Positions 1 to 64,000 of a DNA stretch of 64,000 nt are shown one piece after another; positions within the stretch are counted from its first letter, which is position 1, and every line of letters begins with the position of its first letter. Under the pieces are notes generated by a model that saw nothing but the letters and a program-made list of their open reading frames with translations, did no database searches and was not told where the DNA came from. This stretch comes from Obelidium mucronatum. Taxonomy: Eukaryota > Chytridiomycota > Chytridiomycetes > Chytridiales > Chytriomycetaceae. The stretch is from NCBI GenBank assembly GCA_025765595.1, contig JAIVFH010000009.1, positions 1-64,000 of the forward strand. The letters run 5' to 3'. Position numbers and translations under genes: made by a program.

Positions 1-270
1 AGATTCAGATTAAAAGTACTGGTTGTTGTGTATGCCTACATTTGAATAAATTTGGGATTATACCTACCTTGTACTGAAGAGATGTGGGTTGTGTGACTGC
101 AGTTGAACTCGGATTGAAAAATTCAACCCGAAATTTTATTGTGATGATCCAACATTATCATGAAAGAACTCAATTATGAAATGGATTTGCAATCAGAATA
201 GAAATACATTTTTTAAGCAAATAAGATGGCAGGGCTTATTCATGAAGCATGTGCAGCCATATTTTTTAAC

Positions 271-570
271 CATGCATCAAAAAACTGAATATAATTTGTA
301 GAATGCGAGACACTCTCCCTCCATTTGATCCATCTGCCTCCTTCCATCTACTCTGCAGTGCTGAGAAGGAGGCTCTGCAACAGATCATTTAACCAATAGC
401 GAGGGTTAGGTGTTGATTAATAAATTCACCCTTAAATACTCCTGAAATGGCATGCATCAACATACTGAATATAATTTGCAGAATGCAAGACACTCTCCCT
501 CCATTTGATCCATTTGCCTCCTTCCATCTACTCTGCAGTGCTGAGAAGGAGGCTCTGCAACAGATCATTC
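271..570. repeat. 180-bp-offset direct duplication
   Basis: About 120 bp at 271-390 recur at 451-570 with only a handful of substitutions, an offset of exactly 180 bp. The copies contain the same string ACACTCTCCCTCCATTTG and the same GAGAAGGAGGCTCTGCAAC. It looks like a recent segmental duplication inside the 5' part of the repeat element. Confidence 0.85.
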
Positions 571-1053
571 AATGCGACCGTTATGCTCGAGGCTTCGGTT
601 GGCCGCGCAACCATCTGGTTGGCTTGATCAACCTTCAAGAAACTTACAGCAATCCAGAGGGGCTTCCAGGCAACCACGCGTCTTTTTTGCAAAGAATGCG
701 CGCCATCAAAGTCTTGCAAAGGTCGATGATTATCCAAAATACCAGACACCAGTCTCAATTGATGTTGGACATCATGATGCCTCTACGGCGATTTGGAACT
801 TGAGGCAAAGTTGGCCATACAGTCTGGAATTCATGACTACTGGAAGGAGATGTATTACGGTGGTGATCGTATTGAAAGATTGTTGCCAAAGCGGGAGCTG
901 TGGAAGGACTTTGCATTGTGGCTGCATTCCGAGCTAACGCGAGATTTACGCTTCTCCTTTGCTGATCCAGTGTTACGTTCTGACTATGCACTTGAGACTA
1001 TGTATCAGGAGCTGCGTCTGAGATGGAAAGCCTTTTTATACCCCTATCAATAA
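447..1053 (+). pseudogene. Degraded element-encoded protein, unknown family
   Basis: Three overlapping short open frames (447-803, 572-937 and 793-1053) hand over to each other by frame changes, which is what a decayed coding sequence or one with very small introns looks like. The last piece ends with a Trp/Arg-rich stretch (motif ELWKDFALWL, then RWKAFLYPYQ). I do not recognise a family and assign no function. Its position between inverted repeats suggests it belongs to the mobile element. Confidence 0.35.
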
Positions 1054-1585
1054 AGATTGTTGTGTGGCGTATATTAGACTACATTTTGGCCTTAAACCTA
1101 CCTTGTACTGAAGAGTAGAGCTGTTGAACTCTATAATTCAACCTGAAATTTTAAAAGCTGAAAAATATAACCAATAGAAGCTTCCTAATTTATTACTGAT
1201 TGAAAGCTAAACAAATTCTTAATGCTGGGTTTTTCATCACAATAAAGATTTTGGATTGAAATTTTCAATCCGTTCAACTCCACATCTTAACATTAACTTT
1301 AATATTAGAACACAAAAAATTGACATTATTTGTGATTGTGCTTGCATTTAAAAGGCAGCAGGATATGACTACTATTTTTGGGATCTCAAGTGACTCTTCT
1401 GATTAATGATGTGTTGTGTATTATTGATATCTTAAAGGTCAGCGTTTAGATAGCCAGCACTTGATGGCTATGGACTAGTTGTACCCTCCAGGGCACATAG
1501 AGATGATTTATGGGCAGAGCGGGTGGTTCAAAATGAAAACTGGGCGGATCCCTCACTTACCACTGAGTAGGGAAACTAAATATAG

Positions 1586-1830
1586 GGAGCTGAAAAATTA
1601 AGCACAAAATAATTAAGCGCAGAAAAATTAAGCGCTGAAAAATTAAGCGCAGAAACATTAAGCGCTGTATAATTAAGCGCAGAGTAATTTCGCGCAAAAG
1701 CCCAGAATAATTTTGGACAGAAAAATTAAGCGCAAAAGCGCAGAATAATTAAGCACAGAATAATTAAGCACAGAATAATTAAGAGAAACGCTTAATCTTT
1801 CAGCGCTGAACAATTAACGCTTAATCCCTA
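1586..1830. repeat. 15-bp tandem array, unit like AATTAAGCGCAGAAA
   Basis: About 15 irregular copies of a 15-bp unit built on TTAAGCGC followed by A/T-GAAAA. The 3' end switches to the opposite orientation (CGCTTAATC, TTCAGCGCTGAA around 1790-1812). The core TTAAGCGCTGAA is the reverse complement of the unit in the array at 4808-5083. Confidence 0.85.
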
Positions 1831-2310
1831 TGCAACAAGCGCCAGAGCAAAATAAACGCTGACCCTTCGAAACATTTAAGGATTGGACCAAGCACAAGTG
1901 GCGGTACGGTAGAACGGCGAACTGGCTCAAGACAAAAACCAACGGAACAGGACATTAGTGACACCGCCCCCGCCCTGACGCACCAAGGTGCGATATCGAT
2001 GCGAATCAAAGCGTCACAAGCCGGCCCGAGCTACCGTCTGCGGTGTCCTTTCTCTTTGCAAGAAGATGGCCGCCGACACCTCCCTCTCCGATCAAACGGT
2101 CCACTCCGTGAGTTCAATCAGAGAGTTTCGTGCCACCGTCAAAATGGCGGCAAGCCTTCAAGCACAGAAGATGTCCATTGCTGTCTGTTCAATATACCAC
2201 GGTCAAAGCAACCTGCAAGTGCAGATGACATGGAGCGGTCAACTAAAATGAGAAAGGTTACCATTATTTAGTACAACAAGCGGTGTAGAGTAAGAAAGAA
2301 AATACTGGAG
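1831..2310. other. Intergenic, nothing recognised
   Basis: Mixed-composition DNA with short frames on the plus strand (1988-2271) that overlap each other in different phases, show no recognisable motif and lack an obvious start context. I see no gene or structured repeat here. Confidence 0.4.
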
Positions 2311-2656
2311 ATGTCAAGATGTTTGGAAATGGACAAGAACCTCGAGTGGCAAACAAAGCCCCTGGTGGCAACCCGTTATTTTATAGCGAGGAGCCTTTCA
2401 ACTCCTCTTCAGGTCGCCAAACAGGGTCCCTTGCGGTGGCAACCCGTAATTTTAAGAGCGAGGAGCCTTTCAACTCCTCTTCAGGTTGCCAAACAAGGTC
2501 CCTTGCGGTAGCAACCCGTATTTTTAACAGCAAGGAGCCTTTCAACTCCTCTTCAGGTTGCCAACCAAGGCCCCTTGTGGTGGCAACCCGTAATTTTAAA
2601 GCGAGGAGCCTTTCAACTCCTCTTCAGGTCGCCAAACCAGCAAGGTGCCATCAAGG
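2311..2656. repeat. 72-bp tandem repeat, four copies, each with a hairpin
   Basis: Unit starts at 2386, 2458, 2530 and 2601 (spacing 72, 72, 71). Each unit holds the perfect inverted repeat GAGGAG-CCTTTCAA-CTCCTC and a second weaker one pairing GTTGCCA with TGGCAAC. An open frame runs through it because the unit length is a multiple of three; I regard that as incidental. Confidence 0.9.
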
Positions 2657-3689
2657 GTGAGGTGTGTGGCCAGGTGGGCAGATCATTTTTGGAGAAAAAG
2701 TGAAAAAGTGAAAATATGAAAAATGAAATGAAAAGATAAGATAAAGAAAATTAAAGTAAAATACACCATTTTCATTTGGAAACACAACACATATTTCATC
2801 CAAAAACATCTCAAGTAACCGTTCCAGGTTTAAAGATATCTTATAAATCTAGATGTGTCAAAGCAAAGACAAAAATGTAATCTGGCAGCTCACTGGCAAA
2901 GTTGTGGTCTTGCATGCTGAAGGTGCCCGGATCAAACCTCCCTCAGTGCCTTTTTTGAAGAGCCATCATAAAGATAAAATTTAGATGTTGAGTAAGCAGT
3001 TTGTGCCATCTTGGCTTTTTGGAAGGTTGGTTACGGCCTGGTGGTTCCTCTTGTTGTGTCCTTTTCACTTCCAGGATTTTCATTTTTTCCTTTTTTCTTT
3101 GGGGAAAGAAATCAAATCCATCAAGGCAATATTGCAATCTGCTTGACGGTAGATTGAGTGAGCTGGGTTTCCTGCTTCCCCCAATATGAGATCCTTCAGA
3201 AAAAGTTTCCCTCAGTTAGTCATTTGAGATGCTTGGTTATTTTAAAAGGGAGGGAGGGCTTCCACCTCCAACAACTCCTCCCAATGATGGCATGCTCTAA
3301 ACCACTGGCATTGGAATGCAAATCCTCCACAATGGGGCAAAATTGCAAAGTACTTAAGCTACCGTTTGCATGTCTGAGGGCTGGGGTTTTTTTTGGATGC
3401 CGCCTCTAAGGGTTGACTGAGGGATCCATGGGTTAAACTGAGGGTTAATCTCAAGTTGCCACTGAGGGAAGTTGAGGTCTGTTAAGTTTGAAGCGTCTTT
3501 GATGACGTGCATGGTTTGGGGTTCCATGCTAAGACTGTTCTTAAACCAAAAGCAGTCCAACGTCCCCCACAGCCCAACTTCCCTCTTTTATTGTTTTGAT
3601 GCAAAGAGATTGATGAACAGCACAAAGAACCATGTTGTGGTATATTAAGTGATCTTAATTACAAATAGAAACCTTAATTATAGGGTGTG
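2657..3689. other. AT-rich intergenic DNA with one tRNA-like relic
   Basis: Apart from the tRNA-derived sequence at 2884-2940 I see only short frames in conflicting phases and simple AT/GA-rich sequence (for example 2700-2760). No coding homology is visible. Confidence 0.4.
2884..2940 (+). repeat. tRNA-Ala(TGC)-derived, SINE-like fragment
   Basis: The order of elements is tRNA-like: a D-arm-like GCTCACTGGCAAAG, an anticodon-loop-like CTTGCAT with TGC at the anticodon position, and a B-box-like GGATCAAACC that fits GWTCRANNC. The stems are mismatched and no CCA-proximal acceptor pairing is seen, so this is a tRNA-derived repeat head or relic rather than a functional tRNA gene. Confidence 0.5.
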
Positions 3690-4168
3690 CTTGGTGCAGC
3701 GGTCAAGGCGCTGGCTTTGAGAGCGTTATGCCCCTGGTTCGAATCATGGAAACTCTTTTATTTTAACAATAAAGATTCGGGTTGAAATATTCAATCTGTA
3801 CAACTTATAGTTTATTTCTAATCTCTCTAAAGTAGTGTAAGTGATATTGTATCTTTATGCGTAATACTCAACAGAACTTGGCTTGAATAATTCAATCCGC
3901 AATTTTATTGTGATGAATATAAAAATTCTCCAAGCTTACCAGGAAACTCAATAATAAAATTGATTTGCATTGATGTTGAGTATTAATATGGCATATAAAA
4001 GATACAATATTACTTGCACTGCTTAGCAGAAATTAGATATATACATAAAAGTTGGATGGATTGAATATTTCAACCCGAATCTTTATTGTTAGTATAAAAG
4101 GAGGTTCTGTGATTCGAACCTGGGGCGTAAACCTCTCAAAGCCAGCGCCTTACCCGCTGCACTAAATA
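3690..4168. mobile_element. Foldback element with inward-facing tRNA-like heads
   Basis: The two halves are inverted copies. Arm 3690-3805 pairs with 4051-4168, and the inner part 3835-3874 pairs with 3975-4021, leaving a centre near 3930. Each arm starts with a tRNA-Ser(TGA)-like sequence: A boxes TGGTGCAGCGG (left) and TAGTGCAGCGG (right, minus strand) match TRGYNNARNNG, and B boxes GTTCGAATC match GWTCRANNC on both arms. The tRNA-like head is followed by AATAAAGATTCGGGTTGAAA, the same tail motif as in the element at 103-1281. Transcription from either end by Pol III would give a hairpin RNA (inference). Confidence 0.75.
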
Positions 4169-4807
4169 CTTGTTCTTGGAGAATACAATAACACATGTGC
4201 CGTAGGCTGCCGAGATTAGGGGCCGCCTTTGCTCACATGAGAAAGATGAATACATTTTGTAAATGACACTTTATAAATTTGTAATTAATTTCCCCTTCAT
4301 GATTTCCTCCAATCAGAAATCAAAACGTCAAGTTGATGCACCACATCAATGGGCAAATGGGCCACAGGGTTCTCAACCTCAACAGGTCAATGGGACCATG
4401 TAAAAGAGTAAGGATCAATTCCCGCTTGGACCAACTTTGGAAATTTGAGATTTCATTTTATCGCCAAACACAATAAAAATAAAGAGTAGTTATTACATTT
4501 GCTACTACTTACTGTACTTGGCTGCTGGTGGTTTGGTGGTGTTTGTGTAACCTGCATTTGTAACACATTTTTGAATGTATAACAAAGTCAGTTTAGTACT
4601 CAAATATTAATAGTTGGTGTAAAAGTGCTGTTTTTGTATCATCAAATGATTGCAATTAGTGGGTGGTTTATGATTTTTTTGATTAATAGATTAATAAAAA
4701 GAGAACTTTTCATTTTTAGTTGAAAAATTTTTCATGTAAAATTTTTCATGTGCATTAATGTGTTCCGGATTAAGAGACTTATTTGGTGATTTTCTGGGCT
4801 TAAAATT
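4169..4807. other. AT-rich intergenic DNA, nothing recognised
   Basis: Strongly AT-rich, with a short near-repeat around 4725-4750 (AAAATTTTTCATGT twice). No open frame of note and no tRNA-like structure apart from an isolated B-box-like GGATCAATTCC near 4413. Confidence 0.4.
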
Positions 4808-5083
4808 TTCTCAGCGCTTGATTTATAAGCACTTGGATGGTCAGTGCTTTCAATTAATTGGCACTTAAAGTGTCAGCGTTTAATTATTCAGCGCTTAAAC
4901 ATTCAGCGCTTAAAGTGTCAGCGCTTAAAGTGTCAGCGCTGAAATATTCAGCGCTTAAATATTCAGCGCTTAAAGTGTCAGCGCTTAAATATTCAGCGCT
5001 GAAATATTCAGCGCTTAAAGTGTCAGCGCTAAAATATTCAGCGCTTAAAGTGTCAGCGCTTAAATATTCAGCGCTGAAATATT
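4808..5083. repeat. 15-bp tandem array, unit like TTCAGCGCTTAAATA
   Basis: About 17 copies of a 15-bp unit alternating between AATATTCAGCGCTTA and AGTGTCAGCGCTTA forms, very regular from 4858 on. Because 15 is divisible by three it produces an open frame of repeated Ser-Ala-Leu-Lys-Tyr/Val, which I do not consider a gene. Every unit contains the palindrome AGCGCT. The unit is the reverse complement of that in 1586-1830. Confidence 0.9.
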
Positions 5084-5140
5084 TTTTTAAGTGAAGTTAT
5101 ACTCCATGGCGCCGTATAAATTTTTAGAGCCACATCTAGT

Positions 5141-5213
5141 ATAGCCTGCTAGTTTAGCTGTAACATTCTCTGCTTGCAAGATGATGTCCGGGGATTGATC
5201 CCCGGAGTAGGAT
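5141..5213 (+). repeat. tRNA-Ala-like sequence with perfect A box
   Basis: TAGTTTAGCTG at 5150-5160 matches the A-box consensus TRGYNNARNNG exactly, TGC sits in a CTTGCAA loop, and CCGGGGATTGATCCCCGG at about 5188-5205 forms a T-arm-like stem-loop. The B-box position reads GATTGATCC, one base off the consensus. Acceptor-stem pairing is poor, so a tRNA-derived repeat is more likely than a working tRNA. Confidence 0.45.
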
Positions 5214-5417
5214 TTTGGAAAATGAAAATTTTCATGAAACCCTAAGTCTAATCCTGAGCTAATGAGTATAAAACCCTACGTCTAAGCCTGCTTCTAACCC
5301 TGCCCTGAGGAGAATGACCGCCCTTGTCCTGTTACAGCCACTTTAAAGCGTATGTGGTTTTTGTTTTTTTCCATTACATTGTTAATTTGTTATTTGCTGA
5401 CACAATAACTGGAAATA

Positions 5418-7465
5418 GGGAAACGTGTTAGCAAGTCCGGTGGCTCATGGACAGCGGCTTATATCCAACAAATATCAGAAGACTTGAGAAATGACTTTGT
5501 TATCAACGGGGTTCTTAAGACGCAAAGGTATGCAAGGTTCTTCGGCGTTGTCTTTGGTTCTGCCACTCATTGATTATATTTAGATGTACTTTATGCTCTC
5601 AAGACAATTACTCGAAAGGGATTGGAGTCTGGGGCCCAAATACTTCAACCGGGACTTTCAAGTCCCACCTCAATGGTCACGGCAAAACTCCACCACAAAA
5701 GGGAGACCAGCCATCAGTTGTACCAGCAGCAGGAGTCAAATGGCTGGATACATCTATGCAGTCTCGTCACCTGGACTCAGCTGTTGCAGAATACATGGTC
5801 ACCTGCGTTCTGTCTCACAAGCACGCCGAGTCTGCTGGTTTTCGCCATTTCATGTCTGTTGCCAGCCCGGCTTATCATGTCAAGTCATCGGAGACCTATG
5901 TTCGCAGGATTTTCTCAATGTATATTGTCCTCAAGTACCACATGCAGATCATTTTGTCCTTGGCCGAGACAAAAAAGTCTATTACTTTTGATGGTTGGAC
6001 CAATGCCATGCTCCGAGGGTATTACGTTGTCACACTTCACTGGATTGATTCTCGTTACGGCACACTATACGAGTGTGTTCTTGACTTTTTTCATGTAACT
6101 CCTGGCAAGAACGTGAGTCAACGTATCTCTGAATACATGATTGGTATGCTGAATGGGTGGGGCCTCTTAGAAGACTTGCTGGCAACAGTCAATGATAATG
6201 GAGCTGATGCGGTCAAGTCTGCCAAGCTTATCGGTTGTGAACTATTTATACTAGCTGGCCATGAAATACTACTGGAGTCTCACCAGCTGCGCTGTGTTAC
6301 ACATACGTTGCAACTTTCAGTGAAAGCGGCCATGTCTCTGATTGATGATGCTGTCTTGGCACTACGGGAGCTGCTTGCAAGTATTCTGCAATCCAAAGTC
6401 CTTCGTGACTACTTTCGTACAGAATGCAATGCTGCACTGAATGTTAACCGTCAAGAGCCACCATCACTTGATTCCCCAACGCGATGGAATTCAACTCATG
6501 CCATGCTCGAGGATTGTCTCCAAGTTCGGGATCCATTGGACCACACAGCTGGACGATTTGGACTTGATCGCATCAGTGCAGAGATGTGGGATCGAGTTCA
6601 ATCTTATGCAACATTTCTCCAGCCATTTGCCAAGATTTCAACACTTCTTGGGGCTTCAACAAAGCCAACTCTTTCATCAGCTCAAGCCGGGATTGAACTG
6701 TTCATTAAGGCTGCAAATACCGGTGTTGGTTCTCGAAATACAACTATTAGTGATGCTGCTGAATCTATGCTACGTCCTCTGATTGAATATAAACCTATCT
6801 TGGACAGTGAACCTTCCCATATTGCAATGTTTCTGGATCCAACAATTGTTAAACGGACAGGCTCCTTGGAGTTTCTACATCGAAAGAGCATTGTTGAGTC
6901 TGTGTTCCGGAAATATGCAACTAGTCTTGATATGGGTGTGCCTCCTTCAACTGTATCTGTGTTGTCAACTGGCTTCAACTTGATTGATATGCTGAATGAA
7001 TCCATGATCTCTGACAATGATTTGGATCTTGTTGGTGATGCCGTTTCTGAGCTGGAAGGATTTTGCAGCTTGAAAGCTGTGGCATCTGGAACTGATATTC
7101 TTGCATGGTGGTTCTCTCAACGCCGACAGTACCCTATCTTGTACTCAATGGCTTGTGATTACTTGGCTGTACCTCCTGCATCGGTTGCCTCCAAAAGAGC
7201 GAATTCACTTGCTGAGAGGATCTTTGATGGCCGCGAGACTTTGAACTCAGATCTATTCAAGGCTGAAATATGTTGCAGTTCTTGGTTGAAGGTCATTGGT
7301 AAACACAATCTTTTGTGCAGCGCTAAAGATGTCATAAAATTGCCAACTGACTATCAAAATGCAGTCATTGCGTTGACATCTGGGGACAATCCACAAGTTG
7401 ATCTGGAAAAGTGGGCAGAATTGGACACTGTGATAAAGTATTGGCTGGAAAAAAGGAGCAACTGA
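5418..7465 (+). CDS. hAT-family transposase with BED zinc finger
   Basis: The long exon from 5584 encodes a hAT superfamily transposase of about 630 residues. A BED-type finger is visible at its start (CTLC, then HLNGH), and is completed by an upstream exon ending at 5527: splicing out 5528-5583 (GTATGC to TTTAG, 56 nt) reads straight into the first Cys of the finger. The middle holds the RNase H-like core with SITFDGWTN and the CVTHTLQL and SPTRWNST motifs typical of hAT enzymes. The C-terminus has the hATC dimerisation signature, with DILAWW, then YP-LY-MA-DYLAVP and ASVASKR. The 5' exon has no Met before a stop at 5406, so another upstream exon is needed and the start is unknown. No stop interrupts the long exon; it may be a live or recently live element. 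Confidence 0.85.
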
Positions 7466-7473
7466 ATACATTT

Positions 7474-7479
7474 TAATAA
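7474..7479 (+). terminator. Poly(A) signal AATAAA of the hAT gene
   Basis: AATAAA lies about 10 bp after the transposase stop, at the expected place for cleavage and polyadenylation of this short 3' UTR. Confidence 0.4.
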
Positions 7480-7487
7480 ACAATTAA

Positions 7488-7604
7488 ACCGACTCTGAAC
7501 CGCGACTCAAACTGCGGTTTCAGACTCATAAGCGGTTCCAAACCGCAGCTTCACTTTCCCCTGCGGTTTGAACCGAAACCGAACCGAACCGAACCGGGAA
7601 AGGA
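7488..7604. repeat. hAT right-end subterminal repeats (AACCG motifs)
   Basis: AACCGC/GCGGTT occurs repeatedly in both orientations, followed by five consecutive GAACC units ending in CCGGGAAAGG. Dense AACCG motifs next to the end are typical of hAT elements. No matching GGTTCGGTTC block was found on the left (5100-5440), so the left end is either eroded or outside what I can recognise, and no target duplication could be assigned. Confidence 0.55.
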
Positions 7605-7636
7605 CCTATTGGGGGGGCAAGGTGAGTTGCCAGGGG

Positions 7637-7644
7637 GGCTGAAC
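7637..7644. repeat. Left target-site duplication GGCTGAAC
   Basis: The octamer immediately outside the left inverted repeat is identical to 12946-12953 immediately outside the right one. An exact 8-bp duplication at both outer borders is direct evidence of a transposition event. Confidence 0.9.
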
Positions 7645-7834
7645 CAAGGGTGTATGAAACAGGGTACATCACGACAAAAAATCTCCACAATTTTTTGGTT
7701 TGATGGTCTCCCAATGTTGAATGCCATTTTGCACTAAGGGCGTGGAGAAAAAAGTCCCACCCAACTAAACTGTGCACTACTCCACCACCAGCCATCGAAA
7801 CGCCGTCAAACTCCGCACATAGTAAGATAATTAA
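7645..7834 (+). repeat. Left terminal inverted repeat of the P-like transposon
   Basis: Reads inwards from CAAGGGTGTATGAAACAGGG. It matches the reverse complement of 12763-12945: almost perfect for the outer 73 bp, then about 80 percent with small indels, ending near AGTAAGAT. Confidence 0.9.
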
Positions 7835-7935
7835 CATATTTACATGATAGAAGCCTTTGTAAGTGTATATTTAAACAGTTAAGGGCGCTGTCAACCAGAG
7901 AAATCCCAAATTTGCAGCTGCCGCCTTCGCACCAC

Positions 7936-10900
7936 ATGGATCACAAGGTAACTCTCAGAACTTGTTAAGGAAAACTATTTCATGCGCTCAGCAGAATCTC
8001 AGAGTCGTACGTTTGATTTTAGGCCTGTTTCGAATGCGGTCAGAAAAAGAAGAATCGCGCCACGGGCGTTCCGTTGCAGCACCATCCCCACAATCCAAAT
8101 GTTCGGATATGCTTGCGCTGTAAACGTCAACTCTCGACGTCAGTTGTTTCGGAAGAAAGCCGTCAAAAGGCACAGAGCCGGATTACCAAGAATACAAATC
8201 GTCCATTGCCGAATATCTTGGCTGTCTCAACACAAACTCATTTAGATGTTTCAACAGTCTTACAGTCTACCAGTCCATTGTATTGCCAGGGATTTTCATC
8301 AAAAGTCGACCTCCTTGCCAAGTTTACGGCGGAAAGTATTCTTGCAGCGGGATTTGTAAAAACTAAGAGTGGTTGGAGATCAACCAATTGCGAGTTCAGA
8401 ACTGGGAGCGATGGAAAGCGGTGTGTCGTTTGTCTTCGCATTTACAAACACATCGAGCGTGTTGAGAAAAGCAAGTCTTTGATTTTGAAACCATCCATGG
8501 AAGACAAGTGGTATCCATCGCTGAATAGCTTGAGTCAAGCTGTAGTATCACGCTTGGCGAAGGGGGAGGATTGTAGCAACGTTGCCAAATTCATGGATTT
8601 GTTTGGGATTCCCTGGATTGAGGCAGACGCCACGTATTTTATCGCCTGTCCCGGAATGGTTCCACCAAAGGGGGTTGTTCTTGCGAAGTTTGTGGAGGTA
8701 TCCAACCATCGATATACAACTGAATCACAAGGGAGATTACGACACAAGGACTGTCCACGCTATAGAGTTCAAAAGATCTTTCGAAAAGACATGAACTTAT
8801 GCTGTCTGTTTTGTACTCAAATGGTGCGCCAGGTGGAGGATTCTATCCAAGAGTCGCATGTTAATCGTGAAAACCGAGTTGACCCACACAGCCGAATAGC
8901 TGTCTCGCTTCTCACTCCTTCCTCTATGATTGAACGAATCGCTCGAAAATCCGTTCAGTACAATCGAATTATTCGAATGTTGAAGAAGGCTTCTATTTTT
9001 CGAGATACGTGGATCAAAACCCAGCAGTCTGCTCAAAACATTCCCCTTGCTGACGCAAGCAAAGAGAAACTGGCATGCATGGTTGAGTTTGTGTGCAAGC
9101 ATGTAGAGTCCAAAGAAATTTTGAAGGGCATTTTGCTTGCCCATCTGGAGAAGGAAATATCAGAGGTTGAATTGAGCGTAGCGGAAAAGAATCACATTCA
9201 GGAACAGCTGTCGGAGGAATCCTCTTCTCTTGTGAACTTTACGGTTGACCAGCTGAAAGCTGAAGTTTTGAATTTCAGGGGGAAGGGCAAGCAAATGAAA
9301 TGGAATCCGGATTCTGTTTTGCTGTGTCAGCTCATTGTTGGAAGGTCTCGCAAACTGCGCAATGATCTGGTCGGAGCTGGAATGCACCTCCCGTCTCATT
9401 CGACAATGCAGAGATACAAGTCGGAGATGAAGGTACAAGTCTCGCCATCAGTGATTTTGTTTTCTAAACGCAGCCGTTCAGACAAGTGAAGGGTCCGACA
9501 GTATTATGTATCTGGAAGCGCGAAAGCGTCTTCGTCATTCCAGTCGTGTTGATGGAACTGTGAAATGTGATGAAATGAAGCTGCAACAGGGCCTTGTTTT
9601 CAATACTGCTACTCTTGAGCTTGAAGGTTTTGCCGACGAACCAGAAGAGCTGAATGAAACATTAATCACAAGATTGTTTGATCCAAACTCTTCCCCTGCA
9701 ACTGAATCACCAGCTAAATACGTGAATCAGTTTCAGTTTGTTTCAATCAATGGGGATTTCTCCTGTCTTGCTTCCTACTACTTCAATGACGGTTCCTTGA
9801 CCGGTAATGAGATCAAAGCACAATTCAGGCATGTTGTGCTATGTTGCCAATTAGCTGGTTTCGATGTTTTGGCTTTCAACGTTGATGCCGGTGGAGGAAA
9901 CGCGAGGGCATTTACAGTAATGGTTGAGAAGCCAAAGTACACAGAAGCCCAATCCGCCATATGGGAGCCCAAATATGTGCGATTAATAGACCCGTTCTCG
10001 GATGATCCGGGAGACTTCATATTTGTCTTCTTTTGCTCTGTCCATGTCTTTAAAGCCGAGAGGAATGTGTTTTATGAAACCAACTTCCAAAAACGAGTTC
10101 TTTTAAACTCTGTGGATGAGCCTATTAACTTCCAAGTAATCAAGGATTGTCTTGCAAGGGACAAAGAGCGTCGAAATCCAGTGACTGATCTGACCGATGA
10201 TGCAGTAAATCTGGATCAGTATTCCAATATGAATGTGTTTCTGGCGCTCTCGGTGTTTAGTCATAAAGTCATTGCAGAGATAATGAACTGGGCCTGTGGA
10301 CAACTTAGTGTTGGCCTTCTTCCGCAACCAACAGTGGAGCAATTGATGGACAAGAGCCGATTTCATCCGTATCCTGGCTCCCACAATCGTTATATTGGAG
10401 TATTGCTGTTTCAGGTGCTGTTAATCATAAATTTTTTTGGCCTATAGACAGCTGAAATAATTGTAAAGGTTCGCGAGCTTCAGAAACGCGAATGGGTATC
10501 ATCTCTGCTGAATCCTCTTCCCACCCTGGAATTCATGGTTGTGAACCATGAAATCTTTGTTGAAATGTTATTGAATAAGTATTTCAAGTTCACACCTGTT
10601 AACATTGATTCTGTGCAAGAGTTCTTGGGCAGTCGTTTAGAGTACTTCAAGAACTGTAGCACACGCGCAGCCGCTCGATCCAATGGTGTCAAGGATGCTC
10701 CCAAGACTTTCATTGCAGAATCGCCAACCTTGCGGAATCTCTTTCTTCTTGTGGGTGGTTTGCTTCACTTTTGCCGATACTCTTTTCTCCGTGGTCATTC
10801 CGTCATTTTGCCTTCCACATTCTCTACCAGTTGCTTAGAAAGCGTCTTTGGTGTTGTTCGATACTACGGAGCAGTTACGCCACACTTATATCGTGCGTTT

Positions 10901-12527
10901 CAAACCAACAAGCAATTTTCGGACTCTATAGCTACACGAAATGGCTTGAAAAATAACCCAATGTACGCTGATGACCACAACATTGTTCGGCAGGCACAGC
11001 AGCAAGTTGATTTTTCTACTCCAACAGACGCCGCGTCTAATACCACAGAAATGGTGGCTAACTGGAAATCGCGCCTTTTACTTTTGGCTCAAGCCTCTGA
11101 GTTGCTGCAAGACAAGCTATCAATCGTTCCTCCTGAAAAGGGAAATCTCAAAAGCAATTTATTTCCAGCCTTGCTGCAACAGGGGCCGATTCTTCTGCTT
11201 GTAAACTCCTCCAGATTTCACCAGTACTTGCGAATTATTCCTCTTTCTTCTTTGAAGGATTGGTTTGACTGCCTCATTGGAAGTCAGCCACACTTTGACG
11301 CTTTTGAAAGAATTGTGAGCGATATCTTTGGGGAATGCCTTGAATTAATGGATAAATGGAGTACTCAAACGGTTTCCAAGAACAAGCTGGTGAATTTGGG
11401 AACATTTTTCAACGATTGGTTTGATGGAGATGGAATGAGGACGATGTTTTCAAGACTGACTCCGGATTTGAAGGGAAATCGTATGTTGTATGCAATTGTA
11501 TTTGAGAGCTGCAAATCTGTAATCAAGAAGTTCATCAAGTTATCAATTCCTTTGCCATCAAACAACCCTTCAAAACCGGAGCCCTCTCATGCAGAAATTC
11601 TTTACGAAATGCATTCTTATGGAGGTTGGGCAATTCAGAATCTTCGAAAGAAATATAATGCCGCTAGAGGACGATGTTCCGAAAATAGCTCTTCTTGGCA
11701 CTTTTGGAATCTGTTGCTCCAGGTTTCCGAGTCTTGGAGAGTCTTAAAACGCGACCTTTTGGATGAAAATAACCAACTCCTGTATCCTACTGCTTTCCAT
11801 AATATGAACCAAGGTGGGCTCACGTATGCTCCTCCATTTCTGCACAAATTCTTCCAGAGGATTCTTCGATTGATTGCGGAGAATGTCGCTGTAGGTGCCA
11901 ATGGTCGAAAATGTTTACAAGTTGCGTGGGCTGTGAGCCATAATCAAACAGTATAAACAGGAAGTATTGTCTCGGTACAGAAACAGCTTAGGTAAAGTTA
12001 ACTTCAGAGCACATTTGAAAGCTGTAACAGGTGGGAAGGGAGGGAAGGCGCTTAAAACTGTTAAAGTGAAAACTGCCGGTATTGTGATTCCGAGTCAGAA
12101 AGTTTATTGCCATTGTAAAAAGGGGGAAGATGGCGAAATGATCTGCTGTGGGAAATGTGGGGAGTGGTTCCACTATAACTGTGTGGATATGACAGAGGAA
12201 AAGGTGGAATCGTTGCATGGAGAGGAGTACCATTGTATACAGTGCGAGTTGGAGCAATTGGAAAAAGAAGGCGCATTTGATGATACAGATCTGGATCTGG
12301 ATGATGAAAGCCTGCCAGTTGTCGAAATTGAAGATGAGTTTATGTTCACAGATGGCCCTAAAGAAGCTATAGTGAAGTTTGCGGGGGAGAACGGTGATAC
12401 AAGAGAGACAAGGAATATTCTCGTGAAACCGTCAAGCTTGAAGAGGAGGAGGGACGACCTGTTGGCAGACCCAGCAGAGGCACAGACTCTCAGAAGATCT
12501 GAAAGATCTAAAAATATGAAGAAGTAG
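7936..12527 (+). CDS. P-element-like transposase with C4 zinc finger and C-terminal PHD finger
   Basis: Best model: exons 7936-7947, 8023-9432, 9482-10414, 10448-11890 (or to 11932) and 11961-12527, all phase-compatible, giving about 1454 residues. The N-terminus has a C4 finger created by splicing (CFECG ... CLRCK), followed by more Cys pairs. Residues near 450-475 (motif LPSHSTMQRY) resemble the segment before the catalytic core of THAP9/P-element transposases. The core shows CDEMKLQQGL (first acid), FNVDAGGGNARAF (second acid), FFCSVHVFKAERN, and STSCLESVFGVVRYYG, which resembles the NQDxLENxF region of P transposases. The final exon encodes a PHD finger (CHCKKGEDGEMICCGKCGEW, then HYNC and CIQC) followed by acidic and basic tails. 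The family assignment rests on motif order and on the 8-bp duplication. Introns of 75, 49, 33 and 70 (or 28) nt are inferred; a separate PHD gene starting near 11967 is the alternative. Confidence 0.72.
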
Positions 12528-12762
12528 TCTGTAATGCAGGGGTCACAGAGCTGATTGATACAGGAAACACCAACTTAGCAGCATTACATCGTACGACAAT
12601 AATATTTTGCATAGATCAAGTTATGATGTATGGTATAAAGTTGCGAAAGTTTCGCTGGGATCGGTGTGGTGATAGACGAACAACATGTAATCGGCGAGAT
12701 CGGCAAGCTGCTGTGCTAGCCACGGCCAAAAAATCAACAAGTCAGCCAAAAGAACACAATTT

Positions 12763-12945
12763 GCAATCAATAATCTTACTCTGTGCGAAGTTTGACGGCG
12801 TTTCGATGGATGGTGGTGGTGTAATGCGCACTTTGGTTGGGCGGGACGTTTTTCTCCAAAAGTAATGTGAGAACATTGGGAGACCATCAAACCGAAAAAT
12901 TGTGGAGATTTTTTGTCGTGATGTACCCTGTTTCATACACCCTTG
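12763..12945 (-). repeat. Right terminal inverted repeat of the P-like transposon
   Basis: Reverse complement of the left repeat, ending ...TTTCATACACCCTTG at 12945. It begins about 235 bp after the transposase stop codon. Confidence 0.9.
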
Positions 12946-12953
12946 GGCTGAAC
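12946..12953. repeat. Right target-site duplication GGCTGAAC
   Basis: Identical to 7637-7644 and directly abuts the right inverted repeat. Confidence 0.9.
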
Positions 12954-13440
12954 AAGCCCGCCCGTTTCCACCCGGTCGCGGCCCGCTCTCAACCAGACCC
13001 CCACGTCAGAGCAGCGCTGAGACGTGATGGGCCCGTGTGCCGCAGCGCTTGAGCGTCGAAGGGGCGAGTTAGGTCGCCGGAGCCGCCGAAGCCTGCTCTG
13101 TTCCTTCCCTGTGGTGGGTATCGCATCGCGTCCTCCAAACAATCCACCGCTTCGCGGCTTCCAGACACGATTTCGATTCCCTGCGTCGCCGCCGTCGCTG
13201 CTGCTGGCGTCGCTGCTGCTGGCTCGCCGCGTGCTGCGCCCCTCCGGCCCCGAGACCCGCCCCACCTCCGCGCCGCCTGCCGCAGTTCCGCCCGCACTGC
13301 CACCTTGAGCTTCTACGACAGGCGCGCGGAGGTCCCCGTTGGATATGCGTTCCTGTTGTATTCAGGTGGTGGTGTGGTGGTGGTGTTAGAACTGTGTTGA
13401 CAGGTGGCTCACCGCTTTGCAATTTCAACAAAGTTTTTTA
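12954..13440. other. GC-rich, CpG-rich patch with no convincing gene
   Basis: Composition jumps to GC-rich here, from just outside the transposon to about 13320, then passes into a GGTGGTGGT run at 13360-13390. Several overlapping frames exist on both strands, all rich in Arg, Ala and Ser as expected of random GC-rich DNA, and none has a recognisable motif. It could be the GC-rich 5' part of a gene split by the transposon insertion, by analogy with other GC-rich gene starts in this window. Confidence 0.4.
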
Positions 13441-13515
13441 CATGGTTTCTCGAAGAAGAATTCTGCAAGAAGTGTACTTGTCGTGGTTGTCCAATCAAAA
13501 ATAAACCAGTTGCTT

Positions 13516-14559
13516 TTATTTGTCATCCATCTTCGACAACCCCATCATATCACGAATATGTAATCCGTGTGAAACCAAGAGAATATCACGGACACCAACC
13601 TCATCACTGCTGCATTCCTCATCAAGCAACGTCTCTGTTGCATAATGATACACAGCTTGGTCCTTCATGACAATTGTTTGTCCAGCTTGCAATTCCTCAT
13701 TGAGGATGATTGAATCTCCGTTTGCGTCAAGACTCAGTTGAGAAGTTCCACCAACGATATTGCTACGTTGCACGATAGTCATTGCAACAGTGTCGAATCC
13801 ATCTTGATGAAACCCTTCTACTACAGTCTGGCCGATTTGATCGCGACATACGACAGTTCTTTGGCACTGGAATAACATGTACTTGCGAAGAAATTTAGTT
13901 TGTAATCCCAAACGGTTACCTTGCAATACAGGTACCAACCTCGTCATTCAATTCAGCTTTGGTGGCGTATTTAGCAAGAAAGCGGCGAATATCCGCACGT
14001 CCCATAACTTCGGCAGCAACTGGAGGATACTGACGGACTAAACCACCCAAACCGGAAACCTTGTTGAAATTTGCCGCTTGAAAGAAGGATGAATGCGGAA
14101 GCCACTCAAATTTATATCCATCTGTTTCCCAGTGACGTTCGCTAGAGGGGAATTGAGCAGAAGCAGCGTTTGCAATTCGCTGAACTCGCAACCATGCAAG
14201 GGTCTTGTAACGACATCCAGCCTTGACATATCTAATAAGAAATGAAATTTCCCAAATCATTCAACAAATGTATGTGTGAGTCCCTGTTTTATGACTTACG
14301 GATCCACAGGAACTTGCTCAAAGAGCTTGGACAGAGATGAGAAGTCCAAAGTTGCACTGTCGTCAAAGATGTGGAAATGCAAAATCTGATTGAATGTGGC
14401 AGGGTTTGAAATTTCTGAGTACGTTGTGACTTGGGTTTCGCTCTGTCTCAATTTGAGTCCGACCTTGGCACCTTCAAGTTGTAACAAGGAAGTCAGGGAT
14501 TGCCAATCGGAGATATAAGATTGAAAGAATACCAAGGTTTTCTGTATTGGCACGCGCAT
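13516..14559 (-). CDS. 2OG-Fe(II) dioxygenase (2OGFeDO / IDO-like family)
   Basis: Non-heme iron oxygenase of the family that includes bacterial amino-acid hydroxylases such as L-isoleucine dioxygenase; the substrate here is unknown. The metal site is visible: VVEGFHQDGFD supplies the HxD pair, followed by the IVGGTSQL strand, LQAGQTIVMKDQAVYHYAT with the distal His, and a VRDILLVSHG end that supplies the basic 2OG-binding residue. Exon 1 runs from 14559 (MRVPIQK) to about 14300; an intron of about 70 nt at 14231-14299 joins it to the exon containing WETDGYKFEWLPHSSFF. A second junction near 13890-13950 is uncertain: GT-AG choices give an intron of 16, 58 or 61 nt, of which 58 nt keeps frame and looks most natural. 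Confidence 0.7.
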
Positions 14560-14682
14560 TGTTGAGCAGATCCTGGAGTAATAATTTGATTCATGAACTT
14601 TTTTACGTTTAAGCAAGGGAACTTAAGTGGTAAGAGATACCAATTGGGCACTCCCTAGTAGTTAATAATTTAAAGATATAGG

Positions 14683-15240
14683 TTATTTGGTGCACACTGC
14701 ATAAGAGATGTAACGGTTGGGAATCAGGTTGGGACTATGCTTACATTGACACAACTCCCAAAAAGAGCGAGGGGTAATTCGAACCATTGCCGCCACAGCA
14801 GCAGAGATTAAAACGCCAAACATCCAAGTTCCTGTTGCGACACTGTCCCAAGAAAGGAAACTCATTTTTGTTAAATTTTGTAACATTTTTTTTCCAGCTT
14901 AATTGTGCCGGACAATTTCTCCAACAACAAAAAACAGAGCAAAGAAACCCTACTTTTTTCAACTTTCTTTCATGTTTTTTATCAGCTGACTGCACGATTC
15001 TGCGGTCAGCTGACCCAACTCACTCCAAGGAACGTCGAAATCCAGGTCCAATCTGGTCCATTTCTGGTCAGTTTGCGACTCCTTTATGAGGTTTTCCTTC
15101 AAAAGTAGTGTCCTTGATAAGAAGATTGTGTTTCAACACATTCTTTTCAATAAAGTTGATTTCGATTTGAGGAGACATGCTTTTTTGGATCGAAAAGTCA
15201 AAGAAAAGTTCAAATTAGGCTCCGCAAAAAAAAACGTGGA
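14683..15240. other. AT-rich region with a weak membrane-like frame
   Basis: On the minus strand 14743-14862 could encode a short hydrophobic helix (motif TWMFGVLISAAVAAMV) preceded by Met. It might be a small gene or a 5' exon of the dioxygenase, but the only good donor (GTAAGC near 14743) creates a stop when joined to the next exon, so I do not call it. The rest is AT-rich without visible features. Confidence 0.25.
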
Positions 15241-15251
15241 GAACCACCACC

Positions 15252-15402
15252 CTGGTCCCCGAGAGAAAGTCGGGTCGACCGGGTCGACCCGAGCAAATTT
15301 TTAAAATTTTGGACCAAAATGGACCAAATTCGCTCATTCCCAGCACTAAACCAAAGCAACCAAATTGACCAAATTGACCAACCAAATGGACCAAATATCA
15401 CA
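15252..15402. repeat. GGGTCGACC doublet and ACCAAAT-rich repeats
   Basis: Two abutting palindromes GGGTCGACC occur at 15270-15290, followed by many irregular copies of GACCAAAT/AACCAAATT at 15311-15400. A related TCTGGTCCAT block lies at 15050-15066 in the other orientation. This is a simple degenerate repeat, origin unknown. Confidence 0.6.
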
Positions 15403-15739
15403 CTTTATTATTGGGCCGACCAAATAAAACCCACCAAACGAATCCCCAAAATCCTCCAGACCAAATACCATTTTAACCCCTTCCAGTCCTAACCCAGTTG
15501 CATCTTTGTTTTCTTTATATTTATAATAAAGTAAATTTGTCATCTGTGAAATTGGTTAGCTAAAAAGGTCCTTGCGACGGTACGGCGCACCTAAAAAATG
15601 ATGTCTCTTAAATGTCATGGAAGGCCAGCCAGGCCAGGCACAATCCTTAAAATGAATTTCTGTTCTTTGCAACGGAACACGTATATCCAGCGCGACCAGC
15701 GGAGACATTGATTAGGGTTCTTTTTTATTCCTATCTTTT
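15403..15739. other. Intergenic, nothing recognised
   Basis: No coding or structural feature that I can support; it includes the 3' flank of the bHLH gene. Confidence 0.35.
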
Positions 15740-16465
15740 TTATTCCTTTTGCGATAAAATGAGCTGCCTTACAACTTCCTTCAGTTTCCGCGCATCTCTT
15801 TCTTGCTTCGCACTTTCGAGTTTCAACAATTGAATGTATTCCAGCCCACTCTCCAATAAACGCGTCTGACTCCAATTCTTTTGTGATCCAATTATTCTTT
15901 CAGGCAACAGTTCTTTCAATCGCTCGAACCCAATCCTCAAAGACTCTCGTCGCTGTTTTTCTGCATCTCGGTGGACACGGCGACCTCGCGCTTGCCGCTC
16001 GGCTGAATCACTGTCGTACGCCTCGGGAACTTGACCAGGAGAAGAATCAGAAGTCTCGGAAGGGGGCGCCGGATTCGGCATCATTTCAGGAATTGGCGGG
16101 AGTTTAAAGGGTGTTTCGGCGTGAGATGACCAGAGGCCAACAGTTGGGAGCGGAAGCGTTGCTGAAGTTGTGGATACAGTGGGAAGAGACGCGTTTCTTG
16201 TTTTGAGTCTTGAGGGTCTGGAAACTTGAACGCTGGCACGTCGGTCTCCCTTGGAAACACATTCAGCAGCAGGCGCATATTGGATTCCAGATGTTGAATA
16301 AACACTTTCCGCATCTATGCTTTTCTCTGATTCTTTTTGATGTTGCTGGAGTTGCTGAAGAAAGCTGTTTACAAGCAGCGTTTGTTGGTATTGTTCAAAG
16401 TTGTCGTTGTTCTCAAACATTCGTTTTGGAGGCGATTTGAAGAGCACTTGTGAACAACGAAGCAT
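15740..16465 (-). CDS. bHLH transcription factor
   Basis: Single-exon gene. The basic helix-loop-helix domain is close to the C-terminus: the basic region HRDAEKQRRESLRIGFERLK carries the E-x-x-R pattern (EKQRR) typical of E-box binders, followed by a loop (PERIIGSQKNWS) and helix 2 (RLLESGLEYIQLL). A coiled-coil-like tail with repeated Lys/Glu/Leu may extend helix 2. The N-terminal half is low-complexity (Gln, Ser, Pro, Thr) and probably disordered. Start chosen at the Met of MLRCSQV; a later Met (MFENNDN) is equally possible. A nuclear DNA-binding regulator; targets cannot be inferred. Confidence 0.85.
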   Translation of the reverse strand: MLRCSQVLFKSPPKRMFENNDNFEQYQQTLLVNSFLQQLQQHQKESEKSIDAESVYSTSGIQYAPAAECVSKGDRRASVQVSRPSRLKTRNASLPTVSTTSATLPLPTVGLWSSHAETPFKLPPIPEMMPNPAPPSETSDSSPGQVPEAYDSDSAERQARGRRVHRDAEKQRRESLRIGFERLKELLPERIIGSQKNWSQTRLLESGLEYIQLLKLESAKQERDARKLKEVVRQLILSQKE

Positions 16466-16740
16466 AATTCGTGGTGCTATATAATCCCGGCGTGCGCAAT
16501 TGCGTGATTGATGCCAAAGGGTATGGGCTTGTGACCCGCACGTTTGAATTGCGACATCAGCGTGCACTTAAGAAAATTTTCATTATGACAACTCCACCCT
16601 CCCAGGCTTAGTTATCCTCTTACCTTATATTACCGCCAAAGCAGCTGCCTGATGTCCATTGTCCACGTGGGCGAACCTCATTTTTGTCGTTAGTGTGTGT
16701 GACTCTTTGCATCATCATTTTTCTACTGGTAACATTTACT

Positions 16741-18294
16741 TCATACTGTCAAAAAATGTAATCTGGTAAGCAATGAATCTTCTTCAGCCTTTAGCTGAAT
16801 GTAACCGGGCGACGGCGGGATCCAGAAGCCGGCAATATTTTCCTGCCTCAAAAGCACATCTCGAACATTTGCCAGACGAGACTCCAGATTGATGATGTTA
16901 CTTGAATCCCCTTCCAGCCTTCGCTCTTTTGCAACCTGCAATTCAGTTTTGAGCTCGCCGTAAAGTTTGCTATTTTGTTCATGCAAAGTTCTGGAAGAAG
17001 GAGTAGCAGCGGGACCGTAATGTCCTGGTCCACGGTTGCTTCTCTTTAATTCTAAAAGCGCATCTCGAACGGCATTCAATTTAAGTCTGGTAGCTTTCTC
17101 TTCATCTGCAATTGGAATGTGTTCTCCACCTCCGCTTCCAACAGATATACCTACGCTGCGCATACTCTCCCCGTACCTCAGTGTCCCAAGAGTTTCTTGT
17201 TCATGAACTATTTCTGGAGCCACAGCCAGTATCACAGAAACACCCGCATTGTTTTGGAAGGACGAGCGAAGTAGCATCGTCAAGGTGGAATCACGAAAAG
17301 ACACATGTTCAGAGTGGGATCCCAGCTGCTTAATTACTTTCCCAAGCGCAGAAAGCGATTGATTGATTTTGATAGCTTCTTGCTGCTGCACTCCCACTGA
17401 ACCAGACTTTTCAATGCGCTCGGAGCCTGCAAGATCCACAAATGTCAAAAGACGCTTCTGGCGGGAGCCTCCACCGCTGCTGTGGATTTCGAGACGCACG
17501 ACGCAGTGAGATCTTGAAGATCGGTCGTTCAGCAAGTGCGAGTGCGACGAACGAGTGGCTTCAATCACTCTGCAAAGTAATGCAACATCTATGGAAGTTC
17601 GAATCGCGCGCAATGTTTCTCCCACTGTCGCAAAGTCCGCAGAATTTGACTTGGAGCTGCCTTGTTCTCCCTTTCTGTTATTCCCTTCGCCAGTTCCCTT
17701 TATCGCGCGATCGGGTCCTTTATTCTTCCCTTGGCTCATGCGCTCAAGATAGCAAGAACGGCATACACAGCTCGAAGGATGGACATATACGCCATTAAAA
17801 GTTGCTGGCGCCTGTTTGCTCAAATGTGAAAATGGAATAGCGGAATCAACTCTTCCTTGAGCATTGGCAGCTTTCACTTGGAGTAGTTTTCGTTCAGCAA
17901 GCAAATCAAAAACACTGTCTTGATAGACTTCTACCGCCGATGCCAAAACAGACAATGAAGAATCTCCAACCAAGTTCATGAGAATTCGCGGCAACAGTCC
18001 CCACCGAGCCGGGATCGCACCTCCCGCCTGCGATAGCTCATTTTCAGTGAGACAACCAGGTGGTCCCAATACAGAATACGTCTTTCCGGAACCAGTTTGT
18101 CCATATGCTATGAGAGTTGCAGAATAGCCCAACTCAAACTGCCGCCAAAAAGACGAGTTGGACATTAAGTGATTGAAAAGTGGTTCCTGGCCGCTTCCAT
18201 CGATGACAGTCTTTGAATATGAGTAATATCTATCGATAGGATTGCTTGGTCCAACTCCTGGGCGTACACGGATGATTGTTGAGACATGATTCAT
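16741..18294 (-). CDS. Kinesin motor protein, short and intron-free
   Basis: A 517-residue kinesin consisting almost only of the motor domain. Visible motifs in order: IIRVRPG at the N-terminus, P-loop YGQTGSGKT, switch I NDRSSRSH, switch II DLAGSER, then LSALGKVIKQL and FRDSTLTMLL. A short stretch follows the motor with two putative coiled-coil segments (RTLHEQNSKLYGELKTEL region) and then stops, so there is no long stalk or cargo tail. A Gly/Lys/Asn-rich insert interrupts the motor near residues 190-220 and includes four cysteines (CVCRSCYLE). All nucleotide-binding residues are present, so it should be an active ATPase. The subfamily is not determinable by eye. Confidence 0.92.
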   Translation of the reverse strand: MNHVSTIIRVRPGVGPSNPIDRYYSYSKTVIDGSGQEPLFNHLMSNSSFWRQFELGYSATLIAYGQTGSGKTYSVLGPPGCLTENELSQAGGAIPARWGLLPRILMNLVGDSSLSVLASAVEVYQDSVFDLLAERKLLQVKAANAQGRVDSAIPFSHLSKQAPATFNGVYVHPSSCVCRSCYLERMSQGKNKGPDRAIKGTGEGNNRKGEQGSSKSNSADFATVGETLRAIRTSIDVALLCRVIEATRSSHSHLLNDRSSRSHCVVRLEIHSSGGGSRQKRLLTFVDLAGSERIEKSGSVGVQQQEAIKINQSLSALGKVIKQLGSHSEHVSFRDSTLTMLLRSSFQNNAGVSVILAVAPEIVHEQETLGTLRYGESMRSVGISVGSGGGEHIPIADEEKATRLKLNAVRDALLELKRSNRGPGHYGPAATPSSRTLHEQNSKLYGELKTELQVAKERRLEGDSSNIINLESRLANVRDVLLRQENIAGFWIPPSPGYIQLKAEEDSLLTRLHFLTV

Positions 18295-18440
18295 TTGAAT
18301 AATACTATTTTTAGATCACCGATTACATAACCCATACATACAAGGAATATGAAGACGGAGCGAATGTCAAAACAAGCAGCAATACATTTGAAGTACATTT
18401 ATTAATATCTCTGAGCGCCCCTCAAAAAAAAAAAACATTC

Positions 18441-20051
18441 TTATCCCCACAATGACGTCTTCGCACTTGCTTGCGGTCCTGACGGTCTCATAGAATTCTG
18501 ATATGCTCCTGAAATATGAGGCACAGAAGCTGCAAATGCAGGAATCTGCGTTCTCAGTACAGAACTGTTTGGAGTACACACGGATTTAGAAGACTTAAAA
18601 CAGACATATAAATGAAAGAATGAATCAAGTAAACGTACTGAATATCATTCACGTTTTGATCCGAAGACACGGTCATGTCAAGCATAATTGGAATCATTCG
18701 TACATCGGGCATGTAGTCATCGTCCGCACCGGTGCGTGATTTGATTGGACTAATGAGCGATAGACGGGGTGGCTTTGCATCAAAGAATTCGACTGTAAAT
18801 AGGAGAATGTTTTAATATTCAGCAAGAAAACCCTCAGAATGAAACTGTGTCAACTCACACATTGCAATAACCCCAACAGCGTCTTTTTTGACAGTAGCTG
18901 GCTTCAATTCAAAGTAGAATGAAGCTTTATCGTAACTCAGAGCATCATACTCCAATAATTGGCTGCACATTTTTCAAGAAAACAAAGTGTATCAGCTACA
19001 TAAAAATCAGTTTTTGACGAAAAACTCACGTTGTAAAACGATCCACCATCTTCATACAAAGCTTCTTTTTCTTTCCTGTTAGTTCATCTTTAGAAGCCAA
19101 GTGCTTCTTGACGCTTTCTTCCAACTCCAGTACAACATCAATCAATGGCACATTGCTTGCCATTTTGGGAACAAACACGTTCTCGTCATCTGAAAATTCC
19201 ACACTTCTTTCGACATTGGTTACAGAGTTATCGTAGCTAGAAATAGAGTAAACGAGTTTGATTGAGGCTGGTTGCTTTTCCGTTAACACATCTGTTCCAC
19301 CAAATGACGTGATGATATGTCTTACCTGTTACTGGTTTCGTTTCGGATGGCGCATTTTTCTGAAATTCTACATCAAACTGGGCGTGCACCTAGTCGTCAA
19401 GGAAGTAGAGCACCATCTTGATTCAGTCTAGAGTGTTGCCACTTTCGAGAGAGATACATACCGATTTCTCGACGCCATCGTTGAACAAGCGGTACTCCAG
19501 ATTCGAGTAATGCGATACAGAGCTGATATCAAAAGCAACAGCATCCAATCCAGCTTCATGGATTCGAGCCAACTCCCGTTCCTTATTTTATGAAATGAGA
19601 GGAACAACAACAACACACGTACACCCTTACCAAGTAGACGGCCTTCATGGCTTCCAATAGCTTGAATAAATTCATTTCGTCGGTTGAATCCCAATTAATG
19701 AGCGGTTTTAGACTGGCCAACTTTAGGTTGGGTAAACCCTGCAACACCAGTAGATCAGGAGACGCAAGCGGGTCAGCGCCATCGTATATAACATCGCCTT
19801 CATTTACGAGAATATATGTATATATATGTGTATAAAAGAAAATGATTGAAACCCTATTCAAGACTCTTACACTCAAAAGCAGGCTTCCCACACAACGAGG
19901 CGCTAATGGCAAAGATGCAACACTGAGACTGATCAATGCCAAACGAAGGCGATCTAATGTTTGACACTGAATACTTTTCCTCGTGGCGTTGAACGTGGAG
20001 CACTGGATTGCGAAGGAAAGGCGCCAATCGGCGTGGTTGGGCAACAACCAT
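18441..20051 (-). CDS. BRCC45/BRE (BABAM2)-like protein, multi-exon
   Basis: Six or more exons on the minus strand with GT-AG introns of 40-80 nt. The protein starts MVVAQPRRLAPFLRNPV and continues across an intron into GDVIYDGADPLASPDLLVLQ, LASLKPLINWDSTDEMNLFK and LLEAMKAVYLERELARIHEA. This order resembles the first UEV-like half of BRE/BRCC45, the scaffold of the BRISC and BRCA1-A deubiquitinase complexes (SPML-SPF start, a WDIIF strand, PDFIFG, then SLASWN). Later exons hold FDVEFQKNAP, DVVLELEESVKKHL and a second UEV-like half with FYFELKP and VEFFDAKPPRLSL. The assignment is from pattern of motifs, not from a search. The stop position at the C-terminus is tentative. Confidence 0.55.
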
Positions 20052-20404
20052 TTTTATTATTTACTTATTTTTTTTTATTTTATAGATATTTAAATTGTCC
20101 TGCATGGATGTTATCTATTATATTTAACCTTCAAGACTTAAAACTGACAAATGCTGCATTTGCGTTTATTACTTTCAAGTTCACTTCGCTTATGGCTTGA
20201 ATTACAAAATCGAGTGGTATCATCTTTCGTACGACGCAGTAACGTTATTTAGCACAGGAGTATGTAGGTTCGATTTAATGAGTAGAGTTACTTTCTCTCT
20301 CTATGGACTATGGAGACAGCAACGACCATCTGACTATGTCGGCTCAAGCGGCAGTCACGTGGAGCACAAGCCGACAGAATTTTAATACCTCCAAGAAATA
20401 AGAA
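20052..20404. promoter_or_regulatory. Divergent intergenic region
   Basis: About 350 bp separating the oppositely transcribed BRCC45-like and SAM-domain genes; AT-rich next to the former. It should contain both promoters, though no specific element is recognised. A 5' exon coding a signal peptide for the SAM protein could also hide here. Confidence 0.35.
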
Positions 20405-22150
20405 ATGAGCCTTGTCACGTACGAGTACCAGGCCATGTATGTGCTGGGCCACAACTGCGACGCCGTGTCGCTGCAGCGCATCGACCTGCGGCGGGCGGCG
20501 TGCGAGCCGACGCTGTCTTCGGCGCCGCGCGCGTGCGCCAACAGCACTGCGGCGCCGGACTACGCGACGGTCGGCGGCTGCGTGGCGTACGCGGACGTGG
20601 CGCGCGTCGGCGACGGGCTGTGGGACAAGGACAACGCGCGCGTGCAGTTCGCGAGCTTCGAGGATCCCGGCTGCGCAGAGCCGCCTGCGCACATCGCCGA
20701 GTACACCGTCGCCCAGGCTGACTGCATCGACAACGCGCTCGCGCTGCCGCTGCCCGGCGCCGACGGACTCGTCTACGCCGGCGAGCGCTTGACTGCTGAC
20801 TTCCGCTCAGGCGCGCTCTTCCGCACGTACTTCGGCGCAGGCGCCGCCGCGCGCGGCAGCCGCTGCCACTCGCCGCTGAAGACGATCGAGTTTGCGCGCG
20901 AGGGCGTGTGCGCGGCCGGCCAGACTGCCCGCCTGATCAGCGGCTTCGGCCTGTCGTCGCAGACCCTGTTCAACGGCGGCCTGTGCACGGACCCCTCAAA
21001 CATCATCCAGACAATCGCCGCTAATCCCTGCGAGCCATCGAGATCATGCGGAAAGCTGGGCGGCTCGGAGGAAGTCTGCTACCCGTCTGTTCTGGACCCC
21101 ATCGACATTGCCAACAAAACCATCAAGGGCCCATTTGTCACCACCACCCATTTCCTATGGAACAACTGCACCGTTCCAGACTACACTGAAACTTTCACAG
21201 TCGACAGATGCCTGAACAGTGAGGACGGCAATGGCAAGTCCATCTCACAAAATGCAGAAGTTCTCACCAATGGTTCCATCGCACTCCGTCGCTTCAACGG
21301 GAAGGATTGTCTTTCAAGCGCCCTCAATTCGTCCCATGTTTTCACCGAAAATGACACTTGTATGAACTCCATGAGAGTACTTTTGTTTGTTGGTGTTGGC
21401 CCAATCGAACAACCAGCCCCACCCCAATCTCCGACTTTAATCATCACTTCAATCGTCGGCGGAATCGTCGCACTCGGCCTCGTGGTGTTTGGAATCTGGT
21501 TTGCCACACGCGCCAAGTACATGGAACTGAGAAATCAAGCATCCGTAGTCAATCTTGCAAAAGTCGGGAACAGTAATACTGAATCTACTCCTCCAACAAC
21601 AACAACAACAACAACAGCGCTCCACCACTCATCTACCGCCGTTCGAACTTCTCGAGAATCACTTGATCTCGTTGTGTCTCCCGTACAACTTCCAATGATC
21701 AACGTCCTGGAATCGCGGGGGTCAGTGTTGAGCCATCCATCCACGCCAGTCAAGGAAAACCCCCTCTTCCGAAACATGACGATTCTCTCAACGGCCAAAC
21801 AGTGGGAAGCATCGTCATCAACTGCAGGCCGGCTATCTCCACCACCTCGCGCATCAATGGACAAATCGGGTAGTAGCGGAATTGGCGGTGGATCTGCCCG
21901 AATGTCTTTAGACAGGTCATTCATTGACCCACACCAATGGACAGTAAAGCAGGTTGCCGACTGGGTTTCCCAAAATGGGGGCACAACTGGTCCTGTTTAC
22001 GAACAGTTTATCGATGGTCGCGCATTAATGACGTTGGGTGTTGAGGATTTATTTTCAGTGCTCAAGATTGAGGCAGTAGGGCGTAGAGTTCAGTTTACTC
22101 TTGCGCTGGAATCTCTGAAGGCGCCTCCGCCTTCTTATATAGATGAGTAA
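20405..22150 (+). CDS. Single-pass membrane protein with intracellular SAM domain
   Basis: A 581-residue protein. Residues 1-335 are a Cys-rich presumed extracellular part with many N-glycosylation sequons (NST, NCT, NSS, NDT). Residues about 343-365 form one transmembrane helix (IITSIVGGIVALGLVVFGIWF) followed by a basic stop-transfer sequence. The cytoplasmic region is Ser/Thr/Pro-rich with a Thr run, and the last 70 residues are a SAM domain (WTVKQVADWVSQNG, then FIDGRALMTLGVEDLF). This is a receptor- or adhesin-like architecture. No signal peptide is visible at the chosen Met, so a 5' exon may be missing. The first 600 bp are very GC-rich and the rest is not. The terminal APPPSYIDE is a PPxY-like WW ligand (inference). 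Confidence 0.75.
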   Translation: MSLVTYEYQAMYVLGHNCDAVSLQRIDLRRAACEPTLSSAPRACANSTAAPDYATVGGCVAYADVARVGDGLWDKDNARVQFASFEDPGCAEPPAHIAEYTVAQADCIDNALALPLPGADGLVYAGERLTADFRSGALFRTYFGAGAAARGSRCHSPLKTIEFAREGVCAAGQTARLISGFGLSSQTLFNGGLCTDPSNIIQTIAANPCEPSRSCGKLGGSEEVCYPSVLDPIDIANKTIKGPFVTTTHFLWNNCTVPDYTETFTVDRCLNSEDGNGKSISQNAEVLTNGSIALRRFNGKDCLSSALNSSHVFTENDTCMNSMRVLLFVGVGPIEQPAPPQSPTLIITSIVGGIVALGLVVFGIWFATRAKYMELRNQASVVNLAKVGNSNTESTPPTTTTTTTALHHSSTAVRTSRESLDLVVSPVQLPMINVLESRGSVLSHPSTPVKENPLFRNMTILSTAKQWEASSSTAGRLSPPPRASMDKSGSSGIGGGSARMSLDRSFIDPHQWTVKQVADWVSQNGGTTGPVYEQFIDGRALMTLGVEDLFSVLKIEAVGRRVQFTLALESLKAPPPSYIDE

Positions 22151-22264
22151 AATTTAAAAAAAAAAAAAAACGCTCGCCGTAGTTAGAATCCCTTTTTCGA
22201 AATAAAGAGGCTATGAATCATTTCAAGTTTGACCGCAAAGCACGTATAATTGCCAGTTTAATTC

Positions 22265-25235
22265 TCAAAATGCTGAAACAAATTGCCCTTGGCCAGCAAC
22301 CCCGCCACCAGCTCCGGATCTTGCTTTCACCTTATCCTCTAAAAACCCAATCTCATCCGGAACTCTCCAACCTCTTTCTTTGCATCTCTCCACAAGAGCT
22401 TCAATCAAATCTATGCATTCTCGACCTCCCTCTCTTTGTAGCAGAAGCACTTCTGGATCTTCAGCGACACAAACAAAGAGAGCGACAACACCCATTTCAA
22501 CTGTCACTCCCATTATCGAGAGCATCGCGTATCCAAACAACAGACTGATGAACACAACCAGGAGTGTAATGTCCCAGTCCAAATGATGAATTATCTTTGA
22601 TGTAATGAACGCAATAGAAGCTAGCGTAATAGAGCCCAGTAGTGAAGTACTTGTTGTAATTTGCTCGATACAATCATCATTAATCAGCATATCGAGTCCT
22701 TGAGTCTGAATCAAATTCTAAATAATAAAAAAATAATTCTTAAGTAAAGTAGGCACTCTGAAGCTCTTGGGAAACACAACACGTTCTTACCCAGGTAGTT
22801 TTGGCAGCCTCCAAATACGGTTCATACCTGACTCCAACTCTCACCAGCGAGTACAAATTAAAAAGCTTCAAGACATACTCCAACCATCCAAACAAGGCGT
22901 TAATAATCGCCTTCACCCAGACGCTATTACTATTCTTTGCCTTCTTGTAAAAGTAATGCCCCGTCTTGAGCCCCGCCAATAAAAGACTGCTGAAACAAAT
23001 CGTTCCCAGAGAATAGGTACTTGCGTGAATCGAAGACTGCAGAATCACACTCCGTCTCTTCACTCCTTCGCGTCGTTCCAGAACAGGGAAGTAATACCAA
23101 CTTCCCAAACTGCCCGCAACACTGACCCCCAAGATCCCCTTCCACACCTCAAAACTCCAAAAGAATCCCAATACAAGAAGAACAATCAAGACCGTGAGCA
23201 GGTTTGGATCGGCAATGGTGTTTGGTGAATACAGATCCAAATAGGCACATGCAAATAGGAAGCACCATCCTGCATTCCAAAGAAAAAGTACAGCAGCAAG
23301 CAAGAACGCCCCAGGATTTCTTTTTAGATGCCGCACAGTGACAGACAGAAGAATAGATGCAAACTTGATCCGTTTCCAAATAAACACGTAAAAGACGCAT
23401 TTAAAGAGAAAGTAAACCAAAAGGATCACAGCGACTGGGATGTTTAGAATTATGAAGTTGATGACCTGAAAGAACAGTTCAAATTCTTTTTACGCTTCAA
23501 ATTCGGAGGAAAACTCACCATAAGCACCAGCAAATTGAACAGCGTCCCAAAGATTGAAAATATAATCATTCCCTCCCCAAAAAGAACCAACACACTCATC
23601 CAAACCATCGCCATTCCAACTCCAGCCCCAACAATCACTACAAAAGTCGCCGCCAACTTCACCCCACTCTGCGCAACGCGGTCCCTGAAACTCGAAAAAT
23701 AAGCTTGAATCCCACTCGCAATAGAAAAGGGCCCCGCAGAAACAACATCACGACAAAACTGGGTCGCTAATCCTTGAAACAAACAGTTTTGCAAGTTGAA
23801 TCCATTTCCTGCACTCAAATCCCCAATAGTGTGAACCAAACAAGACGATGAAAACGTTTTCCCCAGGTCGCCATGGTTTTTGAGCAGGTTTGTGATTTGA
23901 GTTTCCACCAACGTAAAAATCTGGTCTCCAACACCGCCAATTGTTTTCGAGAGCCCCAGCTCAAGACAACGGGAAGCCACCCCAAGAGCATTCGTTGTTC
24001 CATTCAAAAACGGTGTGAGACATGTATTGATCGCCTGTGTTTGAAGACTCTGGTCGACTTTAGGAAATAACGCATTGAGCGAAGTCGTCAAGCAGCCTTG
24101 CACGGATTTTGAAAGCCCCCCTTGAAGAGCAGATTTATCCATTGCTGGCGAAAGGCACGAAGAAGTGAGGGACGTAATGGTGGCCGTAGGCACGTTCAAC
24201 TTTTCCAATGCTGACGTTACACATTGCTGTGTTTGGGTTGGATTCGATTGTACACACTTTGAAAATATCTTTGCTGTGTCGAGTGTAGTTGAATTTCCTA
24301 GAATTGAGGCGATGGCTGAATCTGCACACGCGTTTATTGTGCCTTTTTTGTTGTTATTTAAAGAGTTTGTTTAGACTGTGGCTTGATTTTCAAAAATAAA
24401 AAAAAAATTAAAAAAAAAAAAGAGTCCTTACCTGCAGATGGAGCTTTAGGATCCAAAGAAAGCACAGGATCTACGCAAGTTTCCAAAACATTCTTCCATT
24501 GACTCCCTGTTGCTCCCAAAGCTGCTGACCCGCCAAAGAATGCTTCAAATCCATACTGCAAACACAGCTTCGGTGCAGTGGGTACTTTCCCAGCCATAAA
24601 CATGGAACAAAGCGTGAATGCATTCTGAATTGCTGGTGGCAGTGTTGGAAAGTTTGACGGAATCGAGAGTCCTTTTGGGAGATTGGGAATGGTAATTTGG
24701 GGTGACCTTTTTGTGAGAGCCCCCGAAGACGAGGAAGAGTTTGTAAGACCGGCCAAAGAATTGATTGAAAAGGAGAGACACTGGAGTTGATTTACGTTTA
24801 GTTCCGTAGACAGAATACACACCAACACAAACCTGACTCCTTGCTGTCGCTAAGTCTCCAGTAACAATGTAGTGAACACAACCAGAGTAAATATCTGCCC
24901 CTAATGTTGCTTTCGGGAGTGACGAATCAAGTGCGTTTCCTGGCTGATGAGGTTGTCAGAGGCAGATCAAACAAGATAGAGAGCATGCAACTCACCACAA
25001 GGTCGCAATATGAATTTGGATTCGTCACCAGTCTTGCTCCTCTCGCTCCAAAGAATGCAACAAAGGCCATCAGTGCAGCAAAGGGAACGATCCAGAACAC
25101 ATCGTTGCATTTGCCTCTGTTTTTAGAGTTTGTCAAGACAGGATAATTCTTGATTGAAGCATTTGTTGACGCAGTCGAAAGTAGAGATGTTGAAGAGTCA
25201 ACGGGGCGTAGCGGGATTGTTTCTTGTTTGGACAT
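22265..25235 (-). CDS. Choline-transporter-like protein (SLC44/CTL, PNS1 type) with large Cys-rich loop
   Basis: Multi-exon membrane protein. Exon 1 has a cytosolic tail, then KCNDVFWIVPFAALMAFVAF, which is the conserved start of helix 1 in CTL proteins (RxCTD-like). A very long extracellular loop of about 400 residues follows (24,000-24,990), rich in regularly spaced Cys and Ser/Thr. After it come the core helices: KLAATFVVIVGAGVGMAMVW, NFIILNIPVAVILLVYFLF, the GSWYYF motif, then LGTICFSSLLLAGLK and a C-terminal exon with two more helices and a basic tail. Function by family: choline or related substrate transport at the plasma membrane. Introns lie near 22715-22790, 23466-23518, 24330-24432 and 24830-24990. 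The start is only 21 bp downstream of the NAA30 stop. Confidence 0.8.
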
Positions 25236-25256
25236 GCTTTATTTTTTATTATTTTT

Positions 25257-25963
25257 TTACTTCAACACCAGCTTCAGTCGATACGCATCGTTTCCGTTCA
25301 AGTAGTAACGCGCCATTCTTTTGTCACGTATAAACCCAAGGTTTTCATAGAGAGACTGGGCGCCCTTGTTGGTGATTTCAGTTTCAAGGACAACCTATGT
25401 AAAAAGAGACGAAAGAAGGAACGTGAACGTGAGATTCCTATGATAAAAAATATATTGCATTGCTAGCAGTGATTCAAGATTGTAATAAACCTCATCGGCA
25501 TCCTCTTCAATCATTGCCTTAATGGCTCTTTGGATCAGACTGCTTCCAATCCCCCGCTTTCGATAGTCCTTTTTGACGGCAAGCATCGCCAGATATCCTC
25601 TTTTGCGGTTGTTCCGATGCAGATCTAGCTTGCATACGATAACTCCAACGCACACATTGCCTATCATAGCCTTGCATCAAAACACATGAGCAACATGCAA
25701 AAAAAGGTATATCGACAGCAAGCCATATCGAAAACACACACCAGGAAAGACAGCTGCGGCCATTCAACAAGAAAATATCGATACGTGTAGATTGTGTATG
25801 GTTCTGAGAGGTCGGTTTCAATCAAGTTCATAATCTTGAAGATATGGTCCTCGCTCGAATATTGGATGATTTCCAGGTCATGATTTGAATTCAAGTCTGC
25901 ACTTGACGAGGGTTGAGGTTCGTTCAGAGACATGGTTTCGATAGGCACTTGGATGTCAGTCAT
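25257..25963 (-). CDS. NAA30: NatC catalytic subunit, N-alpha-acetyltransferase 30
   Basis: GNAT-fold acetyltransferase that acetylates N-terminal Met followed by hydrophobic residues, as part of NatC on the ribosome. Exon 1 gives [19 protein letters not shown]. Exon 2 gives [20 protein letters not shown], which contains the acetyl-CoA loop RKRGIGS. The last exon gives [20 protein letters not shown] and ends with [14 protein letters not shown], matching the MAK3/NAA30 family end to end. Introns: about 25395-25488 and 25670-25745. The protein appears complete. The gene is followed after 21 bp by the SLC44-type gene on the same strand. Confidence 0.93.
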
Positions 25964-26138
25964 TTTGACAACAAAAATCGCTATTCAATCTAATATTCTA
26001 GACCTTTTGATTATTGTGTCATTTGGTTTGGGGTTATAGGTTTTCGTTTCCGTTGCTATTTCTTTGAACAAGGGGGTCCATAAACCCACACCATGGATAA
26101 AATGGGAGCAGTCGGAATAATCGACGCCATAAAAAAAA

Positions 26139-26654
26139 ATGGCGGTCAAATTCATCGCTGCATTTCTGAGCATTCTGGTCAGCTATACTCTCGCGTAAGC
26201 TTTCATCAAAATTCTAGTTTTGGCTCCATAAAGAGTTAAAAAACTTGAAATACCCATACCCAGCACACGGTCCACCAAATGCCCAGATGCTTACACTTGT
26301 ACATCGCTGAATCCATCCCAGAATCCTGCCGTCGACTGGACAAAGTTTTGTCAACAAACGCAAAATGGATTAGACTTTTGTCAACTTGGAATCAACAATT
26401 GCGGATGTGTCCTTCATTCGGTCATTAAACAATCTTCAAAGGCTCCTGCTACCAAGTCAAAAACTACAAAAACTACTACTAAACCTGCCACTTCGACGAA
26501 GAAGACTACGAAGAAAACTACAAAGACGACTACCAAAAAGAAGTCTTCATCATCTACGAAAACGCATCATAGTACGCCTACAAAAACCGGTAATTCCACA
26601 ACGGACTCAGTCTCCGGCCTTCAATCTGCTACCGCCACCACGACATTACCTTAA
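26139..26654 (+). CDS. Small secreted Cys-rich protein with Lys/Thr-rich tail
   Basis: Two exons (26139-26194 and 26264-26654). Exon 1 encodes a signal peptide, MAVKFIAAFLSILVSYTLA. After splicing comes a compact cysteine domain of about 60 residues with six Cys (TKCPDAYTCTSL, FCQQ, FCQLGINNCGC), then a long tail of Thr, Lys and Ser (repeats of KTTTK and TKK) and an end rich in Thr with LP. The tail resembles heavily O-glycosylated wall-bound or mucin-like linkers, here unusually basic. No GPI signal is evident. I do not recognise the Cys domain. Divergently arranged with NAA30, about 175 bp apart. Confidence 0.65.
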
Positions 26655-26726
26655 AAGATTTTGTGTACATTGCATCTGATTAACATGTATCATAATAAAT
26701 AGTTTAAGAGACAATTGATTATTGAA

Positions 26727-28106
26727 ATGCAAGTTATGGCAGGAGCTGGGACAGCTCTATTGTCTACACTTGGAGGAGTATTCTACTTCCAACCGCACCG
26801 AGTTATATCGATTCTGGTGAAGCAGTTCCCTCGAGTCATTTGGTGCCTATCGTCTAGCGTGGATAGTGTGAGAGACAGGGAAGGAACCACTCCACCCATC
26901 CGCTCCAGGGCAGCCACTCCAACCCCTCCTGCCTCATCTTCTGCTGGCCAACCGTCAGCATCAGATAACAGCGACAACTCAGGGGTCTCTGCCGGATCAT
27001 CGCTAGCCTGGAAAGAAGTGCAGACAATCTACTCCTCGACTAGTAAAACACTCAAAGAAACTCTGAACTCAACCATCCATACCGTCGGGACGCTCTCACG
27101 CTCGATTACTGCTCGGGTGTCGTCAAATTACGTTAGTGGTGGCGCTCAGAGGGCCACTGCTGTCTCTACACATGATGACACTGTTGATTTGGATGCTTTG
27201 GAGGGAGGGACTCTGGGCGAAGCTGAGGAAGATCGGATATTGCCCATTCCCGGGGTGTCTGAAAAAGTTGCATCTCTTACAATCGACGACGCTCCTTCAG
27301 AGGTGAATTTTGAGCTATCCTTAGTAATGGTATTGAGGCTGAACCGTAACTGCACAGCACACTGCCGAAATCCTCGATATCCTGAAACAACATAATGCAA
27401 AAGCTACATTCTTTATTATTGGTGACTATGTCGACAAGCTGGCGAATGGGCATGAGATTCTGGCGAGGATGGTTGCAGAGGGACACGAACTTGCGAATCA
27501 CACAATGTTTGACCGACCCACGATAGGCCTCACTCCCGAAGTATTTGAACTAGAACTTGTTCAAGTCGACTCAATCCTCGCCCAACACCAACCTAACCCA
27601 TCTGTCAAGTGGTTCCGTCCAGGCAGTGGCGTATTCAGCCAAGAAATGGTCACACTTGCGGAAAGCTATGGTTACAAAACAATTCTTGGATGTCGATTTC
27701 CTGTTGATACTACGTCTCGGGATCCCAGGCTGAATTCTTGGCATGTCTCTTCTGGGATTCATCCAGGAGCGATTGTGGTACTGCATGATTATCGCGAGTG
27801 GATAAAAGAGACCCTCCGGATTCTGTTGCCAAATTTAATACAGGAAAAAGGGTATCGGGTTGTTACAGCTGGCGAGCTGTATCGTTTGGCGTGTGATGGC
27901 GAGGTGGGTGTCTATTCTTTGTCATTTTGGTGCTTACTGACTACTGAGTGAATTAGATGGCGGCAGATGAAGCGTGCTATCATTCCTCCATCGGCCCTAC
28001 AGAATCGCTGGATGAATCTGAAGTTTTAGTGGAGAGTGGCGCAGTATCAGGGGTAGGGTCTATAAGCATGGCTTCAGCAGGTGTAGAGGGGAATCCATGG
28101 AGCTAG
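26727..28106 (+). CDS. NodB-type polysaccharide (chitin) deacetylase, membrane-anchored
   Basis: Three exons: 26727-27302, 27358-27903, 27957-28106. The N-terminus carries a hydrophobic segment (GAGTALLSTLGGVFYF) suited to a signal anchor, then a Ser/Thr/Pro-rich region. The NodB domain follows: motif 1 LTIDDAPS (two Asp present), motif 2 GHELANHTMFDRP, motif 3 WFRPGSGVFS, and motif 5 IVVLHD. In classical CE4 enzymes motif 2 is HxxxH; here the second His position is Asp (HTMFD), which places it in a divergent subgroup and leaves its metal site to be confirmed. Predicted to deacetylate chitin or other N-acetylated glycans at the cell surface. The Ser-rich C-terminal exon is short and unrecognised. 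Confidence 0.82.
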
Positions 28107-28216
28107 GATCATATCGCTTTATCATTGCATTTGCCAAGTTATTTTCAGGGAATAAACAAGTTGCACCGTAAGTTAAAAATCCAGTTGAATATGATATAGA
28201 TTCAGTTTATTCAGAG

Positions 28217-29344
28217 TTATCTGTTTTGAGAGCTTCGTTCGGATCTCCTGTCCATCTCGATAATCACGGATGCTTGCGCTTTCGAGCTTCTTTCGGACCG
28301 TTTTTCCTTTTCCCCATCATTGAGAATTGATTGTTCGGCTGAACTGTCACCTTCCTGAATGGTGCTAAAAGGCACAGTATACATCCCAATAGCTCCTCCT
28401 TGATCAATACTTTTCCTTCCAGAGGGGAGGATCATTGATTGGGACTTTTCAAAGAACATCTTACGTTTCCTTTTCTTCTCTCCACTTTTCCCTCCAGATT
28501 TCGTATTCTTTGCCTCCAACCTTTTTGCTCTCCGATACAATGCAATTTTCATGGCAATAGCAACACAGAATATACCATTCATAAACATGTAAGTGATTCC
28601 ATACGCGAGATTATAGTACTCGTGATTTGCCCCAAGTATACTTGCGACAATCAACGATATTAACGCAAAACACCCCATCAATAGCTGCCCAATACCATAT
28701 TTAGCCAGGATGGGAAACTCACTTTGCTCAGTAACATGCTCGTCTTGCTTCTTCAAGACTTTCAGAAAAACACTGAGGAATATCGCATCTAACGCGAATA
28801 TAAAGAAAGCAACAAGCACACTCGATAGAATTACTGCAATCGCGAGAGGTCTACTCGTGTCGTTACGCGTCCACTGTATTATTTTTGGCACCTGCTGAAT
28901 GAATATCAGGGCTCCCAAAACATTCATCATCCACCGCATTAATCGGATGTAGCTTGACGACAGATATGCTTTCCAGATCGATTCGGATCGCACCCAGATG
29001 AATACAACAAAGCAAAGCTCTGCGACAGAGATACTCATGACCTGAACGATGCTTTCAATCGTATGTATTTCAGGGTCCGGTTCTTGGAGCTTCAAGTAAA
29101 AGAATAAGTGCGACATGATCATGGCGAAGCATCCTACTCCAATGCATGTAGCAGTTTTTTTAGCCCCTCGGGTCCACCGATTGATAAATTCAGGAAATGA
29201 TCGTGTTTGACTTGCTTCGAGACTACTGGAATCAAGTTCAAGGACAAGAAATCCAAAAAATTGAAGAAATGAGACAATAATCATCACAAGCAAGAATGTG
29301 CTAGCTGGGTCTGGCTCGGGGGCGTGCACTTTTTCAGCAACCAT
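28217..29344 (-). CDS. Seven-helix membrane protein, unknown family
   Basis: Single exon, about 375 residues from the Met at 29344 (the frame is open upstream to 29497, but that would overlap the neighbouring gene). Seven hydrophobic segments are spaced as in heptahelical proteins: STFLLVMIIVSFLQFF, TCIGVGCFAMIMSHLFF, ISVAELCFVVFIWV, RWMMNVLGALIFI, AVILSSVLVAFFIFA, GQLLMGCFALISLIV, and TYMFMNGIFCVAIAM. A long basic, Ser-rich C-terminal tail follows, ending SERSSQNR. It could be a receptor-like protein; no family motif was recognised. Confidence 0.7.
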   Translation of the reverse strand: MVAEKVHAPEPDPASTFLLVMIIVSFLQFFGFLVLELDSSSLEASQTRSFPEFINRWTRGAKKTATCIGVGCFAMIMSHLFFYLKLQEPDPEIHTIESIVQVMSISVAELCFVVFIWVRSESIWKAYLSSSYIRLMRWMMNVLGALIFIQQVPKIIQWTRNDTSRPLAIAVILSSVLVAFFIFALDAIFLSVFLKVLKKQDEHVTEQSEFPILAKYGIGQLLMGCFALISLIVASILGANHEYYNLAYGITYMFMNGIFCVAIAMKIALYRRAKRLEAKNTKSGGKSGEKKRKRKMFFEKSQSMILPSGRKSIDQGGAIGMYTVPFSTIQEGDSSAEQSILNDGEKEKRSERSSKAQASVIIEMDRRSERSSQNR

Positions 29345-29433
29345 TTTCAGTGATTTTCTGTCGATCCCTATGATTAGCCAACACGTTTCTCGCAGTTGGT
29401 GAATGGCGAAAAAAAGATACGGTGCGTTTATTT

Positions 29434-31878
29434 TTATTTCTTGTCCAGCTGTTGTTTTACCAGAAGTACTTCCTTCCTGCATCGCGGACACTTCCACCTT
29501 CCATCTTTCATTAAGCCTTTAACAGTATGATGTTGAGATTTAGGAATTGTTTCTGGATCAACATATCCCACGCACTCTACATGAAGCCAAATATTACAAA
29601 AGTCGCACGCGACTGTGTTCCAATAGTCCGATTCAGGCAAATCACAGATACAATAAATGACATCGTCTTCTGGGTCCATGGCACGTTTCATCACCTCAGG
29701 TGGTAGTTTCGTCAGTATTTTCTGCGTGACAATAGGCTCAGGAGTGGGTGGTTCAGGTTTGACCTTCTTCTTTTTAACCGGCATGAGGACTTTCTTGATC
29801 ACTTTTCGGAATTGCTTTGGAGCGCGGCGAGCACGGAATTCGCGTCCATTCACGATTCGCGGCAGGTCTTCGACTTCATCCGGAATTTCCTCTTCCACTT
29901 CCACTTCCATTTCAATCATTTCTACTTCGTCACCACCAGCTTTCGCCATTCGCGACCGCAAAAGTTGCTCAAGTTCTTCTGCCTTCATCGAAAGCCGGGT
30001 TAAGGAAGAAGGATGTGAGGATGCCCCTTGTTCTTGTGATATAGATGCATGGGACCCTGATGGAATAGCAGCAGGCCGACGTCCACCAGTTTTGCCCTCC
30101 GTTCTGAACTTGTCCTTTTCCTCCTTCACTCTCCTCTCTTCCCGCCTTGCCAGCTCTGCTTCCTTTTCCTCTTCCAAAACTCTATCCCAATCCACATCCT
30201 GCATACCTCCAATGACAATCACATTGTTGGTCAGACAATCCATAAGTCCATTTCCACCACGCGGTCTTCCCCTCTTTTTCTTTTGCCCATCGCGGCCTCC
30301 AAACCTGACTCCCCGACGCGCTTGTCGAGATACAAGACGTAGTGTTGTCATGTCTTCGATCCTTGGATGATTAGGAAGCCCGAATATGACTGCTTGGAGA
30401 AATGGATCCGTGAATCCAAACTGATGTGGACCTGAAACTCGCGTTTTTGAGTTCTGTTTTGGCCAGCTGAGAAAAAAGAAGCTTCAGCGGCGAAAAATTA
30501 TTTACCTTCCCCAAGACAGTCATGCAAACTTCTGTCCATGGGCTCGTGGGAGATGGGCCCGTGAATTCTGGGAGATCTGGTTCATCATCTGCTACAACTT
30601 TGAAAAGAGGTCCATCCTCTCCTTCTTCTATGGTCATCGTCCAATCGTATCCATATTGACTTTTGGTTGCTTTGAATCCGACAGGATACTGATGTCGGTA
30701 ACGGCACTGAATATAGAGCTGCTTTTGAACAACAACTCAACAATATAGGTTTTGTAAACCCCTTACATGCCGTTGGCTCCAGTAATCTTCACGCTTCTTC
30801 TTATCAGAAACTATTTCTCCGATACTCCAAATGGTCAATTTCGTGTATCCAAGAGTGAAAGGCGTATTGACTTGAATCACATCATTGTTGAGTCCACCTG
30901 CCAAATCAACTCCAGCACCAAGTTTTCTTTTCCGGATTTTGGACATGCCGATCATGCCAGCTTGATCAAAAATATCATCATCGTCATTTTCGCTGTCACT
31001 GGGATCGCTGAAAGCTTGAGTATCCACAAGTTGTTCCGGATCATTCCCAAGTTCTGAAGACCTTCCGCCTCGGATCTAACCATTTTCAAGATATCAATTA
31101 AGGAAGCCCGCATAATGAAAGAGTGAAGACGAAAAGTATTAATCAAACCAGTTCAGGTCCCTCGCCTTGCAACCGTTTGCTTCTTTTCAATTCCATCATT
31201 TTTTGGTATCGATCCACTGCATCTTCATCCTCATCCTCATCATCAACAGGTCTCCTCTTCTTTTTGTGGCTTTTCTTCGGCTTTGGAGTCAAATCTTCAA
31301 CGGATGATCCCGTTAAACTGAAGGAGGATTCCTTCAAGACACCCAAACTGAGAAGAACTGCTCGGTTCTGTGCAACACGCGCTTCGCGCTCTAATTCATA
31401 TGAAGAGACTTCATTGTCGGCGATTCTATGTTTTTATATCAAAAAAACACGCCTTCAAACTCAGAAAAACACGTACATTGGTTTCCATAAAATTGGAGGT
31501 CGATGTTTAGATTTCACCGTGGCTGAAGTTGTGCTGTTGCTATCGTTTGAAAGAAAAGATGTCGAGCTGCTGGCTCGTGGGAGGGAGGTTCTGTGTGGTC
31601 ACCAAGTAGCCATATTCAGTTCCACAGTATTTAAGACTGGAAAAAAAAAATTCATACAAGTGAGCTGGTGTTGCTTTTCCAGATACGGATGAAGTTTCAG
31701 CCAAAGTCTCGTATTTTGTTGCAGTGATGTCAGTTGAGGGGTTCCCCTCGGCCTCCATCTCCTCGTCATCACTCCAGTTAATTACTTCATCTTGTTCCAC
31801 TTCTTCAATTTCCTCGCGATCGTTAGTTTGCTCTTCTACTGTAAGGTCCGATTGTTGAGGCGGGTTGTTATCGGCCAT
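29434..31878 (-). CDS. FYRN-FYRC-PHD chromatin protein
   Basis: At least five exons. The N-terminal exons are acidic (EEIEEVEQDEVINWSDDEE) and basic (KPKKSHKKKRRP). The FYRN part is TLGYTKLTIWSIGEIVSD ending in the YPVGF motif, split by an intron near 30660-30770. The FYRC part is GPLFKVVADDEPDLPEFTG, SPTSPWTEV, then across the intron at about 30467-30506 VSGPHQFGFTDPFLQAVIF. A lysine-rich region and a C-terminal PHD finger follow (CICDLPES, CDFCNIWLHVECVGY, CPRC). FYR domains occur in MLL/trithorax methyltransferases and TBRG1. This protein has no SET domain, so it may be a histone-mark reader subunit (inference). The stop at 29434 is 90 bp before the start of the seven-helix gene. Confidence 0.78.
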
Positions 31879-32200
31879 CTGTCTGAATCCTCAATCACGC
31901 TCTGTTCAAGCTCTGTTCGTCGGCAAATTTAAAATCCAAACAACAAAAAAAAACACTCAGAAAGAATAGAAACCGGCAGTGATTCACAGAAATCAAAATC
32001 TTTGAAGAAGGATTCTATTAGGATCTGATTTTATTGTGATTTTATTGGGGGAAAAAACGAAAACTTAATGAAAACAAAATGCCTTCAAAAGTCACAATTA
32101 TGGATAGTGTCAATGCGCCATTAAAAGCGTGGTGTTTTGAAATCATTCATTTAATTCTCTCTGATTATTCCCTCTTTTTTCTCATAAGTGACCACGAAAA
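31879..32200. promoter_or_regulatory. Divergent promoter region
   Basis: 322 bp between the FYR-PHD gene (minus) and the GMC gene (plus), AT-rich with A and T runs. No specific element was recognised. Confidence 0.35.
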
Positions 32201-34452
32201 ATGCCAATCAACTTAGAGCCATCAGTCCTCTACGAAAAGGGGCGAGAAAAGATGCAACCAAAACTTGACCAATGGCTTGAAGCCGTGAAAGACGTGAAAG
32301 CAAACCAGGCCGTGACTGAGGTGCAAGCGAGAGAAGGTTGATGATCTTGTTATGGTCTTCTAGCCTCACTCAATCTGACCCCACAGTTTGGAACACATGG
32401 AAAGCATACTGGGCGTCTTTAAAGAACGGAAACGCAGAGTCTGAAGTGATTGGCTTTGCTTTGAAAACCGCTATTAGGCGTTACGTGAAAGACAACAAAG
32501 TCTTTTTCACATCACTGCTACTTATTTCTGTATCAATTCCTCTCGGTTTATATTATCTGAAGCGGAAACTGAAGAAGAAGGGGCGATTGCGAAGAACCAC
32601 ATCTCAGATGCAGCATCGGTCTCAGTTTGATTACATTATTGTCGGTGCCGGTCCCTCGGGCTGCGTACTTGCAAATCGCCTCACAGAAGATCCCACAGTG
32701 TCAGTCTTGCTGGTGGAGGCTGGCTCAATCGACAACAACACTCTCCACCGGTCGATTCCAGCTTTTATGGAACCCCTTGCCTCATGGTTCGATACTTTTT
32801 GGAAACGAAAGCCTAGTTTCCAGTGGGATTACAAAGCCGTCCCTGCTCCTTTCACCAACAACCGCACAATAGGCCTCAACCCACAAAACCAGTCCGCACC
32901 CAACACCAAAATCATTCACGTCCGTGGAAACAAAAACGACTTTAACTCATGGGAATCGGTCCACGGTTGCACAGGCTGGAATTTTCAACGGATTCTCCCA
33001 TATTTCAAGAAATCCGAAGCCAATCACATTCCCCCCAAAGAATTAGATCGCGGGTTCCATTCAATCAGTGGCGTGATTGGAATCACTGTTGCAAGGCCCC
33101 ACAAAACTTCAATCAGCCATGCGTTTTTGAAAGCGTGCCAGTTTATGCGTGTTGGCTACGCGAAATCGGATGCCACGGCAGCAACAACTGAATTTCTGAA
33201 CGGATCGGCTAATTTAGATTACAATGGATCAAACCAGTTTGGTTCTTCCCTTGTTCAATTGCGAATGCGAAACGGGCGGCCCAGCACTTGCGCGGCCCGA
33301 GCTTATATCGACGATTTGATTGACCCATTCAGCGATCTTCATAGATCTAATTTGACAGTTCTTATGGGTCACGTTGCTTCCAGAGTTTCTTGTAGTGGAA
33401 ATTCGAAGGGACATGGATCTGTCACAATAGATGGGGTTACACTTGTTCGCTCAGAAGATTCAAATACTTGTAGGCCGCTTGAATTATTTGTTCAAGCAAC
33501 TCGAGAAGTGATTTTATGCTGCGGTGCAATTGGCACACCATCCCTTCTACTGAATTCTGGAATTGGCCCTACCAAGCATATCCAAGAAATGGGGATAGAT
33601 GTTGTCGCAGACATCCCAGCTGTGGGCAAAAATCTGCAAAGCCACATTTTGGTTCCGGCATTCCAATTTGAAGACATTGGAAAGCCCACACTTTTGCAAG
33701 CACTGGCCTCCAGTATCTTTAACAAGTCTCGCGAAGTTGAAGCAACGGCGTTCTTGAACTCTCCAAATGAAGATTCGGCTTCTGATTCCCGTCCAAACAT
33801 TCAACTCCTTTTTACCTCGTCAACCAGCTGCACCTTCCCAAACAAGAATGAACCAACTCTACCAGACTCATCTCCTCAGACAATTCAAACTCTTCAAATA
33901 TCACCAATTTTGCTTCACCCGAAATCTCAAGGATTTATTCAATTGACGTCATCATCTCCAACAACGGCATCCAATTCCATAAAACCCGTAGAAATCCACG
34001 CTAACCATCTAGCCGACGATCAAGACGTAGAAACCCTCATCTCGGCGCTTCAAACTTCCCGGAATATCTTTTCGGAAATGCAGAAATTAGCACCCGACAG
34101 AATCGGCGCCGAAATAGTCAACCATGAAACTCTGCTACAAATTCAAAGCCTCGTCGCCTCAGGTTCAACCAGCACGCAACAACTAGTCAACCAAAAAGAA
34201 TATTTGAAACACTTCGTCAAGGAGAATTCTGTTTCAACTGGAGACTTTGCTGGAACCTGTCGAATGGGTCCTTCTTCAGAAACAACAGTGGTTTCGCATT
34301 TGGATTTAAAAGTTCACGGGTTCTCGAATTTGCGAATCGCGGATTCCAGTATTATGCCAGAGATTGTGAGCGGTGACGTGACAGCGTCCGTCATCATGAT
34401 TGGAGAAGTCTGCTCTGACATGATTAAGCAAGAAGGGACCTTTTCATTATGA
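32201..34452 (+). CDS. GMC oxidoreductase paralogue lacking catalytic motifs
   Basis: Two exons (32201-32336 and 32387-34452, intron 50 nt). An N-terminal helix (FFTSLLLISVSIPLGLYYL) precedes the GMC fold. The FAD-binding Rossmann motif is present: [20 protein letters not shown] and LLVEAGS. Structural motifs VRGNKNDFNSWES, GCTGWNFQRILPYF and CCGAIGTPSLLLNSGIG are present. However, the GGxS-type GMC signature before VRGN is replaced by unrelated sequence, the active-site His normally in HPxGTCRMG is absent (SVSTGDFAGTCRMG), and the second catalytic residue (Asn/His in SGNTN) is Asp (SGDVT). All three are intact in the convergent paralogue at 34511-36996. Likely an FAD-binding pseudo-enzyme or an enzyme with altered chemistry (inference). 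Confidence 0.85.
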
Positions 34453-34510
34453 GTTTCCAAGGAGAAGAAAATACAACTGAAAAATAGATATTAAAAAAAA
34501 GCTGAACTAT

Positions 34511-36527
34511 TTAAAATCGTCCTTGAATCATATCCGCGCAGACTTCACCAATCATAATACAAGGCGCATTAGTATTACCAGAAGTCTAGTGCAACAAAAT
34601 TTTAAATAATTTCATAAAAAAAGGCGCCATGCAACTCACAATTTCAGGCATAACACTGGCATCCGCAACACGCAAATTCCCAAATCCATGAACCTTCAAA
34701 TCCAGATGCGAAACCACCGTATCCCGTCCTCCTCCTACCCCTCCAAGGGGCCCCATTCGACATGTCCCCACAGGATGATACACAGTAACAGCATCCCGCC
34801 TCACCCTCTCCTCCATATACTCTCGACTCTTCATAATCGCTGCATCCAACGCCAAATCAACAACCCCAACATCTAACCCCCGAATCCTCTTGATTTCATT
34901 CAGTATCCCCACGTCCGGCAACTCGTTCCCTAGAATTTTGGGAACCAACCGACGCGCTTCATCCATAATCAAACGCGTCGATTTCATCCCTTCCACCAAC
35001 GTGTCCACATCTTTTTTCGTGGACAAGTAGTTTGGTGTGATTCTAGGCGGTGCGAATGGGTCTGCGGAGGTGAGCGTCACTGTTCCTTTGGATGTTGGGT
35101 GCAACAATGTTGGGAATATGAATGCGTAGTCCCGGTTGGGTCGACCGCATTCCATGTACATGTATTCGCGCATTGCTTCTTCCTTCTTGAATGCACTCGG
35201 TTTTGCTGGATCTAGTGGTACGAGCGAAATTGTATCGCGTAGAAGCTGTTTTTGATGTACAGTTAATTTTTGCATTCCAAACTCAAAACTCAACTCTTTT
35301 CCTCGCATCCTCAGGCGCCATTATAGGCAGCAAATGGATCTGCATTGCAGGACTCCGTCCATCGCGATCGCTTCCCGTCTTGTCCTCATCATCACTTTCT
35401 TGAACGTTAAAAAAGGCCATCGCTTCAAGTGCGGACGATGTGAATGGCCCAGTCTTGTCCCACAAGTATTGAAAAACACCAGTAACGACCGTCTTGAGAG
35501 ACTTTTTCAATACCGTATGCGAAAGATCTTCATATGGCATGATTACAAAAATGTGATCCTGCATGTTGTACCCAACAGCTGGGATGTCTGCAATGACTGG
35601 AATATTTAACTTTTCCAGATCTTGTTTGCGACCTAATTTTGTTTTTAGATGGATGGTGTGTTAATCATGGTGGGCACCTTCAAGTTAGATGTCAAGGGAA
35701 AAGATCCCGCTTGTGCCTCACTCCATAAAACAAAAAAAAAAAACGAACACATTACCAATTCCAGAATGCATCAATAGTTTCGGACTCCCAATCGCACCAC
35801 ACGCCAAAACAACTTCCTTAACAGCACTCACTAAAACAACATGTTTTCTCGCGTCATCACTAACCAGTTCAACACCATCTACCAACAATTTCCCCTCTAT
35901 ATCCCGTCTCCCACTTTTCAAAAGCCGAGTAGCCACATGTCCCGTCAAAACAGTTAGATTCCGTCTGAAAGAAGCAGATCCTGGATCGACAATCGGATCC
36001 AGAAAGGCACGCGCAGTGCTCCACCGCTCTCCGTTTTCGGTCGTGGTTTGAGCAATTCCGGCGCCGTATTGACATGCTCCATTATAATCGATTCCGTTCA
36101 CGCTAGGGTACGCGGTAGCATGGGATTTGGAAAACGTTCCGTCAGGTGCCTGACCAACTCCAAGTGTCTCTGCGGCTTTTACAAATGCTTTGGATATTTC
36201 ATGCGGTTTGTTAGAGCTCACGCGGCTGACTTTGAGGGGTCCGGTTTTGGAGTGATATGTCTTTTTTTGGTGTGTGTGAGATTGAGAGTGTGTGAGTGAG
36301 ATGGATAATAGAACACTGTCCAATAAAAAACAACCTTGTCAAGCTCAACTTCCGGAATTGTACACCCTTCCGATTTCATAAAATACGGCAAAACGCGTGA
36401 ATAATTCCAACCAGAACAACCATGTTTACTTTCCCAATCATCAAAATCGGCCTTATTCCCACGAACATAGGCCATGGCATTGATGGATGAGCAACCCCCG
36501 AGTACTTTTCCTGTTGAGTGTGTTTAT

Positions 36528-36572
<45 letters not shown>

Positions 36573-36996
36573 CACAAACATACCTCGCGGCCAGTAGTGC
36601 ATTCTCCCGCGAGTTCCCGGGTCCTCGACGGTTTTGTACTTCCAGTCCAAGTCCGACATTTGCGCATCGGTAAACAGCGCGGGCAGCCACACGCGCGGGT
36701 CCTTTGCCCTGTCCGCGCCGGCCTCCACCAGCAAGACCGACACTGTGGGATCTTCAGTGAGGCGGTTTGCAAGCGCGCAGCCGGCGGACCCGCCGCCCAC
36801 AATCACGTAATCAAACTGCGCCCGATGCGGCAGCTGAGCCGTCGTTCTCGCCGCGCGGCGCCAGTCTGTGCGTGCATTAGTAAGCAGGCGGCTGAGTCAG
36901 CAACGGCTCACTCTGCAGGCGCGTCCACAGCCACCGGCGGTGCTTGAAGCCAAGGCGCGCGAGGACGAGCGCTAGCAGCAGCGTCTTGATGTTCAT
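34511..36996 (-). CDS. GMC oxidoreductase (choline dehydrogenase-like), intact motifs
   Basis: About eight exons on the minus strand, from [16 protein letters not shown] (signal anchor) to a last exon ending [22 protein letters not shown] motif [23 protein letters not shown] signature 1 [20 protein letters not shown], assembled across the intron at about 36523-36584; active site [12 protein letters not shown]; second catalytic position SGNTN. It therefore keeps every key residue lost in its neighbour. The intron inside signature 1 contains a 43-T tract on the coding strand. Substrate unknown; choline, alcohol or aryl-alcohol oxidation is typical. The 5' exons are strongly GC-rich. Its stop faces that of the paralogue across 58 bp. 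Confidence 0.88.
36529..36571. repeat. 43-A homopolymer in GMC oxidoreductase intron
   Basis: Uninterrupted A run on the plus strand, which is T on the coding strand of the gene. It lies between donor and acceptor of the intron that splits the GMC signature motif. Confidence 0.85.
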
Positions 36997-37068
36997 TTTA
37001 TTGGTGAATACAAAGAAATAAAAATAACAAAGAAATAAGAAGGAATAAAAAAGGAGACTGTAACACAC

Positions 37069-38166
37069 TCAACACCGTACCACATCAACAAACAAACTCA
37101 ACTCATCCCGTCCACACACTTCGCCAACGCGTATTCTCCACTCAATTTCGTCACGCATGTTCAACTCAATCCATCGTTCCCGATTCCTTGAAGGTACCAG
37201 TATCCGCTTGATGGTGCAATCGCTTTTCTGCAAGACATCTTTTGCTTTCCCTTCCAACAACTCAAGAACAGTAGAAAGCCGCGTCTGAGAGCGAGAGATT
37301 CTCATTTTGATGAGAATCACATGTTGCTGTTGGACTTCCTTGTCAATCGTACAAGCCTCAATCCTGGCACTGAGTCTCTTGGGGCAACAATAGGCCAACG
37401 GTTTATCATCATCATCGTCATCGTCATCATTATTTATGGCATCATCTTTGCGTTTTTCCTCAGCCATTTCCTTTACAGTCATGTGGTTGAAGGTCGACAA
37501 GGGTTTCGTGTCATCATCTTCTGAAGAATCATCTTTGTTCAGTGCTTCATGATCTGATGACAGCTGCTCATCATCATCATCATCATCATCGTCATGGTCG
37601 TCAATTTCATTTTGATTATCAGCCATCCAGACGCGAGCATTGACAATCAACTGATCCGTGAAACCAAATTCACTGCTGTTGCGGGGGGTTATTGGACTTG
37701 TCTTCTTCTTGACGCAGCTTTTGGGAACAGCCTCAAGTCGATGAGAATGCTGATTTTGAAGGTGAAGTTGGAGTTGACGATGCTGAAGTTGGTTGTGCTG
37801 GACATGGTGCTGAGGAGGTGTCGCGTCTTTTGCGACCATGAAAGACACGCTTCGCCGCTTCTTGTTTTGCTCGAGAGCCACAAGCGCCCCTAGGGGCAGC
37901 GAATCATCCTCCGCCTCCTCGTCTTTCGCCTGCTTGGTGCGGCTCGAGCCAGAGCGCGACGACGCCGAAGAGTCGCTGAGCGGCGGCGTTGTCAGGGTGG
38001 ACTTAGTGCTTGGGCCCTTGGTTGGGCCCTTGGTTAGGCCCGCTAGGCCAGCGGCCAGGCCAGGCTTCGCGTTCTCCCGGACGGTCGGCTGCTTCGACGG
38101 GTGCGCTGGGAGTGGGAACGCCTGGCTGTGGCTTGGAGTAGCGTGGGAACTCGGTGAAGGCGCCAT
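37069..38166 (-). CDS. Unknown protein with VSF (PP1-docking-like) motif, paralogue 1
   Basis: Single exon, 365 residues. It has a Pro/Ser/Gly/Thr-rich N-terminus, the motif KKRRSVSFMV, a His/Gln-rich stretch, two long Asp runs, and a C-terminal folded-looking segment of about 100 residues ending DEIEWRIRVGEVCGRDEL. RRSVSF fits the RVxF docking motif for protein phosphatase 1 (R-x-V-S-F). The C-terminal segment alternates strand- and helix-like stretches, compatible with a small ubiquitin- or PB1-like fold, but I cannot name it. The neighbour at 38476-39540 is a paralogue. The first 300 bp are GC-rich. Confidence 0.6.
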   Translation of the reverse strand: MAPSPSSHATPSHSQAFPLPAHPSKQPTVRENAKPGLAAGLAGLTKGPTKGPSTKSTLTTPPLSDSSASSRSGSSRTKQAKDEEAEDDSLPLGALVALEQNKKRRSVSFMVAKDATPPQHHVQHNQLQHRQLQLHLQNQHSHRLEAVPKSCVKKKTSPITPRNSSEFGFTDQLIVNARVWMADNQNEIDDHDDDDDDDDEQLSSDHEALNKDDSSEDDDTKPLSTFNHMTVKEMAEEKRKDDAINNDDDDDDDDKPLAYCCPKRLSARIEACTIDKEVQQQHVILIKMRISRSQTRLSTVLELLEGKAKDVLQKSDCTIKRILVPSRNRERWIELNMRDEIEWRIRVGEVCGRDELSLFVDVVRC

Positions 38167-38475
38167 GTCTGACTACGTCGATAAGCGAGGGATGAAGGAG
38201 AAAGTGACTCACGAGAGTCGATGCTTTGCTTTGCCGCCTGATGCTCTGGCAGTCGGTGTCGTGCTGTACTGTAAAATGCTGACTCTCGCTGCCGAGGAAC
38301 TTCGTTTTTTCAAGGGCTTAAATGAAATGCTTGAAACCAAACCAAACCAGGGCTCCAGACTCGAAAGACACACGTTTTCTTGACCTGCTACATCATATGA
38401 GCGTGATAGAGAAGCATTTAGAAGTCAGAGAAGAAAGAAAAGGAGCGCATTGTTGACAACAGAAACACGAAGTAA

Positions 38476-39540
38476 TCAAACAACACTAACCAAAAGTCTC
38501 ACAACCCTCCCCTCCCCAACCTCAGCCACACAAATCCTCCATTCAATATCGTCTTCCAAATCAGTCCAAACAGGAACCTGCCAAATCGGACAGCGAATGT
38601 TTCCCCTCACCCACAAAAACGATCTACCAACTCCCCACCGTTTCCACAACTCCTTATGGAGCAGCTGAATCACCTCTTGAAAAGTAGAATTCGTTCTTGA
38701 CACCCACACTTTCAATACTATCGCGTTTTCATCATCGTCATCGCTGTCTGTAGAGTCCCCGTGCACCCACACTCGTGCACTGACCAGTATCTTGTCATTC
38801 GCAGACTGTTGCTGTTGCTGCTGTTGCTTATCACCACGCTGCTCTTTTGACGGTTTCGTCTTTTTCAGTATGCTCTTTCTCCGCGCCAACTGCTGTTGGG
38901 TTTGACCTTGTTCATTGCCCTCCAGCATCGTGTCAAGCAGCTTCACACCAGACCCAACCGACGCAACACTTCTTAAACCACCGCCAGATTGTCGCAGTAG
39001 ATTTGAACGCCGCCGCTTGACCGGCACCTGAGCCTGGTCAACAACCTGAGCTTTCGGTTCCGAACAGGGCACATTGAATGAGACCGATCGTCTTACACTG
39101 TCTCCTTTGATGTTACTGTTGGTTCTTGCGGCAGCTCCAATTCTTCGATCCAGCGACGTTGTCGTTGTCGTTGTTGTTGTTGTTGTTGCTGTTGTCAGCG
39201 GTGACGTCTCATTGACTGAAAAAGTGAACATGGTGTCACCACCACCAACACCACCAACACCACCACGATTAGCAGAGTGGCTCTCTCCAAGCACCTTACT
39301 GCTCTTGTATCCTGCATTTGAATCTGAAACTGGCACTACCAGCCTCGCTGGAGACTGTTGATTCGGTTGTTTAGACTGTTGTGGCTGTGGCTTTGTTGCT
39401 GTTGAGGTTGTTTTTGAAAGCGGATTCTTGAACAACGCATTGACCCGCTTCTCCCGACTAATTGAGCTTATCGACGACGCCTTCTTTTTGTTTCGTGGGG
39501 GGATTTGCGGCAGAAGGGCGAATAGGGAGGCAATCATCAT
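38476..39540 (-). CDS. Unknown protein with VSF motif, paralogue 2
   Basis: Single exon, 354 residues, same strand and layout as the preceding entry: low-complexity N-terminus (Thr and Gln runs, GGVGGVGGG), VRRSVSFNVP, a conserved VSARVWVHGD strand (ARVW also in paralogue 1), an Asp-rich stretch and a C-terminal domain ending DDIEWRICVAEVGEGRVV. Shared landmarks with paralogue 1 are RRSVSF, ARVW and D-[DE]-IEWRI-V-EV. A tandem duplication with fast-evolving linkers is the simplest explanation. The 30-T tract at 39575-39604 lies just upstream of the start codon. Confidence 0.6.
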   Translation of the reverse strand: MMIASLFALLPQIPPRNKKKASSISSISREKRVNALFKNPLSKTTSTATKPQPQQSKQPNQQSPARLVVPVSDSNAGYKSSKVLGESHSANRGGVGGVGGGDTMFTFSVNETSPLTTATTTTTTTTTTSLDRRIGAAARTNSNIKGDSVRRSVSFNVPCSEPKAQVVDQAQVPVKRRRSNLLRQSGGGLRSVASVGSGVKLLDTMLEGNEQGQTQQQLARRKSILKKTKPSKEQRGDKQQQQQQQSANDKILVSARVWVHGDSTDSDDDDENAIVLKVWVSRTNSTFQEVIQLLHKELWKRWGVGRSFLWVRGNIRCPIWQVPVWTDLEDDIEWRICVAEVGEGRVVRLLVSVV

Positions 39541-39572
39541 GTTCGCTCAGATGTTCGCTTTTTTTTTTCCTT

Positions 39573-39606
<34 letters not shown>

Positions 39607-40176
39607 GAATTTCACCGAAATCGCTTGGGAGGCTTGACCTTTTAAAGTGTCTACATAAAAAAAACGTATCTTTTGTTCTCTGTCTCTTGGCTATTGTCTT
39701 CTTCTGGCTTAAATAATTTCCACTGAAAAGACAGCTAAATTCTTAAAAAAAATACCGTTCATAAAAAGTTAAAAACCACAAAGTTATAGTAACACAAATT
39801 GAAATAGTTATCGCTATTATCATTTATGCGTGATAAAGTAAAACCTTGATTCATCGCCAATAAAGTCTGACGACGGCTTTTGTGACTTTCTGAGAAGATT
39901 GAGGCGTTGAGTTCAAGAATGAACTCAAAGAACCTTTCTCTTACACTTTCGTCGTTAAATAAATACCATAAGCGGCTGTCATATTATAACAATCGATGTT
40001 TCGCTTGCAATTCTTATTCGTTTTTTCGACCGATTAATAGAATTCCGATTGCGAGTTCTGTCATATTTCGATTGACACACTTTAGGTTAGAATTCTATCA
40101 AATTACGATTTTTATATCAAATCTAGCGTGCGATCGATTTTCGATCGGCAGCGGGCTGGCGGCGTAGAACAACATT
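39541..40176. promoter_or_regulatory. Divergent AT-rich intergenic region with 30-T tract
   Basis: 636 bp without a supported gene. It contains a pure T run at 39575-39604 and the palindrome GATCGATTTTCGATC at 40132-40146. It must carry the promoter of paralogue 2 (minus) and of the peroxidase-like gene (plus). Confidence 0.4.
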
Positions 40177-41113
40177 ATGGAAAATTCAGGGAAACTGGGT
40201 AAAGAAAAAAAAATGCTTGGATCTCAGGAACCCAACACCACCACGACTGCCCGTGAAACCCAAGAAGGATTTGGAACAAATCCAGGAGTTTGGCAAGCGC
40301 CACTGCCAACGGATGCCCGGTCTCCATGCCCCGCCCTCAAACCATGGCTACTTTCCGCGAGATGGCCGCAATATCACCAAGCATATGCTCGACAGCGTTC
40401 TCATGAATGTTCTTGGCTGCAATCACGATATCTCTCAGCTGTAAGTACTTTCTCTCTCTCTTTCTTGTTTTGTTTTTGCATAACCTTGGTTATAACGCTT
40501 TTGTTTATTTTTGATAAGGCTCATCCACCCCTTCCCTTATGCAAGCGATTCAGAATCTCACACTGGAGTCAGAACCGAAACCAAAGTGCTGGATGACACC
40601 ATCACCATGAATTTGGACAACCTAAACAAACACAACCGCATTGAACACGACGCCTCTTTATCGCGTCAAGATGCCTTCTTTGGGGATAACCACTCTGTCA
40701 ATGTCTCTCTTGTTCAACAATTACTTGGCGCGTCGTCCGATGGAGTATCGATTTCAACAAGAGATTTGGTGGAATACAGAATCAAGAGGTACAATGATTC
40801 CAAGGCTAGAAATCCAGAATTTGTGTTTGGTGCAAAACAAGAAGGTCTTGCATGGGAAGAATCCGCGTTGCTTTTGACAGTGTTGGGAGGTGGTGATTTT
40901 TTTTTCTCGAACTTTTGTAATTTTAATTTTTAATATTTTTTTTTTCCATCAGATGGAAACAAGGCTCTATCAAGTCATGTCGAGTCTTTGTTTTTACACG
41001 AGCGTTTTCCAACCGGATTCAAAAGGCCTGCTGCCACCGTTGGCATCGTGAATGTTGGGATTAAAACAGCGGAACTAATTGCATGCGCTGCTGTAAAAAG
41101 CGTGGTTGGATGA
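40177..41113 (+). CDS. Heme-thiolate peroxidase (chloroperoxidase family) with apparent frameshift
   Basis: Three exons: about 40177-40440, 40519-40889, 40955-41113. The family has a proximal-Cys motif (PCP) followed closely by NHGY-PRDG and a distal EHDxS motif. Here TDARSPCPAL is encoded in one frame and NHGYFPRDGRNIT in the next frame immediately after it, with the usual four intervening residues missing; EHDASLSRQD in exon 2 is intact. The pattern equals a deletion not divisible by three at about 40335-40345. Either the gene is disrupted, the base sequence is wrong, or frameshifting is used. Downstream exons stay open to the stop, so decay is recent if real. The family performs H2O2-dependent halogenation or oxygenation, usually secreted; no signal peptide is visible. 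Confidence 0.65.
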
Positions 41114-41206
41114 AAGCCAACACTGTAAACAGTAAAAGAAAGGAGCAAGAAGGGCGTTCCAAGTGTGTGTGTATTTCAGAAATTGGCAAAAAAAACAGAG
41201 CAACAA

Positions 41207-41566
41207 ATGGTACACATTCACCACAAGTCCCACGCCAACCATACCCGTCTGATCCTTGCCTTTTCTCTTCTGGTCTTCTTTACGACCGTGATTGCCACGC
41301 GCTCGAATTCAAGTGCAGCATCTATAAGCATTCACGAGCCACTAATTGTGGCGGCCAATGTGTCTTCTGCGATTGCCAATGACGTTGTTGCAAAGACGAT
41401 GGAAACAATGGACTGGGGTGTGTTCAGCGCCATGGGGAAACTATACAATGCCTACTTGTTTGTGGTGCGGACATCGCTGGTGTTTTCTGCTGTGATCCTG
41501 TTTTATCCGGAGGCGATTGGGTTGGGCGATGATCACCATGACTCGGATTCAAGGCTCATTCTTTGA
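41207..41566 (+). CDS. Small two-helix membrane protein
   Basis: About 119 residues. The first hydrophobic stretch, TRLILAFSLLVFFTTVIA, could be a signal peptide or helix 1; a Ser/Ala-rich loop follows with the sequon NSS, then helix 2 YLFVVRTSLVFSAVILFY and a short acidic/His tail. Size and layout resemble the array of small membrane proteins at 46333-48461, though sequence similarity is weak. Unknown function. Confidence 0.5.
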   Translation: MVHIHHKSHANHTRLILAFSLLVFFTTVIATRSNSSAASISIHEPLIVAANVSSAIANDVVAKTMETMDWGVFSAMGKLYNAYLFVVRTSLVFSAVILFYPEAIGLGDDHHDSDSRLIL

Positions 41567-41800
41567 TTCTCAGTTTTTTGGTGTTTTGCCTTTTCTTCAC
41601 TTGCTTTTGCGCAGTTGTGTCAACCTCGGTTTCTTGCCGACCTCATACCAAGTTTTTCTCCAATTGTTCGTGACCTCATAGAGCATAGAATTATATAGAA
41701 TAGATTAAAAAAACTAAGTTATTGCGATTGAAGTTCTTTATTTTTTTACTCTATTATATGGTACACCAAGAACGATTCATGAACGAAAAACAACAGAGTT

Positions 41801-43662
41801 TTACAAGACAGCAGCTTTGCGGAAACTCCTTGTCCTCATAAACAACACGCTAGAAACAACTTGCAGACACACAATCAACCCAATTACCCCAAACAATACC
41901 CCAGCGCCTGAAGTTTCCCACAAGATTCCAGCCATCGCAGGTCCCAAAGTCCTTACAATCGCCGCCAAACACCCGCTCACGCCGTGAACGAGCCCCAGCG
42001 CCCCAACACCCTTCCCATAGTCATGAGCCTGTGCGCCTTCAGTAATCAGCATCACCAGCGATAAGTACGCCCAACTTTCCCCAACACCTACAAGAATCAA
42101 CCCAGGAATCAACCCAGCAAACCCATATACAAGCCCCGAAACGAGTACCAACGCAGGAATCAGCAACAACGTCCCAACACGGTAGACTCCCAAACTACCG
42201 ATACAAGAATGAACCCCCATAAATACAATTTTGGCGCATAGTTTTGCTGAAGCCGTATACATACTGATTTGTGCGGTTTGTTTCTGCGGTAACCGATACC
42301 CTTTTTCACTTGCACTGATTAAAGGAATCGCCGTATGCAGTACGCTGTTTGTCAACGCGTATAGAGTATACAACGCCAACGGAGTCAATGTGTGTCGATT
42401 TAGAATCGATAGATACGGCGCAGCAGCTGCATATATCCGATCAGTCGCACTACCACTGCTGCTGCTACTAAGTCCTGGCATACTAGCACTATGCTCCATC
42501 ACCACACGAATCCTCGGACTCCCAACAACAACCCTCCCAATAGCTTCATCCGCATCAGCCTCATCCTTCTCCTTGACGGCAATATACGAGGAAGGGCCCG
42601 ATGGTACGTCTTTTTCATTATCGAGCAGGAAATACGTGATTCCAGTACACACACCCGCAAGGACAAATCCAAAGAAACAAGCCGTGAAATAAGGTCGATT
42701 CTTTAACATTTCAACTCCCGAAAAGATTTGGCTGTCTGCCAATTGTCCTCCTAGTATCGCACCAATGATGGAACAGAGAGCATAGGCGATTCCATAGGCA
42801 CTGTATCCTAAAGCCCGTGTATGATCATCTGAACTCAGCTCACCTGGAAATAAAATAATTACTCTTTCTTGAAACCTATTTAGGGTGGCCTTTTCTTTTA
42901 CCTATAACACTTTTGGCGACAGTTGCGTTTCCCGAAAAACATCCCGTCACGACCATGGTAAAAACGGCAAACCAATAATGTAGACTTATTCCCAAAAGAA
43001 GAGTTCCTGTTCCATATCCCACAAGTCCAACCAAGAGGACCCGCCTCCTACCGACTATATCACTCAACCGACCTAACCATCAAAGGGTTACTTAAAATCG
43101 AATACTTGAACGAAACAAAACAGATTCGTGATGTCTTACCCATTAGAGGCGCTGAGATTATCGAGGGCAAGAAATACGCCGACTGGAGAATGCCAGTGTG
43201 ATAGCCAATCGCACTGTCACCTGGCAATAGCGCTTGAACCATATACGGATACAGCGGATGTAGCATATGGTATATCATAACCTTGTAAAGTGAGAAGGGA
43301 CAGTGTTTTGAGTATCGCCGTTGAAGCTGTCAAATTTAGCCCCCCTCTTCTCGTCCAATCGATCCTTCATCGATCTGCCTCCTCGTTCTTCGCTAGATGA
43401 AGGCAAACACTTGTATCGCTCCTCATCGTGGACGCATTGAAGGCTGCTATTGGCAACTGTTTGGGGCCAATCTTCTCACCTCGGGCATCACACAGACTAG
43501 AACTAGAAGAATCTTCCGAAGTTGGAGAACTGGTACTTTGGGAATCTTTTCAGCCAATGGTATAGAGAGCCGTCGGAGTGTTGTGAGCATCATCGGCGGC
43601 AGAGGTATTTCTGGACCGTTTTCGAAATGCAAAAGTTGTTGTTGCTCGGGATCTTTAGGCAT
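41801..43662 (-). CDS. MFS transporter (zinc-induced-facilitator-like / DHA type)
   Basis: Four exons. Exon 1 has a cytosolic start and LQLRKILLVLVCVMPE, spliced over a long intron (about 43279-43470) to VMIYHMLHPLYPYMVQALLP. The next exon carries the MFS motif A, GRLSDIVGRRRVLLVG, completed across an intron. The last exon includes helices 6-12 and a long Ser-rich cytosolic loop between the two halves (SMPGLSSSSSGSATDRIY). About 12 helices in total. Drug, organic-acid or metal-chelate export is typical of this MFS group; the substrate cannot be read from sequence. Confidence 0.82.
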
Positions 43663-44108
43663 ACTCCTGTTTGTGCTTGACGTGTTCTTAGTTTTTTTCT
43701 TTTTAGGAAAGAAGCGTTAAGGGAGGCAAGGCAGTTGTGGCGTGTTGAGGGTTGGAATGACGCCATCGACCACAAATTGACTTACGGGACAGGAATGATT
43801 ACATCTGACAATAAGCAGACACTAAACAATTCCGCTATACCGAGAGTTTGAATGCAGTATTTCCTTCTTAGTTCTAAAAAACAAGGTTTGACAAGTGCTG
43901 GAAGAGTAATTATGTCAATTCTCATAATTGTCCCCATCCCCATTCAGAAAGTAACTTGAAACCCGTCAAAAATGGCCATCACAGGTCAAGAGCGGAGTTG
44001 GAGTGGAGAGGCAAATGGATTTAATCAGTTTCTGACAAGCCTGCGAAAACCGATGAAACCAAGAAAACGCCACCCTGCCGCTTAAATTTCCGTTAGATAA
44101 GTAGTCCG
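43663..44108. promoter_or_regulatory. Divergent promoter region
   Basis: 446 bp between the MFS gene (minus) and the repeat protein (plus). No element was recognised beyond a short AT-rich core. Confidence 0.35.
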
Positions 44109-45446
44109 ATGAAGCTGGCACCTCTCTCTCTGTCTTTTCTCGCAGCGCTGGGACCAACCCTGGCCACCACGTATGCTCCTGTTCCACCACCAAGCGTGTC
44201 CGGCACTGGTTACAGCGTGCCATCTTCGACGAATGTTCCACCAGTGAATTCAGCTACTTGGTCTAGCACCACTGTTCCGGGGCCTCCAACGGTGTCATCT
44301 TCTGGAAATCCACCTCAGCGGTCTACCACCAGTGTGCCAGGACCTGTGGTCTCTAGTTCGGCAACGTATGCGCCTGTTCCACCACCAAGCGTGTCCGGCA
44401 CTGGTTACAGCGTGCCATCTTCGACGAATGCTCCACCAGTGAATTCAGCTACTTGGTCTAGCACCACTGTTCCGGTGCCTCCAACGGTGTCATCTTCTGG
44501 AAATCCACCTCAGTGGTCTACCACCAGTGTTCCAGGACCTGTGGTCTCTAGTTCGGCAACGTATGCTCCTGTTCCACCACCAAGCGTGTCCGGCACTGGT
44601 TACAGCGTGCCATCTTCGACGAATGTTCCACCAGTGAAGTCAGCTACTTGGTTTAGCACCACTGTTCCGGTGCCTCCAACGGTGTCATCTTCTGGAAATC
44701 CACCTCAGTGGTCTACCACCAGTGCGCCCGGACCTGTGGTCTCTAGTTCGGCAACGTATGCGCCTGTTCCACCACCAAGCGTGTCCGGCACTGGTTACAG
44801 CGTGCCATCTTCGACGAATGCTCCACCAGTGAATTCAGCTACTTGGTCTAGCACCACTGTTCCGGTGCCTCCAACGGTGTCATCTTCTGGAAATCCACCT
44901 CAGTGGTCTACCACCAGTGCGCCCGGACCTGTGGTCTCTAGTTCGGCAACGTATGCGCCTGTTCCACCACCAAGCGTGTCCGGCACTGGTTACAGCGTGC
45001 CATCTTCGACGAATGCTCCACCAGTGAATTCAGCTACGTGGTTTAGCACCACTGTTCCGGTACCTCCAACGGTGTCATCTTCTGGAAATCCACCTCAGTG
45101 GTCTACCACCAGTGTTCCAGGACCAGTAGTCTCTAGTTCGGCGACGTATGCGCCTGTTCCACCACCAAACGTATCCGGCACTGGTTACAGCGTGCCATCT
45201 TCGACGAATGCTCCACCAGTGAATTCAGCTACGTGGTTTAGCACCACTGGTGCAGGACCAGCGGTGACTTCCTCCTTGACAAGTACCACTGGATCACCAG
45301 CTACAACAACTGGAACTGCACCATTGACCATTGTGAATGGAAAAAATTGCAATCCACGTGGAGCAACCGCTTGCAGTGGTAAATGCACGTGTTCTTTTGT
45401 GGTTATGATGCAAATCTGGTCTTGTGCTGGCATTTCAGGATGTTGA
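44109..45446 (+). CDS. Secreted repeat protein, 65-residue units, Cys-rich C-terminus
   Basis: 445 residues. Signal peptide MKLAPLSLSFLAALGPTLA, then about 5.4 near-identical units of 65 residues beginning TYAPVPPPSVSGTGYSVPSS and rich in Pro, Ser, Thr and Val, so probably O-glycosylated and extended. A non-repeated C-terminal 60 residues contain seven Cys (CNPRGATACSGKCTCSF, then SCAGISGC) and resemble a small wall-binding or capping domain. No GPI-anchor signal is seen. Such layouts are typical of fungal wall glycoproteins or adhesins; function inferred only from architecture. Confidence 0.8.
   Translation: MKLAPLSLSFLAALGPTLATTYAPVPPPSVSGTGYSVPSSTNVPPVNSATWSSTTVPGPPTVSSSGNPPQRSTTSVPGPVVSSSATYAPVPPPSVSGTGYSVPSSTNAPPVNSATWSSTTVPVPPTVSSSGNPPQWSTTSVPGPVVSSSATYAPVPPPSVSGTGYSVPSSTNVPPVKSATWFSTTVPVPPTVSSSGNPPQWSTTSAPGPVVSSSATYAPVPPPSVSGTGYSVPSSTNAPPVNSATWSSTTVPVPPTVSSSGNPPQWSTTSAPGPVVSSSATYAPVPPPSVSGTGYSVPSSTNAPPVNSATWFSTTVPVPPTVSSSGNPPQWSTTSVPGPVVSSSATYAPVPPPNVSGTGYSVPSSTNAPPVNSATWFSTTGAGPAVTSSLTSTTGSPATTTGTAPLTIVNGKNCNPRGATACSGKCTCSFVVMMQIWSCAGISGC
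44169..45236 (+). repeat. 195-bp coding tandem repeat, about 5.4 copies
   Basis: Units start at 44169, 44364, 44559, 44754, 44949 and 45144, spacing exactly 195 bp. Copies differ at only a few percent of positions, implying recent expansion or gene conversion. Confidence 0.95.
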
Positions 45447-45682
45447 ATAAAGGATTGAAATTGTGATTCAGTATATGCACAGTCTCTCTAGAGGTTTTAA
45501 AGCACGATTCGTTTCGACATCCATTCAAGAAAACGTTATGATGGGCGTCAAATGAGATAACCAAAATCTGTACCGTGCATTCAAATCGACTCGTGGACAA
45601 GTTAGAAACCTTAAATTTTCAGCTGACTGGTTTGACTTAAGCCGTTTGCGTTTCACAAAGAAACGGTTAACTTAAAAGTCCG

Positions 45683-46230
45683 ATGAAGCTTATTTCCCTT
45701 TTCTTGTCTTCCTGTGTCGCTCTCACAGCTGCCCAATGCGGAACTCCAGTGCTACCTGTGGCTCAACGCGCAACTGTTGACGCTGCCAAGACCCTCTGCA
45801 AGCAACCTCCTTGCTACTGGCCAATCGGTTTCTATTTGAATACACGTCGATCGGTGAAATCGATAGGGCTATGGTTCAAGCTACCCTGGATGGATTGAAC
45901 TCCGACTTTACCAACCAGTTCTTTTTTCTGGGCGTCGAGTACATCAACAATCCCACATGGTTCACTACAGATCCATCCTGGCAGAATATGGAACAATGAA
46001 GAGAACGCTGCATAGAGAAGAGCCCGAAACTCTGAATCTCTATCTCAACAACCCTGAGGGTGTTCTTGGTGTCGCCGTTTTTTCCGATACCAAACTGGAC
46101 GTTCCCAGGGCTTGACCCAATCAACAACTACACGGATTACTCGGACGATGAACTCCTGGCCAGATTGCGCGTGTGCACAACCAGTTTGCCACATACTGCA
46201 CATTTGCACGACTGTATCAAATATTTTAAA
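45683..46230 (+). pseudogene. Broken M43-type extracellular metalloprotease
   Basis: It starts with a good signal peptide (MKLISLFLSSCVALTAAQCG) and pieces that resemble fungal secreted M43 peptidases: GLNSDFTNQ, NPTWFTTDPSW, LNLYLNNPEGVLGVAVF. They lie in different frames, with breaks near 45830 and 46000, and there is a final NYTDYSDDELLARL that resembles the C-terminal part of the family. The segment that should carry the HExxH zinc motif is missing between about 46100 and 46125. So it is a frameshifted and internally deleted relic; introns alone do not explain the missing motif. Confidence 0.65.
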
Positions 46231-46332
46231 GTAAACACGCCACACACCAAAAACAATCTTCTAATATTACAGAAAAAAAAAACAGGAATATGATACAATA
46301 AAAAATTGAACGAATAGGGGATTTGATCTGCT

Positions 46333-46626
46333 TTAAAGCATTGCCTTCAGTTTCTTTCGCCCAAACAAGACAACATACAGCATAACACTGAACATGGCGC
46401 TGAAGCGAAGTACGAATGAAAAGCCCCGGGCCATTGTCGAGAGAGTAATCCAAAGGGGCTCGATATCCAGCTCGCTGCTGCGGCTGAGCTTGCTTTGGAG
46501 AGTTTGGTCCAACGTGGCAGAAGTAACCACAGAGACTCCGATAGTCACCGCCAGAGTGAGAAGTAGCCCATATTTTGTAAGGATATATAGAGTTGATGAA
46601 GTAGTTGTTGTCGACGAGCTATCCAT
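46333..46626 (-). CDS. Small two-helix membrane protein, array member 1
   Basis: 97 residues. Helix 1 YILTKYGLLLTLAVTIGVSVV, a polar linker of about 35 residues, helix 2 FVLRFSAMFSVMLYVVLFG, then a Lys-rich end. Begins with a Ser/Thr-rich tail. Clearly related in layout and in the motifs LxKYxxxLTLAV and FVLxxSAxF to the next gene (46991-47344). Unknown function. Confidence 0.65.
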   Translation of the reverse strand: MDSSSTTTTSSTLYILTKYGLLLTLAVTIGVSVVTSATLDQTLQSKLSRSSELDIEPLWITLSTMARGFSFVLRFSAMFSVMLYVVLFGRKKLKAML

Positions 46627-46990
46627 GTTGCAGGCTTCTCAATTGGGTGTCAATTGGGTAACAGCTTCAATTTTTGGGGGTGGACAAAAATTGAGAGGAA
46701 ATGAGAGGAAATTGACTTCTTTGCCCTTTCGGCTTTGATGGCAAATGAGTTTCTTTTGTTTGTACTGTTCCGTGTGTTTGTATTTATTGTTGTGTGGGGT
46801 ATGGCGTCATTTTTATTGAACAAGGACGACTCTTTGGCACATCAAGAGATGCCTGAAAAAAGGGGGGGACAAAGAAGCAACATAAAAAAAGTCGAATAAT
46901 ATACAACGAAGAAAGAAAGAGTTTGTAATGCTGATGCGGGGTTTCAGATGCGAAATTTGATTCTTTGAACAACGAATCAAGAAACTTGAA
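46627..46990. other. Spacer between array members
   Basis: Promoter-sized gap with AG-rich sequence; no additional gene seen. Confidence 0.3.
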
Positions 46991-47344
46991 TCAAGACTTG
47001 ATAACTTTAGGGATCCCGAAAAGACTGACGTAGAGACCGCCAGTGAACACGGCGCTGACTTGGAGGACAAAGAGGAAACCTCCAGCAAGAGTTGACAACG
47101 TGTCCCAGAGAGACATTTCAGGCGCGACAGAGTGCTTGATGTTCGCGGTTGCTGCAAAGCTACTGGAGCTGCTGTTTGTCCTGGCAAACGAGGCTCCCAC
47201 ATGATGGTGTTTCTGAGACAGGAGTCGGCCTGGGAAACCAGCTGAAGCAGTGGCCGAAGCAACCACCGAGGCACCCAAAACCACTGCGAGAGTCAAGATG
47301 AACACGTATTTGCTGAGAACGTAGACGGAGTTTGATGCTGGCAT
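46991..47344 (-). CDS. Small two-helix membrane protein, array member 2
   Basis: 117 residues. Helix 1 YVLSKYVFILTLAVVLGASVV, a longer linker with His and Ser runs, helix 2 FLFVLQVSAVFTGGLYVSLFG, end KVIKS. The W-x-TLST motif precedes helix 2 in both this protein (LWDTLSTLAGG) and array member 1 (LWITLSTMARG), a strong sign of common descent. Confidence 0.7.
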   Translation of the reverse strand: MPASNSVYVLSKYVFILTLAVVLGASVVASATASAGFPGRLLSQKHHHVGASFARTNSSSSSFAATANIKHSVAPEMSLWDTLSTLAGGFLFVLQVSAVFTGGLYVSLFGIPKVIKS

Positions 47345-47737
47345 TTCACGTTTTTCTGTGGGTTTTCTCTCAATGTAAAAATCGGAGCAATGAAAGATAT
47401 GGAAAAATTAGGGTTTTTCTTCTGAATTTTTTGGTTGTTGAACACGTTTGTGTCTTTGCCTTTGCTGCGAGCGTGTTTAAAGCAAAGAAAGTTGGTCTTT
47501 TACCGGAGTGATCAGGGGGGTAGCGATAAGAGAGGCGGCAGAAGGGAGAGTCACGCAGCTCACCTGACAATTTCGTGAAAAGGCTGGAAATGACGCACGC
47601 GTGTTTGCCGATAAGAGACAATGGCAGCACACAACACAACACAAGAACATAAGACTCTTTTTATTAATAACTTATGATACACAAATAAAATATACAATAA
47701 TAATGAGGTTTTTGAGAGCAGCAAAATTCGGTCTCGA
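47345..47737. other. Spacer between array members
   Basis: About 390 bp, no supported gene. Short frames exist but have no recognisable content. Confidence 0.3.
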
Positions 47738-47974
47738 TCAAAGTGCAACTGAAATCAACAAAGTGAATACGCTTGCAGCATACAAAACAGCTAGGTATGC
47801 GTGTCCAAGGATAGTAATAGTCGGCAAGATATCCCCAGCGACTGAAAGTGCCAGAAGAGCGTGTTGTTGACGTGAAGTGGGAGACGCTGAAGCTACAGTG
47901 ATGGATCCCACCAAGAAAAGAACGAGGGTCAAGAGCGATCCCACGGATATGATATCAAGGCCTTCAATCTTCAT
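47738..47974 (-). CDS. Small two-helix membrane protein, array member 3
   Basis: 78 residues. Helix 1 VGSLLTLVLFLVGSITVASAS, a short linker, helix 2 AYLAVLYAASVFTLLISVAL at the very C-terminus. Shares layout and the VASAS-like end of helix 1 with the other members but is shorter and more diverged. Confidence 0.55.
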   Translation of the reverse strand: MKIEGLDIISVGSLLTLVLFLVGSITVASASPTSRQQHALLALSVAGDILPTITILGHAYLAVLYAASVFTLLISVAL

Positions 47975-48206
47975 AGGGAGCCAATCTTATTTCATGAGTT
48001 TTTCTTTCGAGAGACTCAAAACGTGTCATTTCTTTTCAATCGAAGCTGAACAAGCCACAATCTCCACGATAACAAATTCAATTGCATTTATTTTGAGTAC
48101 GCTTACTTCGATATTTTACAGATTGCCTTTTTACTATTACTTAACACTTGACGGAGATAAGGGACAACAATGCAAAAAAAAGCTGTGGGATGATAACAAA
48201 GTCGTC

Positions 48207-48461
48207 TCACAGCACAATCACAACAAAGGATATGAAGGCTGCGACTTGCAACACAATCCCGAATGCGTTGGCAAACAAATATATTGTTGTAAAGAGTTGC
48301 TTTATGGGGACAGACGTGACAGTTCCAACGACAGAATTCTTCAAGTTGCCGGGCATTGTTGAAGGGGGACTTGATGCAGACACAACGGCGGCCCCAAGGA
48401 ATACGGAAGTCATTGCAATAAAGCTCGAGACTGAAACAATAACCAGCGACTCTCTGTGCAT
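48207..48461 (-). CDS. Small two-helix membrane protein, array member 4
   Basis: About 84 residues from Met at 48461. Helix 1 SVSSFIAMTSVFLGAAVVSAS, linker with a Pro/Gly pattern, helix 2 GIVLQVAAFISFVVIVL at the C-terminus. The VVSAS end of helix 1 parallels members 2 and 3. Confidence 0.55.
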   Translation of the reverse strand: MHRESLVIVSVSSFIAMTSVFLGAAVVSASSPPSTMPGNLKNSVVGTVTSVPIKQLFTTIYLFANAFGIVLQVAAFISFVVIVL

Positions 48462-48618
48462 ATCTTCTTTGCTTTGTGTGGCTGCGTGTGGTTGGTTGCT
48501 TTGTTTTTTCTCTAAATTTTTGGAAAACAGCCAAGCATTTGTATTTCCAATCGTTTCCCTGATATCATGTACCACTGATGTATCAAGAAACAAGCGACGC
48601 TGTATGCAAACAAAAAGG

Positions 48619-49487
48619 CTAAAACTTTTTCCAGTACCCAAATGAGTTCTTGCATCGATCTTGGAACTGCGGCTCACTTGTCCCGTTGTAAATCCTGAAG
48701 TCACGAACAGCTCCCGTGAACACAGAATCCGACGCTCCCACAGTATCCAATTTAGCTCCAAACTGGTGTAAAGTAGTCGTTCCCACAAACGTATCGGATG
48801 TGAATGTGCTAGACATGGAGGATGGAACAGTACCCGTTCCTGCAAGGGCTCCGTTCACGTAAATCTTCAGAGTAGATGTTTTGCGCGACCATGTGACGTC
48901 ATAGTCTGTCCATGCGCTCCATAGGTTACATTTAGAGGATGTCGCATCAACAAGGAACTGGTATGGGTTGTTAAAACCATCTGTTGGCACATTGCGTCGC
49001 AGTTGAACATAAAAGCATCCATAGTAATCAATAAACGAAGTGAATTGCCATTGATTTGTTCCCCAGTCTAAAAAATGTATTTGAACGACATTGCAAAGAC
49101 TACAGGCACTCAACTTGTGAAAAACATTTGCCGAACCGCCTTTTTCGGAACTCGAGCTGACCATGCCCACGCAAAATCAGACTTCTGGAATTGAACTGCC
49201 GGAATGTTGAGATAGGCTGGGGCTAGAATATTCGCGTAGCATGAACACCGATGCGAAGCAAGACCATCATTCTCACAAGCAAGTGTAACGGGGCTCGTAG
49301 TCGAACCAGCTGAAACAGCATTTGGGAGCTTCGAGATGGAGTAGTCTCTAAAATCAATGTCAAACGGATAATAAGCTTTTAGATTCGCGTTCTGAGTAGG
49401 ATCTGCAAGCGGTTGTTTGGTAGTTTGAGCAAGAATGTTTCCAGAAGTGATCAGGATTGTAGTAAGTGTGGAAATGGGGGATATCAT
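48619..49487 (-). CDS. Secreted LamG-like (concanavalin A fold) protein A
   Basis: Two exons with a 47-nt intron near 49068. Signal peptide region TLTTILITSGNILAQ, then LKAYYPFDIDFRDYS, the strand-loop motif CENDGLASHRCSCYANI with paired Cys, and across the intron DWGTNQWQF, NLWSAWTDYDVTWSR and FTGAVRDFRIYN. The G-x-VRDFRIYN element is the usual last strand of LamG/pentraxin-like jelly rolls. C-terminus FQDRCKNSFGYWKKF is shared by all three copies. Probably a secreted carbohydrate- or surface-binding lectin; no catalytic residues are seen. Confidence 0.75.
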
Positions 49488-49555
49488 TGTGATTTTAGAC
49501 AAAGCCAACAATCAAACACACAACACTTTTTGTTGTCCACAATTATCTGCATTCC

Positions 49556-50442
49556 TCAAAACTTTTTCCAGTAACCAAACGAATTCTTGCAACGATCTTG
49601 GAACTGCGGTTCGCTTGTATTATAAATCCGAAAGTCTCGTACACCCCCAGTAAACATCGAATCGGCATTCCCAACTGTATCCAACTTTGCCCCAAATTGA
49701 TGAGTCTCTGTGTTCCCAATAAACATATCTGAAGTATATGATGATGTCATGGATGCCGATACAGTGCTACTTCCTTTTAAGACGCCATTGATATAGATAT
49801 TAAGTTTTGACAGTTTCCGAGACCAAGTCACGTCGTAATCGTTCCAAGTATTCCACAGATTACATTGGCTTGATGTTGCGCTAACTAAATATTGGAGTGT
49901 ATTCGTGTATCCATCCGTCGGAACATTCCTCCGAAGTTGAACACCGAAGCACCCTGAAGAATCTAAATATGATGTAAACTGCCATTGCTGGGCGCCCCAG
50001 TCTGATTAAAAAGTCCAGAACAATTATTTTCACTCCAGTGCTTTGAAATCTAAACTTAACTTGTGAACATCATTTGCCGCACAGATTGTTTTGGGACTTT
50101 GGCCGACCAAGCCCATGAAACATCCGTCTTTTGAAATTGCACGGCTGGTATGTTTAAATAAGCTGGAGCCACAATATTTGCGTAGCAAGAGCACCTATGG
50201 GACGGGAGATTATCATTCTCACATGCCAACGTCACAGGTTTCTTGCTGGAACCCATTGCTATTGCGTTGGAAAACTTGAGTCGGGAATAGTCTTTGAAGT
50301 CTATGTCAAATGGGTAGTATATTTGCAAGTTTGGATTGCGAGTGGGATCTGATAGCTGTGTGGTTGGGTTTTGTGGGAACGCAATCAACCCATCAACCAA
50401 CAACAGCAAAATCAAGGAGAATAGGGCTGCGCCTTGGCTCAT
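49556..50442 (-). CDS. Secreted LamG-like protein B
   Basis: Tandem paralogue of the previous gene with the same exon structure; the intron lies at about 50010-50055. Signal peptide LFSLILLLLVDGLIAF, then YYPFDIDFKDYS, CENDNLPSHRCSCYANI, and after the intron FTGGVRDFRIYNTSEPQFQD. The same C-terminal FGYWKKF ends the protein. Confidence 0.75.
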
Positions 50443-50598
50443 TATTTATGATTATTATAGAGGCGTATTATTCCCCTTTTTTGTTGTTTCAAACTCCCAA
50501 AGGAGAAGGTCTTGATTTCTTTGTTTCAAAGTCCTATTGTTTTAAGGCTCGATAAAAAGGCCAATCATTTCCAAAAGCGAATATTTACTGAATACTAA

Positions 50599-51437
50599 TC
50601 AAAACTTTTTCCAGTAACCAAAAGTATTTCGACATCGATCTTGGAATTGCGGAATACTCGTATTGTAGATTCGAAAATCCCTCAACCAAGCCGTGAGCAT
50701 AGAATTTGATTCTTTTAATGTGTCAAGCTTTGCTCCGAATTGATGGACAGCAGCATTCCCAATCATTAAATCAGATGTATACCGAGCAGCCATACTACTG
50801 GGAACAATGGCAGTCCCATCCAAATTGCCATTTATGTATACAGAAAGCGTTAGTTGAGAGCGTGACCATGAAACGTCAAAGTCAGTCCAAGAATTCCAAA
50901 GTCCACATGTTTTGGACCGAACTGAAATCAAATCCTGAAGCGGATCGGCCCCATTGGTTGGAATGTTTCTTCTCAATCCAACACCAAAACAACCAGAACC
51001 GTCAATGTATGTCAAGAATTGCCATTGGGACGGAGCAAAGTCTGTAAATTTGTGTTAATTCAGCATTAATCAATTGTAACAAACAAATATATTCAACTCG
51101 AAAACAGAATCTGCCTTGAAGGACTCTTTTCTATTTTGGCTGTCCACGACCACGAAAAATCAGATTTTTGGAACTGAACAGCTGGGAGATTCAAGTACGA
51201 AGGCGCTGTGATTTTCGCAAAACACGAGCACCGGTGGGAGGCAAGTCCATCATTTTCACATCCGAGAGGGACTGCCCCAAGAACAGGAGCAGCATTGGGG
51301 AGCTTGGACAAAGAATAATCCCTGTAGTCAATATCAAACGGGTAATATGCTTTCAGTGACGGGTTGCTAGTTGGATTGGATGCCAAAGGACTTGCAGCAA
51401 CTGAAGTGCAAAGAATAACGAAAGAGGTAAGCTTCAT
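50599..51437 (-). CDS. Secreted LamG-like protein C
   Basis: Third tandem copy. Signal peptide MKLTSFVILCTSVAAS, then LKAYYPFDIDYRDYS, CENDGLASHRCSCFAKI, intron near 51042-51095, and LTAWLRDFRIYNTSIPQFQD with the same end. It is the most diverged at the last strand (AWLRDF instead of GGVRDF). The array A-B-C on one strand indicates tandem duplication. Confidence 0.75.
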
Positions 51438-51614
51438 TTTCCGTCTTTTTTTCGCGTGCGTGATAAATGTACCAATCACATCGCTGGCAGGCTAACTCAT
51501 CTTTTATTGAAGGTTTAAGATATAAAAAATAAGAGTTAGCAGCGTCCCGTGGAAGATGACGAATCAACCACATTTGAAATGTTGAAAAACATTCTTCGAC
51601 AAAACGTCAAACCA

Positions 51615-52625
51615 ATGAGCATCACTCTCTACACTGTCGGTGAGACATCAGACTGGCTGATATTCAAAGAATATCAAACTTCATTAATCGCGCTTAATAG
51701 GAACTCCCAACGGCCACAAGGTCAGCATCGCACTCGAAGAGCTGAAGATCAAATACAGCCTCGACTACAAAGTTGTCCCAATTTCCTTCGCCAAGAATGA
51801 ACAAAAGGAAGAATGGTTTTTGAAGATAAATCCAAACGGACGAATTCCTGCTATTGTTGACCATTCGCGTGGTGACTTTCCCGTGTTTGAGTCTGGCGCT
51901 ATCCTGCTATACCTTGCCGAGCACTATGATCCAGATCATATTCTACTGTCTTCTGATGCAAACAAGCGAAGCGAGGCTGTTCAGTGGCTGATGTGGCAAA
52001 TGGGCGGTTTGGGGCCCATGCAGGGTATTTGGATTGATGTGTTTTTCAGGTTTATTGAACACTAACTCTGCTGTACAGGCCAAGCTAACCACTTCAATCG
52101 GTATGCACCGGAGAAAATTCCATATGCAATTAAGCGCTACCAAGAGGAAACTGCCCGTCTGTACAGGTTCGTTGGTTGAAATTGGGATATAGGGGATACT
52201 ATTGCTAAAACCATTAGGTAAAACCCAAATAATAGTGTTTTGGAGCGTCAATTAAGTGACGGTCGTCAATACTTGGCTGGTGAATACTCGGTCGCCGATA
52301 TCGCGTCATTTGGTTGGGTTGGAGTTCACGAATGGGCAACAAATAAGGATTTGAAGGAATTCCCTCTACTGGACGCTTGGTTGCATCGTATCGCGCTTCG
52401 CCCAGCTGTCGTTGCCGGACTCAGTACGTTTGTTTTTCGAGTTTCGTGTTCCCTGCTGGCATTTCGCTAACGTTCTGATGCTTCGCAGATGTACCAGTGC
52501 CCAATGATTTGATCAAAAATGACTTCAAGATCATTTTAACGCCTGAAGAGGCTGAAAAGAAAGCCAAAGAAGCCCGTGAATGGATCTTGAAGGGCCAGCA
52601 AGATGCGGGCAAGGAGGCAAAGTGA
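51615..52625 (+). CDS. Glutathione S-transferase, Ure2/YfcG-like
   Basis: Five exons. Thioredoxin-like N-domain: [30 protein letters not shown] with the cis-Pro, and [15 protein letters not shown] with the glutathione-binding E-S motif. The C-domain has LDDR-like alternatives: [19 protein letters not shown] (GST N-capping motif SxxD present) and [17 protein letters not shown]. It ends in a Lys/Glu-rich tail. Introns near 51641-51702, 52027-52078, 52167-52216 and 52424-52487. TPNGxK is the signature of the Ure2p-like class, whose members are often disulfide-bond oxidoreductases or peroxidases. AATAAA at 52665 is a likely polyadenylation signal. Confidence 0.9.
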
Positions 52626-52724
52626 TCAGCGAGGGTCTGAGATGCGATGTCCGAAGTTTTACACAATAAAGCTGTGAGTCCAAAGTTGAAACCATCGAAA
52701 GGAGGCACAGTTCTTTCCAAAAAG

Positions 52725-53190
52725 ATGCAACAGAATGTTCCTCCGCCACCCGCTGTTCCACAAGGATTCGTTTCTCAATGGTCTTCGCAGTACCAACGAT
52801 ACTTTTTCGTAAACCAAGCCACGGGTCAATCCCAATGGGAGGTTCCCGTAGCAAACTTTGCTCCTCCATCATACCCCCCCACCGCTTTTCCAACCGCCAC
52901 AAGCCATGCATCAACAACAGCCAATGTCTACACAGCAGCCGGCGTATCAGCAGCAGGCCCAAGTATTCTACCAAGGTCAAGTTCGACCAGCCCAAACGTA
53001 CTTTCCCGGAGGAGGAATATCGCCTGGATTAGCACTTTGAGGGGGTGCCTTAACTGGAGCAGCTGGTGTTATGGCACTCCACGGAATGTCTCACCACCAT
53101 CATAGCGGTCATCACCACCACGACTCGTTTGCATTTGGCCATCACGATCACCACCATCACCACGGACACGGCCACCACGGCTTCTTCTGA
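52725..53190 (+). pseudogene. WW-domain protein with His-rich tail, interrupted twice
   Basis: Start taken at MQQNVPPPP; an upstream Met at 52647 lies before the AATAAA of the preceding gene. WW domain: PPPPAVPQGFVSQWSSQYQR and FFVNQATGQSQWEVP (both Trp present). Fungal WW proteins of this kind continue with a Gln/Pro-rich part, a GGG...SPG linker and a His-rich tail. Here the Gln/Pro part is in a shifted frame after a run of seven C at 52874-52880, and an in-frame TGA at 53038-53040 precedes an otherwise intact tail (SHHHHSGHHHH ... HHGFF). Either a young pseudogene, two base-call errors, or recoding. Confidence 0.65.
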
Positions 53191-53286
53191 TCTTCCACGC
53201 TAACCACAACCTTTGCGTATCTTTTAAACCTTGTAATAAAACAGCGTAGTTTAATATTTTGTTTATATTTACTTTTTCGACTCGAA

Positions 53287-56200
53287 ATGAGCACCAGTCA
53301 ACAAATACAGCAGTACGGTCGGAAGTTTCCACTGCTCCTCCGGACGCCGTCTCCGAAGGGCCAAGTCGAGTTGATTGAAACGGTCGGAAAGGGAAACTAT
53401 GGCTACGTGTACAAGGTACGGTTGCTAATTTTAGGGGCCCTTTTTGGGAACCATCAACCTCGAACACGTTGTCCATTAAATCCTGGGATATAGGGTCGCT
53501 TGATCAACTCGAACGAAATATCAGCCATCAAAGTCGTGTTTCTTAAGGAAGACGAACTCAAGGAAACGCTGCTCGAAATGGAAATCCTGAAAGCCTGCAA
53601 CCACCCAAATATCACAAAATATATGGGACTCTTCTTAAAAGGGCTGGATCTCTGGGTGCGTTTTGGCATGTTGTATAAAAATGAGATCCTGATTAGGGTG
53701 TCGAACCCTACTCTTGGAGTCATCGGCGCACTCCCGTTTAACTGACGTGCGTTTTTCCTCACGGGTTTCTTCAACTAGATTTGTATGGAGTTTTGTGGCG
53801 GTGGTGCTTTGGACTCAATTTACAGAGGTATTTTCTGCGTTTGTGGAATCGACAGGTCCAGTACTAATTCGTTAATTGTTCCCCCGAAGCCATCAAGAAA
53901 CCATTCACCGAAGATCAAATTGCATCCATTATTTACGAGTCCATCGTTGGTCTCGAGTATTTGCACAATCAAGTTGCGTTGATTCATCGAGACATCAAGG
54001 CGGGTAATCTGCTCTTGACCGAACAAGGAGAATTGAAACTGGCGGATTTCGGTGTTAGTGCGAAATTGAAAAGTCCACAAGGAACTGCTCGTACTTTTAT
54101 TGGAACTCCGTAAGAAAGACTTTATTTGGTCTTTGGGTTTTTGACCTCTTTCCTTACATAGTTATTGGATGGCCCCAGAAGTCATCAGTTGTGACCCTGA
54201 AAGTGCATCCTCACAGTCCGCTCATTATGACTGTAAGGCCGATATCTGGTCTATTGGTATCACTGCCATTGAAATCGCCGATAAGAACCCTCCGCTCAGC
54301 GATATTCACCCAATGCGTGCTCTCCATTTAATTCCATCCAGCAACTTGGGCCTGGCGAAACCTAAAAACTGGACTAAAGTATTTGTGGACTTTATTGCTA
54401 GTTGTTTGGTGAAAGATCCAGTCAAGCGCCCATCAGCAAAGGAGATTCTCCAACATCCATTCATGCAAAAAGCAGCGACTTTGCCTCGACAAAAGTTAAT
54501 GGAGGATCTGGTGAAGAAGGCCAAGATTGCCAGGGAGAGGAAGAAGGCTGGAATTGAAGTTGCTGATGACGAAGAAGAAGAGCAGGAGAAAAAGCAGGCA
54601 ATCCCAGACAAAGTTTTGGTTGAAACCAAGACTTTGGCAAAACAAGCGCAAGAAAAGGCTAAACAACAGCAGCAACAGCAGCAACAGTTGCAGCAAAGCC
54701 AAGCCGCGGCTGCTGGAGTGCCTATTGCCACTCCTGCTCAACAAATTGTGGTCGCAGCACCCGCTGTAAGATTTCTTATGATATTAATTTCGGTTTTTCT
54801 TCTAACGACTATATTTGTTCAGCCCAACGAAGTGGTCAAGCCATCAATGCTCGGCGCTGACTTCCCTGGCTTCATCGAAGAAGGAACTGTATCGAATCGC
54901 GTGCTCACCCCAACTCTTCTCGGTGGAGTATTCAAAGACATTCTTGGTGCCGATGTGCTTGATGACAGATTTGTCCTGATTGGAACTGAAAGAGGCCTCT
55001 TCTTCAATGAAATCAGCACTCCACGCATCGAACCGATTCCTCTTATCCGCAATATTCGGTTCAAGCAGGTGCAAGTTGTTACCGAATACAACGTTCTTAT
55101 CGCTTTGTCCGGAAAGCACAACCACGTCCGCCAATACAAACTAGCATCGATCCGAAAACTTATCTACTACCTCCTAGGAATGCCGCCCGCCCAGCTCGCG
55201 CGAAGCAACATGGACACTGCGCCCGATGTGTCGGGTCCAAACGGAATGCTCGGATTCCTCGAAAAGACAACGGGGGAAATCGACGATGAGTACAAGGTTC
55301 TTCAAGATAAGAACGTGATTGATGACGAAACCACCTTAATTGCCAAATGGACCAACGATTACATTAAAATCTTGGCGACCAAAGATAGCAGCTCTTTCCT
55401 GGTACAAAAAACGGAAGCGTCTATTTACATGGGGGTTTTGTTCCAGAAGGATGTGATTTTGTTCGAATGGGCAAAGGACCCATACCTTCGTTTCATGAAG
55501 TTGAAAGCCTTTTGGCTTCCGGAGGCTCCCAAATTTATGAACTTGGTTACTGATGGATTGACTGTGAGGGAGGTTTATATGGCGTATAGTATGGAGGCGA
55601 ACTTGGTTCAAGTTACGGACTCTAAAGTGATTGAGGTGGAAGTGCATCGCGAATTTGCAAAGTCAGCTCAGGCCACGGGGGGTGGTCCTAGAGCCAGGTG
55701 GCAGAGTTTCAACCAGATCCCCTTCTCTGATGCCAAAAGAAATGAACTCAAGTCAATGTCGAGACCGAACTCAACTGTTAACAGAAAACTCGTCGCTGTG
55801 ACAGGCTCTGGAAGTAACATTGCAACTACCGTGGTGGATCGCTACTTTTTGGCAACATTTCATCGTTTGACCCGGGTGGTTGATATCTCGTCGCAACCAA
55901 TGATGGGATCTGGTGTTGGTGGTTGGAAGGACGGTGTCACCTGGCTTGAAGCTCCTACTCAGATTGTTATGCGTCCTGTGGATCAAGTTATTTCGGTTGG
56001 AAAACAATCTATTGAAGTTGCTGATTGGAAATCGGCCCAGATTCTTCAAACATTCAAAGTGGATGCGTCAGCTACTATTCGTGTTCTCAGCGATACTCCG
56101 GGCTCATTCTTGGCGATTATTGATCGTGGACGCAAAGGCGCAGTTTTGTATCACATGAGAGAGAAAGCGAGACCAGTTACGCCATCTGTTACGCCAACTT

Positions 56201-56841
56201 CTCCCGTAGAATCAGATCTGGCGCGTATGAGTATTCAGCAACAGCAAGGAGGTCAAAGAACACCCCCTTCTGCAACACCACGCACAGCCAGCTCAGGAGC
56301 CCTTAACCAATTAAATCAGCAACAGCGTGCATCAATGAGTGACATGTCGGCAGCTCAATTCGCGGCTGCTCAGCAAAGACAGCAGCAACTGCCTGCCCAA
56401 AGACCACACTCCCAAGCATATGCAGGCCCCCCACCTCCTCGGGAATACTCTAGTCCAACACCACCCCATCAGTATTTAGCTCAACATGGACCCCCACCGA
56501 TTCAAGGACAATATCAAGGTGTTCCACCTCCAGCACAGTATTATCAACAAGGGGATCCACGGTATGCAGCGCAGCAACAGCAGCAACAACAGTACTATGC
56601 TCAGCAGCAATACCAGTATTATGCGCAGCAGCAACCTGGGTACCAAGGGCCTCCTGCAGTGGGTCAACCCATGTATGATCCTCGATACGGTCCGCCACCA
56701 GCCGCTGGCCAACAATATGTGGATCCGCGATACAACTACCAGTATTACGGTCAACAAGGGCCTCCGCCAGCTCCTCAAGGCGGACAGGGCCCTCCACCTC
56801 AAAATCCTGATAACAGAAGGGGCAGTGGAGCTCATCGATGA
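53287..56841 (+). CDS. Ste20-family (GCK/MAP4K-like) protein kinase with CNH domain
   Basis: At least six exons. Kinase domain: glycine loop [17 protein letters not shown] (catalytic Lys), catalytic loop [18 protein letters not shown], activation segment TFIGTPYWMAPEV (the GTPYWMAPE signature of Ste20 kinases). All catalytic residues are present. After a basic, Gln-rich linker comes a CNH (citron homology) domain of about 300 residues, with [20 protein letters not shown] and [19 protein letters not shown]. The C-terminus is Gln/Pro/Tyr-rich. Introns at 53416-53492, about 53658-53779, 53827-53889, 54111-54161 and 54767-54822; the last leaves an open frame if unspliced but has clear GTAAGA and TTCAG ends. 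Kinase plus CNH is the germinal-centre-kinase layout, which acts upstream of MAPK or polarity pathways. Confidence 0.9.
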
Positions 56842-56983
56842 AACGATCGCGTTATATAGCCTGGTATATAGTGCCAGTGCGATTCTGTGTTTGTTGGTTA
56901 TTTGATTTCGTTTTGTTGTTTGTTGGGTGTGTCTTGAAAAATTCATAAAGTCACGTGAAAATGGATTCTGACAAATGCAATTC

Positions 56984-57006
56984 AAAAAAAAAAAAAAAAA
57001 AAAAAA
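56984..57006. repeat. 23-A homopolymer
   Basis: Pure A run just before the likely start codon of the hydrolase gene; it may be a polymorphic 5' UTR microsatellite. Confidence 0.8.
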
Positions 57007-57029
57007 GTTTAAAATTAAGAGCACGCTCG

Positions 57030-58621
57030 ATGGTAGCCACGACATCATCAGGAGAAACTTCTTTCATTGCCCAAGTCCACCGGAATGGCAGAGCCTTTAT
57101 ACAGAAGGCTTTGCAACGGTCGCCCTCCCAGATTGACCTTAATCAAGACCATCCCACGTGGGACTCCAAAACTGCTTTTGCAATCAACACCATCCGAACA
57201 CTGAATTCAATGACCGCCGAAACTCCGGTGAATCTTCAACGAATCAGAAGAGTCCGAAGCTACATTACCTTGCCAACCCATCTCAATGTCCGCATCCAAA
57301 AGACGCATATATCTCGCCGAAGCAGCCTCGTTCTAGAACATATGACGCCTAATCAAGCCACGGGAACGATCAAGGGTGAATGGGTTGAGTATCTGGATGA
57401 ACCCCAGAGCTTTTTTGGACCCAATTTGCCACAGAGTCAATATCAGCCCAACACGGACGGCATGGTTGTATTATACCTTCACGGCGGAGGATATGCTTTA
57501 TGTAGCAGAAAAACTCATCGAGGACTAACGTGGAAAGTTGGTAAATAAGCAATCTTCATTTGAAATGACTGTGTGCGGCAAGCTTATCCACTTCCATTCT
57601 TTCAAGCCAAACACACAAAGTCCCCAGTACTCGCAATTGACTATCGCTTGGCCCCGGAACACGTTTTTCCATTAGCGCTTCATGACGCGATTTCCGCTTA
57701 TTCGTTTCTGACGAGGACCAGATCAGCTTCAAAAGTGACTATTGTTGGGGATTCCGCTGGCGGCGGTCTTGCTCTTGCCCTTGCCTTGTGGCTTCGTGAT
57801 TCCGGTGCAGATTATGGTCTCTCACTTCCTGCGGGTGTTGCTCTCATGTCCCCTTGGCTGGATTTGTCGCATTCATTACCCAGCTTCAAACATAACGGGA
57901 AATACGATCTCTTACGAGAGAAAGTAGTGGATACCTCAATTATTTCAGATACTCGGTCTCATTTTGTAAGGATTGCTTTTAACCTGGCTTCTTGTTCTGT
58001 GTTGAAATTGCTGACAAAGAACCATAGTACATTTCAGATAATTCATTCCTCACGAATCCACTTGTTTCACCTCTATTTGCACAAGAGATCCCCGAGAAGC
58101 AAATGTGTCCTATTCTGATCCAAGTCGGCGACAGTGAACGTTTGCGTGACGAATCGATCGTCTTTGCAATGAACCGATTCTCGCAGTCCACCATTCAACT
58201 TGAGATTTATGAAGGAATGGTTCATGTATTCCAAATGCTGTCCAGTTTTATCAAAGTTGCGGACGTTGCTATGGAGCGGCTTGGTAACTTTGCTGTTGAA
58301 AGCGTTGCGGCGGCTTCTGAAAACGGTGTTTCCATTGAGAGAAGTATTAAATGGATCGATAACGATATCAAGAATGACTTTCCGGCGCGTTTAATGACGA
58401 ATGAGGAAGTTGACATGTTGTTGGAAACTGCTAATGGCCAAATCGCTGAAGAAGTATCGAGTGTTTTGGATTTCGGTGCAGAGGCAACGCGTGAATCAGA
58501 AGATGATCCAGAAGCAGCGCAACTCTTGATTGATTTTAGAAATTCAAGCAGTGATTCTGCAGTCTCTGACGTGGAATTTTCGGAGGGTCCCTTTGTCCCT
58601 CTTCCAAACGTGAATCGATGA
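57030..58621 (+). CDS. Alpha/beta-hydrolase of the hormone-sensitive lipase family
   Basis: Three or more exons, introns near 57538-57577 and 57915-58040. Start set at the Met of MVATTSSGETSF after the A tract. Oxyanion motif YLHGGGYALCSR, nucleophile elbow GDSAGGG, YRLAPEHVFP, and ALMSPWLDLS. The acid is expected in QVGDSERLRDES and the His in EGMVHVFQM, so the triad is complete. An acidic C-terminal extension of about 100 residues (DDPEAAQLL, then SEGPFVPLP) is unlike the usual family end. Likely acts on acyl esters in the cytosol or at lipid droplets (family knowledge; substrate unknown). Confidence 0.85.
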
Positions 58622-58721
58622 TTGAATTGCTCTCCCTCCCGAGAAAAGTAATCCCCACATCCAAAAAAAAGGATATATGTCCAAAAAAACCTGATCTTTT
58701 AATAAATACAAATGTCACCCG

Positions 58722-59729
58722 TCAATCAAAAATATCTGTATCCATCGAAGCCTGCATCAAACTCTCAAACTCCTCACTTCCATCCCCTTCCAAAACAACA
58801 CTTCTCAAAACACACCGAAACATGACATATTCTCCCCGATACACCCTCCAAAACTTTCCCTGGTCCCACTCCTCATCTTCTAAAGGCCGAAGATGAAAAT
58901 ATTTCCCAAGTTTGGAATAAAATGGTTCTTCTTTCGATAGCTCACGGATTCGGCAAGTTAGGATGATTTCTGGTTGTTGTTGATGTTTTGGTGTTTCTGC
59001 TGGTGCTTTTGCTGTGGTGGCATCTGCTTCAACCGTGGGTGAAGGGGTCGAGGGCGAATTCACTCCGTTTCTTGCAAGTAGAACCAATGTTTGTATCAGA
59101 GGATCAAACAAGTGTGGGAAATACACAACGTCACTCGCGTACACCAAATCTATCGGCAGCAGACCGTCCTCAATATTGCCGCCCGCATCCTTCAGAAACG
59201 GTGGAGATAAAGACTTTATCCATCTAGCCGTTTCTTCATGTGCAGTCCAATTGAGATCCAGCTCCTTCAACCGCACGCCAAGTTCCGACTCTTTGTTGAG
59301 GTCAAAGTTGAGACCGATATTCTGCGCAATCAATGGCACAGCAATGTCCAGATCCGAAACATAAATCTCAATTTGCTGTTGTTGTAGTTGTTGTTGATGA
59401 TGATGTTCCTGTTGTTGTTTTTGAATTGCCGCCAATGCTTCAATCACAGCTTTCCCAACAAAGAGAGAAGTAAGTCCCGTGCCAGCACCAAGTTCAAGCA
59501 TCCGAAAAGGCTTCTTATTTGATCCATCTCGTACGGAAGGCAAGCTTTGTTTGAATCGCCATAGAAAGTACTCTGATAGAACGTTGGCAGCGGGCCATGC
59601 TTTCATTGCAATGCCTCGATCAGTCAACAGACCCTTGTCTGAGACTTCAATGTCTTCGGCACAAGAAACCGTGAATTCGCCAATGGTGATTGATTGCACA
59701 CCTTGGGTTCGAGTGTAGGACAAACTCAT
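58722..59729 (-). CDS. METTL21/Efm-like protein lysine methyltransferase
   Basis: Single exon, about 335 residues from MSLSYTRTQ. Class I SAM-binding fold: GIAMKAWPAANVLSEYF, motif I MLELGAGTGLTSLF, post-I YVSDLD, and VYASDVVYF, which takes the place of the conserved [DN]-x-x-Y/F motif of the METTL21 (PF10294-type) family. A Gln/His-rich insert (QQQEHHHQQQ) interrupts the loop after motif I and a Pro/Thr-rich insert occurs before ILTCRIRE. Known members methylate lysines in elongation factors or chaperones. Target not inferable. Convergent with the hydrolase gene, about 100 bp between stops. Confidence 0.85.
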   Translation of the reverse strand: MSLSYTRTQGVQSITIGEFTVSCAEDIEVSDKGLLTDRGIAMKAWPAANVLSEYFLWRFKQSLPSVRDGSNKKPFRMLELGAGTGLTSLFVGKAVIEALAAIQKQQQEHHHQQQLQQQQIEIYVSDLDIAVPLIAQNIGLNFDLNKESELGVRLKELDLNWTAHEETARWIKSLSPPFLKDAGGNIEDGLLPIDLVYASDVVYFPHLFDPLIQTLVLLARNGVNSPSTPSPTVEADATTAKAPAETPKHQQQPEIILTCRIRELSKEEPFYSKLGKYFHLRPLEDEEWDQGKFWRVYRGEYVMFRCVLRSVVLEGDGSEEFESLMQASMDTDIFD

Positions 59730-59921
59730 CCCTTTTTTTTTTCTTTCTTTTCGATATTCGATAAACACTTGCTTTACTATACATTTCATGTTACAATATA
59801 GTCCAGCTGGAGGAGTCATATAAGTGCAATGGGAGAATATAAAAAAAATACCAAAACAAAAAGAAGGACAAGTCAACAACTCCAAGTCCATCCAAAATAA
59901 AGAAGGATTCCATCCTTTTTT

Positions 59922-60202
59922 TCAAGCAGCCTGAGCCAAACACGCAATCAAAGCGGCTCCTTGCCCAGATCCATCCTGAGCTCTCTCCAACTTAATGTTC
60001 TCGGCACTCAAAGTTCCCAAAATCTCACCAAGCGCATCTCTCATTCTGTTTGGATAGTGAGGATACTTTTCAAAGAGGGATCCATCAATTCCAACCGTGC
60101 ATCCAATCGATCCCAGTTTGTTGATTTTTGTGACTACCGCGGCCACACCGGCAGCTATTTAAGAACGGTAGAGAATCGATTGGAATTTGGGAAGTCGAGT
60201 GG

Positions 60203-60234
<32 letters not shown>

Positions 60235-62739
60235 TGATGCTCTCACCTGCAAGTCTCGCGCTTCTCAATCCAACCATCTCCACAATCGACTTTACCAGCT
60301 TTCTGTCACCCAAAGTCGTTCCTGGAATCTCCAAAAGCTCTTCCAAAATCTGCTTCACATCCAACAAGTCAAAACTATAGTCGCGTTCAATTCTGGACAT
60401 GTATTGTGTTTCGAATTTGTCTTTTGTTTGGAGAATCGGTGAACCGCCAGGCGAGAAGGCAAAGATTTCTCCCGTCTTGACGAGATCTACGAGAACGAGA
60501 CGCACAATTTCACCCAAGTACATTCCGGAAATGAGTTGTTCAAACGTGTACGAGCCGGGTCGGGCAGTTTGACGGTCCAATTTGAGATCGTATTTTGTGC
60601 GAGGGATTGTAACTTGATTATCGTCAAACTTGACGTATTGTGTGTTTGGGGTTGAGTTGAACCAACAATTAAACAACATTAAAATGATAGAAAATAATAC
60701 TCACACCACCCCATTCCATGTTGATCAGCATTTCCTTGATACCAGTGCGGTTTCCTTTGAATTTGTGAATGTTTGATATGTCTTCGACGTAGGCGCAGTT
60801 GGATCCAGTGCCCAGAATCACGCCAACATGAGTATCTGGTTGAGTGTATGCCAATGAAACAAGTGTTCCAGTTGTATCGTTCACGAGTGCAGTCACATTG
60901 ATGTTGAGGTTCTATTGCAGGCAGCACGAGGAGGGGGTGATTAGTATGGTGATAAGTATTTCAATGGGATCTGAAATGGAGGAACTTGAAAGGAAGGGGT
61001 ATTATCCGCCTTCGGCGGAATGCAATCGCCTTCGGCGGTATATCCAAGAAGAAAAAGAAAACATTATCCGCCTTCGGCGGTATATTCAAGAAAAAAAAAG
61101 AAAACATGATCCGCCTTCGGCGGTATATCCAATAAGAAAAAAAAGAAAACATGATCCGCCTTCGGCGGAATGAACCGCCTACGGCGGTAAATTCAAGAAA
61201 AAAAAAAAGAAAACACGATCCGCCTTCGGCGGAATGCAACCGCCTCGGCGGTATATCCAATAAGAAAAAAAAGAAAACATGATCCGCCTTCGGCGGAATG
61301 AACCGCCTACGGCGGTATATTCAAGAAAAAAAAAGAAAACATGATCCGCCTTCGGCGGAATGAACCGCCTACGGCGGTATATTCAAGAAAAAAAAAGAAA
61401 ACACGATCCGCCTTCGGCGGAATGCAATCGCCTTCGGCGGTATATCCAAGAAGAAAAAGAAAACATTATCCGCCTTCGGCGGTATATTCAAGAAAAAAAA
61501 AGAAAACATGATCCGCCTTCGGCGGTATATCCAATAAGAAAAAAAAGAAAACATGATCCGCCTTCGGCGGAATGAACCGCCTACGGCGGTAAATTCAAGA
61601 AAAAAAAAAGAAAACATGATCCGCCTTCGGCGGTATATCCAATAAGAAAAAAAAGAAAACATGATCCGCCTACGGCGGAATGAACCGCCTACGGCGGTAT
61701 ATCCAAGAAGAAAAAGAAAAAATTATCCGCCTTCGGCGGAATGAACCGGTACATCCAAGAAGAAAAAGAAAACATTATCCGCCTTCGGCGGAACGAACCG
61801 CCTTCGGCGGAATTAGAAAACCCACGTTTCGAACAAAAGCAGCCTTCAACAACTCAACACAATCCTTCCCAACGACACCAGAAGCAGTAAAACCTTTAGT
61901 CCAAATAATCAAACTACCAGAATTGATACTAGTCTGATCAACAGGAAAACTAAAAGTAAAACCCAGATTCCAAACTCTCTTTGGATCAACATCAGCGGAA
62001 TCGGGATAATAATGTTCCTTCAAAAAAGATTTGACACAGGTAGCAATAAAATCAAAGAGGGTATTCCCATCGCCTGTTCTAGCAGCTTCACTGATTGTGA
62101 ATTTCGATTGACGGTTTTGCGCGTTTCCTTTCCCGTCAAAGGTGGTTTCACAGACACGAAAGTTTGTGCCGCCCAAGTCAAGGGCCAGGAAGGAGCCCTG
62201 TTCTTTGCCGGAGGGACGACGCGTGACGTGAGACGGCAGCATTTTGATGGCTGGATGGAGAAAGCCAATAAAAAAATCAAAAAACACGTGTTTTAATCAT
62301 CGTCCGAGATAAGAGCCGGAATAAGGGGCTGAAACAACGACAGAACTCACGGCCGCCGTCGCTCTCCAGCCCGCTCTTCATGTCGGCCAGAATCTGCTTC
62401 ACGATGTGCTGCAGCCGCTCGACGGGCAGCGCAAACATGGATCGCAGGCGCGCGACCGTCTCCGGCTTGGCGTCGTCCGCCTGGCTGGCATCGAGCAGCG
62501 ATTGCGCAATCGGCGCCGCCGTTTTTGTTTTTGTTTTTGTTTTTTTTGTTTTTGTTTTCTGCGCTTTCGACAGCGGCGCCGCGAGGAGCAGCGACGACGT
62601 CAGGAAAGTCAGCGTGACGCCTGGCTGGCGTTGTTAGGCGCCGGGCGTCGCATGCGGGGACTCGGGGACACAAACCGACGCCAAAGCCGTACAGGAACTT
62701 GTGCAGCTCAGAGGGACTCATCTCAAACACAGACGCCAT
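59922..62739 (-). CDS. Hexokinase with N-terminal hydrophobic anchor
   Basis: Six or seven exons. The N-terminus (MASVFEMSPSELHKFLYGFG, then, after an intron at about 62613-62679, VGVTLTFLTSSLLLAAP) forms a hydrophobic helix, followed by a Lys-Thr repeat linker encoded by AAAAAC repeats. Catalytic half: FLALDLGGTNFRVC (phosphate 1), LGFTFSFPVDQTSINSGSLI with WTKGF (sugar-binding signature), VNDTTGTL (catalytic Asp), GVILGTGSNCAYVE, MEWGG, and AQDGSGQGAAL (adenosine motif) at the end. Every active-site motif is intact. Introns of note: 60912-61825 (914 nt, packed with hairpins) and one near 60158-60246 with a 30-T tract on the coding strand. The anchor suggests attachment to mitochondria or another membrane, as in some plant hexokinases (inference). 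The 5' exons are very GC-rich. Confidence 0.93.
60203..60232. repeat. 30-A homopolymer in hexokinase intron
   Basis: A run on the plus strand, hence T on the transcribed strand; it lies close to the 5' splice site rather than in the usual pyrimidine-tract position. Confidence 0.8.
61005..61812. repeat. Array of about 24 GC-rich hairpins inside a hexokinase intron
   Basis: The unit CCGCC-TTC-GGCGG (or with TAC in the centre) is an inverted repeat of 5+5 bases around a 3-base loop. About 24 copies occur, many in pairs separated by AATGAA or AATGCAA, alternating with A-rich spacers such as TATATTCAAGAAAAAAAAAG. A higher-order repeat of about 410 bp is visible (61020-61190 recurs at 61430-61600). 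Complementary changes do not break the stem; the loop varies between TTC and TAC. All copies lie in the single oversized intron. Confidence 0.95.
62521..62560. repeat. GTTTTT microsatellite in hexokinase coding sequence
   Basis: Six-base repeat that reads AAAAAC on the coding strand and encodes alternating Lys-Thr. Its length is not constrained by frame only if changes come in threes; the frame is intact here. Confidence 0.8.
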
Positions 62740-62842
62740 TCTTTTGTGTTCTTTTATAATCACTAATTATTAAAATACATTATTTTGCACTTTATTATTC
62801 TACTTATTTTAAATATCTACAGATAACAAATAACAAGTCCAA

Positions 62843-63088
62843 TCAATGCACCCATCGTCGAGACGCGTGTCTTCGGTTCGACTTGGATCGCTGGCGAACT
62901 TCAGAGAATTTGAGCCCGGTCACTCGAAAGTCGGGATGGGAGCATTCGGGAGTCTTTCCAATTCCCACACTGGCTCCGAGAGAGAGAAGCGATTCCTTGA
63001 GTCCACTTCCTAGGGACTGGCTGCGTTGCAGCAACGGGGCATTAGAGTCTGACTTGATTGAAGCAGTGTCCATAGTGAATGCTGGCAT
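62843..63088 (-). CDS. Small protein of unknown function
   Basis: 81 residues from MPAFTMDTAS to RRHASRRWVH. Ser/Leu-rich (LLQRSQSLGSGLKESLLSLG) with a basic C-terminus (RQRSKSNRRHASRR). RSQSL and RQRSKS look like basic-directed kinase sites. No family was recognised, and it could be spurious; kept because it fills the only open stretch between two real genes and has a plausible start. Confidence 0.35.
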   Translation of the reverse strand: MPAFTMDTASIKSDSNAPLLQRSQSLGSGLKESLLSLGASVGIGKTPECSHPDFRVTGLKFSEVRQRSKSNRRHASRRWVH

Positions 63089-63250
63089 GTTGATTTTCAC
63101 ATTGTGCTTATGACGAGCTCCTCATTTTTATGTGCTTTTGTTGTACAAATCTCCCTCTCGTATTTGATTGGTCAGAAATGTCCGATTAAACAGATAATCT
63201 TTTCTTACTCTTCTCACTTTAACATGACCATTCCTTTATCGCTCTTTTTT

Positions 63251-64000
63251 CTAGTGTTTATACTGAAACTCATTCTCTCCGAAATTCACTTCCACTTCCC
63301 AGAGATGACATGCACTAATGGTTGGATGTAATCTCCACCCATAATATCCAGCAGGAATCACGCCAACAACAGCAGTTAAAGTGCCGTCTGCAGTTTTCAA
63401 TTCACGTTTTGGCCCAACCCGAACTCCATTTTTGGTGAAATAGATGTCCCCAGCCGGTGTTAACCCGCATCCAATGACATCTCCAACAGTGTACGCCTCG
63501 CCCCACTCGAATCCACCTTGACCAGCCCCATCAAACAGTTTTCCATCATCTGAATGATATGCAAAAGAGCCAAAATCTGTATCACATGAAAGTTCCATGT
63601 CAATAAACCTGTCAATTACTGGAATAAACTGAACTCACCCCATCCAACGTGGTAAAAGGGACTATACGGCCGTAGCGCCAGTCCAATTGCCAAGAAGCCA
63701 ACATCCATTCCATGAAACTCGGGAGCATTGTCGTCATTGACGCTTCCCGACCGATTCCGTAAAATCTTGACTTCGAAATACCCCTTCCATCCACTGCTAG
63801 AATACTCGGCCCCATTCGGGGCAACAAGTGGCATTGCGCATTGCACGTTCCGGACGTGAACGTACGTGCTTCCGTTGAACAGAATCCTCTCGTTCGTTCC
63901 CGCTGATACTGATTGCTGGCGGCCATCAACAACAGCAACATTTTCCAGCAACCGTTTCGTGATGGAGACGATGGGCGATTTGCTAGTCCGTCGACCATAG
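63251..64000 (-). CDS. SPRY-domain protein, 5' end outside the window
   Basis: Two exons visible, joined near 63599-63650. The SPRY/B30.2 core is recognisable: GWKGYFEVKILRNR, MDVGFLAIGLALRPYSPFYH and, after the intron, SFAYHSDDGKLFDG, GDVIGCGLTPAGDIYFTKNG and LHPTISACHLWEVEVNFG, which is the classic order of SPRY strands as in RanBPM/SSH4-type proteins. It ends 18 residues later. SSH4/EAR1-type fungal proteins use such domains to present cargo to ubiquitin ligases; whether this one has a membrane anchor lies beyond the window edge. Confidence 0.85.

Follow-up and report, generated by a model that had tools for sequence, protein, structure and literature searches.

Drosophila P, THAP9 and zebrafish Pdre2 combine a TNP-like RNase H core with an 8-bp target-site duplication and termini that start with CA, as those of Drosophila P do. 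Their catalytic acids are arranged D-D-E, the third preceded by a long insertion, and a THAP domain lies at the N terminus. According to the cited passage of PMC1562414, the P proteins then known all had a THAP domain; the one cited from PMC7776569 describes THAP domains as confined to animals and absent from fungi. P-superfamily elements of rust fungi were reported in 2011 and called previously unknown in Dikarya (in the part of PMC3164196 cited here); none of those in Puccinia is intact, and Melampsora has autonomous and non-autonomous P elements with 8-bp target-site duplications. Outside the P superfamily, in superfamilies unrelated to it, a PHD finger in Ginger1-9_HM (as described in an excerpt of PMC2836005) and a PHD-like Cys-rich domain in piggyBac (in an excerpt of PMC8086355) lie towards the C terminus of a DDE transposase.

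Here we describe an element at 7645-12945 (exact coordinates) of a 64,000-nucleotide stretch of DNA on contig C9, which we call the window. The best explanation, to which we give a probability of about 0.9, is a P-superfamily cut-and-paste DNA transposon of a chytrid-like fungus, present as two long copies, both broken, and as degenerate derivatives. It resembles Drosophila P, THAP9 and Pdre2 in its RNase H core, its 8-bp duplications, its termini starting with CA and, by position only, in the order of its acids and the long insertion before the third. It differs from them in having no detected THAP and in ending in a PHD finger, the placement seen in Ginger1-9_HM and piggyBac. The layout is unusual: an N-terminal C4-type zinc motif, a transposase of about 1,520 residues, long inverted repeats and a DIDO1/ING-like PHD finger. 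That fungi have P elements, a novelty implied by an earlier reading of the sequence alone (the sequence-only reading), is already known from the rust fungi, whose Repbase elements P-1_PSt, P-1_MLP and P-2_MLP are, by their description in the cited part of PMC3164196, like this one in superfamily, in having a fungal host and, in Melampsora, in their 8-bp duplications. Other P elements of fungi, or of chytrids, may have been reported earlier.

The element is flanked by the 8-bp target-site duplication GGCTGAAC, an unstranded feature whose left copy (7637-7644) and right copy (12946-12953) match exactly. The left terminal inverted repeat (7645-7839, forward strand; 193 of 195 bases the same in copy 2, described below) pairs with the right one (12769-12945, reverse strand). 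Outer arms of 75 nt (7644-7718/12872-12946) are 99% complementary and inner arms of 90 nt (7743-7832/12769-12858) are 88% complementary; with small indels between them, they form a single terminal inverted repeat of about 185 bp, versus 31 bp in Drosophila and 13 bp in Pdre2 (values from the cited part of PMC7776569). Both the duplication and the long termini had been proposed by the sequence-only reading, and both are borne out.

The same reading had suggested a search for further copies with the terminal repeat, and this search, over an assembly of 48.3 Mb in 694 contigs, found further ends and a second long copy, which has an exact 8-bp duplication of its own. A 69-base terminal query has at least six genome matches: both ends of the window copy, both ends of copy 2 on contig C20, one on C12 and one on C18, the last being a decayed end of which a 35-base remnant matches. 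A 196-base terminal query adds a second match on C12, and all these counts are lower bounds. Copy 2 (locus L007, 730-6149; 5,420 bp) is flanked by exact copies of GGTGGAAG, an 8-mer that differs from GGCTGAAC, and is 97% identical to the window copy, from which it is separated by 138 mismatches and four indels. The C12 derivative is short and decayed, with pieces 79-87% identical to the element; the 8-mer adjoining its right end has no second copy in that locus, and we claim no target-site duplication for it. Searches of the assembly with the exon-3 protein (E up to 0.01) and with the Pfam model PF21787 (E up to 0.001) match at the window copy and copy 2 only.

Empty sites were another check suggested for this element. 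For each long copy, we joined the flanks without the element and used the result as a genome query, and uninterrupted versions of both insertion sites turned up in other copies of host repeats. The joined flanks of copy 2 match 33 places, two of which are its own flanks; GGTGGAAG occurs once in each of the 12 loci read of these 33, and the insertion target is a host repeat with a reverse transcriptase (PF00078 in L024). For the window copy there are 24 matching places: 10 that cross the junction and include 34-36 bases to the left of it, the two own flanks, and 12 partial ones that lie within the first 87 query bases. We read each of the 10 places that cross the junction; three have GGCTGAAC once, and the other seven have GGCTGAAT, which differs from it by one base. 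These uninterrupted sites in other host-repeat copies show that the element has transposed in the past, documenting former mobility of the P superfamily in a chytrid-like genome. Together with the duplication around copy 2, they also show that the element is not a chance arrangement. The first 84 bases of the window-copy flank query are part of a stretch (5306-7608) that carries a hAT gene and is present also on contig C235 with 98.9% identity.

Protein searches over 5.8 billion sequences returned one, zero and one relative, which are lower bounds (two of these searches scored the best 7,984 and 7,994 word-sharing candidates); IMG/VR scans show no relative, and the window has no Rfam hit at gathering scores and no tRNA. 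P0001 is a 784-residue protein from a JGI metagenome with 30% identity over 53% of the query. P0002, the closest named relative among the matches listed, is an unannotated chytrid protein of 583 residues, the hypothetical protein HDU98_003550 of Podochytrium sp. JEL0797 (Chytridiomycetes), with 41% identity over 48% of the query. The window-copy motifs CDEMKLQ, DAGGGN and CSxHxxKAxRN recur in both. The search that listed P0002 did not list P0001 again, even with part of P0001 in its query alignment. With a Podochytrium protein as the closest named relative listed, the host is likely to be a chytrid. The Podochytrium gene model differs from the element in ending just beyond the position of intron 3, with the PHD region unseen.

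The predicted gene lies on the forward strand. Exon 1 (7936-7947) is a predicted start codon within four codons of open frame that join to exon 2. Intron 1 (7948-8022; 75 nt, GT-AG) is 93.3% identical between the copies, against 97.3% for exon 2, and keeps its splice ends. Exon 2 (8023-9432) has the N-terminal C4-type zinc motif and a Cys-rich region without a THAP match, and the region 8833-9459 is 37% identical to P0002. Intron 2 (9433-9481; 49 nt) also keeps its GT and AG, and the alignment to P0001 leaves no room for an intron in that protein (exon 2 aligns up to residue 473 and exon 3 from residue 477). Exon 3 (9482-10414) has the N half of the RNase H-like core, identified by PF21787, and the start of a putative insertion domain. 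Intron 3 (10415-10447; 33 nt, in phase, with a TAG end) is 86.7% identical between the copies and includes a 3-nt indel. Exon 4 (10448-12527) has the rest of the transposase, the PHD finger and a charged tail, and in the window copy a deletion of 140 bp after 11934 breaks its frame. Identity between the copies is 86.7-93.9% in introns 1-3 and 97.1-98.0% in exons 2-4, and all three introns retain their GT and AG ends in both. The comparison supports a gene with three introns, not four, which when intact would have had 4 exons and about 1,520 residues, an estimate from the length of each copy.

The two long copies carry their breaks at different places. Exon 3 of copy 2 has lost 17 bp and contains a TGA, and exon 4 of that copy is one open frame of 739 codons from the exon start to the common stop. 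The window copy has a frameshifting deletion of 140 bp relative to copy 2; its exon-4 frame stops at 11954, and for that reason it is not the complete element that the sequence-only reading had taken it for. That reading joined five exons in frame across a short fourth intron, which would leave the window copy intact. At least 19 GT-AG combinations can be listed there; in seven of them a fourth intron of 19-55 nt does leave 1,459-1,471 residues in frame. However, the proposed intron (approximately 11913-11980) coincides with the deletion, copy 2 has 140 more bases at precisely this place with the frame open throughout, and GTGAGC at 11933, a consensus-like donor, is solely a product of the deletion junction. 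We find a spliced fourth intron scarcely credible. Whether the element belongs to the P superfamily at all is a separate matter, for hAT and Zisupton-type elements share 8-bp duplications, and the likeness to P could lie only in short motifs of an element from another such superfamily (KDZ/Zisupton or hAT). The model of the GTP-binding insertion, PF21788, scores 18.3 bits, below its cut-off of 24.8, and PF21789, a 35-position model of the RNase H C part with the catalytic Glu, is not detected in the element. Against this, PF21787 (TNP-like_RNaseH_N) exceeds its curated cut-off of 24.6 bits in the window copy (33.6 bits), in copy 2 (34.8 bits) and in the Podochytrium relative (31.5 bits); P0001 reaches 23.0 bits, below the cut-off. 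Pfam scans of exons 2-4 and of the core read through intron 3 list no KDZ, hAT or THAP model at E up to 1 or up to 10, thresholds at which HMMER filters discard most weak matches, while the neighbouring hAT gene is picked up by the same scan. An origin in another superfamily is accordingly very unlikely.

The P-superfamily assignment, also made by the sequence-only reading, holds with PF21787 and the 8-bp duplications, and homology to the N half of the RNase H core is established (30.4 bits when the core is read through intron 3). The motif order noted in that reading is present: CDEM (9566-9577) with its Asp at 9569-9571, DAGGGN from 9884 with its Asp at 9884-9886, and CLESVFG, whose Glu (10838-10840) is, by position alone, a candidate third acid. 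The spacing from second to third acid is about 307 residues here and 228 in Drosophila P (D303 and E531 in the cited part of PMC8230255), a difference that would fit a longer insertion domain. The N-terminal C4-type zinc motif of that reading is found as well, and THAP has no match in exon 2 (E up to 1) and none in two of its pieces (E up to 10). Lacking a detected THAP, the element would fall outside the THAP-bearing animal P/THAP9 subgroup. The missing domain fits the restriction of THAP to animals in the passage cited from PMC7776569, and the universal THAP of P proteins in that from PMC1562414 counts against a P element in the narrow sense. A PDB sequence search with exon 3 has no match, and PDB profile hits of the core (steroid receptors and RNA polymerase I subunits) are unrelated. 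AlphaFold models of the 817-residue core and of exon 3 alone, from 3-row alignments each, have a mean pLDDT of about 36 and are unusable.

The PHD finger at the end of the protein (12108-12245, forward strand), which the sequence-only reading had recognized, scores 33.4 bits with PF00628 (cut-off 24), covering model positions 1-47 of 47. Its best solved match is the DIDO1 PHD (4l7x, E 2.1e-9), followed by ING2, Spp1 and PHF8, whose PHD fingers are chromatin readers. A Tyr, a Met and a Trp, which we take to be cage residues, align with DIDO1 and ING2. The finger could also have come from a host gene, outside the family, that one copy captured or was fused with, and P0001 and P0002 both stop short of the PHD region, leaving relatives without a visible PHD. 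But copy 2, which sits elsewhere in the genome, also has the finger in frame, and the decayed C12 derivative, 79-87% identical, retains the DNA of the PHD stretch with its frame broken. Because the derivative holds that DNA, the finger joined the gene before these subfamilies separated, and we regard capture by a single copy as very unlikely, though a shade less so than the fourth intron.

For the P-superfamily transposon we propose the following cycle. In its intact state, one spliced gene of 4 exons would encode the transposase of about 1,520 residues, whose N-terminal zinc/helix modules would bind the long terminal repeats. The RNase H-like D-D-E site, with its presumed third acid, would cut both ends; an insertion domain, possibly GTP-binding, would interrupt this site; and the ends would be joined to target DNA at positions staggered by 8 bp. 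At the C terminus, the PHD finger probably binds the histone H3 tail, and it might tether the complex to chromatin, a step that we hold somewhat short of even. In particular, we infer that a DIDO1/ING-like finger could bind H3K4me3 and tether the transposase to H3K4-methylated chromatin. More doubtful is the wider proposal of a separate chytrid P-element lineage, with a C4-type zinc module for THAP and a fused histone-reading PHD, in which H3K4-methylated chromatin steers the choice of target. The case joins a P-type transposase to a finger of chromatin-reader type. If the finger steers insertion, the element can be compared, in a way open to test, with animal P elements in their target preferences and with further transposases and integrases that read chromatin; steering by H3K4-methylated chromatin would be a targeting route undescribed for P elements in the parts of the literature examined here.

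Comparison of the two long copies suggests purifying selection on the coding part. Over 1,465 codons, leaving out exon 1, codons that touch gaps or the deletion, and two stop-holding codons, dN/dS is 0.36, a value uncorrected for base bias and for drift since the copies broke. The differences between them are 44.2 synonymous and 57.8 nonsynonymous, where about 22 and 80 are the neutral expectation from those sites.

The P element lies next to a second transposon. The stretch at window 5306-7608 carries a hAT transposase gene (PF05699) and is 98.9% identical to a stretch on another contig of the same genome, C235. This stretch stops 28 bases to the left of the P element's target-site duplication, and thus the two elements are close neighbours. 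The terminal repeat of the P element is also left as a decayed fragment on contig C18 (positions 1052-1083 of L009, the sequence read from that contig), and CACCCTTG is found approximately 25 bases beyond this fragment.

A further PHD-finger frame, not within the P element, is present at window 29434-30483 on the minus strand, with a PF00628 score of 23.9 bits, slightly below the cut-off of 24. At window 3691-4165, an almost unbroken foldback of about 475 bp has nested inverted arms (69, 55 and 47 nt; 81-89% complementarity), a MITE-like arrangement. The window also includes tandem repeats. The open frame at 44097-45446 consists of a 195-bp unit repeated about 5.5 times with 96% matches, and its predicted product is rich in Ser/Pro/Thr with a Cys-containing end. 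The tandem array at 61106-61810 includes the palindromes CCGCCTTCGGCGG and CCGCCTACGGCGG.
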